Below are positions 1-64,000 of a DNA stretch of 64,000 bases, piece after piece. Where the stretch lies: the NCBI GenBank assembly GCA_003696155.1, contig RFFP01000017.1:104202-168201 (forward strand), given 5' to 3'. The notes under the pieces were generated by a model, which saw nothing but the letters and a program-made list of their open reading frames with translations, was not told where the DNA came from and made no database searches. This DNA comes from Acidobacteriota bacterium. Lineage in GTDB: Bacteria; Aquificota; Aquificia; Aquificales; Aquificaceae. Made by a program: the position numbers and the translations under genes. Every line of letters begins with the position of its first letter. Position 1 is the first letter of the stretch.

Positions 1-498
1 TTCACCAGAGAGCCTTAGTGCTCTCTCGTGGGTTCTGTTCCAGATGTAAACCTCCACACCTTCTAAAAGCAGACCATAGAGTATGGCCCTTGCAGAACCA
101 CCGGCTCCAAGAAGGAGAGCTCTCCTACCTCTTAGCTCGGGCAAGAGCTTTTTAAGGGCTTTTAAGAAACCTACCCAGTCGGTGTTGTAGGCGTGGACAG
201 CTCCATTTTCAAACTTTAGGGTGTTGGCAGAGCCTATAATCTTTGCGTGCTTGTCTGCATGGTCTGCCCAGGATAGAGCCTCCTCCTTGTAAGGCAGTGT
301 GACGTTTGCACCCCTTATTCCAAGAGCCTTAAGACCTTCAAGGGCTACCTTTATATTTTCCGGCTTTACCTCAAAGGGTACATAGACCGCATTTATACCA
401 AAGTGTTCAAAGGCTGAGTTTTGGAAAACGGGAGATAGGGAATGTCTTACAGGAAAGCCTATTATGCAGTATACCTGAGTATCCCCCCTAAGATTCAC
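1..498 (-). CDS. aroE: Shikimate dehydrogenase, partial (C-terminus lies beyond the window's left edge)
   Basis: Reverse-strand translation GDTQVYCIIGFPVRHSLSPVFQNSAFEHFGINAVYVPFEV...GANVTLPYKEEA...NTDWVGF...LLLGAGGSARAI matches the AroE N-terminus and nucleotide-binding motif. Putative GTG start at 498 overlaps the nifU-like stop. Confidence 0.9.
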   Translation of the reverse strand, partial: MNLRGDTQVYCIIGFPVRHSLSPVFQNSAFEHFGINAVYVPFEVKPENIKVALEGLKALGIRGANVTLPYKEEALSWADHADKHAKIIGSANTLKFENGAVHAYNTDWVGFLKALKKLLPELRGRRALLLGAGGSARAILYGLLLEGVEVYIWNRTHERALRLSGE

Positions 499-746
499 GC
501 TATGTTGTACTTAGGTTGCAGTATCTCCACTCTTTTGACCCAATCCAAGTTACCCTTTATTGCCATCTCAACCACATTCTTGACGCTCATGTCCGCTATG
601 GGGCAATCGGTGCATCCACCCTCGAATTGAAGATAAACCTCTCCCTCTTTTATATCTATTACCTTCAGATCTCCGTGGTGCTCCTTCAGAGCTGGCCTAA
701 TTTTTTCAAGCACCTTTTCAACTTCTTTTAGTTCCCTTTCGTCCAT
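495..746 (-). CDS. NifU C-terminal-domain Fe-S scaffold protein
   Basis: 83 aa; FEGGCTDCPIADMSVKNVVEMAIK resembles the NifU/NfuA CxxC domain. Confidence 0.85.
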   Translation of the reverse strand: MDERELKEVEKVLEKIRPALKEHHGDLKVIDIKEGEVYLQFEGGCTDCPIADMSVKNVVEMAIKGNLDWVKRVEILQPKYNIA

Positions 747-747
747 C

Positions 748-984
748 TTACTCCTCCATCTGTCTGACTAAATTTTGTATCTCCTGCCAAAGATTTCCCT
801 GAGCTTCGTCATCTAAGTCCATGAGCCTGCAAAACCCCTTAAGAGTTAGCTTATCTATCACCACATCTTCTATGTCCTCTTCCTCTAATCTGCTGTAGTT
901 ATACTTCATGAGTATTTCCTTTACCCCTGGGCAGTATTCTAAGAGCTCTTTCAGGTTTACATCCAGGCTAAATCTTTCCTTCAT
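748..984 (-). CDS. Small DUF1858-like hypothetical protein
   Basis: Start at internal Met MKERFSLDVNLKELLEYCPGVKEILMKYNY; the longer track ORF runs into tusA. Confidence 0.55.
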   Translation of the reverse strand: MKERFSLDVNLKELLEYCPGVKEILMKYNYSRLEEEDIEDVVIDKLTLKGFCRLMDLDDEAQGNLWQEIQNLVRQMEE

Positions 985-1232
985 AGCTCTTTGACCTTCC
1001 TTACAAAAAGGTGGTACTCTCCATCTTCCTCGTACAGACCTAAGAACTCCTGACCTGTTGCCCTGCACCAGGCGGGTATGTCCTCCACCACTCCAGGGTC
1101 GTCGGCCACAAGCTCTAAGACCTGTCCAATGCTCATGGACTTTATCATCTTGGCGGTTTCTGCAATGGGCACAGGACAGAAGGTGCCTACCACGTCGTGC
1201 ACCACATCAGGTTTTAAATTGTCAAGCTCCAT
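981..1232 (-). CDS. TusA-family sulfurtransferase
   Basis: 83 aa with VVGTFCPVPIAETAKMIKSMSIGQVLELVADDPG, the TusA CPxP motif. Confidence 0.85.
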   Translation of the reverse strand: MELDNLKPDVVHDVVGTFCPVPIAETAKMIKSMSIGQVLELVADDPGVVEDIPAWCRATGQEFLGLYEEDGEYHLFVRKVKEL

Positions 1233-2268
1233 GTCTTTCTCCTACTCTGTTATATATTTTAAAGGCTTCTATCAGCAGGTCTTCTGCCGGCTTACCCCAA
1301 AGCTCTAACCCTTTGTCTTGCAGGTTTATCACCACCTCACACTCCTGGTTTTTAGAGTATCTAGCTATTATATCCGCTATGAGCTGTAGCTCTTCCCTAG
1401 GTGGTCTGCCCTTTATAAGAGCAAAGGTCCCCCTCTCGTCCTTTCTGTAAGCGTGAGGGTATAGCTTCTTAAAGCTCTTAAGGAACCGAACCTCTCCCTC
1501 GTTCCTCGCCACTATGAGCTTTGCACCAGAAGGGAGGCGGAAGTGCCTTCCGACGGAGAAGAGTACAAGGTCTTCCCTTGTTATCCTTCCTTCAAAGGAG
1601 AAGGCTTCTCTGAACCTGTAGGCATAATTTTCGTCGGTCAGGTAGCAACAGCCGCCCGCGGGCTGCTCATAGCTCAGTCCATATGTTTTAGCAAGTTCTA
1701 TCTGCCTCTTCCTTCCCCTACCTCTTATACCCAGGAGCTTTTCACGGTCCACCCATCCCAAACCTTCGGGTATGGTAATTGGTAGGAGTTTGGCAGAAAG
1801 AGGTCTGAGGATATAACCCTCAAGCCCTGCCTCTCTCTCTATAAATATGAGCCTTTCAAAGGTTTGGCTCATAGGCCTTTGCCCTAGTACCTCACCAGTT
1901 ATCACAAAGTGGTACCCTTCACTTTCCATAAACTCCCTTGCCTTCTTTAGCATAAATATCCTGCAGTCTACACAGGGGTTTACGCTTTTCCCATACCCAT
2001 GTTTTGGGTTTAAAACTATGTCAAAGTATTCTGTGGATATGTCCACCACCTCTATGGGGACTTTGAGCTGGGCTGCCGCCCTTAAGGCAGGATTGACATA
2101 CTGCGACCCGTCTTCTCTCCTCAGGCCAAGGCGTCTTTTGTGTTCCGTTATACAAAAACCCGTGTAAAAATGAAGTGCCTTTATATCAACGCCTTGGTCC
2201 TGAAGGAGGCGGACCGCTAAGGAGCTATCCAGACCCCCAGAGAGAAGAGCAACAGCCCTTATCTTCAT
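1222..2268 (-). CDS. PP-loop tRNA thiouridylase-like protein (ThiI/MnmA-type)
   Basis: SGGLDSS PP-loop, PCVDCRIFMLKKA and GGCCYLTDE cysteine motifs. Confidence 0.75.
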   Translation of the reverse strand: MKIRAVALLSGGLDSSLAVRLLQDQGVDIKALHFYTGFCITEHKRRLGLRREDGSQYVNPALRAAAQLKVPIEVVDISTEYFDIVLNPKHGYGKSVNPCVDCRIFMLKKAREFMESEGYHFVITGEVLGQRPMSQTFERLIFIEREAGLEGYILRPLSAKLLPITIPEGLGWVDREKLLGIRGRGRKRQIELAKTYGLSYEQPAGGCCYLTDENYAYRFREAFSFEGRITREDLVLFSVGRHFRLPSGAKLIVARNEGEVRFLKSFKKLYPHAYRKDERGTFALIKGRPPREELQLIADIIARYSKNQECEVVINLQDKGLELWGKPAEDLLIEAFKIYNRVGERHGA

Positions 2269-2726
2269 GTGGACAGGAATTCAAACTCCCTGCTTTCTTC
2301 CTCTTCCTCCTCGTAGCAGTCGGGTATCTTCATTGCCTCTTCTACCCTTCCCTGCTTTAGGAGGTAGTCCCTTATGGCCACGTGCAAGGTCTCAAGCCCA
2401 AGGTTAGTGCAGTGTATCTTCTGGGGTGGAAGCCCTCCAAGCTCGTCAAAGATATCCTTATAGGTGAGATTAAGAGCGTAGCTTATGGGCTTGCCCTTTA
2501 TCATCTCCGTCAGTTGAGAAGAGACCGCTATGGCAGAGCCACAGCCAAAGGTCTTAAATCTAACATCCTCTATAATTTCCGTTTCTGGGTTTATCTTAAG
2601 GGTAAAGAGCATGGCATCTCCACAGGCAGGATTACCACACTGCCCTATGGCATTGGCTTCCTCTAAAACACCCACGTTCCTCGGGTTCAAAAAGTGGTCT
2701 AAAACTTTCTCGCTGTATTCAAACAT
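2265..2726 (-). CDS. IscU/NifU-type Fe-S cluster scaffold
   Basis: VLDHFLNPRNVG, GNPACGDAM, FKTFGCGSAIA, PPQKIHCTNLGLETLH. Confidence 0.92.
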   Translation of the reverse strand: MFEYSEKVLDHFLNPRNVGVLEEANAIGQCGNPACGDAMLFTLKINPETEIIEDVRFKTFGCGSAIAVSSQLTEMIKGKPISYALNLTYKDIFDELGGLPPQKIHCTNLGLETLHVAIRDYLLKQGRVEEAMKIPDCYEEEEEESREFEFLST

Positions 2727-2793
2727 CTTAACACCTCCTTAACTTTGATGGATTATAATATGGAAACTTCTGAAAGACTTGCTATGACCTTTA

Positions 2794-3480
2794 TCAAAGA
2801 TACAGCCTAAGTAACTCTTCAAAGCTCTTACTCAGACGGTGGTCATCATGGAGCTCTTTGCAAAGCTTTACCTTAACCTCATTGCAGAAGAGCCTTGAAT
2901 GATCCACTGGAACCACACTGTCCTGTTTGCCATGGAACAGGTAAAGCTCGTAGGGAATATCTCTTGGAAAGTCCACCTCATTGCCCCTTAGTATCTCATA
3001 TCCTCTTTCCAGTATATCCCTTGCAAACTCCCTATTTATGGTGAGTTCCAGCCCTGTTTCGCACTCCACTATGTGGAGCTCCTCCTTTCCTTCGAGCCAC
3101 CCTTTGCATCCTTCCTCCCCTCCGGCTTCCTGAACTGTAAGACTTAGAGTTGAATAGGAGGGAGCAAAAAGGAAGACCTTGGTAACAGTTTCAGGTCTGT
3201 AAAACTTCAGGTAGTTAAGAGCTACATAGCCACCGTGGGAGCTCCCGGACAGCCAAACCTCACCAAACTTTTGAGAAAATCCCTTAACCAGAGCATCGAG
3301 CACCTCGAGGGTTTCAGTTGTGGTACTTTTGTGGTATTCCATATCCATGGCGAAGAAAGAGAACCTGCCCTCCTTAGCTTTCTTTCTGAGAAGCTCCACT
3401 TTGGAACCACTTACGTTGCTGGCAAAGCCATGGAGGTGTATTAAAATAACCTTGGGATTGGTGTTTTCAAAGATGAACAT
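2794..3480 (-). CDS. Alpha/beta hydrolase
   Basis: HLHGFASNVSGSK, GSSHGGYVAL nucleophile elbow, FHGKQDSVVPVDHS. Confidence 0.7.
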   Translation of the reverse strand: MFIFENTNPKVILIHLHGFASNVSGSKVELLRKKAKEGRFSFFAMDMEYHKSTTTETLEVLDALVKGFSQKFGEVWLSGSSHGGYVALNYLKFYRPETVTKVFLFAPSYSTLSLTVQEAGGEEGCKGWLEGKEELHIVECETGLELTINREFARDILERGYEILRGNEVDFPRDIPYELYLFHGKQDSVVPVDHSRLFCNEVKVKLCKELHDDHRLSKSFEELLRLYL

Positions 3481-4051
3481 AAAAGAAATTATAGGAGATT
3501 TAGAGGTCCGTAGAAAGCTCTTTCATATGTTGGCCATTTCTCTTTGGCTTGTACCTTTGCGGTTTTTTAACGGCTCTCTACTCTACATTACCTTCCTAAT
3601 GGTGCTGATTCTCAATTACATGACCGTGCTAGGCGTTGGAAAGGACATGTTTAAACTTTACTATCGCATGGTCTACTTTCTAGAAAGAGAGAGGAACTAC
3701 CAAAAACCTTCTATACAAGCCTTGTGGGCAAATCTGGGCATATTCCTTAGCTTTCTTCTCTTTGGAAGGGAGTGCGCTATGGTTAGCACCCTAGTGCTCG
3801 CTGTGGGGGATGCCTTTGCAAGCATTGTGGGCATGAGGTACGGAAGGAAAAGGATATGGGAAAACAGAACTCTCGAGGGTTCGGTAGCCTTCTTTTTTTC
3901 AAGCTTTCTCGTAATACTTCCTCTTATTGGCTTTTGGAAGGCACTTCTTATAGCCTTTGCCTCTGCCCTTTCTGAAGTCGTGCCTGTAAGGCTGGATGAC
4001 AACCTTATTGTTCCCCTTGTATCTGCTTTGGTCTGTGGGCTTGCAACATGA
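3473..4051 (+). CDS. Phosphatidate cytidylyltransferase / dolichol kinase-like membrane protein
   Basis: Start at MNIKEIIGDLEVRRKLFHM; GDAFASIVGMRYGRKRIWENRTLEGSVAFF resembles the CTP-transferase motif. Confidence 0.7.
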   Translation: MNIKEIIGDLEVRRKLFHMLAISLWLVPLRFFNGSLLYITFLMVLILNYMTVLGVGKDMFKLYYRMVYFLERERNYQKPSIQALWANLGIFLSFLLFGRECAMVSTLVLAVGDAFASIVGMRYGRKRIWENRTLEGSVAFFFSSFLVILPLIGFWKALLIAFASALSEVVPVRLDDNLIVPLVSALVCGLAT

Positions 4052-4938
4052 TACTAAGGGGAGTTTCTCTTTCACCGTATACAACTATAGGTATTGGTGG
4101 TATTGGAAGCTATTTTGCTCTGCCAAAGGACCTTGAAGAGCTCAGATACGTTCTGGACTTTGCAAAGGACAGAGGGCTTTCCATCTTTCCCCTTGGGAGG
4201 GGTGCAAACACCATATTCGGGGACTTTGATGGCCTTGTTGTCAGCATGAAAAACTTTAGAGAACTCAGGGTAAAGGAAAGGGATAACCTGTTCTACGTGT
4301 GGGCAGGTAGCGGAGTTCCTCTGAAGGAACTGGTGAGGATAGCTTTAAAAGAAGATCTGGACGGTATGTACAAGCTTGCAGGCTTTCCAGCCACAGTTGG
4401 TGGCGCCGTAGCTATGAACGCCGGAGCTTTTGGCTATGAGATAAGCCAGCATCTCAAAAGGGTCATCTTTTTAGACTGGGATGGTCAGATTCAGACGGCT
4501 AACAGGGAGGAGCTAACCTTTGCCTATAGGTCTTCTCCCTTTCCTGAGCTGGGTATAGTTGTGAATGCGGAGTTTGTCTTTCCGAAAGCTGATTACCGTA
4601 CAAAGCAGGAGTACTCAGTCATAAGGAGCAGGAGGAAAGCAACCCAGCCTATAAACCTTCCAACCTGCGGTTCCACCTTTAAAAACCCGCCTGGTGAATA
4701 CGCTGGAAGGCTTCTTGAAAAGGTAGGCATGAGGGGCTATAGAGTGGGTGGGGTTTCCTTTTCTGAAAAGCATGCCAACTTCCTTGTGAACTTAGGCGGT
4801 GGAACCTATGAGCAGGTTGTTAGAATATTGGAAGAAGCCAAAAAAAGAGTATACGAGGAGTTTGGGATAGAACTTCAGGAGGAGGTAAGGCTGGTTGAGA
4901 GTGGTAGTCCTTATGGGTGGAAGGTCTGCGGAACGTGA
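4048..4938 (+). CDS. murB: UDP-N-acetylenolpyruvoylglucosamine reductase
   Basis: PLGRGANTIF, LAGFPATVGGAVAMNAGAFG, CGSTFKNPPG, VSFSEKHANFLVN. Confidence 0.93.
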   Translation: MILRGVSLSPYTTIGIGGIGSYFALPKDLEELRYVLDFAKDRGLSIFPLGRGANTIFGDFDGLVVSMKNFRELRVKERDNLFYVWAGSGVPLKELVRIALKEDLDGMYKLAGFPATVGGAVAMNAGAFGYEISQHLKRVIFLDWDGQIQTANREELTFAYRSSPFPELGIVVNAEFVFPKADYRTKQEYSVIRSRRKATQPINLPTCGSTFKNPPGEYAGRLLEKVGMRGYRVGGVSFSEKHANFLVNLGGGTYEQVVRILEEAKKRVYEEFGIELQEEVRLVESGSPYGWKVCGT

Positions 4939-5770
4939 AATATCCTTGAGGAGCGGTCGGGCTATTCTGAAAGCCCTTGAGGAGCTCGGGCACGAGGTTT
5001 TTCCCCTTGACCTAACAGATGACCTATGCCAGAAACTTGTGGAGATAAGGCCTGATAAGGTCTTTATTGCCCTTCACGGCACTTACGGAGAGGACGGTAG
5101 AGTTCAGGGTCTTCTGGATGTGCTTAGAATTCCCTATGTGGGCTCGGGTGTTCTCGGAAGTGCCTTGGCAATGGACAAAGATATGACAAAGAAGGTGCTC
5201 AGCTTTCATCACATAAAAACACCCAGGTGGAAAGTAATAAGGTCTGAAAAGGATGACATACACTGGGAAGGCTATCCAGCGGTTGTTAAACCTGCTGACC
5301 AGGGCTCAAGCGTCGGCCTTTATATTGTGAATAGCCCAGAGGAAGCAAAAGAAGCTGTAAAAAATTGCCTCCAATTTTCAAGAAAGGTCATGATAGAGGA
5401 ATTTATAGACGGTGTGGATATAACGGTGGGTATACTTGGAGAAGAGGCCTTACCACCCATAGAGATAAGGCCTGTGAAGGGTGTATATGACTACGAAAGT
5501 AAGTATACCAAGGGTCTGACCGAGTACGTATTCCTAGAAGACGAAAGTTTAGTAAGAAAACTGCAGGATATGGCCCTTGAGGTTCACAGAGCCCTTGAGC
5601 TTAAGGACCTTTCAAGGATAGATTTTAGGCTTTCCAGAGATAGCGTGCCCTACGTACTTGAGGTGAATACCATCCCTGGCATGACGGACCTTAGCCTATT
5701 TCCAATGGCATGTAGAAAAGCTGGTATTGAGTTTAAAGTTTTATTAAATATGTTATTATATTTAAAGTAA
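4895..5770 (+). CDS. ddl: D-alanine--D-alanine ligase
   Basis: VLMGGRSAEREISLRSG, VKPADQGSSVGL, EVNTIPGMTDLSLFP; putative TTG start. Confidence 0.93.
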   Translation: MRVVVLMGGRSAEREISLRSGRAILKALEELGHEVFPLDLTDDLCQKLVEIRPDKVFIALHGTYGEDGRVQGLLDVLRIPYVGSGVLGSALAMDKDMTKKVLSFHHIKTPRWKVIRSEKDDIHWEGYPAVVKPADQGSSVGLYIVNSPEEAKEAVKNCLQFSRKVMIEEFIDGVDITVGILGEEALPPIEIRPVKGVYDYESKYTKGLTEYVFLEDESLVRKLQDMALEVHRALELKDLSRIDFRLSRDSVPYVLEVNTIPGMTDLSLFPMACRKAGIEFKVLLNMLLYLK

Positions 5771-6495
5771 TGGGGGGAAAAAATAAGAAAAAAAAGGGGC
5801 GTTTTGTAGAATATGCATTAGCCATATTATGGCTATTCTCCGCTGGTCTTGGCGGTTTTTTTGTGCCTCACTTCACTGACAGCATCCCTTTCTTTAAGGT
5901 TAAAAGGGTTTATGTGGAGGGAACGGAAACCATCCCCCCAGCCCTGATTGCAGAGGAAATCAGTAGACTTAAAAACAACTGGATTTTTATCAACAGTGGA
6001 ATACTGTTTAGTAATATAAATAAAAAAACCGGTAATGCGGTAAAGAACGTAAAGCTAGAAAGAATTTTTACAAGGGAAGGGGTAGAACTAAGGGTAAAGA
6101 TAGAGGAGAGAAAACCCTTTGTAACGGTTATAAGGGACGGTGATGTTATATTTTTTGATAGAGATGGTTTTTCCTTTCAGTCTCCTTATACAGATCAAAC
6201 GGAACCCCTATTTTACACTCATGATTTGGAACTCATAAAAGAAAATTTTGACAGTGTTAAATATATTATGGAGGTAATAGGTAGAGTGGAGCATATTAGC
6301 GAAGCATATGTTACAAATATTAACACCCTTATATACACGAAGGAAGGTCTAAAGATAGTGCTTCCATCTCTTGTGTCTCTGGAGAAAGAGGATGTGAATA
6401 GAATATTAAAGGTCTATAATATAGGTATGGGGGTAAGAGAGATAGATTTGAGTAATCACGGTTTTGCAATAATAAGAGGTGGAGATATGAAATGA
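5770..6495 (+). CDS. ftsQ: FtsQ-like cell division protein (POTRA domain)
   Basis: Single N-terminal TM and VKRVYVEGTETIPPALIAEEIS; located between ddl and ftsA. Confidence 0.75.
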   Translation: MGGKNKKKKGRFVEYALAILWLFSAGLGGFFVPHFTDSIPFFKVKRVYVEGTETIPPALIAEEISRLKNNWIFINSGILFSNINKKTGNAVKNVKLERIFTREGVELRVKIEERKPFVTVIRDGDVIFFDRDGFSFQSPYTDQTEPLFYTHDLELIKENFDSVKYIMEVIGRVEHISEAYVTNINTLIYTKEGLKIVLPSLVSLEKEDVNRILKVYNIGMGVREIDLSNHGFAIIRGGDMK

Positions 6496-7742
6496 AGCTT
6501 ATAACTGCTCTTGATATGGGCACCAGTAAGGTTGTGGCTCTTGCTGGTGAGATAGATACCTTTGGAGACATACACATAATAGGTGTGGGGGAAACCCCAT
6601 CAAAGGGCATAGATAGGGGTTACATAACAAGGCTTGACCTTGCAGTTAACTCTGTACTAACGGCCTTGAAAGAGGCCCAAGAGATGGCTGGGGCCAAGCT
6701 TAGCGGTGCAGTGCTGGGAATTTCAGGACCCACGCTAAAAAGTCAGAATGAGAGGGATACGGTCAGCATAGCCTCCCATCCCGTTGAGATAGACTACACA
6801 CACATAGAGAGGATAATAGATAGGGCTATTATGAGAGCCAGAGAAGAAGGCTATGAGATAGTAAGTGCCATACCCAGGAGATTCATATTGGATGAGCAAG
6901 AGGGTGTTATGGACCCCATAGGCCTGCTCGGTTCAAAGCTCAGTGCCGAGGTCCATGTTATAAAGGTTGGTGCAAGTCTGCTAAAAAATATAGAAAAGGT
7001 CCTTCATAATGCAGGACTTAACGTCATAGACCGCTTTTTATCTCCCCTTGCCTCTTCCGAGGCAGTTCTCACTAGCGAGGAAAAGGAAGAAGGTGCCCTA
7101 ATGCTTGACATGGGGGCGGGACTTACAGACTTTGTCGTCTTTTTGGATGGGTCTGTGCTTCTCACGGGAAGTGTTCCCATGGGTGGGATGAATATAACAA
7201 AGGATATAGCCCACTTTATGAAGATAAACAACGAGCAGGCAGAGAGGATAAAGATAGAAAGCGGATACGCCATCGCCGACCTTGTGAACGAAGCTGAGAG
7301 GATTAAGATAAAACCCAGAGGAGAAGAGAAGGAGATAACGGTAAGTAGAAAACAGCTCGCTGAGGTTATACAGATAAGGCTGGAGGAGATCATGGAGAGG
7401 GTTTCTGAGGCCTTAAACTCCCAGGGTGTAAGTCTTGACTCTATAAATGCTGGTATAGTCATTACCGGTGGTTGTGCCAAGCTTGCAGGCATAAAGGAAT
7501 TATTAGAGAGATACTTTGACCTACCTGTGAGGATAGGCCATCCCATGGGGGTGATAGGTTTGAAGGAAAAAGTGCAAGACCCGACGTATGCAACCTCTGT
7601 GGGGCTTTTAAAACTTGCCCATAAAAGCTTATATATGGAGAAGACACACCATGCAGCGCAGGAAAAAGGTGCGGAACAAAACAGTCTGAGCCTTTCAAGG
7701 TTCATTGAAAGGGTTAGGTCCTTTTTTAAGGACATACTTTAA
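6492..7742 (+). CDS. ftsA: Cell division protein FtsA
   Basis: ALDMGTSKVVALAGE, GALMLDMGAGLTDFVVF, GIVITGGCAKLAGI. Confidence 0.95.
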   Translation: MKLITALDMGTSKVVALAGEIDTFGDIHIIGVGETPSKGIDRGYITRLDLAVNSVLTALKEAQEMAGAKLSGAVLGISGPTLKSQNERDTVSIASHPVEIDYTHIERIIDRAIMRAREEGYEIVSAIPRRFILDEQEGVMDPIGLLGSKLSAEVHVIKVGASLLKNIEKVLHNAGLNVIDRFLSPLASSEAVLTSEEKEEGALMLDMGAGLTDFVVFLDGSVLLTGSVPMGGMNITKDIAHFMKINNEQAERIKIESGYAIADLVNEAERIKIKPRGEEKEITVSRKQLAEVIQIRLEEIMERVSEALNSQGVSLDSINAGIVITGGCAKLAGIKELLERYFDLPVRIGHPMGVIGLKEKVQDPTYATSVGLLKLAHKSLYMEKTHHAAQEKGAEQNSLSLSRFIERVRSFFKDIL

Positions 7743-7762
7743 GAAGAAAGGAGGTGTAAAGC

Positions 7763-8848
7763 ATGGAAGTTATGAACCCTACAAGGATAAAAGTCTTTGG
7801 TATTGGGGGCGGGGGCTCCAATGCGGTAAACAGGATGTATTTGGACGGTATAGAGGGTGTTGACCTTTTTGTTATAAACACCGATGTACAACATCTCTCT
7901 TCCCTTGCTGTTCCCAACAAAATACAGATAGGTGAAAAGGTTACAAAGGGCCTTGGAGCTGGTGCCAAGCCGGAGGTGGGTGAGCAAGCTGCCCTTGAAG
8001 ATGTGGATAAGATGAGGGAAGTTCTCCGCAATACAGATATGCTCTTCCTGGCCGTTGGTTTGGGCGGTGGTACGGGAACGGGTGCTGCACCTGTGATAGC
8101 GGAGATCGCCAAGGACATGGGTATACTGACCGTGGCGGTTACCACAAAGCCCTTCAATTTTGAAGGTCCTAAGAGAATGAATGTGGCAAGCGAGGGATTG
8201 GAGAGATTGAAGGAGGTTGTGGATACTTACATAGTGGTTAACAACCAAAAGCTTGTGGAAATGGCCGATAGAAACTTCAGCATAAAGGATGCCTTTAGGA
8301 TGGTAGACGATGTTCTATCCAAGGCGGTACGGGGTATAACAAGTATAGTAGTAACTCCTGCCCTTATAAACGTGGATTTTGCAGACGTTAGGACAGTGAT
8401 GGAGAAGGGGGGCTTGGCCCTTATAGGATTGGGAGAGGGTAAGGGTGATGGAAAGAGGGATTACGCCATAGAGCAGGCTATATCAAGCCCCCTTCTGGAG
8501 GGTAACACCATACAGGGTTCAAGGAGGCTTCTTGTTACCCTGTGGATAAGTGAGGATATACCTTTCAGGGACGTGGAGGAAACCATAAGCAAGATAAGGG
8601 AATCTGCTCATGAGGATGCCCTTATAATCTTCGGTGCAGTCTTGGAGCAGGAAAAGGAAAGCTTTATGAGGGTTGCTGTCGTAGCTACCGACTTTGAGAA
8701 CGCTGTTTCTGCAAGCCAGCTAAAGGTAGTAAAGAGGCCAGAGTTTAAAGAGCCACTTAGAAAGGTTGTACCAGAGCCTATCATAGAGCCCATACAACCT
8801 GAGATTGAAGATATACCAGCGTACCTCAGGAGGAAGAAGAAGCTCTAA
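7763..8848 (+). CDS. ftsZ: Cell division protein FtsZ
   Basis: GIGGGGSNAVNRM, GLGGGTGTGAAPVIAEIAK tubulin signature. Confidence 0.98.
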   Translation: MEVMNPTRIKVFGIGGGGSNAVNRMYLDGIEGVDLFVINTDVQHLSSLAVPNKIQIGEKVTKGLGAGAKPEVGEQAALEDVDKMREVLRNTDMLFLAVGLGGGTGTGAAPVIAEIAKDMGILTVAVTTKPFNFEGPKRMNVASEGLERLKEVVDTYIVVNNQKLVEMADRNFSIKDAFRMVDDVLSKAVRGITSIVVTPALINVDFADVRTVMEKGGLALIGLGEGKGDGKRDYAIEQAISSPLLEGNTIQGSRRLLVTLWISEDIPFRDVEETISKIRESAHEDALIIFGAVLEQEKESFMRVAVVATDFENAVSASQLKVVKRPEFKEPLRKVVPEPIIEPIQPEIEDIPAYLRRKKKL

Positions 8849-8849
8849 C

Positions 8850-9113
8850 ATGAGGCTTTTAAAAACTAAGGGAGATAGGGCTATATCCTTTATAATGGGT
8901 CTTGCTTATGGCTATAGGAATGCCAACCTTGAACTTCATGTCAAAAAAATTGAAGATTTCTCCTATGAAGAGCACGAAAAGGATAGGGTTTATTACATAG
9001 ATAGAACGAGCGGAGAACTTCACGAATGCATCACGGATAAAACTACTCACATATGTGCGGTGAGAGAGGATAAAATCAGGGGTAAAGTTATGGTTTTTAT
9101 ATACAAAAATTAA
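8850..9113 (+). CDS. Small hypothetical protein downstream of ftsZ
   Basis: 87 aa from ATG at 8850 (MRLLKTKGDRAISFIMGLAYGYRNANLELHVK), directly after the ftsZ stop. Confidence 0.55.
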   Translation: MRLLKTKGDRAISFIMGLAYGYRNANLELHVKKIEDFSYEEHEKDRVYYIDRTSGELHECITDKTTHICAVREDKIRGKVMVFIYKN

Positions 9114-9164
9114 AGTTAAATAAAATAACTTGAATTAACACAACAAGAGAGCTACATTAATTCC

Positions 9165-10343
9165 ATGTTTCTTTTCTTACTTTTTATTTTGGTGCAAATA
9201 TCTGCAAGTTCTGAAATTGAAAAACTCATACTCTATGCCCTTGAAAACTCACCAAGGATAAAGGTTTATGAAAATCTAAAACGCTCTGTAAAACATAGAG
9301 AAAGCTACTCAAAAAACCTGCCCAACCCTTCCCTAGTTGTGGGCCTTAACAACCTTCCTCTAAACAGACCTTATCCCAGCAAGCTTGAGCCCATGAGCAG
9401 TCTGTCCTTTGGTATAGCCCAGATGTACGTACTTCCTATAAAGAGGGAAAAAGAAGCTGACGTATCAATTGCAGAGTTTTTGCTTCTCTCAAGCAGGGAA
9501 GAGCTACTCAAAAGGGAGCTTATAAGGGACATAAGGCTTAAGTATCTTGAATGGCTCTATACCTTTAAGGAGGAGGAGATCTTAAAAAGCATTTTGAAAG
9601 AGATAAGGTCTTTGGAGAAGATAACGGAGGAAAACTACCGATTTGGGAAAGCAACCCTCTCAGACCTTCTTTCTATAAAGGCAGAGGTTATAAGGGTTGA
9701 GAGGGAGATAAGGGCGCTTCAAGAGGAGAGAAGGCTGATGAAGGAAGAGCTTTATTACCTTATAGGTGGGAGTGTTGAGCTAAAAGGAGAGGATTTTAAG
9801 GTGCAAGATGTGGACCTTGAAAGTCTCAAGCCAGAGCTCAGCCCCTATCTAAAGGTTCTGAAGGATGAGATGGAAAGGGTTTTAAAGGAGGTTGAAAGGG
9901 CAAAGGTTGAATACCTACCAGATTTTGAGTTTATGGCTGAATACATGATAAGACCAGGTCTGGACAACATGTTTAGCTTAAGGCTCAGCATGAGCCTGCC
10001 CATAAGGAGGTCAAGAAGGGAAGACCTTATGGTTCTTGAAAAGCTTGAAGAGCTGAGGGCAAAGGAGAAAGAGCTGGAAAATATGATCCTTGAAGTAAGG
10101 AGAAGTATAAACTCTTTGAAGGTTGAAAAAAGCAAAAACCTTGAACTTATGGGGCTTACAAAGAGCCTTCTGGAAGAGAGGGAAAGGGAGCTTAAAGCTA
10201 TGGAAGCCTATTACCGCTTTGGAAGAGTAGACTTTAGGGACTTGCTAAGGCTTCAAAGAGAGCTCTGGGAACTAAGGATGGAGCTCCTAAGGCTGGAGCT
10301 GGAGCTGAAAAAGATTAACTTAAGGGCAGAGGTATTCTTATGA
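9165..10343 (+). CDS. TolC-family outer-membrane efflux protein
   Basis: N-terminal signal, long coiled-coil segments, EENYRFGKATLSDLLSIKAEV repeats typical of TolC. Confidence 0.8.
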   Translation: MFLFLLFILVQISASSEIEKLILYALENSPRIKVYENLKRSVKHRESYSKNLPNPSLVVGLNNLPLNRPYPSKLEPMSSLSFGIAQMYVLPIKREKEADVSIAEFLLLSSREELLKRELIRDIRLKYLEWLYTFKEEEILKSILKEIRSLEKITEENYRFGKATLSDLLSIKAEVIRVEREIRALQEERRLMKEELYYLIGGSVELKGEDFKVQDVDLESLKPELSPYLKVLKDEMERVLKEVERAKVEYLPDFEFMAEYMIRPGLDNMFSLRLSMSLPIRRSRREDLMVLEKLEELRAKEKELENMILEVRRSINSLKVEKSKNLELMGLTKSLLEERERELKAMEAYYRFGRVDFRDLLRLQRELWELRMELLRLELELKKINLRAEVFL

Positions 10344-11689
10344 AAAGACTTGTCGTATTAATCTTAGCCGTTCTTTTTATCGTGCTTACCGTAGGGGTGC
10401 TTTTCTTCTTAAGAGATAAAAAAGATGCCTCAGAAGTACCCTACGGCTATAAGCTCCTTCTAACTTTGGATGGGGGTCTAAGTCTTTACTCCCAAGATGG
10501 AAGATTAAAGGTGGGTAAGAACAGCATATACGTAGTACTAAAGCCAGAGGCTGAGCTAAGAAGCCTTTACTTTTACATGCCCCCCATGCCGGGTATGGGG
10601 GAAATGAGAGAGGACGCTCTTTTGAAGAAGGTCAGAAAGGGCATCTATGAAGGGGTTGTGAACCTGAGCATGGCCGGCTCTTGGCAAGTCATAGCGGACA
10701 TAGAGGGAAAAATAATTAAAAGAGACCTCTCCATACCCTTTGAAGGTGAAAAGCCTAAAGAAAAGAGAAGCGAAGGTATAAGCTTAGACTATGAAAAGCT
10801 CCAGCTTATAGGTGTTCAGGTGGAGGAGGTGAAAAGGCAGGAGCTTGTGCTCGGCTTTAACGCAGTTGGTTACGTTTCCTACGACCTTTCGAGAACCTAT
10901 GAAGTAAGCTTTCCCTCCGATGTATGGGTTCTTGATACCTTTGGAAGGTTTGAGGGCGAAGTAATTTCAAAGGGAAAACCCATTATGAAGGTGCTGAGTC
11001 CAGAAGTGGAGATAGCAAGGGAGGAGCTAAGAATTGCAAGGGAAATAGGAAAGCAGGAGCTTGAAAAGGCTGTATTGGAAAAGCTCTCCTACTTTAGAGT
11101 TGGGGAGGTTATCAGCTCTCCCCATGGGGGTGTTATCCTTGAAAGAAGAGTCTCACCTGGTAGCTTTCTTAAGGCTGGCGACGTGGCCTACAAAATTGCA
11201 GACTTTTCCAAAATTTGGGTCATAGGGGAAGTTCCTCAAGAGTACGGCAGCCATGTAAGCAAGGGAACGAGAGTGCTAGTAAAACCTGTGGGTTCTTCAG
11301 AAGAGTATATTGGAAAGGTTGACTACATCTTTCCAGAGGCCGATAGGTCCGCAAGGACAGTGAGGGTAAGGATAAGTCTACCTAACAAAAATTTAAAGAT
11401 AAACCAGCTTGTAGACCTTTACTTTGAAAAACCTATAGGTGAGGTACTCGCCGTGCCGGAAAGCGCTGTGGTTGATACAGGAAGGAGGCAGGTGGTATTC
11501 GTAGAGGTGGAAAGGGGGTATTACTTGCCTAAGATTGTAAAGCTTGGGCGTAGGACAGAGGGCTACTACGAGGTGCTTGAAGGCCTCAAAGAGGGCGATA
11601 GGATAGTTATAAAAGGCACCTTTCTCCTTGACTCTGAGGCAAGGTTAAAGGGTATATATGGAGAAGGGATAAGAGCCCATGAGCACTAA
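10340..11689 (+). CDS. HME-RND periplasmic adaptor (CusB-like)
   Basis: [58 protein letters not shown]. Confidence 0.85.
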
Positions 11690-12119
11690 AGAGTGGGAAG
11701 AGTTTTCAGAGCTTATAAAGTTTACCCTTATGGGATACGTGGGTGGTCTTTCCCTCGGTATGACCCTTGACCACCTTGGCTATCAGAAAAGTGCCTTGGG
11801 TCAGTGGGCCGTGCGTACCATCTTCTATGCTCTTAGCGACCAGACGGGTGCAAGCCTTTTAGGCTTGATGTACATGACAAGGAGAGAAGGGAGCTTTAAA
11901 AAAGGCCTTAGGGCCTATCTGAAAAGCCCAGTTATGCTTACAAGCCTTGGGATTGTGCTCCTTGTTCCCCTTGGGCTTTTATTTGCCAGGGTTTTAGGCT
12001 TGAGCCCAACCACTCAACTTTACACTGCCCTCGAAACAGTGGCAGCGAACCTCTGTTGGCTTCCACCCTTGGCAGGATTTTTAGTTGAAAAAAATCAAGG
12101 TAAAGGAGGTTCACCATGA
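11679..12119 (+). CDS. Hypothetical membrane protein in copper-efflux operon
   Basis: Several hydrophobic helices; overlaps the adaptor's 3' end and the next gene's start. Confidence 0.6.
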
Positions 12120-12514
12120 GAAGGTTTTTAGCTCTAATCGTGCTCCATGTTTCTGCTTTTGGGAGTGAGATAATAGCTTATTACACGCCAACATGTGGTT
12201 GCTGTAGCTCCTACTTTTCAAAGCTTGAGAAGAAGGGAATTAAGGTTCAGAGGGTAAAGCTCTCTCCAGAAGAGCTAGGCAGGATGAAGCTTAAAATGGG
12301 AATACCCCCTCAGCTTACTTCCTGCCATACCATGATTTATGAAAACAGGTTTATAGAGGGGCATGTGCCTCCGGAGGGTGTGATTAGGGTATTGAAGGAC
12401 AAGAGTATAAGGGGTGTTGCAAGCCTTCATGGAAAGGTAAGCGGTCTTGGTGGCTTTGAAAGCAGCTACTTTGTAGTAAACAAGGATAACTCTTTCAAGG
12501 AGGTAAAACCATGA
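12116..12514 (+). CDS. DUF411 metal-binding protein
   Basis: [42 protein letters not shown]. Confidence 0.85.
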
Positions 12515-12954
12515 GAACCCTTCTTATACTGTTTATAGGTTTTTCCCTAGCCTTTTCCCAACCAAAGGAGCCGCCTAAAGGAGAAAGGTGCGTAATATGT
12601 GGTATGGATGTAAACATAGACCCGAGGTTAACCTCACAGGCGAAGCTAAGGGACGGCTCTTACAGGTATGCAGAGTCACCCAAGCACATTGTACAGTTCT
12701 ATCTTGATAACAAGGATAAGGTTTCAGAACTTTGGGTAAGGGATTACCAAAGCGGTAAAGGGATAGACGCAAGAAGAGCCTTTTACGTCCCTATAAAGGA
12801 TGGACCCATGGGACCAGACCTTGCAGCCTTTAGAAGTAATTTAGAAGCTCAAAGGTTTGCGAAGACGGAGAGGGCAGCAAAGGAGAAGGTTTACAGGTTT
12901 ATGGATATAAATAAGGAGCTTCTCCAGCGTTTGGAGAAGGGACAGATACATTAA
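12511..12954 (+). CDS. NosL-like copper-binding protein
   Basis: CVICGMDVN motif and YRYAESPKHIVQFYLDNKDKV. Confidence 0.75.
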   Translation: MRTLLILFIGFSLAFSQPKEPPKGERCVICGMDVNIDPRLTSQAKLRDGSYRYAESPKHIVQFYLDNKDKVSELWVRDYQSGKGIDARRAFYVPIKDGPMGPDLAAFRSNLEAQRFAKTERAAKEKVYRFMDINKELLQRLEKGQIH

Positions 12955-12968
12955 AGGAGGTGAAGGTC

Positions 12969-13100
12969 ATGATGTGGTGGGATATGACGCGTTGGAACAT
13001 GCACAGTATGGGTTGGAGCATGGGACTCCTGTACATACTTATGCCAATGTTTCTAATCTTTGGAATAGCTGCCTTTATTAAATACCTGCTCAAAGGCTAG
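12969..13100 (+). CDS. 43-aa Met/Trp-rich small membrane protein
   Basis: Hand translation MMWWDMTRWNMHSMGWSMGLLYILMPMFLIFGIAAFIKYLLKG*. AGGAGGTG ribosome-binding site upstream; fits precisely between the NosL-like and RND genes. Below the track's length cut-off. Confidence 0.8.
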   Translation: MMWWDMTRWNMHSMGWSMGLLYILMPMFLIFGIAAFIKYLLKG

Positions 13101-13107
13101 CTTTCCC

Positions 13108-16100
13108 ATGGTTACCCTTATAAAGGGCCTTATTAAGTATAGGCTTGTAGTACTGCTTTTTATGCTCTTTATCCTGATATACGGCTTTTACTCCTTGAAA
13201 AAGGTGCCCATAGACGCCCTTCCGGACCTCACCGATACGCAGGTGATTATATACTCTGAGTGGCCAGGCCAGGTTCCACAGGTGATAGAAAACCAACTCA
13301 CCTACCCCCTCCTTTCCACCATGTTAGGTCTTCCAAAGGTTAAAACGGTAAGGGGCTACTCGGTGCCCAACTACTCCCTGGTCTATGTAATCTTTGAAGA
13401 TGGCACGGACCTTTACTGGGCACGTTCCAGAGTGCTTGAAAAGCTATCCTCCGTTAGAAGTCAGCTACCCTCTCAAGCCAGTGTGGGGCTTGGACCTGAT
13501 GCCACCGGTGTGGGATGGGTATACCAATATGCCCTATATTCGGAAAAGAGGAGTCTGGATGAGCTATGGAGGCTCCAGAACTTTTACATAAGGTATGCTT
13601 TACTCTCCGTTCCAAATGTATCCGAGGTGGCGTCTGTGGGGGGCTTTGAAAAGGAGTACAGGCTGCTTATAAGACCCGAACACCTTGCACATCACGGAAT
13701 TTCCCTAGAGGATGTGGCAAGGGCTATAAGGGGTTCAAACGTTGAAAGGGGTGGAAAGTACGTGGAGATAAACGGTAGAGAATTTCTCATAAGGGCGGTG
13801 GGCTACGTGAGGGAAAAGGAGGAGATAGAGCAGGCCATAGTAAAGGAGGTTAATGGGATTCCCATAAGGGTTAGGGACCTGGGCAGGGTAGTAGAGACAC
13901 CAGCGCTGAGAATGGGCACCGCAGACCTAAACGGCCTTGGCAATACAGTGGGTGGTATAGTGATTATGCGCTTTGGTGCAGATGCCTACAGCACTATAAA
14001 AGATGTAAAGAAAAAGCTTGAGGAGATAGAAAAGGGCCTTCCCGAGGATGTAAAGATAGTGCAGGTTTATGACAGGTCAGAGCTTATAGAAAGAGCTATA
14101 AAACATCTGTGGAAGGTGCTTTTGGAAGAGTCTTTTATAGTTCTCTTGGTTGTGGGCCTGTTCCTTCTTAGCTTGGGGCTTAGCTTGTCTGTAGTTATTT
14201 TTCTTGTCCTTTCCCTTCTGGGTACCTTTATTCTGATGAGCCATTGGGGCGTGAATTCTAACATCATGTCCCTTGGCGGTATTGCCATAGCTATAGGCAC
14301 TATGGTGGATGCGGGTATAGTCCTTGTGGAGGCTTTTAGCAGGAAAAGGGAGGAGGGGAAAGAGTTAACGGAAGCCATAGCTGAGGCAACCTCGGAGGTA
14401 GGAAGGCCCATATTCTTTGCCCTTTTGGTTGTAGCCCTTTCCTTCGTTCCCATGCTCGTCTTAAAGGGTCAGGCAGGAAGGCTCTTTGAGCCTCTGGTTC
14501 TAACAAAGACCTATGCCATGGTTGTTGCGTCCATCATTTCCGTAGTCTTCTTCCCAGTCCTTCTTTATTACCTTGGCAGAGGTAAAGTACTGAGGGAAGA
14601 AAAAAACCCAATGGTAAGCCTTCTTATAAGGCTCTATGCACCCATCTTTTATCTTTCTTTGAGGTTAAGGCATGCTATACTTCTGCTTGCCCTTCTTTCC
14701 ATACCCGCAACCTATGTCCTTTATAAAAGCTTAGGAAGGGAATATATGCCAGACCTAAGGGAGGGTAGCCTTCTTTATATGCCAGTAACAGCACCGGGCA
14801 TATCCCTTCAGGAGGTTCAAAAGCTTCTCACCCTTCAGGACAGGATAATAAAGGGCTTTCCAGAGGTGGAAAGCGTCTTTGGGAAGGCTGGCAGGGCAAA
14901 CACACCAACCGACCCAGCCCCCCTTTCCATGATAGAGACCACCATTATCCTAAAGCCCGAAAGCCAATGGCGTGAGGGTATGACCCATGAAAAGCTCCTT
15001 TCTGAACTGGACAGGGCTCTGCAGGTGCCTGGCGTTGTCAACAGTTGGACCATGCCCATAAAGGGAAGGATAGATATGATAAGCACGGGCATAAGGACAC
15101 CCTTAGGTATTAAGGTATTTGGAAAAGATATAGAAGAGCTTTCAGAGCTTGTACTGGAGATTGAAAGTGCCCTTTCTGGTATGGAGGGAATTATAAGCCT
15201 GTATGGGGAGAGGTTAACGGGTGCAACCTATATGGAGGTCATACCAAAGAGGGAAAGACTTTCCTTATATGGTCTCTCCTTTGAAGAGCTCACCTCAACC
15301 GTGGATATGCTCCTTGCCAACACCCCCCTTTCCCTTTTCCTCTCGGATAGGGAAAGATACAGCATAACCTTAGGCGTTCCCTTGGACTATAGGGAGAGAC
15401 TGGAAAGCCTTTTACTTCCCGTTGGAGATAGGCTCGTACCCCTCGGCTCGGTGGCAGAGATAATAAGGAAAGAGAGCCCCATGGAGATAAAGTCTGAAAA
15501 TGGTATGCTTGTAGCCTACCTGTACATAACACCAAAGCCCGGAGCTGATATAGAGAAAATCAAGCAAGAGGGCGACAGAAAAATAAGAGAAAGGGTAAGC
15601 CTTCCACAGGGTTATTACTACCAGTGGAGTGGTCAATTTGAATACTGGCAAAGGGCAATGGAGGACCTAAAGATAATAATCCCCCTTGTCATACTTGGTA
15701 TAGTAGTCCTGGTCTACCTAAGCCTTAACAGAGTATTTGAAACCTTTTTAGTTCTATTTACTTTGCCTTCCTCTTTACTTGGTGGCTTTTTATTTATGTA
15801 TCTCTTTGACTATAAACTCTCAGTGGCATCCATAGCTGGCTTTCTTGCCCTTTTGGGTATAGCGGCAGAGATGGGTATAGTTATGGTCGTCTATATCATG
15901 ATGTCCCTTGAAAGGTATAAGGGGGGAAACTTTGAGGAAGCACTTTACGAGGGAGCGGTTAAAAGGATAAGGCCCAAGAGCATGACCATGTTCACAGTAG
16001 TTGTAGGCCTCTTACCCGCCATATACCTTCAGGGAACGGGTTCGGAGGTTATATCAAGAATAGCCCTGCCCATGCTGGGGGGAGTAATATCTTCCTTTCT

Positions 16101-16167
16101 GACGGCCCTTTTGGTGATACCAGCCCTTTACTACGTGTGGCTAAGTAGGAATAGGGTATATTTATAA
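13108..16167 (+). CDS. Heavy-metal efflux RND pump (CusA/CzcA family)
   Basis: 1019 aa; KKVPIDALPDLTDTQVIIYSEWPGQ, GIAIAIGTMVDAGIVLVEAF, C-terminal TM block. Confidence 0.93.
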   Translation: MVTLIKGLIKYRLVVLLFMLFILIYGFYSLKKVPIDALPDLTDTQVIIYSEWPGQVPQVIENQLTYPLLSTMLGLPKVKTVRGYSVPNYSLVYVIFEDGTDLYWARSRVLEKLSSVRSQLPSQASVGLGPDATGVGWVYQYALYSEKRSLDELWRLQNFYIRYALLSVPNVSEVASVGGFEKEYRLLIRPEHLAHHGISLEDVARAIRGSNVERGGKYVEINGREFLIRAVGYVREKEEIEQAIVKEVNGIPIRVRDLGRVVETPALRMGTADLNGLGNTVGGIVIMRFGADAYSTIKDVKKKLEEIEKGLPEDVKIVQVYDRSELIERAIKHLWKVLLEESFIVLLVVGLFLLSLGLSLSVVIFLVLSLLGTFILMSHWGVNSNIMSLGGIAIAIGTMVDAGIVLVEAFSRKREEGKELTEAIAEATSEVGRPIFFALLVVALSFVPMLVLKGQAGRLFEPLVLTKTYAMVVASIISVVFFPVLLYYLGRGKVLREEKNPMVSLLIRLYAPIFYLSLRLRHAILLLALLSIPATYVLYKSLGREYMPDLREGSLLYMPVTAPGISLQEVQKLLTLQDRIIKGFPEVESVFGKAGRANTPTDPAPLSMIETTIILKPESQWREGMTHEKLLSELDRALQVPGVVNSWTMPIKGRIDMISTGIRTPLGIKVFGKDIEELSELVLEIESALSGMEGIISLYGERLTGATYMEVIPKRERLSLYGLSFEELTSTVDMLLANTPLSLFLSDRERYSITLGVPLDYRERLESLLLPVGDRLVPLGSVAEIIRKESPMEIKSENGMLVAYLYITPKPGADIEKIKQEGDRKIRERVSLPQGYYYQWSGQFEYWQRAMEDLKIIIPLVILGIVVLVYLSLNRVFETFLVLFTLPSSLLGGFLFMYLFDYKLSVASIAGFLALLGIAAEMGIVMVVYIMMSLERYKGGNFEEALYEGAVKRIRPKSMTMFTVVVGLLPAIYLQGTGSEVISRIALPMLGGVISSFLTALLVIPALYYVWLSRNRVYL

Positions 16168-16169
16168 GC

Positions 16170-16475
16170 ATGGAGTTTCCCGAACTTATAGTTATACTGG
16201 CGGTTGCCTTCATCTTCCTTGGGCCGGAAAGGATGATGGAGGTGGCCACCAAGCTTGGTGAGTTTGCAAGGAAGATTAGAGAAACCTGGGATGAGCTCAG
16301 ATATCAGATGTATCTGGAGAATGTTAACAGAAAGATAGATGAGGAATCTAAGAGTATAAGCTACGAGGAAGCTATAACTTTAGAAGAGGAGGCAAAGAAG
16401 GAAGATGACCAATCAGGACCTTCCCAGGATGCCCTTGACGGAGCATCTGAGGGAACTAAGAAACAGGCTGATTAA
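16170..16475 (+). CDS. Sec-independent translocase TatA/TatB
   Basis: FPELIVILAVAFIFLGPERMMEVATKLGEFARKIRE. Confidence 0.85.
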   Translation: MEFPELIVILAVAFIFLGPERMMEVATKLGEFARKIRETWDELRYQMYLENVNRKIDEESKSISYEEAITLEEEAKKEDDQSGPSQDALDGASEGTKKQAD

Positions 16476-17163
16476 GTCCCTTATAGCCTTTTTTGTTGGC
16501 ACGGGCGTTGCCTTCTACTTTGCCAGTTATATCTTCGAGGTTCTTAAGGAGCCGGTAAAAAGGTCCTATCCGCGGGTTGAGCTTGTAACCCTCTCTCCAA
16601 CAGAGCCCCTCTTTATACTTTTGAAAATATCCGTAGTAGCCGGTTTTATACTCTCACTACCTGTTGTGCTTTACCAACTTTGGAGATTCGTCGAGCCAGC
16701 CCTCTACCCCAACGAAAAGAAACTTTTTATCCCCCTCACCCTCTTTTCCATAGCTCTTTTTCTCTTAGGGGTTTCCTTCTCCTACTTCGTGGTTCTTCCT
16801 TTGGCTCTTAAGTTTCTCTTGGGCATAGGTCTGTCCCAACTTCAGGCAACCCCCTTCTTATCTGTTAACCTGTATATATCCTTCCTTCTGAAGATGATAG
16901 TAGGCTTTGGTCTAGCCTTTGAGCTTCCAGTTATAGTTTTCTTGCTTCAAAGGTCTGGTATAGTTTCAGAAGATCAGCTTAAAAGTTTTAGAAAGTACTT
17001 CATAGTCATAGCCTTTGTTGCCGGTGCCCTTATTGCTCCTGATGTTACCACTCAGGTACTCATGGCCATACCTCTTATAGTTCTCTATGAGATATCCCTT
17101 CTTGTGGGTAAGCTGGGTAAGAAAAAATCAAAAGAGACTGCCATGGAGGTCTTGCAGGAATGA
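16405..17163 (+). CDS. tatC: Sec-independent translocase TatC
   Basis: MPLTEHLRELRNRLIKSL, FVEPALYPNEKK, LAFELPVIVFLLQRSGIV. Start may be the downstream Met at 16429. Confidence 0.93.
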   Translation: MTNQDLPRMPLTEHLRELRNRLIKSLIAFFVGTGVAFYFASYIFEVLKEPVKRSYPRVELVTLSPTEPLFILLKISVVAGFILSLPVVLYQLWRFVEPALYPNEKKLFIPLTLFSIALFLLGVSFSYFVVLPLALKFLLGIGLSQLQATPFLSVNLYISFLLKMIVGFGLAFELPVIVFLLQRSGIVSEDQLKSFRKYFIVIAFVAGALIAPDVTTQVLMAIPLIVLYEISLLVGKLGKKKSKETAMEVLQE

Positions 17164-18116
17164 GGGTGCTCCTAACAGGAGCAACGGGCTTCGTGGGTAG
17201 GTACATAGTAAAGGAGCTTTTAGAAAGAGGCTACCAAGTTGGAGCCACTGTAAGAAGCCTCTCAAAGGCGGAAAGGCTGTTTGGTAAAAGCCTTAGCTAT
17301 TTCCCAGTAGAGCTTGATGATAAAAGAGGTCTTCTAGAGGTGTTTAAGGAGTTTTCACCTAAGTTCCTCATACACCTTATTGGCATACTTGTTCAGGACA
17401 GAAGGAGTGGGGAGACTTTTATGAGGGTTCATTACCTTTTTTCACGTACGCTTTACGAGGTTGCAAGGGAGTGCGGTGGTATAGAAAAGGTAATTCATAT
17501 GAGTGCCCTGGGCACTCATCAAGATGCACCCTCTCTCTACCATCGCACCAAGTATATGGCGGAGCAGGAGCTAAAAAGGTCTGGACTCAAATACACCATA
17601 ATTAGACCCTCAATAATATTGGGACCTGAGCAGAGGCTTTTTTTTGATATGTGGCGCATAACAAAGCTTCTACCCATGGTAGCCCTACCAGGCTTTGGAA
17701 ACTACCTTTTCCAACCCGTGGATGTGAGAGATGTAGCCTGTGCCTTTGTAAAAGCTTTGGAGCTCCCAAAGTCGGACTTTAAGACCTACGAACTCTGTGG
17801 CGACAGTAGGGTTAGCTTCAAAAGCCTTCTAGAAGATATATTCAAAGCCTGGAACAGAAAGGTTCTTCTTCTTCCCTTCCCTAAGGTAGGCATGTACCTT
17901 TCCGGTATGCTCCTTGAAAGGCTTATACAACCACCGCCCTTTAGCTCAGACCAGATGCTCATGATGTGGAGGGATAACGTGTGCGGTCTTGATAAGGATG
18001 TGGAAAGTAGGGGAGTGCTGGAGCTCTGCGGTAGAGATGCCATAAGCTATAAAGAGTCCCTAAGATGGAGCCTTGAGGGTTTTAAGTCTCTGATAGGGGG
18101 CAAAGCCAATGCCTGA
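17160..18116 (+). CDS. NAD(P)-binding epimerase / NDUFA9-like protein
   Basis: [55 protein letters not shown]. Confidence 0.8.
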
Positions 18117-19041
18117 CCTTTCCATTAGCCTCTTTGGTGTTACTTTTAAAAACCCCGTGTGGACTGCCTCGGGCACCTTTGGCTACGGGCTGGAGGCTAT
18201 GGAGCTCTATAACGTCTCAGAGCTTGGTGCTATAGTCACAAAGGGTATATCTTTAAAACCGAGGGAGGGCAACCCACCGGAGCGTATAGCGGAAACTCCC
18301 TGTGGCATGCTAAACTCCATAGGACTGCAAAACCCAGGGGTGGAAGGCTTTCTTAAGAAGATATACCCAAACATCAAGGATATAGATACCCATATAATAG
18401 CTAATGTCTTTGGAGAGACGGAGGAGGAGTATTTAGAGGTCTGCCTTGCCTTGGAAGAGGCACAGAAGGTGGTAGCCTACGAGCTAAACGTATCTTGTCC
18501 CAACGTGAAAAAGGGCGGTATGCTTTTCGGTCATGACCCCATTGTCCTTGAGAGGCTTGTAGACAGGGTAAAGTCAAAGGTCAAAAAGCCCGTGCTTGTT
18601 AAGCTATCACCAAACGTAGGAAATGTAAGGGAATTTGCCAAGGTCTGCATAGACGCCGGAGCGGATGGGCTTGTGCTCATAAACACCCTTCTTGGTATGA
18701 AGATAGATGTAAGCTCCCAAAAGCCCGAGCTCTCAACCCTGATGGGAGGTCTTTCAGGACCAGCCATACTACCCATAGCGGTGCGTATGGTTTGGGAGGT
18801 ATTTTCTTCTTACGGACAGTCCATACCCATAGTGGGCGTGGGTGGAATATACGATACAGACTCGGCCCTTCAGCACGTGCTTGCAGGGGCATCCTGTATA
18901 CAGGTAGGAACAGTCAACTTCTTTGACCCTTATGCACCCCTAAAGATACGGAAGGGCCTTGAAGAACACCTAAGGGAAAGGGGCATAGAGGACTTTAAGG
19001 AGCTAGTTGGGAGGGCTCATAGGATGGTGGTGAAGTCTTAA
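18109..19041 (+). CDS. pyrD: Dihydroorotate dehydrogenase (type 1B-like)
   Basis: [62 protein letters not shown]. Confidence 0.93.
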
Positions 19042-20146
19042 GCCTTTCAACTACCCCAAAGAGTATAAGATAGAGGGGTAACATTGCATCCCAAAAGAAG
19101 GTGAAAAGCGCACCAACAAGATGAGCACCCAACATGAGCATTAAAGGCATAAGTAGATAATCCCTGTTTTCTGAAAACTTAAAGCGGAGAAGAAATCTAA
19201 AGTAGGATAGGCATATCCAAGCTATGGCGAGCACACCCATTAGACCCTTTTCTATAAACTCGGATAGGAGTATGAAAGACTCATAGATGCCACCCACAGG
19301 ACTTTTGGGCTCCAAATAAAAGCCCGAGTTTGTTCCATGGCCTATGAGTAGAGGGAGCCAGTTTCCTTCTTTTATGTCTTTTTTAATCACCTGTATACCG
19401 GCCTCTGCTATCTGCCATCTCAGGCTTGATATGGTGTTCATAGTTTCCCTATCGAGGGTCCTCTGGTCAAGCACTACCTCTTTTACAGCCTTGTACCTTG
19501 GGTCTATCTGTAGAAAAACTGCCACACCGATGACTGTAATCAGTGTCAAAGAAAACAGGGTCAAGACCGTATAAGCCCTTGGCAACCTACCCCTAAAGAT
19601 AAAAAGAAAGGCAAAAAAGGAAAATAGGAGTCCCAGTATGGCTGACCTTCTCATGCTGAGAAAGACGGTAGCGGAGAAGATGAGGAAGGGCAGAAGGTAA
19701 AGAAGATGTCTTTTGTATAGCGTCAAAGAGAGTGCAGAGAGGGCAAAAAGGGTATAGAAGGCTCCCACCTCAAACCAGCCACCCCATAACATCCTGACCT
19801 GCCCAGTTTGGTAAAAGTTATAAAGGACCACAGGTAAAAAAGCTGTTCCCAAAAGTGTAAGGAAGAGGTTATACCTGTATAGGTCTTTTTCTCCCAACTT
19901 TATGGTAGCTCCCAGGGGGTAAACCAAGAGAAAAAGACTTCGCTCTATAGCCTTTCCAATTTGAGATGGTGTATATAGTAAGGTTGAAACTGTGGTAGTA
20001 AAAAAGTGCAGTATGAGGGGTAATACCATCTTGCCTTTAAGGATTGCCCTGTGATACAGAATAAAGGGAATTAGTAAAACCACTGCAGCCTCAAAGAGGC
20101 TTATGGATGAGACCGCAAGGAGAGTAAGCGCTATAAGCATTTTCAT
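18995..20146 (-). CDS. O-antigen ligase-like polytopic membrane protein
   Basis: About 10 hydrophobic segments, [23 protein letters not shown]. Confidence 0.7.
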
Positions 20147-20874
20147 AGCTCCTCTATCAGTACTGCCCTCTTCTCAAGACAGTGTATGACCTTTGAAGCC
20201 TCCTTTTTCCTCACAAAATAAACCCTACCGCCTAAGGCTACTCCAAACTCCTTCATAGGTTTGATCCTTACGTAGCCTATACTCTTACCTGCCACATAGC
20301 CAGTTATATAATCTGGGTCATCGCTCCAACATAACTCCGCTATTACACCGCAATAGAGGTTTTTAGTGGCTAAGGCCAAGGCATCCAAAAGCCTCTCTCT
20401 ATATTCCTTCTTTATACCCCTCTTCATTAGCAAACTCTTTATATGCTTTCTATCCTCCCAGTCAAACCTTATCGTCCTTATCCCCTTCTCCTGGTTGGGC
20501 TCAAGCCTCTCACCCGTACTTATATCCATAAGCACAGCACCCCTCATATTGCCACCCTTCGGGCTGGGCCCTCTCCTTAAGAGCTCTAAAGCCTTATATG
20601 CCAAGCCTTCAGGCACCCCTTCCTCCATAAGTTTCTTTACCGCAAAGCTGTGGGCTTCCTCTACGGTTTTGAAGTCAAAACTGTATATGGGTAGGGCTTT
20701 TTCTATTCTTTCTAACTCTTGAAGCTCTTCTATAGTTAGCACTATCGTATCATATTGCTTTGGCCTTTTTAGAAGTTCCTTTACTGTTTTCTCAAGGTCT
20801 TGCTTTAACACTATCCTTTCCGCACCGGAGACGTGCTTCCCCTGAAGCTCAGCCCTCATACGTACGCTAATCAT
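20143..20874 (-). CDS. bioW: 6-carboxyhexanoate--CoA ligase (pimeloyl-CoA synthetase)
   Basis: SVRMRAELQGKHVSGAERIV N-terminal signature, RRGPSPKGGNMRGAVLMDISTGERLEP, GYVAGKSIGYVRIKPMKE. Confidence 0.85.
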   Translation of the reverse strand: MISVRMRAELQGKHVSGAERIVLKQDLEKTVKELLKRPKQYDTIVLTIEELQELERIEKALPIYSFDFKTVEEAHSFAVKKLMEEGVPEGLAYKALELLRRGPSPKGGNMRGAVLMDISTGERLEPNQEKGIRTIRFDWEDRKHIKSLLMKRGIKKEYRERLLDALALATKNLYCGVIAELCWSDDPDYITGYVAGKSIGYVRIKPMKEFGVALGGRVYFVRKKEASKVIHCLEKRAVLIEEL

Positions 20875-21736
20875 AGACCCTCCAAAACCTAAAGCCTCTC
20901 TTAAGAATCGTAAGTAGATTTCTGAAAGACAAAAGCAGGCGTGGCTCTCTCTTTAAAGCCTCTGCAACCAAGCCCCAGCCCTTCCCTAGGTCCCCGAACC
21001 TTAGGCATACATCTCCTACGTGAAAAAGAAAATAGGGCAGATACTTCTCTTCTATTCTATCCCTGTAGTCTTGGTATACTTTGATGGTGCCCCGGTAGAG
21101 CCTTGAACTTTTGCTGGTCCTTGACACATGTTCCCTTATATAAACCGTGTTATGGTCAAGGACTTTTATCTTATAACCCATTAAGATGGCCCTTAGAAAA
21201 ACCTCCCAATCCTCCCTTAGCATGTACTCATCCTTATAAGGCAGAAAGTAATCCCTTTTAAAGGCGGTGGCGGAAGGATAGCCCAAGAGCCCAGAGAAGG
21301 CTATAAGGAAAGGGTTCTTAGGTATGCTCTTTTTAGATACCCTTTTAATCCTACCTTTGCTGTCTATTGTGGTACGTGGAAAGGTGTAAACCATGTATGA
21401 GTCTCCCCAGTTTTCCATAGTCCTTTCCACGTGCTCTCTTGCCCAGAGGTCATCGTGGTCAAGAAAGAAAACATAATCACCCCTTGAAAGCTCAAAGCCC
21501 CTATTCCTTGAGTAGCATCTTTCCATGTTCTTATGGTTCCTGTGGTACTTTATCAAGCTTCCAAAGTGCTCCTTAAGGAGCTCTGGCGTGCGATCTTCAG
21601 AGCAGTCATCCACCACAACTATCTCATCCACCTTAAGGCTTTGGTTTAAGACAGACTCTACCGCTTGAACTACATACTCCTCACCGTTATATACAGGTAT
21701 TACAACGCTTATCATCCTTGGCAAGTTCCAATTCAA
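20867..21736 (-). CDS. Glycosyltransferase family 2
   Basis: SVVIPVYNGEEYVVQAVESVLNQS, VVDDCSEDRT, FFLDHDDLW. Confidence 0.88.
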   Translation of the reverse strand: MNWNLPRMISVVIPVYNGEEYVVQAVESVLNQSLKVDEIVVVDDCSEDRTPELLKEHFGSLIKYHRNHKNMERCYSRNRGFELSRGDYVFFLDHDDLWAREHVERTMENWGDSYMVYTFPRTTIDSKGRIKRVSKKSIPKNPFLIAFSGLLGYPSATAFKRDYFLPYKDEYMLREDWEVFLRAILMGYKIKVLDHNTVYIREHVSRTSKSSRLYRGTIKVYQDYRDRIEEKYLPYFLFHVGDVCLRFGDLGKGWGLVAEALKREPRLLLSFRNLLTILKRGFRFWRVYD

Positions 21737-22451
21737 GTAAGAACTTGTACTTTAAAAAGGTGTATATGAAGGCTGAGACTGCCACAAGGAAGCCCCTGAC
21801 GCCGTCCAAAAAACCAAGCTGTACAAAATAGACTTTAAAGAAGCTCCAGAGGGGATTAAAAACTAGTTTGTAAAGCCTGAACTTTTCTCCTCCTTTATGC
21901 TTTAAACTTGCCATCTTGTGAGCGTACATTAGTGTCTTTTCGTATTGGTCCATAAGGTTCCTGTAGGAGTAGTGATAGAGGTCACCCTTGATTTTTCCTA
22001 CAGGGCCTTCAAAGATCGCTCGCTCGTGGATCTCCCCTTCAAACCTCACCCTACCCCTTTCAAAGAGCCTCACTCTCCACTCTGGATACCAGGCATATTT
22101 TAGAAACCTTCCGAGGTAATAGGTTCTCCTTGAGACCATATAGACCTTGTGTTTTGGTGCTTTGATTGTATGTCTTATACTTTCTGCCAACTCGTGGGAG
22201 ACCTCCTCATCCGCATCCAATACAAGTACCCAATCCCCCGAGCAGAGACCTATCCCATAGTTTAGCTGGTTTGGATATCCCTCCCACTCTTTAAAAAACA
22301 CCTTAGCACCAAGACTTTTGGCAATCTCTACCGTTCTATCGGTTGAGCCTGAGTCTACCACCACTATCTCATTAGCAAGGCCTTTTACGCTCCTTATTGC
22401 CCTCCCAATGCTTTCCTCTTCGTTCTTAGCACGTATAAGTACGGAGAGCAT
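21687..22451 (-). CDS. Glycosyltransferase family 2 (LPS-core type)
   Basis: SVLIRAKNEEESIGRAIRSVKGLANEIVVVDSGSTDRT, VLDADEEVS. Confidence 0.88.
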   Translation of the reverse strand: MLSVLIRAKNEEESIGRAIRSVKGLANEIVVVDSGSTDRTVEIAKSLGAKVFFKEWEGYPNQLNYGIGLCSGDWVLVLDADEEVSHELAESIRHTIKAPKHKVYMVSRRTYYLGRFLKYAWYPEWRVRLFERGRVRFEGEIHERAIFEGPVGKIKGDLYHYSYRNLMDQYEKTLMYAHKMASLKHKGGEKFRLYKLVFNPLWSFFKVYFVQLGFLDGVRGFLVAVSAFIYTFLKYKFLLELELAKDDKRCNTCI

Positions 22452-22473
22452 TTCAGGCTTATAATTATAAACT

Positions 22474-24789
22474 ATGAGAAAATTGAAAGTTCAGGATGTG
22501 GCCAAAGAATTGGGAGTGCCAGTAAAGAAGGTAAGGGACGTATTAAAGGAATGGGGAATAGAAAAGGGGAATTTTGCCATTCTTGATGAAGAAGAGCTCC
22601 AGATAATATACGACCATCTTAGGACAACCACACAGCCCGAAGAACATGAAGAAGTTCAGACTCTAACCCAAGAAAGTCCAAGGGCGGAGTTGAAAACCGA
22701 GGAGAAGGCCATACCTCAAAGAGAGGAAAAAAAGCATAAAGAAGAAAAACTGAAGGAAAAGAAGCCTCATGAACGCGTGGAGAAGACAAAACAGACAGAG
22801 CAACCTTACAAACCCAAGAGGGAAGAGAAGGAAAAGCCTAGAAGGGTAGAGGAAAGAAGACCCTTTGTACCTCCAAGAATACCCGCACCACCACCTGCAC
22901 CCCCACCCAGGGAGCAGAAGATAGAGGAAAAAAAGGAGGCTCCCAAACCAAAGAGTAAACTAACAAAAGAAGAGGAGCAAATACTTAAAAAACTTGAACA
23001 GCAGATAAAGAAGGAAAAAAGGGAAGAGAAGGAAGAAGAGGTAAAGATTGTCCAAATACCCCAGGTGATAACCGTTAGAGAGCTTGCGGATATGCTAAGG
23101 GTGCCACCTAACCAGATAATGGCGGACCTTCTCAAAAGGGGTATGCTGGCAACCATAAACCAGACGGTTCCACCACAGATGGCAGTAGAGATAGCAGAAT
23201 CCCTCGGATTTCTTGCGGAAATAAAGCCCCAAGAGGAGATAAAGGAAGAGGAGGAAGTGGTAGAGGAAGGGGAGAGGCTAGAACTTAGACCCCCTGTAGT
23301 CGTGGTTATGGGGCACGTAGACCATGGGAAAACAACCCTACTGGATACGATAAGAAAGACTAAGGTTGCAGAGAGGGAGAAAGGTGGTATAACCCAGCAT
23401 ATAGGAGCGTCCGTTGTGGAGATGCCCGATGGAAGGAGGATAACCTTCTTGGACACACCCGGTCACGAAGCCTTTACTTCCTTAAGGGCAAGAGGTGCTC
23501 AGGTTACAGATATAGCGGTGCTTGTTGTTGCTGCAGACGATGGTGTAATGCCTCAAACCGTTGAAGCTATAAATCACGCTAAGGCTTTCAATGTACCCAT
23601 AATAGTAGCGGTCAACAAGATAGACAAACCCGGTGCAGACCCTCAGAAGGTGAGGAGAGAGCTCTCAGAGCTCGGTCTGATACCGGAAGAGTGGGGGGGT
23701 GATACTATATTTGTGGACGTGTCTGCGAAGACGGGCCAGAATGTGGAGAGTTTACTTGAATACATACTTCTGCTTTCAGAAATGCTTGAACTTAAGGCAA
23801 ATCCTCACAAAAGTGCAAAGGGTACCATTGTGGAATCCAAGCTGGACAAGCAGAGAGGACCCGTTGCTACTGTTCTTGTCCAGGAGGGCACTTTGAAGTT
23901 GGGAGATATCTTTGTGGCTGGCACCACCTATGGACGTGTAAGGGCCATGTTTGATGATAGGGGTAGGAGGTTAAAATCTGCGGGACCTTCCATACCCGTG
24001 GAGGTTTTGGGTTTTGAAGAGCTCCCCATGGCAGGTGACCAGTTCAAAGTTGTAGAGGACGAGAGGAAGGCTAGGGAGATGGCTCAGCTGAGGAAGATGA
24101 GAAAGGAGCAGATGGAAAAGGTTTCAAAGGGTATGGTTCTTGAGGAAGTGTTCAAAAAGATACAAGAGGGAGAAATAAAGGAGCTAAAGCTCATAGTAAA
24201 GACGGACACAGTAGGCTCCTTAGAAGCTCTGAAGAAATCGCTGGGAGAACTATCTACGCCTGAAGTTTCCATAAAGATAATCCATGGGGACGTAGGTGGT
24301 ATAACGGAAAACGATGTCATGCTTGCAAAGGCAAGCAATGCTATTATAATAGGCTTCAACACAAGGCCGGACATAAAGGCGAGGGAAATCGCAGAAAGGG
24401 AGAAGGTAGATATAAAACTTTACAGCATCATATATGAGGTGGTCGACGATGTGAAAAAAGCCCTTAGGGGTATGTTAAAGCCTGTGGAAAAAGAGGTGGT
24501 TCATGGCTCTGCAGAGGTCAGGGCTACCTTTAAGATAAAGGGTGCTGGAACGGTAGCAGGATGTTACGTGCTTGAGGGTAAGATTCTGAGGAACGCAAAG
24601 GCAAGGCTTATAAGAAACGGTGTGGTTATATTCGATGGAAGGATTGAAGGTCTTAAGAGGTATAAAGAGGATGTGCAGGAGGTTGCCAAGGGCTTTGAGT
24701 GCGGTATAAAACTGAAGGATTACAACGACGTAAAGGTGGGTGATGTTATAGAATGCTACGAAATAAAATTGGAAGCACCACAAGCATAG
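22474..24789 (+). CDS. infB: Translation initiation factor IF-2
   Basis: [58 protein letters not shown]. Confidence 0.98.
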
Positions 24790-25412
24790 CGGTAAACGAG
24801 ATATATCCCACCATACAGGGAGAAGGTTTACTCTTGGGAAAGCCAAGCCTTTTTATAAGGCTGCAGGGTTGTAACCTGAGATGCCCATGGTGCGACCAAC
24901 CATCAGCCTTGGCCTTTAAGGAAGGTAATTTAGACCTTGAGGAGCTCCTCCAGAAGGTAAAAGAGTACCCACACCGGCATGTGGTGATAACAGGAGGTGA
25001 ACCCTTCCTGCAGGATGGTCTCTCTATTTTGGTTAAGAACCTTCTTGAACTTGAAAGGTCTGTCCAGATAGAAACTAACGGCACCCTTTGGCAGCGGGAG
25101 ATGGAAGAGATTGTAGATAAACCACTTCACATAACATGCTCTCCCAAGGGTGAAGTGGATTGGTATGTACATCCTAAGATACTTCAGTACGCATCTGAGC
25201 TTAAGTTTGTTGTAGACCAACATCTTACCTTTGACGTCATCCTAAGAGAAAACTTTAGAAAACTCCTAGAGGAGGATAGGGTAGTATTACAGCCTGAGGG
25301 TAATAAGGCGTTCTTCTTAAAAAAATCCCTCCAAATGCAGGAAAGGCTACTAGGACTTGGCTATCAGGTTAGGGTAATACCTCAGATGCATAAACTCCTT
25401 GGGTTAAAGTGA
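24753..25412 (+). CDS. queE: 7-carboxy-7-deazaguanine synthase (radical SAM)
   Basis: [45 protein letters not shown]. Confidence 0.92.
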
Positions 25413-26577
25413 CTTTTCGCATTTCTGGGAAGAAGTACTGAACTATGGATTCGTAAAGAGCTTTTGCAAACCTGTCCTGAAAATCCGCATTTGACATAAG
25501 TAAGGCTTCCTTCGGATTGGTTATAAAACCCGTCTCTATAAGAAGGGATGGTATGCCCGGGGTCTTGAGCACCGCAAAGCCAGCCCTTTGAATACCCTTG
25601 AATTCCACATCCCTTCCCAACTTACCTGAAAGAATACTTGCCACCTTTTTACCAAAGGACAGGCTTTCGTATAGGGTCACGTCCATGGCAAGGTCTGCAA
25701 GGACGATACGGGCACTGTTTGGTATATCTGAGGTCCCAAGCACGAGCTTGGCATAGCTGTCGCTATCTATAATATGTTGTTTTTTCCTGTTTGCAGACTC
25801 AGAAGATATGGCAAAAACCATAGTACCACTTGCGTGAGAAGATATGCCACGGGGTGAGGCGTTAGCATGTATGCTTATAAACAGGTCCGCTCTATTTTTT
25901 AGGGCCATGTTAGCCCTCTGATTAAGAGGGACAAACACATCTTCCCTTCTTGTCATTATGACCCTAAACCTTCCGTCCTTTTCTAAGTACTCTGCAAGCC
26001 TCTGTGCTATTGCCAAGTTTATATCCTTCTCCCTTACACCCATGAAACCTATGGCTCCGGGGTCGTGTCCACCGTGCCCCGCATCTACTACCACAGTTCT
26101 TCTTTGAGTTAAAACTGTCTTACCCATAACCTCGTTTATCAACTTACCCCCTTCCTCCACGTGCATACCCCTTAGAAGTTTTATAAAGCTTGGGTCAACT
26201 ATGGCTAGGAGGTCCTCATCCTCTTCCCTTCTTTTTTTACCCTCTCCTCTGTAGATGTCTATAACTATCCTAAAGGGTTCCTGCAGTGAGAAGGCTTTGA
26301 CATACTCAAAGTCTCCTTCCAAGACCACCCTTGTGACCCATGGGTGTTTTCCAACTCTACCCTTTACTGCCGTGGGCAGGCTCACATCTACTCGCGCTGT
26401 AATGTCTACAACTATCCGCTTTGGATTTTCCAAGGTGAAAACCTTATAGTCATGCTTCTCTTCAAACTGGAAGACTATACGCTCCTTGTCTGGGTACTTA
26501 CCAAACCTTACGGCTACCGTTTGGGAGAAGGCAAAGCCTATCAGAAGGCTAAAAATTACCAAAATCTTCGGGAACAT
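25369..26577 (-). CDS. N-acetylmuramoyl-L-alanine amidase with AMIN domain
   Basis: VVVDAGHGGHDPGAIGFMGVREKDINLAIA, SIHANAS, LIETGFITNPKE. Start chosen at MFPKILVIFSLL. Confidence 0.9.
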   Translation of the reverse strand: MFPKILVIFSLLIGFAFSQTVAVRFGKYPDKERIVFQFEEKHDYKVFTLENPKRIVVDITARVDVSLPTAVKGRVGKHPWVTRVVLEGDFEYVKAFSLQEPFRIVIDIYRGEGKKRREEDEDLLAIVDPSFIKLLRGMHVEEGGKLINEVMGKTVLTQRRTVVVDAGHGGHDPGAIGFMGVREKDINLAIAQRLAEYLEKDGRFRVIMTRREDVFVPLNQRANMALKNRADLFISIHANASPRGISSHASGTMVFAISSESANRKKQHIIDSDSYAKLVLGTSDIPNSARIVLADLAMDVTLYESLSFGKKVASILSGKLGRDVEFKGIQRAGFAVLKTPGIPSLLIETGFITNPKEALLMSNADFQDRFAKALYESIVQYFFPEMRKVTLTQGVYASEVLP

Positions 26578-28198
26578 GGACCTCCTCCTCCACCTCCTGA
26601 GGTCTCGTCGCCCATGCGGGTTTTGGAAACCTAACCACAAGAGGGCTTGGTATATCTGGCTGATACATTATCATAGTACCTTTCTTTAACATTATAGCCC
26701 TATGTTTGAAGTTACCCGTTAAAAACTCATATTCCTTGCTTAAAACTTCACTGGAGTCCATCCTGCCTAGCACCTTCAAAGCCGAGTTTGCAACGACCCT
26801 CTTCTCCACCTCGCTTGCCGTCTGCTGTGCACCTATGAGTATCACGCCTAAGCTCCTTCCCCTTTCTGCAATATCGAGCACCACGTCTTTTATGGGGCTC
26901 CACCCATCCTTCGGTGCATACTTGTTAAGTTCGTCAAGAACCACGAAGATTTTAGGGTAGGGTTTACCCCTATTTTCCTTTTCTTTAAATATCCTCTTTA
27001 ACAGCGTACCAACTACGAACATCTTGCCTATGCTATGAAGTCCACTTATATCGACCACGGAAAGCCTGTTATCCTCCCACCTTATGGGGCTTGAGCCTTC
27101 ACGCACAAGTCTCCCCACATACTGACGAGCTCTGCTAAACCTTCTGAGGAAAGCGTAGGCTGTCTGGAGATGGGCATCTCCGAACCAGTTTCTGTAAAGC
27201 TCAGAGTTCTTGTTTTGCTCCTTGTCTTTTATTGCCTCTTCGAGGAAATCCTCAAGGTCTTTCAGGGAAGATATATCCTTTCCGTAATCGTCTATGAGCC
27301 TACTCGGTGGGCTTGAATGGGTGAGGCCGTAAAGCTTGTTGGCTATGCGGTCTATTACATAGTGTATGTTGGACATACCCTCCTCACCCTCTGCAAACAT
27401 AAACCTTATCAAACCCTCTTCCGCAAACTCCCTCATGCTCCAATAGAAGGGTACAACCCTTTCATCTACCCTTTCGCAGTCTGGAAGGTTAGGACTATGG
27501 GTAGAAGGTGGCACGTAGAAGGTCACGTTCTTAAAGGGTTGAGGCTCTAGACCCATTTTCTTATAAACCTTCTTGCTATCCTCATCCAAGACCTTGTTTT
27601 TCTTGTCTAGCCAGAGAAGGTCTTTACCCTTTACGTTAAACACAATACCATGAACCCTGTCCCTGTCCCTTGCTGTTTCTAAGATGGAGTAAAGCAGAAA
27701 GAGAGCATAAGATGTTTTTGTAGCTATGCCAGACATGCCAGATATGCTCACATGGGCACCCTCTACACCGTTTATAAAGTGATAGTTTACGTAAACCGTA
27801 TTACCGTTTCTATCCATGCCTGCGGGAATCTTCTCCTTCATCTGGTCATAGTAGAGGGCCTTTTCAAAGTCCATACCTACAGCCTTATAGACGGTATCAC
27901 CGGGGTTGGGTGGTGCAAAAACCTCAGGCTCTATGCGAGTTATGTTCACCTTCGCCGTGTAGGCTATGTTAACCGGTATCACGCCCTGGCTCACGAGGTG
28001 AGCGTCGTAAACGTAGTCCGCACCCTCTAAAAACTTGTTTACTTCGCTCACCACACCGTAGAACTTGACCCTCAATCCTCCTATAGAACTCTCCACACAG
28101 ACAAAATCGTCAAGCTGAACCACCTTACCTTCTTCTACTCCCACCCAAAACTCCAAAGGACTTATGGGCTTTGTCCCCAACACTATCCCCAATCTCAT
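26549..28198 (-). CDS. HerA-like / DUF87 ATP-binding protein
   Basis: SGMSGIATKTSYALFLLYSIL P-loop-like segment, FVVLDELNKYAP, VILIGAQQTASEVEKRV. Confidence 0.75.
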   Translation of the reverse strand: MRLGIVLGTKPISPLEFWVGVEEGKVVQLDDFVCVESSIGGLRVKFYGVVSEVNKFLEGADYVYDAHLVSQGVIPVNIAYTAKVNITRIEPEVFAPPNPGDTVYKAVGMDFEKALYYDQMKEKIPAGMDRNGNTVYVNYHFINGVEGAHVSISGMSGIATKTSYALFLLYSILETARDRDRVHGIVFNVKGKDLLWLDKKNKVLDEDSKKVYKKMGLEPQPFKNVTFYVPPSTHSPNLPDCERVDERVVPFYWSMREFAEEGLIRFMFAEGEEGMSNIHYVIDRIANKLYGLTHSSPPSRLIDDYGKDISSLKDLEDFLEEAIKDKEQNKNSELYRNWFGDAHLQTAYAFLRRFSRARQYVGRLVREGSSPIRWEDNRLSVVDISGLHSIGKMFVVGTLLKRIFKEKENRGKPYPKIFVVLDELNKYAPKDGWSPIKDVVLDIAERGRSLGVILIGAQQTASEVEKRVVANSALKVLGRMDSSEVLSKEYEFLTGNFKHRAIMLKKGTMIMYQPDIPSPLVVRFPKPAWATRPQEVEEEVHVPEDFGNF

Positions 28199-28213
28199 GC
28201 TTAAAAATATAAA

Positions 28214-29125
28214 CTACTTGTCGTATATGTCTTTAAGAATTTCCTCTCCGCCCCTTTTTAGGAGCTCTCCTGCTAACCTTTTCCCCAACTCCTGAGGTTC
28301 CTCCGGTTTTCCGACCTCACAGCCTTCTATGAACCTTACTCCTTCAAGGTCAGATAAAAAGCCCCTTATAAGGAGTTTATCCCCTTCAAGCCATGCGTAG
28401 GCACCTATAGGAACTTGACAGCCACCCTGTAGCTCTTTTAGAAAGGACCTTTCACACTCTGCCCTTATCCTGCTCTCCTGATGATTAAGGAAGCTTACAG
28501 TATTTAGCACATCCTCGTCACCTTCCCTTATCTCTATAGCTAAGCTACCCTGACCCACGGCGGGCACAAAATCCTCAAGGACCTGAGCTATCCTCCCTTC
28601 AAGCTCCATCCTTTTAACACCTGCATAGGCAAGGATTATGGCATGGTACCTTCCTTCCTCTAGCTTTCTAAGCCTTGTGTCCACATTGCCCCTGAGGACC
28701 TCCACCTTTAGGTCAGGTCTTTTTCTCCTTATCTGTACCTGCCGGCGCAGGGATGATGTGCCAACTAGCGCACCTTCTGGGAGTTCTTCAAGTTTTTCTC
28801 CTCCTCTTGATATAAGCACATCAAAGGGGCTCTCTCTCTCCGTTATGGCACCCAAGGTAAGACCTTTTGGGAGCTCCATGGGAACGTCTTTAAGAGAATG
28901 AACCGCAAGGTCTATCTCTTTCCTTAAAAGAGCCTCCTCTATCTCCTTTACAAAGAGACCCTTACCCCCAATCTTTGCCAAGGGGGCATCCAAGATCTTG
29001 TCTCCTGAGGTGGTTATGAGTACAAGCTCAACGCTGTGGCCTTTCTTTTCTAGCTCTTCCTTTACAAAATTTGCCTGCCAGAGGGCTAACTTGCTTTTGC
29101 GTGTACCTATGCGCAGGTGCATCAC
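28214..29125 (-). CDS. hemC: Hydroxymethylbilane synthase
   Basis: [48 protein letters not shown]. Confidence 0.96.
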
Positions 29126-30918
29126 TCAACTACCTTTATATGCACATCCTTTAGCTGTTTTGGCTCTACGTAGTCTGGAGCTCCTGTAAGTGGGCATATG
29201 CCCTTCTGGGTCTTTGGAAAGGCTATGACATCCCTTATGGAGTCAAGACCCCTCATTATGGCTATTAGCCTATCAAGACCGAAGGCAAGCCCTCCGTGGG
29301 GTGGAGCTCCAAACTGCAAAGCCCTAAGAAGAAAGCCAAATTTCTCCTCCGCCTCCACCTTGCCTATCTCAAGGAGTTTGAAGATGAGTTCTTGGAGGTC
29401 TCTTCTGTGTATGCGTATGGAGCCACCACCTACCTCATAGCCGTTTATAACAAGGTCATAAGCTCTTGCCCTTACAGAGTGCAAGAGTTTCTTTTTCTCC
29501 TCCAGACTCTCAACCTTGAGAGCCTCTTCAATGAGGGGTATGTCCTCCTCCCTTGGGGAAGTAAAGGGATGGTGCAATGAGACGAACCTCTTTTCTTCCT
29601 CATCCCATTCAACCAGTGGAAAATCCACAACCCAAAGAAGGTCAAACTTACTTTGGTCTATAAGCCCATACTTCTTTCCTATGTGAAGCCTGAGATTGCC
29701 CAGTATTTTGTACACCATATCTTTGCTGTCCGCTGAAAAGAAGAGCACATCTCCAGCCTTTGCGTCCATGGTCTTCAGGAGCTCTTTTGTCTCCCTTTCG
29801 GTGAAAAACTTTACTATGGGTGAGTTTAGCTTTCCATCCGCCTCCACCTTTATCCAAGCAAGACCTTTGGCACCCAAGGTCTGTACGAACTGGGTAAGCT
29901 CGTCTATCTCCTTCCTTGAAAGGTTTGAGCCTTTAAAGTTTATAGCTTTTACCGCACCGTTATTTTCTAATGCCTCTCTGAAAACCCTAAACTGGGTATC
30001 TTTGAATACATGGCTCAGGTCTATAAGCTCAAGACCGAAGCGTCTGTCTGGCTTGTCAGAACCGTAGCGCTCCATAACCTCCCCGTATGAGAGTCTGTCA
30101 AAGGGCCTTTTCAGCTCCAAACCGAGGAGCTCTTTAAAGAGATCACATATGAGCTCTTCGCTAAATGCTATTACATCCTCCTCATCCACAAAGGAGAGCT
30201 CAAAGTCTACCTGTGTAAACTCGGGCTGACGGTCAGCCCTCAGGTCCTCGTCCCTTAAACACTTGACTATCTGAAAGTAGCGATCAAAACCCGCGACCAT
30301 GAGTATCTGTTTAAAAAGCTGAGGGGACTGAGGTAAGGCATAGAACTTACCAGGGTGGAGCCTCGAGGGTACAAGAAAGTCCCTAGCACCCTCAGGCGTG
30401 GACTTGGTAAGGAAGGGGGTCTCCACCTCTACAAAGCCATGTCTTAAAAAGACCCTTCTTATAACCTGATAGGCCTTGTGTCTAAACAGGATGTTCTCCC
30501 TCATACTCTCCCTTCTTAGGTCCAGATAGCGGTGATTTAGCTTTATCTCCTCAGATACGGGCGTCTCCTCGTCCACGGGAAAGGGCAGGGCTTCAGAAGA
30601 ATTTAAAAGTTCTATCCTGTCTATGACCACCTCAAAGTTTCCCGTTTTAAGCCTTGGGTTTTCCGTGCCTTGCGGTCTTCTTCTTACTGTTCCCCTTATG
30701 GCGACCACGTACTCGGACCTTAAACTGTCCGCAAGCTCGTAAGCCTCGGGGTTTATCCTCTCTTCAACTACACACTGAACTATACCCTCTCTGTCTCTGA
30801 GGTCTACAAAGACCACACCTCCGTGGTTTCTAACCCTGTGCACCCAACCGCATAAGGAAACTTCTTTCCCAAGGTGGTCTTCTGAAATTTCTCCGCAGTA
30901 AAGAGTTCTCTTTAGCAT
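29122..30918 (-). CDS. aspS: Aspartyl-tRNA synthetase
   Basis: [46 protein letters not shown]-type motif 2, [12 protein letters not shown]. Confidence 0.96.
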
Positions 30919-30942
30919 GGGCTAATATTTTACTTTCTTTCT

Positions 30943-32379
30943 TTAAATGTGAGGCATCAGCTCATAATGTTTATATACGCTCTCCCACCAGTAGGAGACC
31001 CTAAGCAAGGTGGCTTCGTCAAAGGGCTTTCCTATAAGCTGTCCGCCCACAGGAAGACCTTGCCACATACCTATGGGTATGGATATTCCTGGAAGGCCCG
31101 CAAGGTTTACGCTCACGGTGTATATGTCCGAAAGATACATGGATATAGGGTCATCGGTCTTTTCGCCAAACCTAAAGGCTGTTGTTGGAGTTGTAGGTGT
31201 CGCTATGAGGTCAACCCTTTTGAAGGCCCTTTCAAAGTCCTGAGCTATTAGCCTTCTGACCCTCATAGCCTTAAGATAGTAAGCGTCGTAGTATCCCGCG
31301 GACAGGGCAAAGGTGCCGAGGAGTATTCTCCTTTTCACCTCAGGACCAAAGCCTTCATCCCTCGTCTTTGAGTACATCTCAAATAGGTCTGTGTAATTGT
31401 CCGTCCTGTAGCCAAACCTAACCCCATCATACCTTGCTAAGTTGGAGGATGCCTCAGAAGGTGCAATTATGTAGTAGCAGGGTATGGAATACTTAACATA
31501 GGGAAGGGAGACCTCTTCCACATGACAACCTTCTTTCTGAAGCTCCTTTAGGAAATTCTCAAAGTTTGTCTTCACACCTTCCTCGAGCCCTTCCATGAAC
31601 TCTTTTACAAAACCAACCCTAAGACCCCTTACACCCTTCTTTAGTTCCTCCGTGTACTTGGGTACTTCCCTTTCACTGCTTGTTGAGTCCTTTGGGTCAT
31701 ACCCGCTTATGACCTCCATAATGAGTGCCACATCCTCCGTCCTTCTTCCAAAAGGACCTATCTGGTCAAGGGAAGAGGCAAAGGCCACAAGACCGTAGCG
31801 AGAGACCCTACCGTAAGTAGGCTTAAGGCCTATAACACCGCAGAAGCTGGCAGGCTGTCTTATGGACCCGCCAGTATCAGAACCCAAAGACAAAGGAGCG
31901 GAGAGCACCGCCGTGCATACAGCCGACCCCCCAGAGGAACCACCGGGCACCCTTTCCAAATCCCAAGGATTTTTTGTTTTAAAGAAGGCCGAATACTCGG
32001 TAGAAGAGCCCATGGCAAACTCGTCCATGTTTGTTTTGCCAACTATCAGAGCCCCTGCCTTCTTTAGCCTCTCTATGACAGTGGCATCGTAGGGTGATAT
32101 ATAACCCTGAAGTATCTTAGAGGCACAGGTTGTGGGGTAGCCCTTCACATTTATGTTGTCCTTTATGGCTATAGGAACGCCCGCTAAGGGCATATCCTCC
32201 TCTACCTTGAGGTTTTCTGCTTCCTTCAGAGCTTCCTCGTAGAGCGGAGTTATGTAAGCCTTTACCTTATCTTCCGTATGCAGAAACCCCTCATAAAAGG
32301 CTTGAACCACTTCCTTTGGACTGACCTCCTTCTTTTTGACAAGCTTTGACAGCTCTGAGGCAGATTTTTTCCAAAGCAT
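30943..32379 (-). CDS. gatA: Asp-tRNA(Asn)/Glu-tRNA(Gln) amidotransferase subunit A
   Basis: GVPIAIKDNI, VPGGSSGGSAV, SLGSDTGGSIRQPASFCG amidase signature. Confidence 0.96.
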   Translation of the reverse strand: MLWKKSASELSKLVKKKEVSPKEVVQAFYEGFLHTEDKVKAYITPLYEEALKEAENLKVEEDMPLAGVPIAIKDNINVKGYPTTCASKILQGYISPYDATVIERLKKAGALIVGKTNMDEFAMGSSTEYSAFFKTKNPWDLERVPGGSSGGSAVCTAVLSAPLSLGSDTGGSIRQPASFCGVIGLKPTYGRVSRYGLVAFASSLDQIGPFGRRTEDVALIMEVISGYDPKDSTSSEREVPKYTEELKKGVRGLRVGFVKEFMEGLEEGVKTNFENFLKELQKEGCHVEEVSLPYVKYSIPCYYIIAPSEASSNLARYDGVRFGYRTDNYTDLFEMYSKTRDEGFGPEVKRRILLGTFALSAGYYDAYYLKAMRVRRLIAQDFERAFKRVDLIATPTTPTTAFRFGEKTDDPISMYLSDIYTVSVNLAGLPGISIPIGMWQGLPVGGQLIGKPFDEATLLRVSYWWESVYKHYELMPHI

Positions 32380-32410
32380 GGACTATAGTTTAACACACTC
32401 AGCTTTAGGC

Positions 32411-32438
32411 TTGAAACTTTATAAAAGTTGACTAAAAT
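32411..32438 (+). promoter_or_regulatory. Candidate sigma-70 promoter with operator-like palindrome upstream of dnaJ
   Basis: TTGAAA (32411-32416), 16-nt spacer, TAAAAT (32433-32438). Palindrome AACTTT-ATA-AAAGTT at 32415-32429 lies inside it. Confidence 0.4.
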
Positions 32439-32446
32439 CTATTAAC

Positions 32447-33592
32447 ATGGCTCAATCAGCTAAAAGGGATTATTACGAGGTGCTGGGCGTTTCAAGGAAC
32501 GCAAGTCAGGAGGAGATAAAGAAGGCTTACAGAAGGCTTGCCCGTAAGTACCACCCAGACTTTAACAAAGAACCTGACGCTCAGGAGAAGTTCAAGGAGA
32601 TAAACGAAGCCTATCAGGTTCTTTCGGACCCTGAGAAGAGAAAGCTTTACGACCAATACGGACACTCTGCCTTTACTGCACAGGGTGCGCCAGGCGACTT
32701 TACTCAAGAGGTGGTCTTTACAGACTTGGGTGAGTTTCTCGAGGACGTCTTTAAGGGCTTTGGATTTGAAAGTATATTCGAGAAGGCTACGAGAGGCAGA
32801 AGGCGTGAGTATAGACGTCCTATAAAGGGTGAGGACATATACTACACGGTAGAGCTCAGCCTTGAGGAAGCCTACAGGGGCACAGTTGTAAACGTGCCCG
32901 TAGACAGGGAGGTCCCATGCGATGCCTGCGGTGGTTTGGGTTTTGATAGGAGCAAAGGTGAAAGGACATGTCCTACATGCGGTGGAAGGGGTGAGGTTGT
33001 CCAAAGACAGTTCTTCATGACCATAGCTCAGACCTGTCCTACATGCAGGGGTGAGGGTGTTATAAGAGAACCCTGCCCTAAATGCAGGGGAAGGGCTACA
33101 GTTAGAGTAAGGGAGGAGGTAAGGGTTCGTATACCCCCAGGTGTGGACAGCGGTAGCAGGATAATGGCAGAGGGCAAAGGACATGCAGGTATATATGGAG
33201 GTCCGAGTGGCAACCTTATAATAATGGTCAAGTTAAAGCCTCATGCTATCTTTGAAAGAAAGGGAAACAACCTATACCTTGATGTAAACCTAAAGATCAC
33301 AGAAGCGATTTTAGGTACAGAACTCCATGTCCCCACCTTGGAAGGCTCTAAGGTCAGGGTGAAAGTGCCTCCGGGTGCAAAGGATGGGGACCTCATAAGG
33401 GTTGAGGGCTATGGCATGCCTAAGCTTTTGGGGGATGGCAAGGGTGACCTTTTCGTAAGGGTAAACATAGATGTGCCCAAGATAGGCCTTATGGATAAGC
33501 TTTTTGGCGATGGTAAAAGGGTATTAAGACTTTTGGAAGAGTTAAACGACCTGCTCCCAGAGCCAGAACGTATAAGGGAGAGAAAGGTATGA
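32447..33592 (+). CDS. dnaJ: Chaperone DnaJ
   Basis: [31 protein letters not shown], four CxxCxG repeats. Confidence 0.95.
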
Positions 33593-33972
33593 AGAAGGAA
33601 AGGTATAAGTTTTACACTATAGGCGTGGTAGCTACCATGTACGATATACATCCCCAGACCCTCAGGCTTTATGAAAAGGAGGGTCTTCTCAAACCAACAA
33701 GAAGCAAGGGAAGGACACGTTACTATACAGATAAAGACCTTGAAAGGTTGGAGTTTATCCTTACTCTGAGCAGAGATTTGGGCGTAAATCTGGCAGGTAT
33801 AGACATAATCCTTCAGATGAAGGAACAACTGGAAGAAATGGAAGCGCAAATACAAAAGCTCATAGAGTTTATTCAGAGGGAAATGGCGGAAAGCTACCAG
33901 AAGGATGAGGGAATAAAGTCCATAGTTCTTACGGAGAGGAAAGACATACTTAAGGCGGTAAAGAAATCTTAA
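33589..33972 (+). CDS. hspR: MerR-family heat-shock repressor, HspR-like
   Basis: [46 protein letters not shown]; adjacent to dnaJ. Confidence 0.85.
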
Positions 33973-33982
33973 AATAATCCAC

Positions 33983-34468
33983 ATGGAAGTCAGGGAAACA
34001 GACCTTCCAGGAATAGGCAAAAAGTACTCGATGACTCTAAGAGAGGGTAGGGAGCTCATCTTAGTCATATACAACACGGGCAAGAGGGAAATATACCTCA
34101 TGGAAGATGAGGAGAGTACCTGCGTTTTTGATATGACGGAAGAGGAGGCAAAGGAGCTGGGCTTTCTCCTTGCAGGAGCTCTATACCAACCCATAAAGGC
34201 AGAGAGGATGGATCTAGTCCTTAAAGAGGTTGTTATGGAATGGGTTAAGGTAGAGGTAGGATCCAACTTTGTGGGTAAAACCATAGCGGAGCTTCAAATA
34301 AGGAAGACAACAGGTGTTTCAGTGATAGCCATAGACAGAAAAGGTAAAATAATACCAAGCCCAGACCCTTACAAGGAAAAAATAGAGATTGGGGACATAC
34401 TCATAGTTGTAGGAACAAGACCCCAACTAAACTACTTTGTGGAACTCTGCGGAAGGTGTAGTACCTAA
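33983..34468 (+). CDS. KhtT-like regulatory protein with TrkA-C domain
   Basis: VEVGSNFVGKTIAELQIRKTTGVSVIAIDRKGKIIPSPDP...IEIGDILIVVGT. Confidence 0.8.
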   Translation: MEVRETDLPGIGKKYSMTLREGRELILVIYNTGKREIYLMEDEESTCVFDMTEEEAKELGFLLAGALYQPIKAERMDLVLKEVVMEWVKVEVGSNFVGKTIAELQIRKTTGVSVIAIDRKGKIIPSPDPYKEKIEIGDILIVVGTRPQLNYFVELCGRCST

Positions 34469-34469
34469 T

Positions 34470-35627
34470 ATGCATCAGCCTCAGGAGTTCATATATGCGG
34501 GCTCTGTGCTTATACTGCTCTCTGGACTTGCCCTTGTACTCTCAAGCCTAAGGGTTCCTCACATAGTCTCCTTTATGCTTGCTGGTCTTCTTGGAAAGCT
34601 TTTCTTTCCCCAAAAGATGGAGTTTCTCTTCTCCCTTTTGGAGATGTCCGCAATAGTCCTCCTTTTTTTCTTTATAGGTCTTGAGTACTCCTTTGAAAGA
34701 CTCTGGAGCATGAAGAGGGTCTTAAAACCTGGTCTTGTTGACCTGTTTATCAACTTCATACCTCCCTTTTTGATTACCTACCTTTTATCGGAGGACCTTT
34801 TTCTTTCTTTGGTGCTTGGGGCTGTGCTTTACCCCAGCAGTACTGCAATAACCGCGAAGCTCTTTATGGACTATAAAAGGCTTGTAAACCCAGAAGCCGA
34901 ACTTTTGATAGGCATACTCATATTTGAAGACCTTGTAAGCATAGTACTACTTTCCGTATTTACCGCCTTTTCGGTCGGTGGAAAGCTTGAAATTATAAGC
35001 ATGTGGAGAGCTTTTCTTGCTGTCTTTGTCCTTTTTGTTGTATTCTACCTTCTTAAAGGACCTTCGTATAGGGTCTTTTCATACATAGATAGAAAGGTGG
35101 ATGAGAGTTTAGTTCCCTTCTTTGTCCTCGGTACCCTTCTTTTATCCGCTGGTATAAGCTTAAGCTTTGGTCTTTCCGATGCGCTAATAGCCTTTATGTT
35201 GGGTGTGGTTGTGCCCGAAAAAAGCAGGATTTACGGGCTTGTAGATAGGTCACTCTCAGACCTTAAGGATATAGCCATAGGTGTGTTCTTTTTTATGTTT
35301 ACCTTCCATTCAAAGCTAGGACTGGACCAGTATATCTGGCTTTTGGTTGTCCTACTGCCCCTTAGTGTGCTCACCAAGTTTCTTTCCACCTATTGGGGTT
35401 CCACAATCTACGGGCTCAACAGGAGAGGCTCCCTTAGGGCTTCCTTATCCTTCTTACAGAGGGGGGAGTTCTCCATAATATTCGCAAGCTTTTACGAACC
35501 GGCCCAAACCCTTGCCTTTTCCCTTGTGCTAGCCACGGCACTCTTGGGAAGCTTTAGTTTTGTGTACGCTCCTAGAATATCCTCCAGGCTGTTCCCTACA
35601 AAGGTTGGAAAGAGAGCTCCACCCTAG
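34470..35627 (+). CDS. Monovalent cation:proton antiporter (KhtU/KefB-like)
   Basis: Polytopic; FMLAGLLGKLFFPQ, LYPSSTAITAKLF, LIFEDLVSIVLL. ATG at 34470. Confidence 0.85.
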   Translation: MHQPQEFIYAGSVLILLSGLALVLSSLRVPHIVSFMLAGLLGKLFFPQKMEFLFSLLEMSAIVLLFFFIGLEYSFERLWSMKRVLKPGLVDLFINFIPPFLITYLLSEDLFLSLVLGAVLYPSSTAITAKLFMDYKRLVNPEAELLIGILIFEDLVSIVLLSVFTAFSVGGKLEIISMWRAFLAVFVLFVVFYLLKGPSYRVFSYIDRKVDESLVPFFVLGTLLLSAGISLSFGLSDALIAFMLGVVVPEKSRIYGLVDRSLSDLKDIAIGVFFFMFTFHSKLGLDQYIWLLVVLLPLSVLTKFLSTYWGSTIYGLNRRGSLRASLSFLQRGEFSIIFASFYEPAQTLAFSLVLATALLGSFSFVYAPRISSRLFPTKVGKRAPP

Positions 35628-36247
35628 GCTCTGCAGAGCTCCTCAAGCACATTTTGGAGCTCCTTCCTCCTATCTTCTATGTTGTCGTTGGGTTCTACCC
35701 TGATCTCCTTACCCATAAGAACCTTTGCCTTTGAAAAGGGTAGGGGTATGGTAAACCTGTCCCAGCTGTTGAGTTTTATACTCCTTTCAAATTTCACGTA
35801 CAAGGGTACTATGGGTGCTCCTGTTTTTTGGGCTAGGAACACAACTCCTTCCTTCACCACACACGCCGGACCCTTAGGACCGTCTACGGTCAGCGCCACT
35901 GTGTTTTTTTCCTTTAAAACCTCTATGAGCTTTAAAAGGGCAGTTCTTCCGCCCTTTTGGGGTTTTCCCTCTTCGCTCGAGCCCCTGAACACCTTAAAGC
36001 CTAGCCTTCTAAGAAGCATGTCCGCCAAGTCCCCATCCCTAAACCGGCTGACCATGGTATATATGCCCCTGTCTATTCCAAGTAGAGCCACGCATAGGGC
36101 ATTGCCATGCAGAAGGGCTATTATCTTTCCTCGGTACAGATCATAGTCTATCCTCCTTTCCCATCTTACTGTCCTTGATAGAAGCCTTAGAAAAAGGACA
36201 GCAAGGGGAATGGCAAGTTTTATTAAAGTGTATTTAAACCTTCTCAT
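35624..36247 (-). CDS. Lysophospholipid acyltransferase family protein (DUF374-like)
   Basis: VSRFRDGDLADMLLRRLGFKVFRGSS, ALTVDGPKGPACVVKEGVV. Confidence 0.8.
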   Translation of the reverse strand: MRRFKYTLIKLAIPLAVLFLRLLSRTVRWERRIDYDLYRGKIIALLHGNALCVALLGIDRGIYTMVSRFRDGDLADMLLRRLGFKVFRGSSEEGKPQKGGRTALLKLIEVLKEKNTVALTVDGPKGPACVVKEGVVFLAQKTGAPIVPLYVKFERSIKLNSWDRFTIPLPFSKAKVLMGKEIRVEPNDNIEDRRKELQNVLEELCRA

Positions 36248-37566
36248 TTAGCCTGTATGACGGGGATTATCCTTCTGTCTATCCACCTGCTGTCTAACCA
36301 TTCCACAGGATTTACCTCATGACCCTGGACAAGCATACCAAAATGCAGATGGTCTCCCAAAGCCAATCCAGTGGTTCCAGTAAGACCCACGATTTCACCC
36401 TTCTTTACAAACTGGCCCTCCCTTACATGTATCTCTGAGAGATGTCCATATAGGCTCATAAGCCCAAACCCATGGTCTATGACCACTGCGTTACCGTATA
36501 TGCCTAAGGGTCTTGCAAAAACCACCACACCAGAGTTGGATGCTGGAATAGGTGCCCTTGATAGAGAGGCAAAGTCGTAGCCCATGTGCCTGCTTTCGCT
36601 TACTTGCTGTCCACCGTAGAAATACAACCTTACATCTCCGTAGGTGGATATGACCTTACTGTTAGGAAGCTGGAGAAAGGCTCTATCCCACAACATCCTA
36701 GGCTCACTTTTCCTGCCCAACTCAAGAAGCACGGACGCATCCCTGGCCCTCCATATCTCGTTAACCCTCTTGAAAGCCTCCACAGGGTCAAGACCCTTAC
36801 CCTCCTCGCCCAATAGGGGATATATAACCGAGTTTAGAAAATCATCCTTAAGCTCTATTTTATCCACCTTAGACTTAAAGGGTTTTATGTTTACCCTGAT
36901 AGACTGGGATATTTTATTGCCTGCTTTGTCTTTTGCTTCTACGTAAAGGGCTGTTTCAGGACCTTGCTCCAAACTTACTGGGAAAAGGGTAAGGTAGTAA
37001 ATGCCATCAACGGGATAAAAGGCGTAGCTTTTTTCACCCACGTGGAGCTCAAGCTCCACATCCTTTTCAGATCTGACCTTTATGGCACCTGTGCCACCCT
37101 GTTGTAAGTTTTGGGTGTAAGATACCACCTCTATTTTAGGGGGTGTAAGGTCAATAATTACAGGAATACTGTATTCTTTGCTTCTTAAGAAGCCCGAGCT
37201 CAAACCTATCCTGAGTTTAGCTTCTCCTTCCTTAAGTCCCAAAGACCTGGCGTTTATATCTATGGAAAAGCTCCTTACAGGCGGAGCAAACTTCTTAGAG
37301 TATACCTCCACTTTTTTCCCTTCCCCTTCTATATAAAGGGTTACAGCCTCAACTGGCACGGTAGTCTCTATGTTTACTCTCCTGCTTGCTGGCAGGTAAG
37401 AAAGTTCCTTGAGGCTTTTTTGGGTGAGCTGTGGCCTACCGCCAGCGTAGAGATAAATAAGGTACACTATAATCCCAAAAAGGGCGAGCAGGGCAAGCCT
37501 TCTTATTAACCTAATAAAACCAATCCTTCTTTCTCTTCTCTCCTCTAGTCTATAACGGTATTTCAT
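36244..37566 (-). CDS. M23-family peptidase
   Basis: HMGYDFASLSRAPIPASNSGVVVFA, VIDHGFGLMSLYGHLSEIHV, GDHLHFGMLV. Confidence 0.88.
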   Translation of the reverse strand: MKYRYRLEERRERRIGFIRLIRRLALLALFGIIVYLIYLYAGGRPQLTQKSLKELSYLPASRRVNIETTVPVEAVTLYIEGEGKKVEVYSKKFAPPVRSFSIDINARSLGLKEGEAKLRIGLSSGFLRSKEYSIPVIIDLTPPKIEVVSYTQNLQQGGTGAIKVRSEKDVELELHVGEKSYAFYPVDGIYYLTLFPVSLEQGPETALYVEAKDKAGNKISQSIRVNIKPFKSKVDKIELKDDFLNSVIYPLLGEEGKGLDPVEAFKRVNEIWRARDASVLLELGRKSEPRMLWDRAFLQLPNSKVISTYGDVRLYFYGGQQVSESRHMGYDFASLSRAPIPASNSGVVVFARPLGIYGNAVVIDHGFGLMSLYGHLSEIHVREGQFVKKGEIVGLTGTTGLALGDHLHFGMLVQGHEVNPVEWLDSRWIDRRIIPVIQAK

Positions 37567-38291
37567 CCCAAAACCACAACCCCATACCAGTTTTTACGCC
37601 TTTTAATTTTAGCAGGCTTTAAACCTCTAAGAAGGCTAAGGAAACTTTCAAGCTCATCCTTCCCGTATATGCCCGAGAATACACCTACCCTCCTAAACAG
37701 CTTTAGCAGATTCTCTATCTCCTTCCTAAATATGCCAAGGTCTAAGTTGGCAACAAGTAGGTCAAAACTATCCGTAACTTCCTCTGGACCTGCCAAAAGA
37801 CACTCCACTTCAAGGCAGTTTTCTTTGGTGTTGTGCCTACATTCTTCAACCGCCACTGGGTCTTTGTCTATTGCTACCACCCTTCCTGCACCTAATTTCT
37901 TGAGAGCCATAGCAAGCACGCCCGTCCCAGTCCCCACATCTACAGCAGACCAGCCCTCCTGAAAAAAGTCTTGAATGAGATCAAGACAAAGCTGAGTGGT
38001 AGGATGAAGCCCTGTGCCAAAGGCAGAACCCTGCCTTATAACTATAGGTTTTATCCAGTTGGGCACGACCAGAAGACTTTTTACCCTTACAGGCTTAAAA
38101 GCCCTTTCGGGTGGTATAACCTCAACCTCAAGCACTTCCAGAGGTTCCAAACCCTGTATGGGTTCATAGAGAGCAAATTCAACATAGCTTTCACCTTCGG
38201 AAAGAACCTCTACACCCGAAGTTATATCTACAAGAAGACCGTAAAACTCTTCCGAGCTTAGCTTATATACATACTTCTTGTAAAGGGGCAT
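37563..38291 (-). CDS. prmA: Ribosomal protein L11 methyltransferase
   Basis: GSAFGTGLHPTTQLCL, AVDVGTGTGVLAMALKKLGA. Confidence 0.88.
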   Translation of the reverse strand: MPLYKKYVYKLSSEEFYGLLVDITSGVEVLSEGESYVEFALYEPIQGLEPLEVLEVEVIPPERAFKPVRVKSLLVVPNWIKPIVIRQGSAFGTGLHPTTQLCLDLIQDFFQEGWSAVDVGTGTGVLAMALKKLGAGRVVAIDKDPVAVEECRHNTKENCLEVECLLAGPEEVTDSFDLLVANLDLGIFRKEIENLLKLFRRVGVFSGIYGKDELESFLSLLRGLKPAKIKRRKNWYGVVVLG

Positions 38292-38479
38292 CTATAAATA
38301 GTATAACTTCAACTGAGCCTGTTGAAAAACTCTCAAACCATTGACACAAGCCAGATAAAAAGGAAGATGATAGCAAGAAGAAAACAGGCAGATCCCCAAC
38401 TTACCCCAAGTAACTTATATGGATGCTCCTTTTCATAAAGTTTGCACTGAAAGTTCCTCAAGGTTTGGATAATAAGCAC

Positions 38480-38582
38480 GCTTATCATAGCCGGGATGGT
38501 GTAGGAGGTGAGTATGGTTGAGTTGATGAGGACAGGGGATATTCAGGTTAGGGGGACTCTGATAGAATTCTTGGACAGAGCA
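38480..38582 (+). repeat. 103-bp dispersed repeat, copy A (inverted relative to copy B at 58832-58934)
   Basis: Ungapped hand alignment to the reverse complement of 58832-58934 with about 13 mismatches, including GTTGATGAGGACAGGGGATA-type blocks. Confidence 0.9.
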
Positions 38583-38717
38583 TTAGAGTCATACACTAAA
38601 AAATTGAATACTAGGCAATCATTTCTTATACTAAAGTCCTTACTCTAAAGTTTCATCAATTTTTCATCTTGTTCCTCTTAGAATTATACACATCAATACT
38701 TTTAAGGAGGTAAAACC

Positions 38718-38930
38718 ATGAAGAAGTTCTTAGCAGCTCTTTTGACGGTAGCCTTTGCTGGTGCAGCTGTAGCTGCGGAAGCTCAAGCTCCTGAGAAGAA
38801 AGAGGAAAAGCCTGCCCAAGAGCAAAAGAAGGAAGAGAAGGCTCACAAAAAGGTCCACAAGAAGCATATGAAGAAGGAAGAGAAGAAAGAGGAGAAGAAG
38901 GAGGAAAAGAAGGAAGAGCAAAAGAAGTAA
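38718..38930 (+). CDS. Secreted Lys/Glu-rich low-complexity peptide
   Basis: 70 aa: signal-like MKKFLAALLTVAFAGAAVAAEA, then (K/E)-rich tail with KKEE repeats. AAGGAGG ribosome-binding site upstream. Confidence 0.75.
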   Translation: MKKFLAALLTVAFAGAAVAAEAQAPEKKEEKPAQEQKKEEKAHKKVHKKHMKKEEKKEEKKEEKKEEQKK

Positions 38931-38939
38931 GCCATCTGT

Positions 38940-38966
38940 GGGGGCTCAGTCCCCCTCCATTTTTAT
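38940..38966 (+). terminator. Candidate intrinsic terminator
   Basis: GGGGG-CTCAGT-CCCCC hairpin (38940-38955) followed by TCCATTTTTAT. Confidence 0.5.
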
Positions 38967-40292
38967 ACCGTACTGTCTTATCTTCCTATACAAGTTAGAT
39001 AGATAAAGTTTTATAACTTCCGAAACTTTTTTAAGGTCATAGTTGTATTCTCTAAATTTTCTCTCTATGAAGATCTTTTCGAACTCCCGTTTGGCACTTT
39101 TGAGATCCATCTGCATAAAGAGTTTTTCGTATCCTTCTAAAGGATTTACACTAAGGAGAGCTTTTATGTCTTGAGCTTTGATCTCTTCCCCTGCGTGTAA
39201 GATTGCAAGTCTTTCTATAAGGTTTTTGAGTTCTCTTACATTTCCACGCCATTCGTGAGTCATAAGCAAGTCCTTAGCTCCCTCTGTTAAGTGTTTTTTA
39301 GGTTTCTTGTACTCTCTTGAAAATCTGTCTAAAAAGTGTTCTGCAAGCAGGATGATGTCTTCACCTCTTTCTCTGAGAGGAGGTAATTTTAGAGTGAAGG
39401 CGGATATCCTGTAGTAGAGATCATCTCTGAAATTTCCCTTCTTTATCTCATCGCCAAATCTTTGTTAGATGCGGACAAAAGCCTAAACTCGGAATACACT
39501 ACTTGCGTACCACCAAGTCTTGTAAATCTCTTAGTTTCAAGTACTCTCAAAAGCTTAGCTTGAGCTTTTAAGCTCATATCTCCTATTTCGTCTAAGAAGA
39601 GCGTGCCACCATGGGCAAGCTCTAACTTGCCTTGCTTTCTTGAAGAAGCGGAAGTAAAGGCTCCTTCTCGTAGCCAAAAAGCTCTGCTTCTATCAGGTCG
39701 TCAGGAAGAGAAGCGCAGTTTATATCCACAAAAGGGGCATCTCTTCTTTCAGAAAGCTGATGTATCTTTCTTGCTACCAGCTCTTTACCTGTTCCGCTTT
39801 CGCCAAGTATAAGCACATTTATGTTAGTTTTGGCTATCTTGGTTATGGTCTCCTTGAGTTCAAGAATAGTTTTAGAATTGAATTTCCTATAAGTTCGTCT
39901 TCGTCAGTTTTCTCAGCTCTCTTTCTGAGAACCTCTTGAACAGCCCTCTCTACTGTGAGCAGTAGCCTTTCCATAGAAAAAGGCTTTTCAATAAAGTCAT
40001 AAGCACCACCCTTTATAGCTTTGACTGCGTGTTCCACTTTACCGTGCCCTGTTATGACTATTATGCTAGTATCTGGAAGGTAGGTTTTTATTTGACTCAG
40101 GAAAGAAATACCATCACCGTCTGGTAGCCATACATCAAGTATAACCGCATGAAAGTATTCGGCCTGTATGAGTCTTTTGGTACTTTCTATACTGTCTGCG
40201 GTTTTTACATAGTATCCCTCATCCTCCAGAAGGTTTTTAAGTGTTTCCCTTATGCCCTTTTCATCGTCAACTACAAGCAATGTACCCTTCAT
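38946..40292 (-). pseudogene. NtrC-family sigma-54 response regulator, frameshifted
   Basis: Receiver domain, AAA+ Walker A (GESGTGKE) and Fis-type HTH all present but split over three frames. Confidence 0.85.
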
Positions 40293-40371
40293 GTTAAGAT
40301 TTTACAATGTTCACCTACCGTTCATAATGGTTATCTAAGCTTTAATTTAAATACCAGTAGGAGGTAGAAAG

Positions 40372-40668
40372 ATGAGGAAGTTGGTGGTACTTTTGGCAGT
40401 TTTCTCAGGGACTTTGATGGCTTATCCGAGGAGTGGTCAAGGCAAGATGCATATGTGGTGTGAGCAAAATTGGGAAAAGTGCAAAGAGTACAAACTTGAG
40501 ACACTTAAGATAAGGGAAAAGTACATACCAAAAGAGAGAGAATGCTTGGAAAAGGCAAGCACATTTCAGGATATGAGGAGTTGCATGGTGGACCTAAGAG
40601 AGCAGATGCGTAGAGAATTTTACGACCTTCGTAAAAAGATGCTAAAGGAGGTTAATCCACAACCTTGA
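40372..40668 (+). CDS. Small secreted cysteine-containing protein upstream of a two-component system
   Basis: 98 aa, signal-like N-terminus, HMWCEQNWEKCKEYK...CLEK...MRSCMVDLREQM; overlaps the response-regulator start. Confidence 0.65.
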   Translation: MRKLVVLLAVFSGTLMAYPRSGQGKMHMWCEQNWEKCKEYKLETLKIREKYIPKERECLEKASTFQDMRSCMVDLREQMRREFYDLRKKMLKEVNPQP

Positions 40669-41321
40669 GGATCCTTCTTATAGAGGATGATACATCTTTG
40701 GCTAAGGGACTAAAGGAGGTTCTTGAAAGAGAAGGTTATCGTGTTAGTCTTGCCTTGGATGGAAAAAGGGGTTACGAGCTTGCCCTCAGTGATGGATTTG
40801 ACCTTATAATCCTTGACCTTCTCCTCCCTTCCATGAGGGGGGAGGAAGTGCTAAAAAGTCTCAGAAGATCTGGAGTCAAAACGCCAGTGCTTATGCTTAC
40901 TGTAGTATCTGACCTTTCCAAGAAGATTGATCTCTTTTCTCTGGGTGCGGATGACTACCTTACAAAGCCCTTCCATCTTGAAGAACTTTTGGCAAGGATA
41001 AGAGCCATTATAAGAAGAAGCTCGGGGAACATCTCTGACATTATAGAAGTTGGAGAGGTCAAGATAGAAACCAACAAGAAGAGGGTACTTGTTAACGGTC
41101 GGGAGATAACTCTTACCGCGGCGGAGTACGCAGTTCTTGAGTATCTCTGTCTCAACAGGGGGAGATACATAAGTAGGGATGAGATTGTTGAAAGGTGCTT
41201 AAGCTACAGGAACGTGCCTGAGAGTAATACGGTGGAGGTTTTCATATCCAGAATAAGAAAAAAACTTGGGTATAAGGACTTTATAAAGTCTTTGAGAGGG
41301 TTTGGTTATAAGGTAGAATGA
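40665..41321 (+). CDS. OmpR/PhoB-family response regulator
   Basis: LIIDLLLPS-type phosphoacceptor context, GADDYLTKPF, winged-helix C-terminus; putative TTG start. Confidence 0.93.
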   Translation: MRILLIEDDTSLAKGLKEVLEREGYRVSLALDGKRGYELALSDGFDLIILDLLLPSMRGEEVLKSLRRSGVKTPVLMLTVVSDLSKKIDLFSLGADDYLTKPFHLEELLARIRAIIRRSSGNISDIIEVGEVKIETNKKRVLVNGREITLTAAEYAVLEYLCLNRGRYISRDEIVERCLSYRNVPESNTVEVFISRIRKKLGYKDFIKSLRGFGYKVE

Positions 41322-42577
41322 AAAGATCACTTAAATTACAACTTGTTTTGCTTCTGAGCTTTCTGGTGATTCTCTTAACCGCTTATCACATACTGCTCTA
41401 TGTAAGTGTAGAAAAAGTCCTTTTTTCCTCGGTGGACAGACATATGGCGGAAGATGCAAAAGCCTTTGAACTCTTTTACTTTTCTGGAAAAGGGTGGGAA
41501 GATACGCATACCAACTACGAAGCATACACTATAAGAACACCGGATGGTCTTGTACTTGACAGCACAGAAAATGTATCGCTTCCCTTTGATGTAAGCTGGA
41601 CAATGCCAGACATACGAACTGTAAATTACGGCGATGGCTTTTACAGGATACTTACCTACAGGAGAAAAGATGGTTTTTATGTGCAGTATGCGGTTAACTT
41701 CACCTCTGAAGTAGAATTTTTGAAACACCTAAAGCTCTACATGTTTATATCGTGGGGAAGCATATCCTTTCTGATGGTACTGACTTACCTTTTGGTTCTC
41801 AGGTCTATAATAACCTCTATAAGAGCTATCAGTGAAGCCATTACCAAAGAGAGATTAGAGACTAGCGAAGATATTTACCAAGAATTAAAGCCTCTTTTTG
41901 AGAAGATCAGAAATACTCTGCACAGCTTGAAAGCTCTGTCTGAAAGACAGAAAAACGTTATACTGGGACTTAGCCACTCGGTAAAGACTCCCCTGTCAAC
42001 TGCCTTACTGGTATTGGAGGATATCATCAGACGCTCAAATGATGATAATCTGAAGATAGTCAGGGACGAGCTTTGGAGGTTGGAGAAAAATGTAAGCACC
42101 TTTCTCAGAATGTCCAAGATAGAAGATCAGCAGAATCTTGCTAATGTAGAAAGGCACGAACTTCTATCTTTGATAGAAAGGGTGTATAAACTTTACGATA
42201 CGAAAACCAGTAGAATAAGGTTTGAAAGTCCTGAGAAATGTGTTTATGTATTGTGCGACAAGGACATACTTTTGGAGATTCTCAACATACTGATGGACAA
42301 CGCCCTGACCCACAGTTTGGTAGACAGCTTTATAACCATCAGAATTACGGAAGAAAACCTACACGCAGTTGTATGCGTTGAAAATTTTGCGGAAAAAAGC
42401 ATAGACAAAGGGAAGCTCTTTAAACCTTTTGAAGGAAGATACACAGGTATAGGTCTTTACATGGCAAACAAACTTGCCTTAATTATGGATTGCAAACTGA
42501 GTGTACATCAAGAAAAAGTAGGTGATCACTTCTTGATAAGAGTGTGTGTTCGTATCCCTCTTGGTCAAACCGCTTAA
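41318..42577 (+). CDS. Sensor histidine kinase
   Basis: Two TM segments, GLSHSVKTPLSTALLVLED H-box, GIGLYMANKLA G-box. Confidence 0.92.
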   Translation: MKRSLKLQLVLLLSFLVILLTAYHILLYVSVEKVLFSSVDRHMAEDAKAFELFYFSGKGWEDTHTNYEAYTIRTPDGLVLDSTENVSLPFDVSWTMPDIRTVNYGDGFYRILTYRRKDGFYVQYAVNFTSEVEFLKHLKLYMFISWGSISFLMVLTYLLVLRSIITSIRAISEAITKERLETSEDIYQELKPLFEKIRNTLHSLKALSERQKNVILGLSHSVKTPLSTALLVLEDIIRRSNDDNLKIVRDELWRLEKNVSTFLRMSKIEDQQNLANVERHELLSLIERVYKLYDTKTSRIRFESPEKCVYVLCDKDILLEILNILMDNALTHSLVDSFITIRITEENLHAVVCVENFAEKSIDKGKLFKPFEGRYTGIGLYMANKLALIMDCKLSVHQEKVGDHFLIRVCVRIPLGQTA

Positions 42578-42630
42578 CCGTTAATTTGGGATTAATATTG
42601 ATCTCATACAATACTGATGAGGAAAGAGTT

Positions 42631-43059
42631 ATGGAGCTTATGAAGCTTCACCCTCCTGTGGTGCATTTTGCTATAGCTTTCCCTGTGTTTATGTTCATCA
42701 CAGACTTATACTACAGGTGGAAGAAAAAACCACCGGACGGACTGCACGTTTTGCTTACCTACATTAGCACTCTTGCTCTTCTGGGTGGGACTGGATCTGG
42801 CATAATAGCTCACAAGCCTATAGAGGAAGAACTTCACACTATCGGAGTTTTTGAGTTTCACGAATCCTTAGGTATCTTTTTAAGCCTCCTCTTCTTAGGT
42901 TTGGCTTTTGTCAGGTTTTATTTGGATAAAACCAAAGGCGGTATGCGCTTAAGAGATATATATACTCTGTTGCTTGCTGTAGGAGTTATATTACTTTTCT
43001 TGCAAGGGCGGTGGGGAGGTATGATAGTTTATGACTACCTTTTAAAAACAGGGCTATGA
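42631..43059 (+). CDS. DUF2231-like membrane protein
   Basis: LHPPVVHFAIAFPVFMFITDLYYR and four TM segments; start at MELMKLHPP. Confidence 0.75.
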   Translation: MELMKLHPPVVHFAIAFPVFMFITDLYYRWKKKPPDGLHVLLTYISTLALLGGTGSGIIAHKPIEEELHTIGVFEFHESLGIFLSLLFLGLAFVRFYLDKTKGGMRLRDIYTLLLAVGVILLFLQGRWGGMIVYDYLLKTGL

Positions 43060-44225
43060 TACTGCTTTTTCTTCTGCTGATTGGCGTCTCTTACGGCATA
43101 GAACTAAGTGAAGCTGTAAATAAAGCTCTTTCTTATTATCCTTCCTTGAAAGCCCTTGAAGAAGAAAGGAGAGGCATAGAAGGTAAAGCTCTCTTTTACA
43201 GGAGCTACTTAAACCCTACAGTTGGTCTTGAGTTGGGAAACTTTGGGACTTCAAAAGATGGTGTGAGGTCAAGCCCCATCTACAAGTTTTCCTACTCTCA
43301 GCCGGTGCTTATCTACCCCCTAAGTAGTTTTTTAAAAGAGGCGGTAAAGCAGGAGCTTTCCGCTTTTGATGAAGGGATAGCGCAGGAGAGGAATGCGATC
43401 GTAGGTGATGTGTATCTGGCTTTTTATACCACACTTTACAAAAGGGAACTTCTCAGGATTGCGGAGGAAGACTACCAGACAAGTCAGGATATTTACAGCT
43501 TCGTCAAAAAACTGTTTGACCTTGGAGAGATTACAAAACTGGATCTATTCAGAGCGGAAAGGGAACTGGATATAGCAAAAACGGAGCTTGAACTTGCCAA
43601 AAGCGATTACCAAAGTGCTATAAGAAGACTTTCTCTATTCTTAAACGAGGATGTAAAAGATTTAGATGGAAGCATAGAAGATCTAAGAGATATGAAAGCG
43701 CTACAATTTGAAAATCTTCCACAGGTGAAGCGCTACGAGTATCTTGTAAAAAGTACAAAGGCAAACATTCAGGTGGAAAGAACATTAGCCAAGCCACAGT
43801 TAAGCGTGGATATTTTGGCGGAGAAAGTTTCTCAAAGCGAGTACGGTTTTAGGGCGGGTTTTTCTGTAAGTTTACCCATCTTTTACAAAAGGCAGGCGGA
43901 AATAATACAACTGTCTTCTCAGGCAAGAAGTTTAGAAAGGCTCAAAGAGTTAGAGAAGATAAAAACTCAGATAGAATACGAGCGCTTGGTCAAAAGGTAT
44001 GAGACTATAAAAAGTGAGGTAAAAAGAATTGACGATACACTGCTTGTAAAAGCCCGTGAGGAGTTAAGCTTAGCAATGAAGAGCTACCGTCTTAGAACTA
44101 TTACATCTCTTGAGCTTTCTGAAACCAAAAGGAGGTATATACAACTCTTAAGATACAGGTTAGACCTTCTTATGCAAGCTCACGAAGCATACTCCAAATA
44201 TCTGTCTTTGGGGGGTCAGCTATGA
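43056..44225 (+). CDS. TolC-family outer-membrane efflux protein
   Basis: Signal peptide, FDLGEITKLDLFRAERELDIAKTELELAK coiled-coil repeat. Confidence 0.85.
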   Translation: MILLFLLLIGVSYGIELSEAVNKALSYYPSLKALEEERRGIEGKALFYRSYLNPTVGLELGNFGTSKDGVRSSPIYKFSYSQPVLIYPLSSFLKEAVKQELSAFDEGIAQERNAIVGDVYLAFYTTLYKRELLRIAEEDYQTSQDIYSFVKKLFDLGEITKLDLFRAERELDIAKTELELAKSDYQSAIRRLSLFLNEDVKDLDGSIEDLRDMKALQFENLPQVKRYEYLVKSTKANIQVERTLAKPQLSVDILAEKVSQSEYGFRAGFSVSLPIFYKRQAEIIQLSSQARSLERLKELEKIKTQIEYERLVKRYETIKSEVKRIDDTLLVKAREELSLAMKSYRLRTITSLELSETKRRYIQLLRYRLDLLMQAHEAYSKYLSLGGQL

Positions 44226-45247
44226 GAGTCCTTTTACTGATTGTGCTTCCCATTTTGGCTTTTTCTCAAACCGTAAAACTTGATGAAAAGGTGATGCAAA
44301 AACTCGGCGTAAAGCTATACACGGTAAAGTTAGAGAAGGTAAAGGAGACATTAACACTTCCATCACAGGTAAGTGAGTATGCAGGTTTTGTGGCAGAGAT
44401 ATACCCACCGGTGAGTGGTATAGTAAAGAAGGTTTTTGTGAAGGAAGGGGATCATGTGAAAAAGGGAAGTCCCCTTGCCTTAGTTTACTCTCCCCACATA
44501 GCGGAACTTCAAGCTCAGATTAGGATGGCTAAGGTAAAACTGCAAACCGCTCAAGAAACGCTAAAAAGAGAGGAGATGCTTTACAAAGAGGAGGTCATCC
44601 CGTATGTGAGGTATTACGGAGCAAAGATAGAGTACGAGCGATCAAAAGGGGAGTATGAAGCTCTTTTGGCATCTTTAAAGTCCTTTGGTGAAGTAATAGG
44701 TGATGCGGTCTTAATAAGGTCACCAATAAGCGGTTATGTAATTGAGCAGAAGGTCTTTACCGGGACAGGTGTTGATATATCAAAGGAGATGTTTAAGATT
44801 CACTCACGCCAAAAACTTTGGGTATACGCTTACGCAACACCTGAGGATGCTATAAGAGTAAAGAAGGGTATCAAAGGCTATGTGCTGTGGCAGGGTAAAA
44901 AGGTGGAGGGCAGGGTTGATTATGTATCTCACGAGGTGGACAAAAACACCAAGAGGGTCGCCATAAGGCTGATTGTGGATAACATAAACGACCTGCTAAG
45001 ACCCGGTCTTATGACACAGAGTGTTATTGAGCTGGGAAGCGTTTTGGGTGTGTGGCTTCCAGCTGAGGCTGTACAAAGATTAAAAGATATGAATGTGGTT
45101 TTTGTAAAAACTCCAGATGGCTTTAGCGTTAAATCTGTGAGGAAGTTGCGCCAAGAAGAGAACAAAGTGTTGGTAGAAGGCTTGAAGGAAGGCGAGCAAG
45201 TTGCGGTGAGCGGAGTTGTATTCCTAAAATCACAGGTAGAAAGATGA
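44222..45247 (+). CDS. RND periplasmic adaptor subunit (HlyD/CzcB-like)
   Basis: YPPVSGIVKKVFVKEGDHVKKGSPLALVYSP, RSPISGYVIEQKVFTG. Confidence 0.88.
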   Translation: MRVLLLIVLPILAFSQTVKLDEKVMQKLGVKLYTVKLEKVKETLTLPSQVSEYAGFVAEIYPPVSGIVKKVFVKEGDHVKKGSPLALVYSPHIAELQAQIRMAKVKLQTAQETLKREEMLYKEEVIPYVRYYGAKIEYERSKGEYEALLASLKSFGEVIGDAVLIRSPISGYVIEQKVFTGTGVDISKEMFKIHSRQKLWVYAYATPEDAIRVKKGIKGYVLWQGKKVEGRVDYVSHEVDKNTKRVAIRLIVDNINDLLRPGLMTQSVIELGSVLGVWLPAEAVQRLKDMNVVFVKTPDGFSVKSVRKLRQEENKVLVEGLKEGEQVAVSGVVFLKSQVER

Positions 45248-48200
45248 GTAGAATACTACGCTATCGGCTTTTGGTGCTGGTGCTTCTTTTCCTAAGTATT
45301 GCGATAGGCATCTGGAGCTTTTTGAAGCTACCTATAGACACCTTTCCTGATCCAACACCAGTGCAAGTAGTCATATACACAGAAACTCCTGGGCTTTCTG
45401 CGGAGGAGACTGAAGTTTTGGTGACGCGCCCTATAGAGTCAGTTCTTGCAGGCATAAAGGGGGTGGATGTGGTCAGGTCTGTGAGCCTCCCAGGACTTTC
45501 TTATGTAAGTGTTTTTTTCAAAGACGGCACAGATGTTTACTTCGCTAGAAATCTTGTAGCCCAGAAATTACCTGAAGCTCAGGCACAGATACCGCAAGGC
45601 TACACACCCAGAATGGGACCCAACACCTCAGGTCTGGGAAATGTCCTCTTTTACGCTCTTGTAGACAATAAAGGCAATTACTCTCTTGAAGATATGAAAA
45701 CCCTAGAGATGTGGAAAGTAAAACCTTTAATCAAATCCGTTGACGGAGTAGAGGAAGTATCCCAGTGGGGACCAGAGAGAGCTTATCTTGTAAAGCTAAA
45801 CCCTGATGCTATGGTATTTTACAGCATAACCCTGTCGGATGTTATCTCTTCCCTAGAGGAGTACAACCAGATAGCGGGCGGTGGCTTTTTGGTATCTCCT
45901 TATGGAGACATGGTAGTAAGAGGTCTTGGCAGGGTAAAGAGCATCCAAGACATTGAAAACATACCGGTGAAAAAGTCAGAAAGTATTGAGGTAAAGCTCG
46001 GACAGATAGCACAGATAGTACCTTCCGAGCTTCCCAACAGGAGGGGGGCTTTTACCCTCAACGGTGATGAAGTGCAGGGAAACATAATTCTCAAAAGGGT
46101 AGGCACCAACACTATGGAGCTGGTAGAAGAACTGAGAAAGAAAATCCAAGAGATACAGAAGATACTTCCCGATGGTGTAAGGCTGGAAATACTTTATGAC
46201 CAAGCTTATCTTACAAAGAAAGCTCTATCTACAGTGGAGAAGGCACTCTTGGAAGGAATAATCTTAGTCTCCGTAGCCATATCACTTTACCTTTGGAATA
46301 TGAGAACCGCTTTTCTTGTAGTCCTTTCCATACCGCTTACTATGCTCTACACCTTTATATTCATGAAACAGGTAGGTTTATCGGGCAATCTCATGTCTCT
46401 TGGAGGTCTTGCTATAGGAGTTGGGCTTTTTGCGGACGCAACGGTAGTAGTTGTAGAAAACATATACAGACACCTTTCGGAAAACAAGCAGGGATCCAAG
46501 CTCTCTGTTGTATCGGACTCGGTGAGGGAAGTGGTGCGTCCTGTAGTATTCGCCATAGGCATAATAGCGGTGGTCTTTTTGCCCATATTCACCTTAGAAT
46601 CTGTGGAAGGAAAGTATTACAAACCCTTAGCCATGACCATAATCTTTGCTCTTGTGTCTTCTTTGATCGTTGCCTTTTTGTTCATGCCAGTACTTTCTTA
46701 CTACATATTAAAAGGTGGGAAAGAAGAAACACTTATCTTTCGTAAAATAAGGGAAGGATACTTAAAGCTTTTGGGCTTAGCCTTCAAGATAAGGTGGGTA
46801 CTAGTTGCTACTACCGTAGCTTCCTTTATCTTCTCTCTGTTCTTACTGTCAAAAACAGGTACCGAGTTTGCTCCTGAGCTTGAAGAAGGCGCTGTTTTAG
46901 TAAAGTCCTTTTTAAATCCCAACGTATCACTTGAAGAAGCTAAAAAGGTTGCTAAGCTTGTTGAAAGTACCGCTTTGGAGTATCCAGAGGTTATCAGAAC
47001 TTTTTCCAATATAGGAAGGGCGGAAGTGGGAGAGCCAGAAGATGTAAACTACATAGAGACCTTTATCATACTAAAGCCTATGTCTGAGTGGAAAAGTTTT
47101 AAAAGCAGGCAAGAGTTTGAGAACATGCTCAGAGATAAGCTCAAAGATGTTCCAGGTGTAGAGTTTAGCTTTACCCAACCTATACAAATGAGGATAGACG
47201 AGCTTCTCTCGGGCGTTAAATCTACAGTTGCCATAAAGGTCTTCGGAGATGACCTTCAAAAGATAAACCAGATAGCTTACAAGATAGAAGATATAGTCAA
47301 AAGTACCAAAGGTGCTGTTGATGTGGAAACAGAAGCACAGTCTGGCAAATTACAGCTTCGCATAATTCCTAAAACAGAAGAGCTAAAAAGGTACAACCTC
47401 ACTACCCAAGACCTAATGAACCTTGTCTCTTATGCCTTAGGTGGAAAAGAGGTAGGATATCTTCAGAAAGATAACATCTTGTTCCCAATAGCCCTGGGCT
47501 TAGAGAGGAAGGACTTTGAGACACTTAAAAACTTACCTATTTTGTTGAAAGACGGCGGTATTGTAAACTTGTCCCAAGTAGCGCATCTGGAAATAACAGA
47601 AGGCTTTCAGAAAATAAGAAGGGAAAACGGCATAAGGTTTGCTCTTGTACAGTCCAACCTATCAGGTAGAGACTTAGGTGGGTTTGTCAAGGAGTTAAAA
47701 GAAAGGATATCCAAGGAGGTAAAGCTACCACCTGGCTACTTCATAGCTTTTGGTGGTCAGTTTGAAAATCAGGAGAGAGCAATGAAGAAGCTTTCTATAG
47801 TTGTTCCTTTATCCATAATGCTTATCTTTCTTCTTCTTTATCTTAACTACAACTCTGTGAGAGATGCCCTCATAGTTATACTAAATGTTCCTTTCGCTAC
47901 CATAGGTGGGGTTTTTGCTCTCTACATTTCTGGTTATAATCTGTCTGTGCCATCCACCGTTGGCTTTATAGCGGTTTTTGGTATAGCTACACTTAATGGA
48001 GTGGTTCTCGTATCTTACATAAGGTCTCTTCTGGAAAACCGCTACACCCTTAGAGAAGCTGTCATGATGGCTGCCAGCAGGAGGCTAAGACCTATACTCA
48101 TAACCGCTACCGCCGCATCATTTGGACTTCTCCCAATGCTTTTTACCTCCGATATAGGATCCGAAATCCAAAAGCCTTTAGCGGTTGTAGTTATAGGTGG

Positions 48201-48279
48201 TATATTCACATCAACTCTTTTGACCTTGGTGATACTTCCCATAGTTTACGAGAAATTTGGTAAAATTGTCATAAAATGA
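45244..48279 (+). CDS. Heavy-metal efflux RND pump (CzcA family)
   Basis: 1011 aa; LPIDTFPDPTPVQVVIYTETPGLSAEETE, GLAIGVGLFADATVVVVENIYRH. Confidence 0.93.
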   Translation: MSRILRYRLLVLVLLFLSIAIGIWSFLKLPIDTFPDPTPVQVVIYTETPGLSAEETEVLVTRPIESVLAGIKGVDVVRSVSLPGLSYVSVFFKDGTDVYFARNLVAQKLPEAQAQIPQGYTPRMGPNTSGLGNVLFYALVDNKGNYSLEDMKTLEMWKVKPLIKSVDGVEEVSQWGPERAYLVKLNPDAMVFYSITLSDVISSLEEYNQIAGGGFLVSPYGDMVVRGLGRVKSIQDIENIPVKKSESIEVKLGQIAQIVPSELPNRRGAFTLNGDEVQGNIILKRVGTNTMELVEELRKKIQEIQKILPDGVRLEILYDQAYLTKKALSTVEKALLEGIILVSVAISLYLWNMRTAFLVVLSIPLTMLYTFIFMKQVGLSGNLMSLGGLAIGVGLFADATVVVVENIYRHLSENKQGSKLSVVSDSVREVVRPVVFAIGIIAVVFLPIFTLESVEGKYYKPLAMTIIFALVSSLIVAFLFMPVLSYYILKGGKEETLIFRKIREGYLKLLGLAFKIRWVLVATTVASFIFSLFLLSKTGTEFAPELEEGAVLVKSFLNPNVSLEEAKKVAKLVESTALEYPEVIRTFSNIGRAEVGEPEDVNYIETFIILKPMSEWKSFKSRQEFENMLRDKLKDVPGVEFSFTQPIQMRIDELLSGVKSTVAIKVFGDDLQKINQIAYKIEDIVKSTKGAVDVETEAQSGKLQLRIIPKTEELKRYNLTTQDLMNLVSYALGGKEVGYLQKDNILFPIALGLERKDFETLKNLPILLKDGGIVNLSQVAHLEITEGFQKIRRENGIRFALVQSNLSGRDLGGFVKELKERISKEVKLPPGYFIAFGGQFENQERAMKKLSIVVPLSIMLIFLLLYLNYNSVRDALIVILNVPFATIGGVFALYISGYNLSVPSTVGFIAVFGIATLNGVVLVSYIRSLLENRYTLREAVMMAASRRLRPILITATAASFGLLPMLFTSDIGSEIQKPLAVVVIGGIFTSTLLTLVILPIVYEKFGKIVIK

Positions 48280-48902
48280 GGGTTACCATATCCTTTGAAC
48301 TGGCTCCTTTTCTAAAATGGCTAAAAGATTACGACCGTGATAAGTTTTTAAGAGACTTGATATCGGGGCTTACAGTTGCTGCAGTGCTTGTACCTCAGTC
48401 TATGGCTTATGCACTTCTTGCGGGTATGCCACCTATATACGGGCTTTACGCCTCCTTTTTACCCGCCATCTTGGCTTCAATGTTTGGAAGTTCAAGGTTT
48501 CTTGCAACCGGTCCGGTTGCTATGACCGCTCTCCTTTCCGCATCGGTACTTTACGGTCTTGCGGAACCAGCCTCGGAGAAGTGGATCAATCTTATGGGTG
48601 TTTTGGCTCTTATGGTAGGCTTTATAAGGCTCACAGTAGGTCTTTTAAAGCTTGGTTTTGTGGTGGAGCTTATATCCACAAGCGTCATAACTGGGTTTGT
48701 GAGTGCAGGCGCACTTGTTATAGCTCTTAGTCAAGCAGGACATCTGCTGGGTTTTAAAATAACCCAAAGCACCCTAATATATCAGGTGGTAGTGGACATT
48801 GTCTCAAAGATAGAAAAAATCAATCTCTACACAGTAGCCATAGGGCTTTTAGCATATGCCATCATATGGGTATCTAAAAAAATACATCCTATCATACGCT
48901 GA
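48276..48902 (+). pseudogene. SulP-family anion transporter, 3'-truncated
   Basis: GLTVAAVLVPQSMAYALLAGMPPIYGLYASFLP SulP signature, but only 208 aa with no STAS domain. Stop falls at the mobile-element end. Confidence 0.85.
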
Positions 48903-49253
48903 GTGAGAAATTAAGCACATACCAGAACCTCCCTTTTTCTGAAAAAGCCATATCCCAAAGCATAAGCATACAATTAAGTTAAAAGCCTAATCCCCTTCCT
49001 CCAACCACTCAAATAGTTAAACCTCTTTTTAACCACAAAAACACACCCTCCACAACCTGTCTTTGAGCCTTACCCTCCTTAATCTCACATACCTTCACAT
49101 ACTCACTATAGAGCAATTGAGCGAGCTTAAAGGAGTGTTTGTGATGAAGGAGATGATAAAGAGAGTGGCTATTTGAGCATCGGAGAGTTTTGGCTTTTTT
49201 GTTCTAGAAGGCTTTTTAAGAACAAGGCTTTGACGCTTTGGAATTTCTCACTC
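48901..49253. mobile_element. Remnant insertion element with 12-bp terminal inverted repeats
   Basis: GAGTGAGAAATT (48901-48912) and AATTTCTCACTC (49242-49253). Minus-strand interior reads KKPSRTKKPKLSDAQIATLFIISFI, then in another frame HHKHSFKLAQLLYSEYVKVCEIKEGKAQRQVVEGVFLWLKRGLTI*. Confidence 0.7.
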
Positions 49254-49275
49254 GGGGTATTTGGGGAGCTTATAA

Positions 49276-52075
<2,800 letters not shown>

Positions 52076-52076
<1 letters not shown>

Positions 52077-53149
52077 TGCTCACACAGGAATTAGAGGAAA
52101 AGTTAAAGGCTATAGAGCAGAAGTATTTGGATCTTCAGTACAAGCTTAGCAGTCCAGAGGTTGTCTCAGACAGAGAGAAGCTCTCCAAGCTGGGCAAGGA
52201 GCTAAGAGAGGTGGAGGAGGTATACGGTGCTTACAAGGAATATAAAAGGGTCATCTCTGAGCTTGAACAGGCTAAGGAGCTTCTAAAGAACAGGGAACTT
52301 GAAGAGCTTGCCAGAGAAGAGATAGAAAGGTTAAACACAGAGAAGGAAGGCTTAGAAAAGAGGCTGAGGTTTCTACTGCTTCCTAAGGACCCGAAAGACA
52401 GTAAAAACGTCATATTGGAGATAAGGGCGGGTGTTGGTGGTGAGGAGGCTGCCCTTTTCGTGGCTGACCTTTTGCATATGTATCAGAAGTACGCAGAGGA
52501 AAAAGGATGGAAGTTTAGTGTTTTATCCACTAACAGAACAGGTTTAGGCGGTTATAAGGAGGTTATAGTTCTTATAGAGGGAGAGGGAGCCTTCTCTAAG
52601 CTCAAGTTTGAAAGCGGTGTTCATAGAGTTCAGAGGGTTCCAGCTACCGAGTCTGGGGGTAGAATTCATACTTCTACCGCCACCGTTGCAGTGCTTGCTG
52701 AAACGGATGAGACGGAGCTACACATAGACCCAAAGGACCTACGAATAGAAACTTTCAGAGCCAGCGGTGCGGGTGGTCAGTACGTTAACACCACGGAAAC
52801 CGCTGTCAGGGTAACCCACATCCCCACGGGTATATCCGTATCCTGTCAGGATGAGAGGTCTCAGTTCCAAAACAGACAGAAGGCGCTGAAGATACTTTAC
52901 GCAAGACTTAGGGACTTTTACGAAAGACAGAAGGAAGAGGAGCTTGCCAAGGAGAGAAGACAACAGGTAGGCACAGGAGAAAGAAGCGAGAAAATAAGGA
53001 CATACAACTTCACCCAAAACAGGGTCACGGACCACCGCATAAACCTAACCCTCTACAAGCTTCAGGATGTCCTGGAAGGAAAGCTTGATGAGATAATAGA
53101 TGCTCTTACCGAGCATTACATAGAGGAGAAGCTAAAAGCTCAGGTTTGA
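52076..53149 (+). CDS. prfA: Peptide chain release factor 1
   Basis: [59 protein letters not shown]. Confidence 0.95.
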
Positions 53150-53998
53150 AAGCATTCTGTAAGGTCTGAGCTTCCCGTCCTCCACAAGACCCACACCCAA
53201 GAAACTATCCTCTTCATAGAGCCTTAGGTATGTACTTTCGGTCTGTGGAACCTTCAGAAAGCCACCTGTTTTAACCCTTCTTGCAAGGGCACCGCTGAGG
53301 GATAGCTTGGGGAGAAAGTCAAGGGCTTCATCTACGGGTATTGTGATGCCACCAATATCCTCAAGGGACATGAGTCTATGGTAGGCTATAGCCTTTTCTA
53401 CGCTGAACCTTCCTATGCTTATCCTCCTTAGCTCCACCACATGACCACCGCAGGAGAGAGAAAGGCCAAGGTCATGAACAAGGCTTCTTATGTAGGTTCC
53501 TGAGGAGACCTCAAAGCACAGCTCTAAGAAGGGAAGCTCACACCTCAAAAGCTCCGCCCTGTATACCTTTACCCGCACGGGCTTTATCTCCACCTTCTGT
53601 CCACTCCTTGCAAGCTCGTAAGCTCTCTTCCCTCTAAGCTTCTTCGCAGAATAAGGGGGTGGTTTCTGCTCTATAGAGCCTGTGAATCTCCATAGAGCCT
53701 CCTCTACCTGTTTACAGTCAACCCCTATCTCCTTCCTTTCCAGCACCTCTCCCTCTGCATCGTAGGTGTCTGTTATAATTCCAAGCTGGGCAACAACTCT
53801 ATAAGCTTTGTCAAGCATCATGAAAAACATAGAAAACTTGGTAGCCTCCCCCAAAAGTACAATAAGAAGGCCTGTTGCTAGAGGGTCAAGAGTTCCTGCA
53901 TGCCCAGCGTGCAGTTTAAACCTTTTTTTTATACCTTCCACAACTTCCATAGAGGTTATGCCCTTGGGTTTGTCCACGAGCAGAACGCCGGAGAGCAT
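53132..53998 (-). CDS. truB: tRNA pseudouridine synthase B
   Basis: [49 protein letters not shown]. Confidence 0.95.
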
Positions 53999-54930
53999 CA
54001 GCTCAGAAAGTCTTTTAGATGTCTTTTCATCGCCATGTTTCTCAGCTTTCTTAGAGCTCTTGTTTCCAGCTGACGCACCCTCTCCCTGGATATCTGGAGC
54101 GCTTCCCCTATCTCTCTAAGGGTTCTTGGTTCCTCACCCCTCAGACCAAACCTTAACTCTATGACCCTTCTTTCCTTTTCGGGCAGTTTATCAAGGAGGT
54201 CTTCTATCTCCTTCTCTAATACTTCACTTATTATCTTCTCTTCCACATCTGCAGTGCCATGTTGGCTTAAAAAGTCTACAAAGAAGGTGTCTTCGTTCTC
54301 ACCCACCGGTGCATCCAAGGATAGGGGCACCCTGCAAAGATGCAAGGACCTTTCTACCTCTTCTGGCGTTATTGCATATCCTTCCTTTTCTATTTTTTTC
54401 TCCACTTCCTCTTCCGTTGGCTCTCTACCAAGCTCCCTTTCTAGCTCCCTATACACTATCTCCCTAGTGTACTCGTGAGCTACCTCCTCTGGGGTAGGTT
54501 CTTTCTCAAGCTCCCTGTAAAGCCTACTGTATATACTGCTTATCCTGTTTATTATGTGAGACTGCTTAAGAGGAATCCTTACCGCTCCTGTCTGCTGTGA
54601 AAGTGCCTGCATGATGGCCTGCCTTATCCACCAAACTGCGTAAGATATGAACTTCACACCCCTATCTGGGTCAAACCTCTTGGCAGCCTCTATAAGTCCG
54701 TGGTTTCCTGCTGCTATGAGCTCAGAGAGGGGAAGCCCATAGCCTAAGTACTGTTTGGCTATGCTTATCACAAACCTTAGGTTGGATTCTACCAGCCTCC
54801 TAAAGGCCTCTTGGTCACCCTCCTTTGCCTTTCTTGCTACCTCCTTTTCCTCCTCTGGCGTAAGCAGGGGAATCTTGGAAACCTTTTTAAGGTACTGATT
54901 TATAAGTTCCTGTTCCGTATCTGGTATCAT
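53998..54930 (-). CDS. Sigma-70 family RNA polymerase sigma factor (primary/RpoS-like group)
   Basis: ESNLRFVISIAKQYLGYGLPLSELIAAGNHGLIEAAKRFDP, FISYAVWWIRQAI, TLREIGEALQISRERVRQLE. Confidence 0.93.
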   Translation of the reverse strand: MIPDTEQELINQYLKKVSKIPLLTPEEEKEVARKAKEGDQEAFRRLVESNLRFVISIAKQYLGYGLPLSELIAAGNHGLIEAAKRFDPDRGVKFISYAVWWIRQAIMQALSQQTGAVRIPLKQSHIINRISSIYSRLYRELEKEPTPEEVAHEYTREIVYRELERELGREPTEEEVEKKIEKEGYAITPEEVERSLHLCRVPLSLDAPVGENEDTFFVDFLSQHGTADVEEKIISEVLEKEIEDLLDKLPEKERRVIELRFGLRGEEPRTLREIGEALQISRERVRQLETRALRKLRNMAMKRHLKDFLS

Positions 54931-54934
54931 GCTA

Positions 54935-56341
54935 CTACCTCAACTTTAAAACCAAGAAAAGGTTGCCCCCCCTTCTTCTAACAAGCAGTAGAGCACTTTC
55001 CCTTCCTGCGCTTCTGAGGGCTTCTATGAGCCTTTGGAATTCTGCAACGCTTGATACGTTTCTGCCCCCTACCTGCATTATGATATCGCCATGTTGCAGA
55101 CCGCTCTGCATGGCAAGACTGCCAGGTAGAACCCTAAGGATGAGAACACCCTTAGCACCTAGCCTTTTTTCTTCTTCGGGTGAAAGATCCCTCAAAACTA
55201 AGCCCAAACCCTCCTGCTCCTGTTCTACTTCACCCACCTGTTTTTCTTCTGGCATTTGGTCTACTTTAACCTTTAAGTTCAGCTCCTTACCCTCCCTTAT
55301 TATCCTAAGGGTAAGCTCCTTACCCGGCTCGGTCCTCATTATCCTAAACTGTAGCTCCCTAACCTCACCGACCTTTTCACCGTCAACTGCCACCACTATG
55401 TCACCTACCTTAATACCTGCCCTTTCGGCGGGGCTTCCGGGCATTATTTGGGCTATAAGAACACCCTCCTTAATACCTAGGCTTTCGAACATATCGGGTG
55501 TTATGTCCTGAATTACCACACCGAGCCAACCTCTTACTACCTTCCCCTTCTGAATAAGCTCGTCTGCCACCCATTTGGCGAGGTTTATAGGTATGGCGAA
55601 GCCCAGCCCCTGACCCTCTGCAAGTATGGCGGTGTTTATACCTATAACCTCACCCCTTATATTTACCAAGGGGCCTCCAGAGTTGCCGGGGTTTATAGCT
55701 GCATCTGTCTGTATAAAGCTCTCATACTGGGTTATCCCTATAGCTCTTCTAAGAGCGGATACCACACCCACCGTTACCGTTCTCTCCAACCCATAGGGGT
55801 TACCTATGGCAATGACCAACTGTCCCACCTTTATCTTGTCAGAGTCTCCAAGCTTTGCCACACGCCCCTCTGGGTTTGGTACATCCTTATCGTCTACCTC
55901 TATTACTGCCACGTCTGTCTTGGGGTCTGTGCCCACTATCTTTGCCCTTTTCTCCGTATGTCTGTCAAACCTGACATTTATAAACCTTGCGTTCTGTACC
56001 ACGTGGCTGTTGGTAAGTATGTAGAATTTACCTTTTTTGTAGTCTATTATCACGCCTGAGCCAAGGGACCTTCTCTCTCTCGGTACGGGAAAAGGAAAGG
56101 GAAATTCAAGAGCTCCAACTTCCTGGCTTGCGAAGATGGTAACCACAGAAGGGGATACCGCATCCACTATGTTGGTAAGCTCCTGTTCAAACTGAGAAAG
56201 AATACCAGAGGAGAGGCTTACCTGCTCAACCTTTACGGGCTGGCTTATACTCTGCACCTGCTGAGCCCTACAGCCAACGAAGACGGTCAGAGCCAAGGCT
56301 ATGGAAAAAACTATGGAAAGCATTTTTACGCTCCTTTTCAT
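54935..56341 (-). CDS. HtrA/DegP-type serine protease with two PDZ domains
   Basis: LGSGVIIDYKKGKFYILTNSHVV, DVAVIEVD, INPGNSGGPLVN, two PDZ regions. Confidence 0.92.
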   Translation of the reverse strand: MKRSVKMLSIVFSIALALTVFVGCRAQQVQSISQPVKVEQVSLSSGILSQFEQELTNIVDAVSPSVVTIFASQEVGALEFPFPFPVPRERRSLGSGVIIDYKKGKFYILTNSHVVQNARFINVRFDRHTEKRAKIVGTDPKTDVAVIEVDDKDVPNPEGRVAKLGDSDKIKVGQLVIAIGNPYGLERTVTVGVVSALRRAIGITQYESFIQTDAAINPGNSGGPLVNIRGEVIGINTAILAEGQGLGFAIPINLAKWVADELIQKGKVVRGWLGVVIQDITPDMFESLGIKEGVLIAQIMPGSPAERAGIKVGDIVVAVDGEKVGEVRELQFRIMRTEPGKELTLRIIREGKELNLKVKVDQMPEEKQVGEVEQEQEGLGLVLRDLSPEEEKRLGAKGVLILRVLPGSLAMQSGLQHGDIIMQVGGRNVSSVAEFQRLIEALRSAGRESALLLVRRRGGNLFLVLKLR

Positions 56342-56994
56342 TATATTACCTCACATGATAGGAAAAGAACCTTAAAATATGGGCGTTGAAGCCCGCTTAA
56401 CATCTTTTCAATCATCTTTCTTGAGATTATACCACCTTTGCGTACCGGGTTGTAAGAGGAACCCGTGTAGTGAAAAAACCTTACAAGGTCCCATCCGAAG
56501 AAGGGTATGTCCACAATCTCTGTAAAGGAATGCCTAAAAACCACCCTACCTCTTAGAAATTCTTCTATCTCCTCAGCCTTTGGGAAAGGAAAGCGGAGCT
56601 CTGGAAGGCTGCCATCTACAGGCACTGCACACAGAAAGAGACTTTTGCATACCCTTAAAGCCTCTTGTAAGCTCTTAGATGTATCTGTCCAGTGCAGGGC
56701 AAAGTTGCTAACCACACAGTCAAAGCTTTTGTCCTTAAAGGGAAGATAGTGCGCGTCTCCTAATACCACTTTTCCGAAGCGTGCTTTGTATACCTTTGCC
56801 ATGCCATGGGCTATATCTACACCTACCACATCAGAGAGGTTTTCACTCATAATGCCTGTACCACAACCAAGGTCAAGCACTCTCCCGCTCAGAGTTTCAA
56901 GGCTTTTGAGAATCTTGGCACATTCCCTCTGAGGAACAGCCCATTGGTCATAGCTCTTCCATGCCTTTGAGAACCTCAAAGATAAGACTTTCAT
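56341..56994 (-). CDS. bioC: Malonyl-ACP O-methyltransferase-like SAM methyltransferase
   Basis: VLDLGCGTGIMSENL, SNFALHWTDTSKSLQEALRV, VDGSLPELRFPF (BioC-like GSLPEL). Confidence 0.75.
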   Translation of the reverse strand: MKVLSLRFSKAWKSYDQWAVPQRECAKILKSLETLSGRVLDLGCGTGIMSENLSDVVGVDIAHGMAKVYKARFGKVVLGDAHYLPFKDKSFDCVVSNFALHWTDTSKSLQEALRVCKSLFLCAVPVDGSLPELRFPFPKAEEIEEFLRGRVVFRHSFTEIVDIPFFGWDLVRFFHYTGSSYNPVRKGGIISRKMIEKMLSGLQRPYFKVLFLSCEVI

Positions 56995-57568
56995 TCCTTG
57001 GAAAGTGTCCTCCTAAGAAGGGTATTAATTTAGACCTTTTTAGGAGATTGTAAAGGGAAAGGGCAGACCGGAAGGGAACTATGGGGTCCCTTATACCATG
57101 CAAGAGAAAAACCCTCTGCCTTATATTAGGGACTATGGGTTTTATGTTCAGGGTTATGTAGTCCCTTAAAAGCTTTTCCGCTCCTTCAAGTTCTATGCAG
57201 TCTTCAAACTCTCTCTCATATGCAAGCCTTCTAAAGGTCTTTAAAAATTCCGTGCCCTCCCTTTTCAGTCTAAGGATAAAACCCCTTAGGTTTCTCTCCT
57301 GCCAGTTACCACCAAAGTGCGCAGTAGCCCCTATGAGGAGCAACCCTCTAAATTTTTCTGGAAACATGTAAGCCATCATAAGCGCAAGGCTCCCACCCAT
57401 AGACCAACCTATAAGCGTAGAACCCTCTGGAGCGATTAAAGCCAGCTCTCTCGCAAGGCTCCAGGGGTCTGAGTAGCTGAGTTTACTCCTTCCATGGAAG
57501 GGTAGGTCTACAGAGGGAAAAGAGGCCAATACCTTAGAGCTAAAGCCCCAACCGTGTATGAAAAAAAG
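56948..57568 (-). CDS. BioH/BioG-like pimeloyl esterase (alpha/beta hydrolase); 5' boundary unresolved
   Basis: FFIHGWGFSSK, LIGWSMGGSLAL, LLHGIRDPIVPF, GGHFPRNES; adjacent to the bioC-like gene. No canonical start found between tRNA-Arg and HGWG. Confidence 0.7.
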   Translation of the reverse strand, partial: LFFIHGWGFSSKVLASFPSVDLPFHGRSKLSYSDPWSLARELALIAPEGSTLIGWSMGGSLALMMAYMFPEKFRGLLLIGATAHFGGNWQERNLRGFILRLKREGTEFLKTFRRLAYEREFEDCIELEGAEKLLRDYITLNIKPIVPNIRQRVFLLHGIRDPIVPFRSALSLYNLLKRSKLIPFLGGHFPRNESLIFEVLKGMEEL

Positions 57569-57642
57569 CGGGCCCGGAGGGACTCGAACCCCCGACCTAG
57601 GGATTAGAAATCCCTTGCTCTGTCCTGCTGAGCTACGGGCCC
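57569..57642 (-). tRNA. tRNA-Arg (anticodon TCT)
   Basis: GGGCCCG-TA-GCTC...GAGC-A-AGGGA-TTTCTAA-TCCCT...GGGGG-TTCGAGT-CCCTC-CGGGCCC-G folds as a cloverleaf. Confidence 0.93.
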
Positions 57643-57715
57643 TCGGGGTGGCAGGACTTGAACCTGCGGCCTTTGGCTCCCAAAGCCAACGCTCTGCCAC
57701 CTGAGCTACACCCCG
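57643..57715 (-). tRNA. tRNA-Pro (anticodon TGG)
   Basis: CGGGGTG-TA-GCTC...GAGC-G-TTGGC-TTTGGGA-GCCAA...GCAGG-TTCAAGT-CCTGC-CACCCCG-A folds as a cloverleaf. Confidence 0.93.
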
Positions 57716-57734
57716 GTAAACAGTTAATTATATA

Positions 57735-58793
<1,059 letters not shown>

Positions 58794-58831
58794 TTAAGCT
58801 TGGGAAAATTCATGCAGGTATTATGTGCAGT

Positions 58832-58934
58832 TGCTCCGCCCAAGAATTCTGTTAGGGTCTCCCTGACCTGAGTATCCCCTGTCCTCATCAACTCCACCAT
58901 ACTCACTTCCTACATCATACCAGCTATGATAAGC
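58832..58934 (-). repeat. 103-bp dispersed repeat, copy B
   Basis: Reverse complement aligns ungapped with 38480-38582. Confidence 0.9.
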
Positions 58935-59002
58935 GGTGATGCTATAAGTATTTCTCCTCTCTTTACCAACTCCTTGTTATGCTGACTCCAGTTCCTGATC
59001 AT
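58910..59002 (-). pseudogene. Possible DDE-transposase N-terminal fragment
   Basis: MIRNWSQHNKELVKRGEILIASPLIIAGMM*; the NW-x-x-x-N-x-x-LV-x-RGEI pattern resembles the start of IS5-type transposases. From memory only. Confidence 0.3.
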
Positions 59003-59045
59003 GGGTATTTACTTTATCTCTAAAACCCCTTTTTAGACAAGGCAC

Positions 59046-59933
59046 TTGAATTTTATATATGGAGGTTTTTTCTATCCAGACGGGGGAGACTACGCTGAGG
59101 GTCTTTCTGTTGTTTTCCGTAAACTTATAAACATAAATATAAAAAAAGAGTCCTTAGGTAAAATAAGAGAGGAGTTTTCTAAGTTGATTAAAAGTACCGA
59201 ATACAAGCCAGAAGAAGAAGCCGAATACCACATAATGGATGTTATTTGGCAAAAACCAAGGGAGCTTTTCAGGGGTGAAAGAACTGGCACTTTTGATAGA
59301 TACAAAAAGGATGCAAAGTTTGATATAATAGCTGGTATTGTTTCAACAGCGGGTGAGATAAGCAAAAGGGTTGGGCTTGCCTTTCTTAGGCTACTCATAG
59401 CGGGAGAAGTTGAGCGGATAGACAAACAGCAGATGTGGGATTGCAGAAAAACGATGGTTGAGCTTTGGAAAGATATGACAAAGGACAAGGAAATAGAGAA
59501 ACACCTTGAAAATGTGCTTATGTTTGAAAGAGTGGTAGAAGAATGGACTACAAAGGATGCTATTACAAACATAGCCATAAAACCTGCAAATGTGGAGGGC
59601 GACCGGTTTAAACTTCCTGATAATGAGCAGTTTTATCACTCAGCCCTGCAAGTGTTTTCAACAGAAGGTCCAGGCTGGGAAAGGGATGAGGTATACTCAG
59701 AAAAAAGAAGCCTTTTCCTGCTCGCTCTTTTGGCTCTTTCCAACTACGAAAGCGAATCTTTTATAACACCATACGCAAAGCTGGGGCTTTGGCAAAGGAA
59801 AAAGAATATATACCTAAAGCTCAGAAGGGATAATAGAGAGTACACAATGGGACTAAGCGGAGTGCTATACGAACTTCTATACTTAGCAAGCAGGATACCC
59901 GGCCACTATAAGCAATTTGAAGACCAAGAGTAG
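59046..59933 (+). CDS. Hypothetical protein, first gene of candidate defence operon
   Basis: 295 aa from TTG with an in-frame TAG five codons upstream; 2 nt from the helicase ORF. No family recognised. Confidence 0.65.
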   Translation: MNFIYGGFFYPDGGDYAEGLSVVFRKLININIKKESLGKIREEFSKLIKSTEYKPEEEAEYHIMDVIWQKPRELFRGERTGTFDRYKKDAKFDIIAGIVSTAGEISKRVGLAFLRLLIAGEVERIDKQQMWDCRKTMVELWKDMTKDKEIEKHLENVLMFERVVEEWTTKDAITNIAIKPANVEGDRFKLPDNEQFYHSALQVFSTEGPGWERDEVYSEKRSLFLLALLALSNYESESFITPYAKLGLWQRKKNIYLKLRRDNREYTMGLSGVLYELLYLASRIPGHYKQFEDQE

Positions 59934-59935
59934 TC

Positions 59936-62900
59936 ATGTTTATAACCAATCAAGAGGAAAAGGAATTTAGTAAAAGGCTTAAAGAAATAATAGAACACAG
60001 CCAAGAGCTTAAATTTTTGGTGGGTTTTTTCTACTTTTCTGGGCTTGACACTCTTTACGAAACACTAAGGAAAATGGATGAAGAAGGCAAGCTAAAGGAA
60101 GGCTTTATGAAGGTGCTTGTGGGCTTATATGTGGATAGAGGTGTTTATGGAATTTATGAGGGAGCAAATAAGATAAAGGAGATAGAAAACACAAAAATAA
60201 AAAAAGAGTTTTTAGATGCTATTGAAAAGGCTTTCACTTCAGAAGAGCTTGACAGAAAAGAAGTTTATGAGCAAGTGGAGTTTTTTATAAAACTTCTTAA
60301 GGAAGGTAAGCTTGTTATAAGAAAAACAAAGGAACCTAACCATGCAAAGCTTTATATATTTAAAATGGCAGAAAACGAAAAAAGCTTACTCCACGGTCTT
60401 TTCATAACAGGTAGTAGCAACCTTACAAAGGCAGGTCTTAGCCTTCAAAAGGAGTTTAATGTAGAGATAAAGGACTATGGACTTGCGGAAGCAGAAAATT
60501 ATTTTGACGAATTTTGGGAAACAGCGGTTGAGCTTTCGCCAGAAGATATTGTTAAAACCTTTAAGGAGAAGACCTTTATCAGAGAGGTTTCACCCTTTGA
60601 AGCTTATGCGTATCTTTTAAAGACTTACTTAGACCTTCATCAGGGGCATTATCCTATTGATGAGCTAAAAAGACTTATGGAAAAGAAGGGCTACAAGCCT
60701 TATGACTATCAGCTTAGTGCGGTTTCTCAGGCTGTGGCAAATTGCTTTGCTCACGGAGGCTCTATAATTGCGGATGTGGTAGGACTCGGAAAAACGGTCA
60801 TAGCTTGCCTTACCGCAAAAGCCTTGGGAAGGAGAGGAATAGTTATATGCCCGCCACACCTTGTGGGAGATGAGACAAAGTCTTCTGGTTGGAAAAAATA
60901 CTTAGAAGACTTTGAGCTTTTTGGCTGGGAGGTGTTTTCCGTAGGAAGGCTTGAGGATACTTTAAAGTTTGTAAGAGAACGCCCGGATATTGAGGTGGTA
61001 ATAGTGGATGAGGCTCACCGATTTAGAAACGAAAGGACACAAAGCTACACCTACCTTAGGGAAATATGCAGAGGGAAAACTGTCCTTTTACTTTCTGCAA
61101 CACCCTTTAACAACAAACCATCAGACATATTTGCCCTTCTAAAGCTTTTTACCATTCCCAAAAAGTCCACCATAGTTTATGACCAAGACCTTGAGTCAAG
61201 ATTTTCCGCTTACGAGGCAGAGTTTAGCAAACTTGCTCACATAAAAAAGAACTACAAATCTTATGACGAAAAACGAAGAGAAAGAGCTTTGAGATACTAC
61301 AAAGAAATATTTTCAGAAAACAAAAGCACACTTTTGGAAGAAAGTATTGAAAAAGTCAGGCAAAAAGCCAAAAGCCTTGCAAGAGAAATAAAGGCAGTTC
61401 TTGAGCCTGTGGTCATAAGAAGGAACAGGTTAGACCTTAAATACTTCAAAGACAGTGAAAATATAGAGTTTTCGGAAGTAAAAGACCCAAAAGAAGTCTT
61501 TTTTGAGCTTACAAAAGAGCAAAGCGAATTTTATGACGAGGTCATAAAAGCTTTTTATTCTTCGGAAGAAGGAGGAAGGTTTAAAGGAGCCATATACCTT
61601 CCTGAGTTTTACGAGAAGGGAATACCAATTGACCAAGAAGTTAGCCAAGAAGAAATAGGTTCAGCATCTCAAGAGGAGCAGTTTTTAAGACTTTTCCAGA
61701 AAAACCTGTATGACCTAATGAGAAGGCACATTGTAAAAAGGTTTGAGAGTAGTTTTGGAGCTTTTTACGAGACACTTAAAAACTTTAAAGAAACATACGA
61801 AAATGTGCGTAGGTTTATAGAAGACACAGATACTTTTATATACGACAGAAAGAAACTTGAAAAGCTTTTAGAAGAGTTTGAGGATAATCCAGATGGATTA
61901 AAACAGGCGCTTGAAGAATACGCAAAAACTCTTGAACAAGAGGCAAAAAACAACCGCTACGCTAAGGTATATGAAATTAAAAGTTTTAAGAAAAGGAAGG
62001 CGTTTTTAGAGGATATAAAATCGGACATAAAGCTTTTTGATGAGTTTATTAAAAAAGTAGAGAAGCTAAAGCTTTTGGAAAATGACCCAAAGGCTGGAAA
62101 GCTCATAGAAGAAGTAAAGGAGTTTTTAGAAGATGGCAGGAAGGTGGTGATATTCAGTGAGTATGCGGATACGGTGGAATATCTAAAGGGCATTCTTGAA
62201 GAAGCTTTTCCAAACCAAGTACTTACTGCTTATGGAAGTTTAAGCAAAGAAAAGGTTTTTAAAATTTATAAAAACTTTGACGCACAGTATAAGGAGCAGG
62301 AAGATGAGTATAAAATTCTTTTGACTACGGACAAGCTTTCGGAAGGCATAAACCTAAACAGGGCTGGTGTGGTTATAAATTACGATATACCCTGGAACCC
62401 GGTAAGAGTTATCCAAAGGCTTGGTCGTATAAACCGCATAGGCAAAAAGGTCTATGAAGAAATTTACATTCTTAACTTTTTCCCTACAGAAAAGGGAGCA
62501 GACCATGTAAGGTCAAGAGAAATAGCCCAGACAAAGATGTTTATGATACACAATGTCCTTGGTGAGGATGCCAAAATATTCAGTCCTGACGAGGAGCCAC
62601 AAGCTTCAGAACTATACAGAAGACTAACAAGCCTTCAAGATGCAGAAGAAGAAAGCTTTTACACAAAGGTCAAAAGGGAGTTTGAAAGGATAAAAAAAGA
62701 ACATCCGAATGTGTTAAAAAACATTGAAAACATGCCACGCAGAATAAAAATAGCAAAGGAGGGAGAAAGAGACGAGCTTGTGGTTTTCATACTAAAAGGC
62801 AAAGACCTTTTTGTAGGATACCATGACTACAAAAGCAAAGCACCGCATGTAAAGACCTTTGAAGAAGTTTTTGAGAAGATAAAAGCGGAGCCTTCAGACA

Positions 62901-63298
62901 AAAACTTGCCTTTTAGCGAAAACTTTTGGAAGAGCTACGAAAGAATACTTAAGAAAGACTTTGAAAGAAAACTCAAAAACTCAAAAACTTTAAACAGCAA
63001 CCTTGAAAAGGCATACAGAGTTCTTAATGACCTTATGTCCCAAAAGCAAGAAGACCAAAAGTTTATCTCAGAGCTTATTTATGACATAAGATACTATCAT
63101 ACCCTTCCAGAGGAGATAATAGCACGCATATCAAAGCTTGAAGGTCAAAGTATAGAAAATATCATTCAAGAGCTTAGGAAGATAAAAGAGCTTTTGGGAG
63201 AGGACTTTTTGAAAAGGACAGAGGCAAAGCTAAGGACAGAGGAGGAAGATGTTATAATAGCAGTAGAAAACAGGGCGTTTGGAAGCACTCATGGTTAA
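59936..63298 (+). CDS. SNF2/DEAD-type helicase with N-terminal PLD-like nuclease domain
   Basis: PLD-like NHAKLYIF...GSSNLTKAGL; helicase GLGKTVIA, VDEAHRFRN, LLLSATPFNN, RVIQRLGRINRIGK. Confidence 0.9.
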   Translation: MFITNQEEKEFSKRLKEIIEHSQELKFLVGFFYFSGLDTLYETLRKMDEEGKLKEGFMKVLVGLYVDRGVYGIYEGANKIKEIENTKIKKEFLDAIEKAFTSEELDRKEVYEQVEFFIKLLKEGKLVIRKTKEPNHAKLYIFKMAENEKSLLHGLFITGSSNLTKAGLSLQKEFNVEIKDYGLAEAENYFDEFWETAVELSPEDIVKTFKEKTFIREVSPFEAYAYLLKTYLDLHQGHYPIDELKRLMEKKGYKPYDYQLSAVSQAVANCFAHGGSIIADVVGLGKTVIACLTAKALGRRGIVICPPHLVGDETKSSGWKKYLEDFELFGWEVFSVGRLEDTLKFVRERPDIEVVIVDEAHRFRNERTQSYTYLREICRGKTVLLLSATPFNNKPSDIFALLKLFTIPKKSTIVYDQDLESRFSAYEAEFSKLAHIKKNYKSYDEKRRERALRYYKEIFSENKSTLLEESIEKVRQKAKSLAREIKAVLEPVVIRRNRLDLKYFKDSENIEFSEVKDPKEVFFELTKEQSEFYDEVIKAFYSSEEGGRFKGAIYLPEFYEKGIPIDQEVSQEEIGSASQEEQFLRLFQKNLYDLMRRHIVKRFESSFGAFYETLKNFKETYENVRRFIEDTDTFIYDRKKLEKLLEEFEDNPDGLKQALEEYAKTLEQEAKNNRYAKVYEIKSFKKRKAFLEDIKSDIKLFDEFIKKVEKLKLLENDPKAGKLIEEVKEFLEDGRKVVIFSEYADTVEYLKGILEEAFPNQVLTAYGSLSKEKVFKIYKNFDAQYKEQEDEYKILLTTDKLSEGINLNRAGVVINYDIPWNPVRVIQRLGRINRIGKKVYEEIYILNFFPTEKGADHVRSREIAQTKMFMIHNVLGEDAKIFSPDEEPQASELYRRLTSLQDAEEESFYTKVKREFERIKKEHPNVLKNIENMPRRIKIAKEGERDELVVFILKGKDLFVGYHDYKSKAPHVKTFEEVFEKIKAEPSDKNLPFSENFWKSYERILKKDFERKLKNSKTLNSNLEKAYRVLNDLMSQKQEDQKFISELIYDIRYYHTLPEEIIARISKLEGQSIENIIQELRKIKELLGEDFLKRTEAKLRTEEEDVIIAVENRAFGSTHG

Positions 63299-64000
63299 AG
63301 ACAGGCTTTATAGAAAAATTGAAGAGCTTGTGCAAAACTTCTCCGAAGAGACCTTAAGAGATGTTTTTGAGAGAAAGTTTAAACAAGTAGAGCGAACAGA
63401 AAAAAGGCTTTATGAATACGAAAACCAACAATTTAAAGAGGTTAAAGAACTACTTAAGGTAGAGCTTGGGAGTCATCTTCATCTTCTTAAAGTATATGCC
63501 ATAAAAACAAACGGAGAGCTTTCTGAAAGGTCAAGCAAAAGAAAACAGTTTGACCTTGCTAAAAATGTCTTAAGGAGTGAGACAGGGCTTGATGTAGGGC
63601 TTTTTGCTTTTTACGATGATAATGGAAACTTCAGACTCTCCCTGGTGTATAAGGTTTACAAAGAAAGAAAAACAGGATTTAGCCATTACAAAAGGCACAC
63701 TTACTTTGTTAAAAAGGGGAAGCCTTACAGGACTTTTCTTAAGGCAATTTATGAAGGGGACTTTTCAAGCCTTGAAGGTATTATATCTGCTTTTTCAACA
63801 CAGCCTTTAACAAAGGAGTTTTACACAGAAATTCAAAACTGGTATGCGTGGGCGTTAAAGCATGTTTGGTTCCCTGGAGGTATTCCTGAAGAAAATCTTA
63901 TAAGGCTTCTTACAAGGCTTATATTTGTTTGGTTTTTGAAAGAAAAAGGTCTAATCCCAGAGAAGATTTTTGATGAAGAGTTTTTAAAAGGTGTGGTAAA
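63291..64000 (+). CDS. N-terminus of Eco57I-type DNA methyltransferase / restriction-modification enzyme, runs off window
   Basis: ATG at 63291 overlaps the helicase stop by 8 nt and the frame stays open to 64000. MVKDRLYRKIEELVQNFSEETLRDVFERKF...FSTQPLTKEFYTEIQNWYAWALKHVW...RLIFVWFLKEKGLIPEKIFDEEFL resembles the region upstream of the Eco57I methylase domain. Confidence 0.65.
   Translation, partial: MVKDRLYRKIEELVQNFSEETLRDVFERKFKQVERTEKRLYEYENQQFKEVKELLKVELGSHLHLLKVYAIKTNGELSERSSKRKQFDLAKNVLRSETGLDVGLFAFYDDNGNFRLSLVYKVYKERKTGFSHYKRHTYFVKKGKPYRTFLKAIYEGDFSSLEGIISAFSTQPLTKEFYTEIQNWYAWALKHVWFPGGIPEENLIRLLTRLIFVWFLKEKGLIPEKIFDEEFLKGVV

Follow-up and report, generated by a model that had tools for sequence, protein, structure and literature searches.

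The right-hand end of the window (the whole 64,000-nucleotide stretch of DNA that we analysed) carries three closely packed genes, and the question is whether these form a single defence operon and, if so, what its first gene is. A sequence-only reading had described three co-oriented, touching or overlapping ORFs, AT-richer than their flank and next to mobile-element debris, and had proposed a restriction-like system that begins with ORF1, an unrecognised component. The layout held up on translation and by coordinates, as all three ORFs lie on the plus strand within 59046-64000. ORF1 (59046-59933, TTG start) encodes 295 residues, and a two-base gap separates its stop codon from the start of ORF2 (59936-63298), which encodes a PLD-SNF2 helicase of 1120 residues. 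ORF3 (63291-64000) starts at a TTG at 63279 or, likelier, at an ATG at 63291, giving an 8-nt overlap with ORF2, and comprises the N-terminal ~236 residues of an Eco57I/type IIG-like adenine methyltransferase. The contig ends exactly at window position 64000, and ORF3 is therefore cut by the assembly and not by the window alone. The composition was also as described, with GC dropping at 59 kb from 45-49% in the 53-59 kb flank to 36-39% across the three ORFs; the 38-48 kb part of the window is likewise lower in GC (40-45%).

The neighbouring debris proved to be a MITE-like dispersed repeat of ~213 bp (58832-59044, with no strand assigned) that ends 1 nt before ORF1. An alignment of 10 copies showed imperfect 12-15-bp TIRs with the consensus TGCTCTGTCCAA... 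/ ...TTGGACAAGGCA, and the minus strand of the repeat encodes a transposase-like N-terminal fragment (NWSQHNKELVKRGEILI...). Used as a probe, the repeat matched 17 places in its own genome, full-length and partial, at about 77-97% identity to the window copy; the matched places include one within the window at 38479-38582 and others on other contigs. No target duplication was evident at the repeat copies, and no RNA structure or other RNA was found in the repeat. In the flank upstream of it, the 250-aa ORF called at 56948-57700 overruns tRNA-Arg and tRNA-Pro genes (57568-57715), and its true start is probably farther downstream.

ORF1 and the intact c0 family

ORF1 had no meaningful family match in Pfam, NCBIfam, PADLOC or PHROGs; PADLOC matches to PDC-S05 and Cas8b (E ~0.02) were treated as noise. 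Its relatives, found only in Aquificota, are ~770-845 residues long and make up a family of ~790-residue proteins that we designated c0. Pairwise alignment with the c0 protein of locus L015 (genome G026) showed that residues 1-174 of ORF1 correspond to c0 residues 26-198 and residues 175-295 to c0 residues 669-790. The 5' part of ORF1 (59046-59567, plus strand) is thus missing the native first ~25 codons, the 3' part (59568-59933, plus strand) corresponds to the C-terminal part of a predicted PIWI domain, and the intervening ~470 residues (c0 199-668) have been deleted in frame.

The intact c0 genes, which we found in hot-spring bacteria of the Aquificota only and directly after a gene we designated c1, likewise matched nothing meaningful in Pfam, NCBIfam, PADLOC or PHROGs. 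An AlphaFold2 model of c0 from a 4-sequence alignment had a mean pLDDT of 58.3 and a pTM of 0.47, with the best blocks at pLDDT 80-92. In a Foldseek search of the PDB with this model (pLDDT 58), 28 of 28 matches at E≤0.001 were to Argonaute/PIWI proteins (probability 0.99-1.00; sequence identity 7-11%), the best being to a SPARTA short pAgo, and a search of viral proteins gave no match at E≤0.001. Profile-profile comparison of c0 with Aquificota pAgos gave no signal, and Pfam Piwi (PF02171) matched none of 10 c0 members or two divergent copies; its matches at 15 other places in the phylum included no c0 gene. Because the sequence-profile comparison with pAgos fails, the Argonaute assignment rests on predicted structure. 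In our reading of the alignment, the predicted MID region has an invariant QT and a KN..(I)SL.K.. segment. At the end of the first predicted PIWI strand, c0 has an invariant E in place of the D of active Argonautes. Intact c0 is predicted to have a divergent Argonaute (MID-PIWI) fold and no obvious catalytic tetrad.

The low confidence of the model and the absent profile support leave some room for the view that c0 is no relative of Argonaute and that Foldseek was misled by RNase H/Rossmann-like elements in a weak model. However, we consider this unlikely, given that every significant PDB match is to Argonaute/PIWI proteins, at probabilities near one and with a short pAgo scoring best, that the conserved QT and KN..SL.K segments sit at MID-like positions, that the viral library gave no significant match, and that the partner of c0 (c1, see below) is a predicted nuclease-helicase, as in ApsAB and DdmDE.

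Since the predicted MID and most of PIWI are deleted in frame, ORF1 is not expected to work as an Argonaute, and the window copy is probably a dead, decayed stump of c0. Counted by leave-one-out, the changes at conserved residues (5/41 in ORF1 and 0-5 in relatives) are suggestive of relaxed constraint, and c1 is absent from the genome that carries ORF1. On this account the loss would have taken c1 together with the start of c0, as far as the MITE-like repeat. Either the in-frame deletion or the ORF1-ORF2 junction could be an assembly error, and ORF1, still an open frame of 295 codons, could be expressed. It might even be a functional miniature derivative of c0, kept by selection in a new role such as an inhibitor or adaptor, as the deletion is in frame, 298 codons run without a stop, and the retained parts keep most conserved residues, with 73% identity to the G026 copy in the C-terminal part. 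We think this improbable, however, as the short form is unique to this genome, its native start was lost at the repeat, the predicted guide-binding MID and PIWI core is gone, and its changes at conserved residues exceed those of nearly all relatives.

The helicase-methylase pair

ORF2 matched the Pfam families PLDc_2, SNF2-rel_dom and Helicase_C. Its N-terminal PLD domain has a single HKD motif on the plus strand, with HxK (HAKLYIF) at nt 60341 and GSSN near nt 60410, and the SNF2/SF2 helicase motifs follow on the same strand (Walker A at nt 60764, DEAH at 60998, SAT at 61085 and motif VI at 62414). The HxK and the helicase motifs had been noted before, and a motif comparison found all of these motifs conserved against 20 relatives; changed conserved residues (5/203) were inside the range of the relatives. 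These relatives come from about 20 Aquificota genomes and are about 50-65% identical to ORF2 across most of its length; other genomes have remoter ones.

The first ~240 residues of ORF3 matched the N-termini of ~1090-1230-residue proteins encoded beside ORF2-like helicases. The full-length relatives matched Pfam Eco57I with E-values of 1e-44 to 1e-47, had N6_Mtase and TaqI_C domains, and carried a DPAxGSG motif and an NPPY core (NPPH in one); their best PADLOC models were REase_MTase_IIG. The Eco57I domain, NPPY and TaqI_C that mark a type II/IIG-like enzyme are thus present in the relatives, and the window copy is cut before this region: the NPPY core lies at residue ~720 in the relatives and so falls outside the window. 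The proposed Eco57I-type assignment therefore stands through these relatives and is not directly visible in the window. The remainder of the methylase was not found on any contig of its own genome.

In the Aquificota loci examined, the helicase and methylase genes were adjacent or nearly so. Clustering of neighbours at 20 relative loci with flanks identified no third conserved gene, the neighbours being unrelated housekeeping or hypothetical genes. Similar adjacent pairs occur on a Parabacteroides plasmid and on the 15-kb Lactococcus plasmid pJM1F (L105:5131-9936), and in Thermales, cyanobacteria and haloarchaea remoter helicases have other methylases nearby. The pJM1F pair is adjoined by a separate TaqI_C specificity gene and an Mpi-type DNA invertase, making phase-variable specificity possible. 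In several genomes (L053, L063 and G042:C10) helicase-methylase pairs have in-frame stops or are remnants, which suggests frequent inactivation of the module.

We infer, with good support, that ORF2 and ORF3 constitute a self-contained two-gene restriction-modification-like module, whose mechanism we read from domain content. The methylase, with its TaqI_C-type specificity domain, would mark host DNA by adenine methylation, and the PLD-SNF2 protein, whose domains are seen directly, would be an ATP-driven translocase-nuclease attacking unmarked DNA. The pair resembles known systems in part. BREX-related type 2/Hma systems likewise pair an HKD-SNF2 helicase with an N6-adenine methylase (PMC12839542); unlike these, the ORF2-type loci had no DUF499-sized ATPase and no conserved DUF3780-like neighbour (20 loci). 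Type IIG (Eco57I-like) enzymes share with the ORF3 relatives the best PADLOC model and the TaqI_C specificity domain, but ORF3 is coupled to a separate PLD-SNF2 protein and an ExK nuclease motif is not evident in the conserved N-terminal region of its relatives.

Could the contig end have truncated a larger known system, such as class 1 DISARM, BREX-related type 2/Hma, BREX type 3 or ARMADA? The best named matches of ORF2 (DrmD, BrxH, HmaA and DpdE) and the helicase-methylase pairing of BREX-related type 2 point that way, but ORF2 scored far under the NCBIfam cut-offs (170 vs 610 bits for DrmD), and among the 20 relatives with flanks there was no conserved third family of DrmA/B, DUF499 or PglZ size, leaving little likelihood of a truncated larger system. 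Specifically, drmA and drmB of class 1 DISARM were not seen as conserved neighbours in the 20 relative loci, and neighbour clustering found no conserved large ATPase there like the DUF499 ATPase of Hma. Given the low scores and the lack of third genes, we rejected membership of ORF2-ORF3 in DISARM, BREX type 3 or Hma.

The restriction-like character proposed at the outset thus applies, as a reading of domain content, to ORF2 and ORF3 and does not extend to three genes as one system. That ORF1 works with the helicase and methylase in one three-gene anti-phage system, as the two-base gap, shared strand and similarly low GC might suggest, is highly improbable and was rejected as contradicted by gene neighbourhoods: ORF1 is a c0 copy lacking its start and an internal part, c0 goes with c1 in other genomes and lies directly upstream of the helicase at 0 of 20 helicase-pair loci, where the pair occurs without it, and in G039, where the two modules share a region, other genes lie between them. 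The locus very probably consists of a two-gene restriction-like module (ORF2 and ORF3) beside a decayed c0 stump derived from an unrelated c1-c0 module.

The c1-c0 pair

The c1 protein (~1015 residues) is an SF2 helicase with a predicted N-terminal PD-(D/E)XK nuclease. Its SF2 motifs read HSAGSGKT, LDEF, SRGLD and QAISRARGD; sequence searches matched it to Helicase_C, DEAD and Cas3-like models, not to DinG, and a Foldseek search returned SF2 helicases, with one DinG structure among many. The N-terminal domain has invariant NADL, VDFK and QxxxY, an order that we take to be typical of RecB/Cas4-type PD-(D/E)XK nucleases, and at the motif level it is predicted to be a nuclease of this RecB/Cas4-like QxxxY kind.

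We identified c1 in 19 other Aquificota genomes. The next gene after c1 was c0 at all loci examined but that of G038, where the two are on separate contigs. These loci include three divergent c1-c0 pairs in other genera of the phylum (L123:3262-8618, L124:4832-10476 and L125:1-3809), which would be of use in deeper alignments. In G054 (Thermocrinis sp. Bin P10; L017/L076) c1 is broken into separate frames and so is c0, which may be a second, apparently decaying copy or a sequencing error. Neither gene was found on plasmids, and c1 was not found in viral contigs. At L015, csm1 begins 8 nt after c1-c0, and csm2, csm3, csm4, csm5 and a cas6 match just under the cut-off come next; this type III-A csm1-5/cas6 operon (L015:561-7032) apparently forms one transcription unit with c1-c0, and no CRISPR array was found in the flanks of L015 examined. 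In G039, c1-c0 has the helicase-methylase pair upstream of it, in the same orientation. The csm neighbourhood and the helicase-methylase neighbour fit a defence role for c1-c0.

The known systems closest in description pair a nuclease-helicase with an Argonaute-like protein. ApsAB, a plasmid-destabilising system of E. coli that is reported from proteobacteria and cyanobacteria, consists of a nuclease/helicase and an Argonaute-like partner identified as such only through its structure, and islands contain some partly deleted copies of it (PMC11096173). Set against ApsAB by description, c1-c0 is similarly a two-gene operon of a nuclease/helicase and an Argonaute-like protein found via structure prediction, again with partly deleted copies. 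However, the PD-(D/E)XK domain is C-terminal in ApsA and N-terminal in c1, ApsB keeps the MID residues Y..K..Q..K whereas c0 keeps the Q and K positions with no evident Y3K, and c1-c0 was found here only in Aquificota. DdmDE, the anti-plasmid system of Vibrio cholerae and counterpart of ApsAB, likewise joins a helicase-nuclease to a catalytically inactive Argonaute-like sensor; DdmD and DdmE were not among the PDB sequence matches of the c1 and c0 profiles, nor in the top 50 fold matches. The pPIWI-RE triads have the order REase-DinG-PIWI (PMC3702460). The c1-c0 pair shares with them the order REase, SF2 helicase, PIWI-like protein and a patchy distribution, but its REase and helicase are fused in c1 and the helicase is not recognisably DinG; RNaseH_pPIWI_RE (PF13032) gave no match above the cut-off in the phylum.

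As in an ApsAB/DdmDE operon, c1-c0 unites an SF2 helicase-nuclease with an Argonaute-like gene, the nuclease being recognised by motif and the Argonaute by predicted structure only. We call it a variant on the ApsAB/DdmDE/pPIWI-RE theme because it is similar on paper, although it fails the pPIWI-RE and classical Piwi sequence tests, has no detectable homology to DdmDE in the PDB searches, and carries its nuclease at the opposite end from ApsA. In c1-c0 we seem to have an analogue of ApsAB, DdmDE and the pPIWI-RE triads that has diverged and undergone permutation. By analogy with ApsAB and DdmDE, c0 would act as a sensor that carries a guide and brings in or activates c1, which would then unwind and cut invading DNA. 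Searches of open-licence papers turned up no previous account of a pair of this kind in Aquificota. On balance we favour the view that c1-c0 is an undescribed family of guided defence systems, so far seen in Aquificota alone, and a strict operon of an Argonaute-fold protein and an N-terminal PD-(D/E)XK nuclease-SF2 helicase that is a domain-permuted counterpart of ApsAB/DdmDE, present in the window as a decaying copy.

At the locus itself, the lesson is that what seems to be an unknown gene at the head of a defence operon can turn out to be the remnant of an adjacent system, and the interest lies in the family that the window copy exposed and not in that copy. If our reading of c1-c0 is correct, there would be a further, highly diverged thermophile branch of nuclease-helicase and Argonaute-like operons besides DdmDE, ApsAB and pPIWI-RE, one in which the nuclease has switched ends on the motor protein. 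As thermophile proteins, c0 and c1 may be easier to solve, and would let the guide use of inactive Argonautes and the switching of their helicase-nuclease partners be tested directly.
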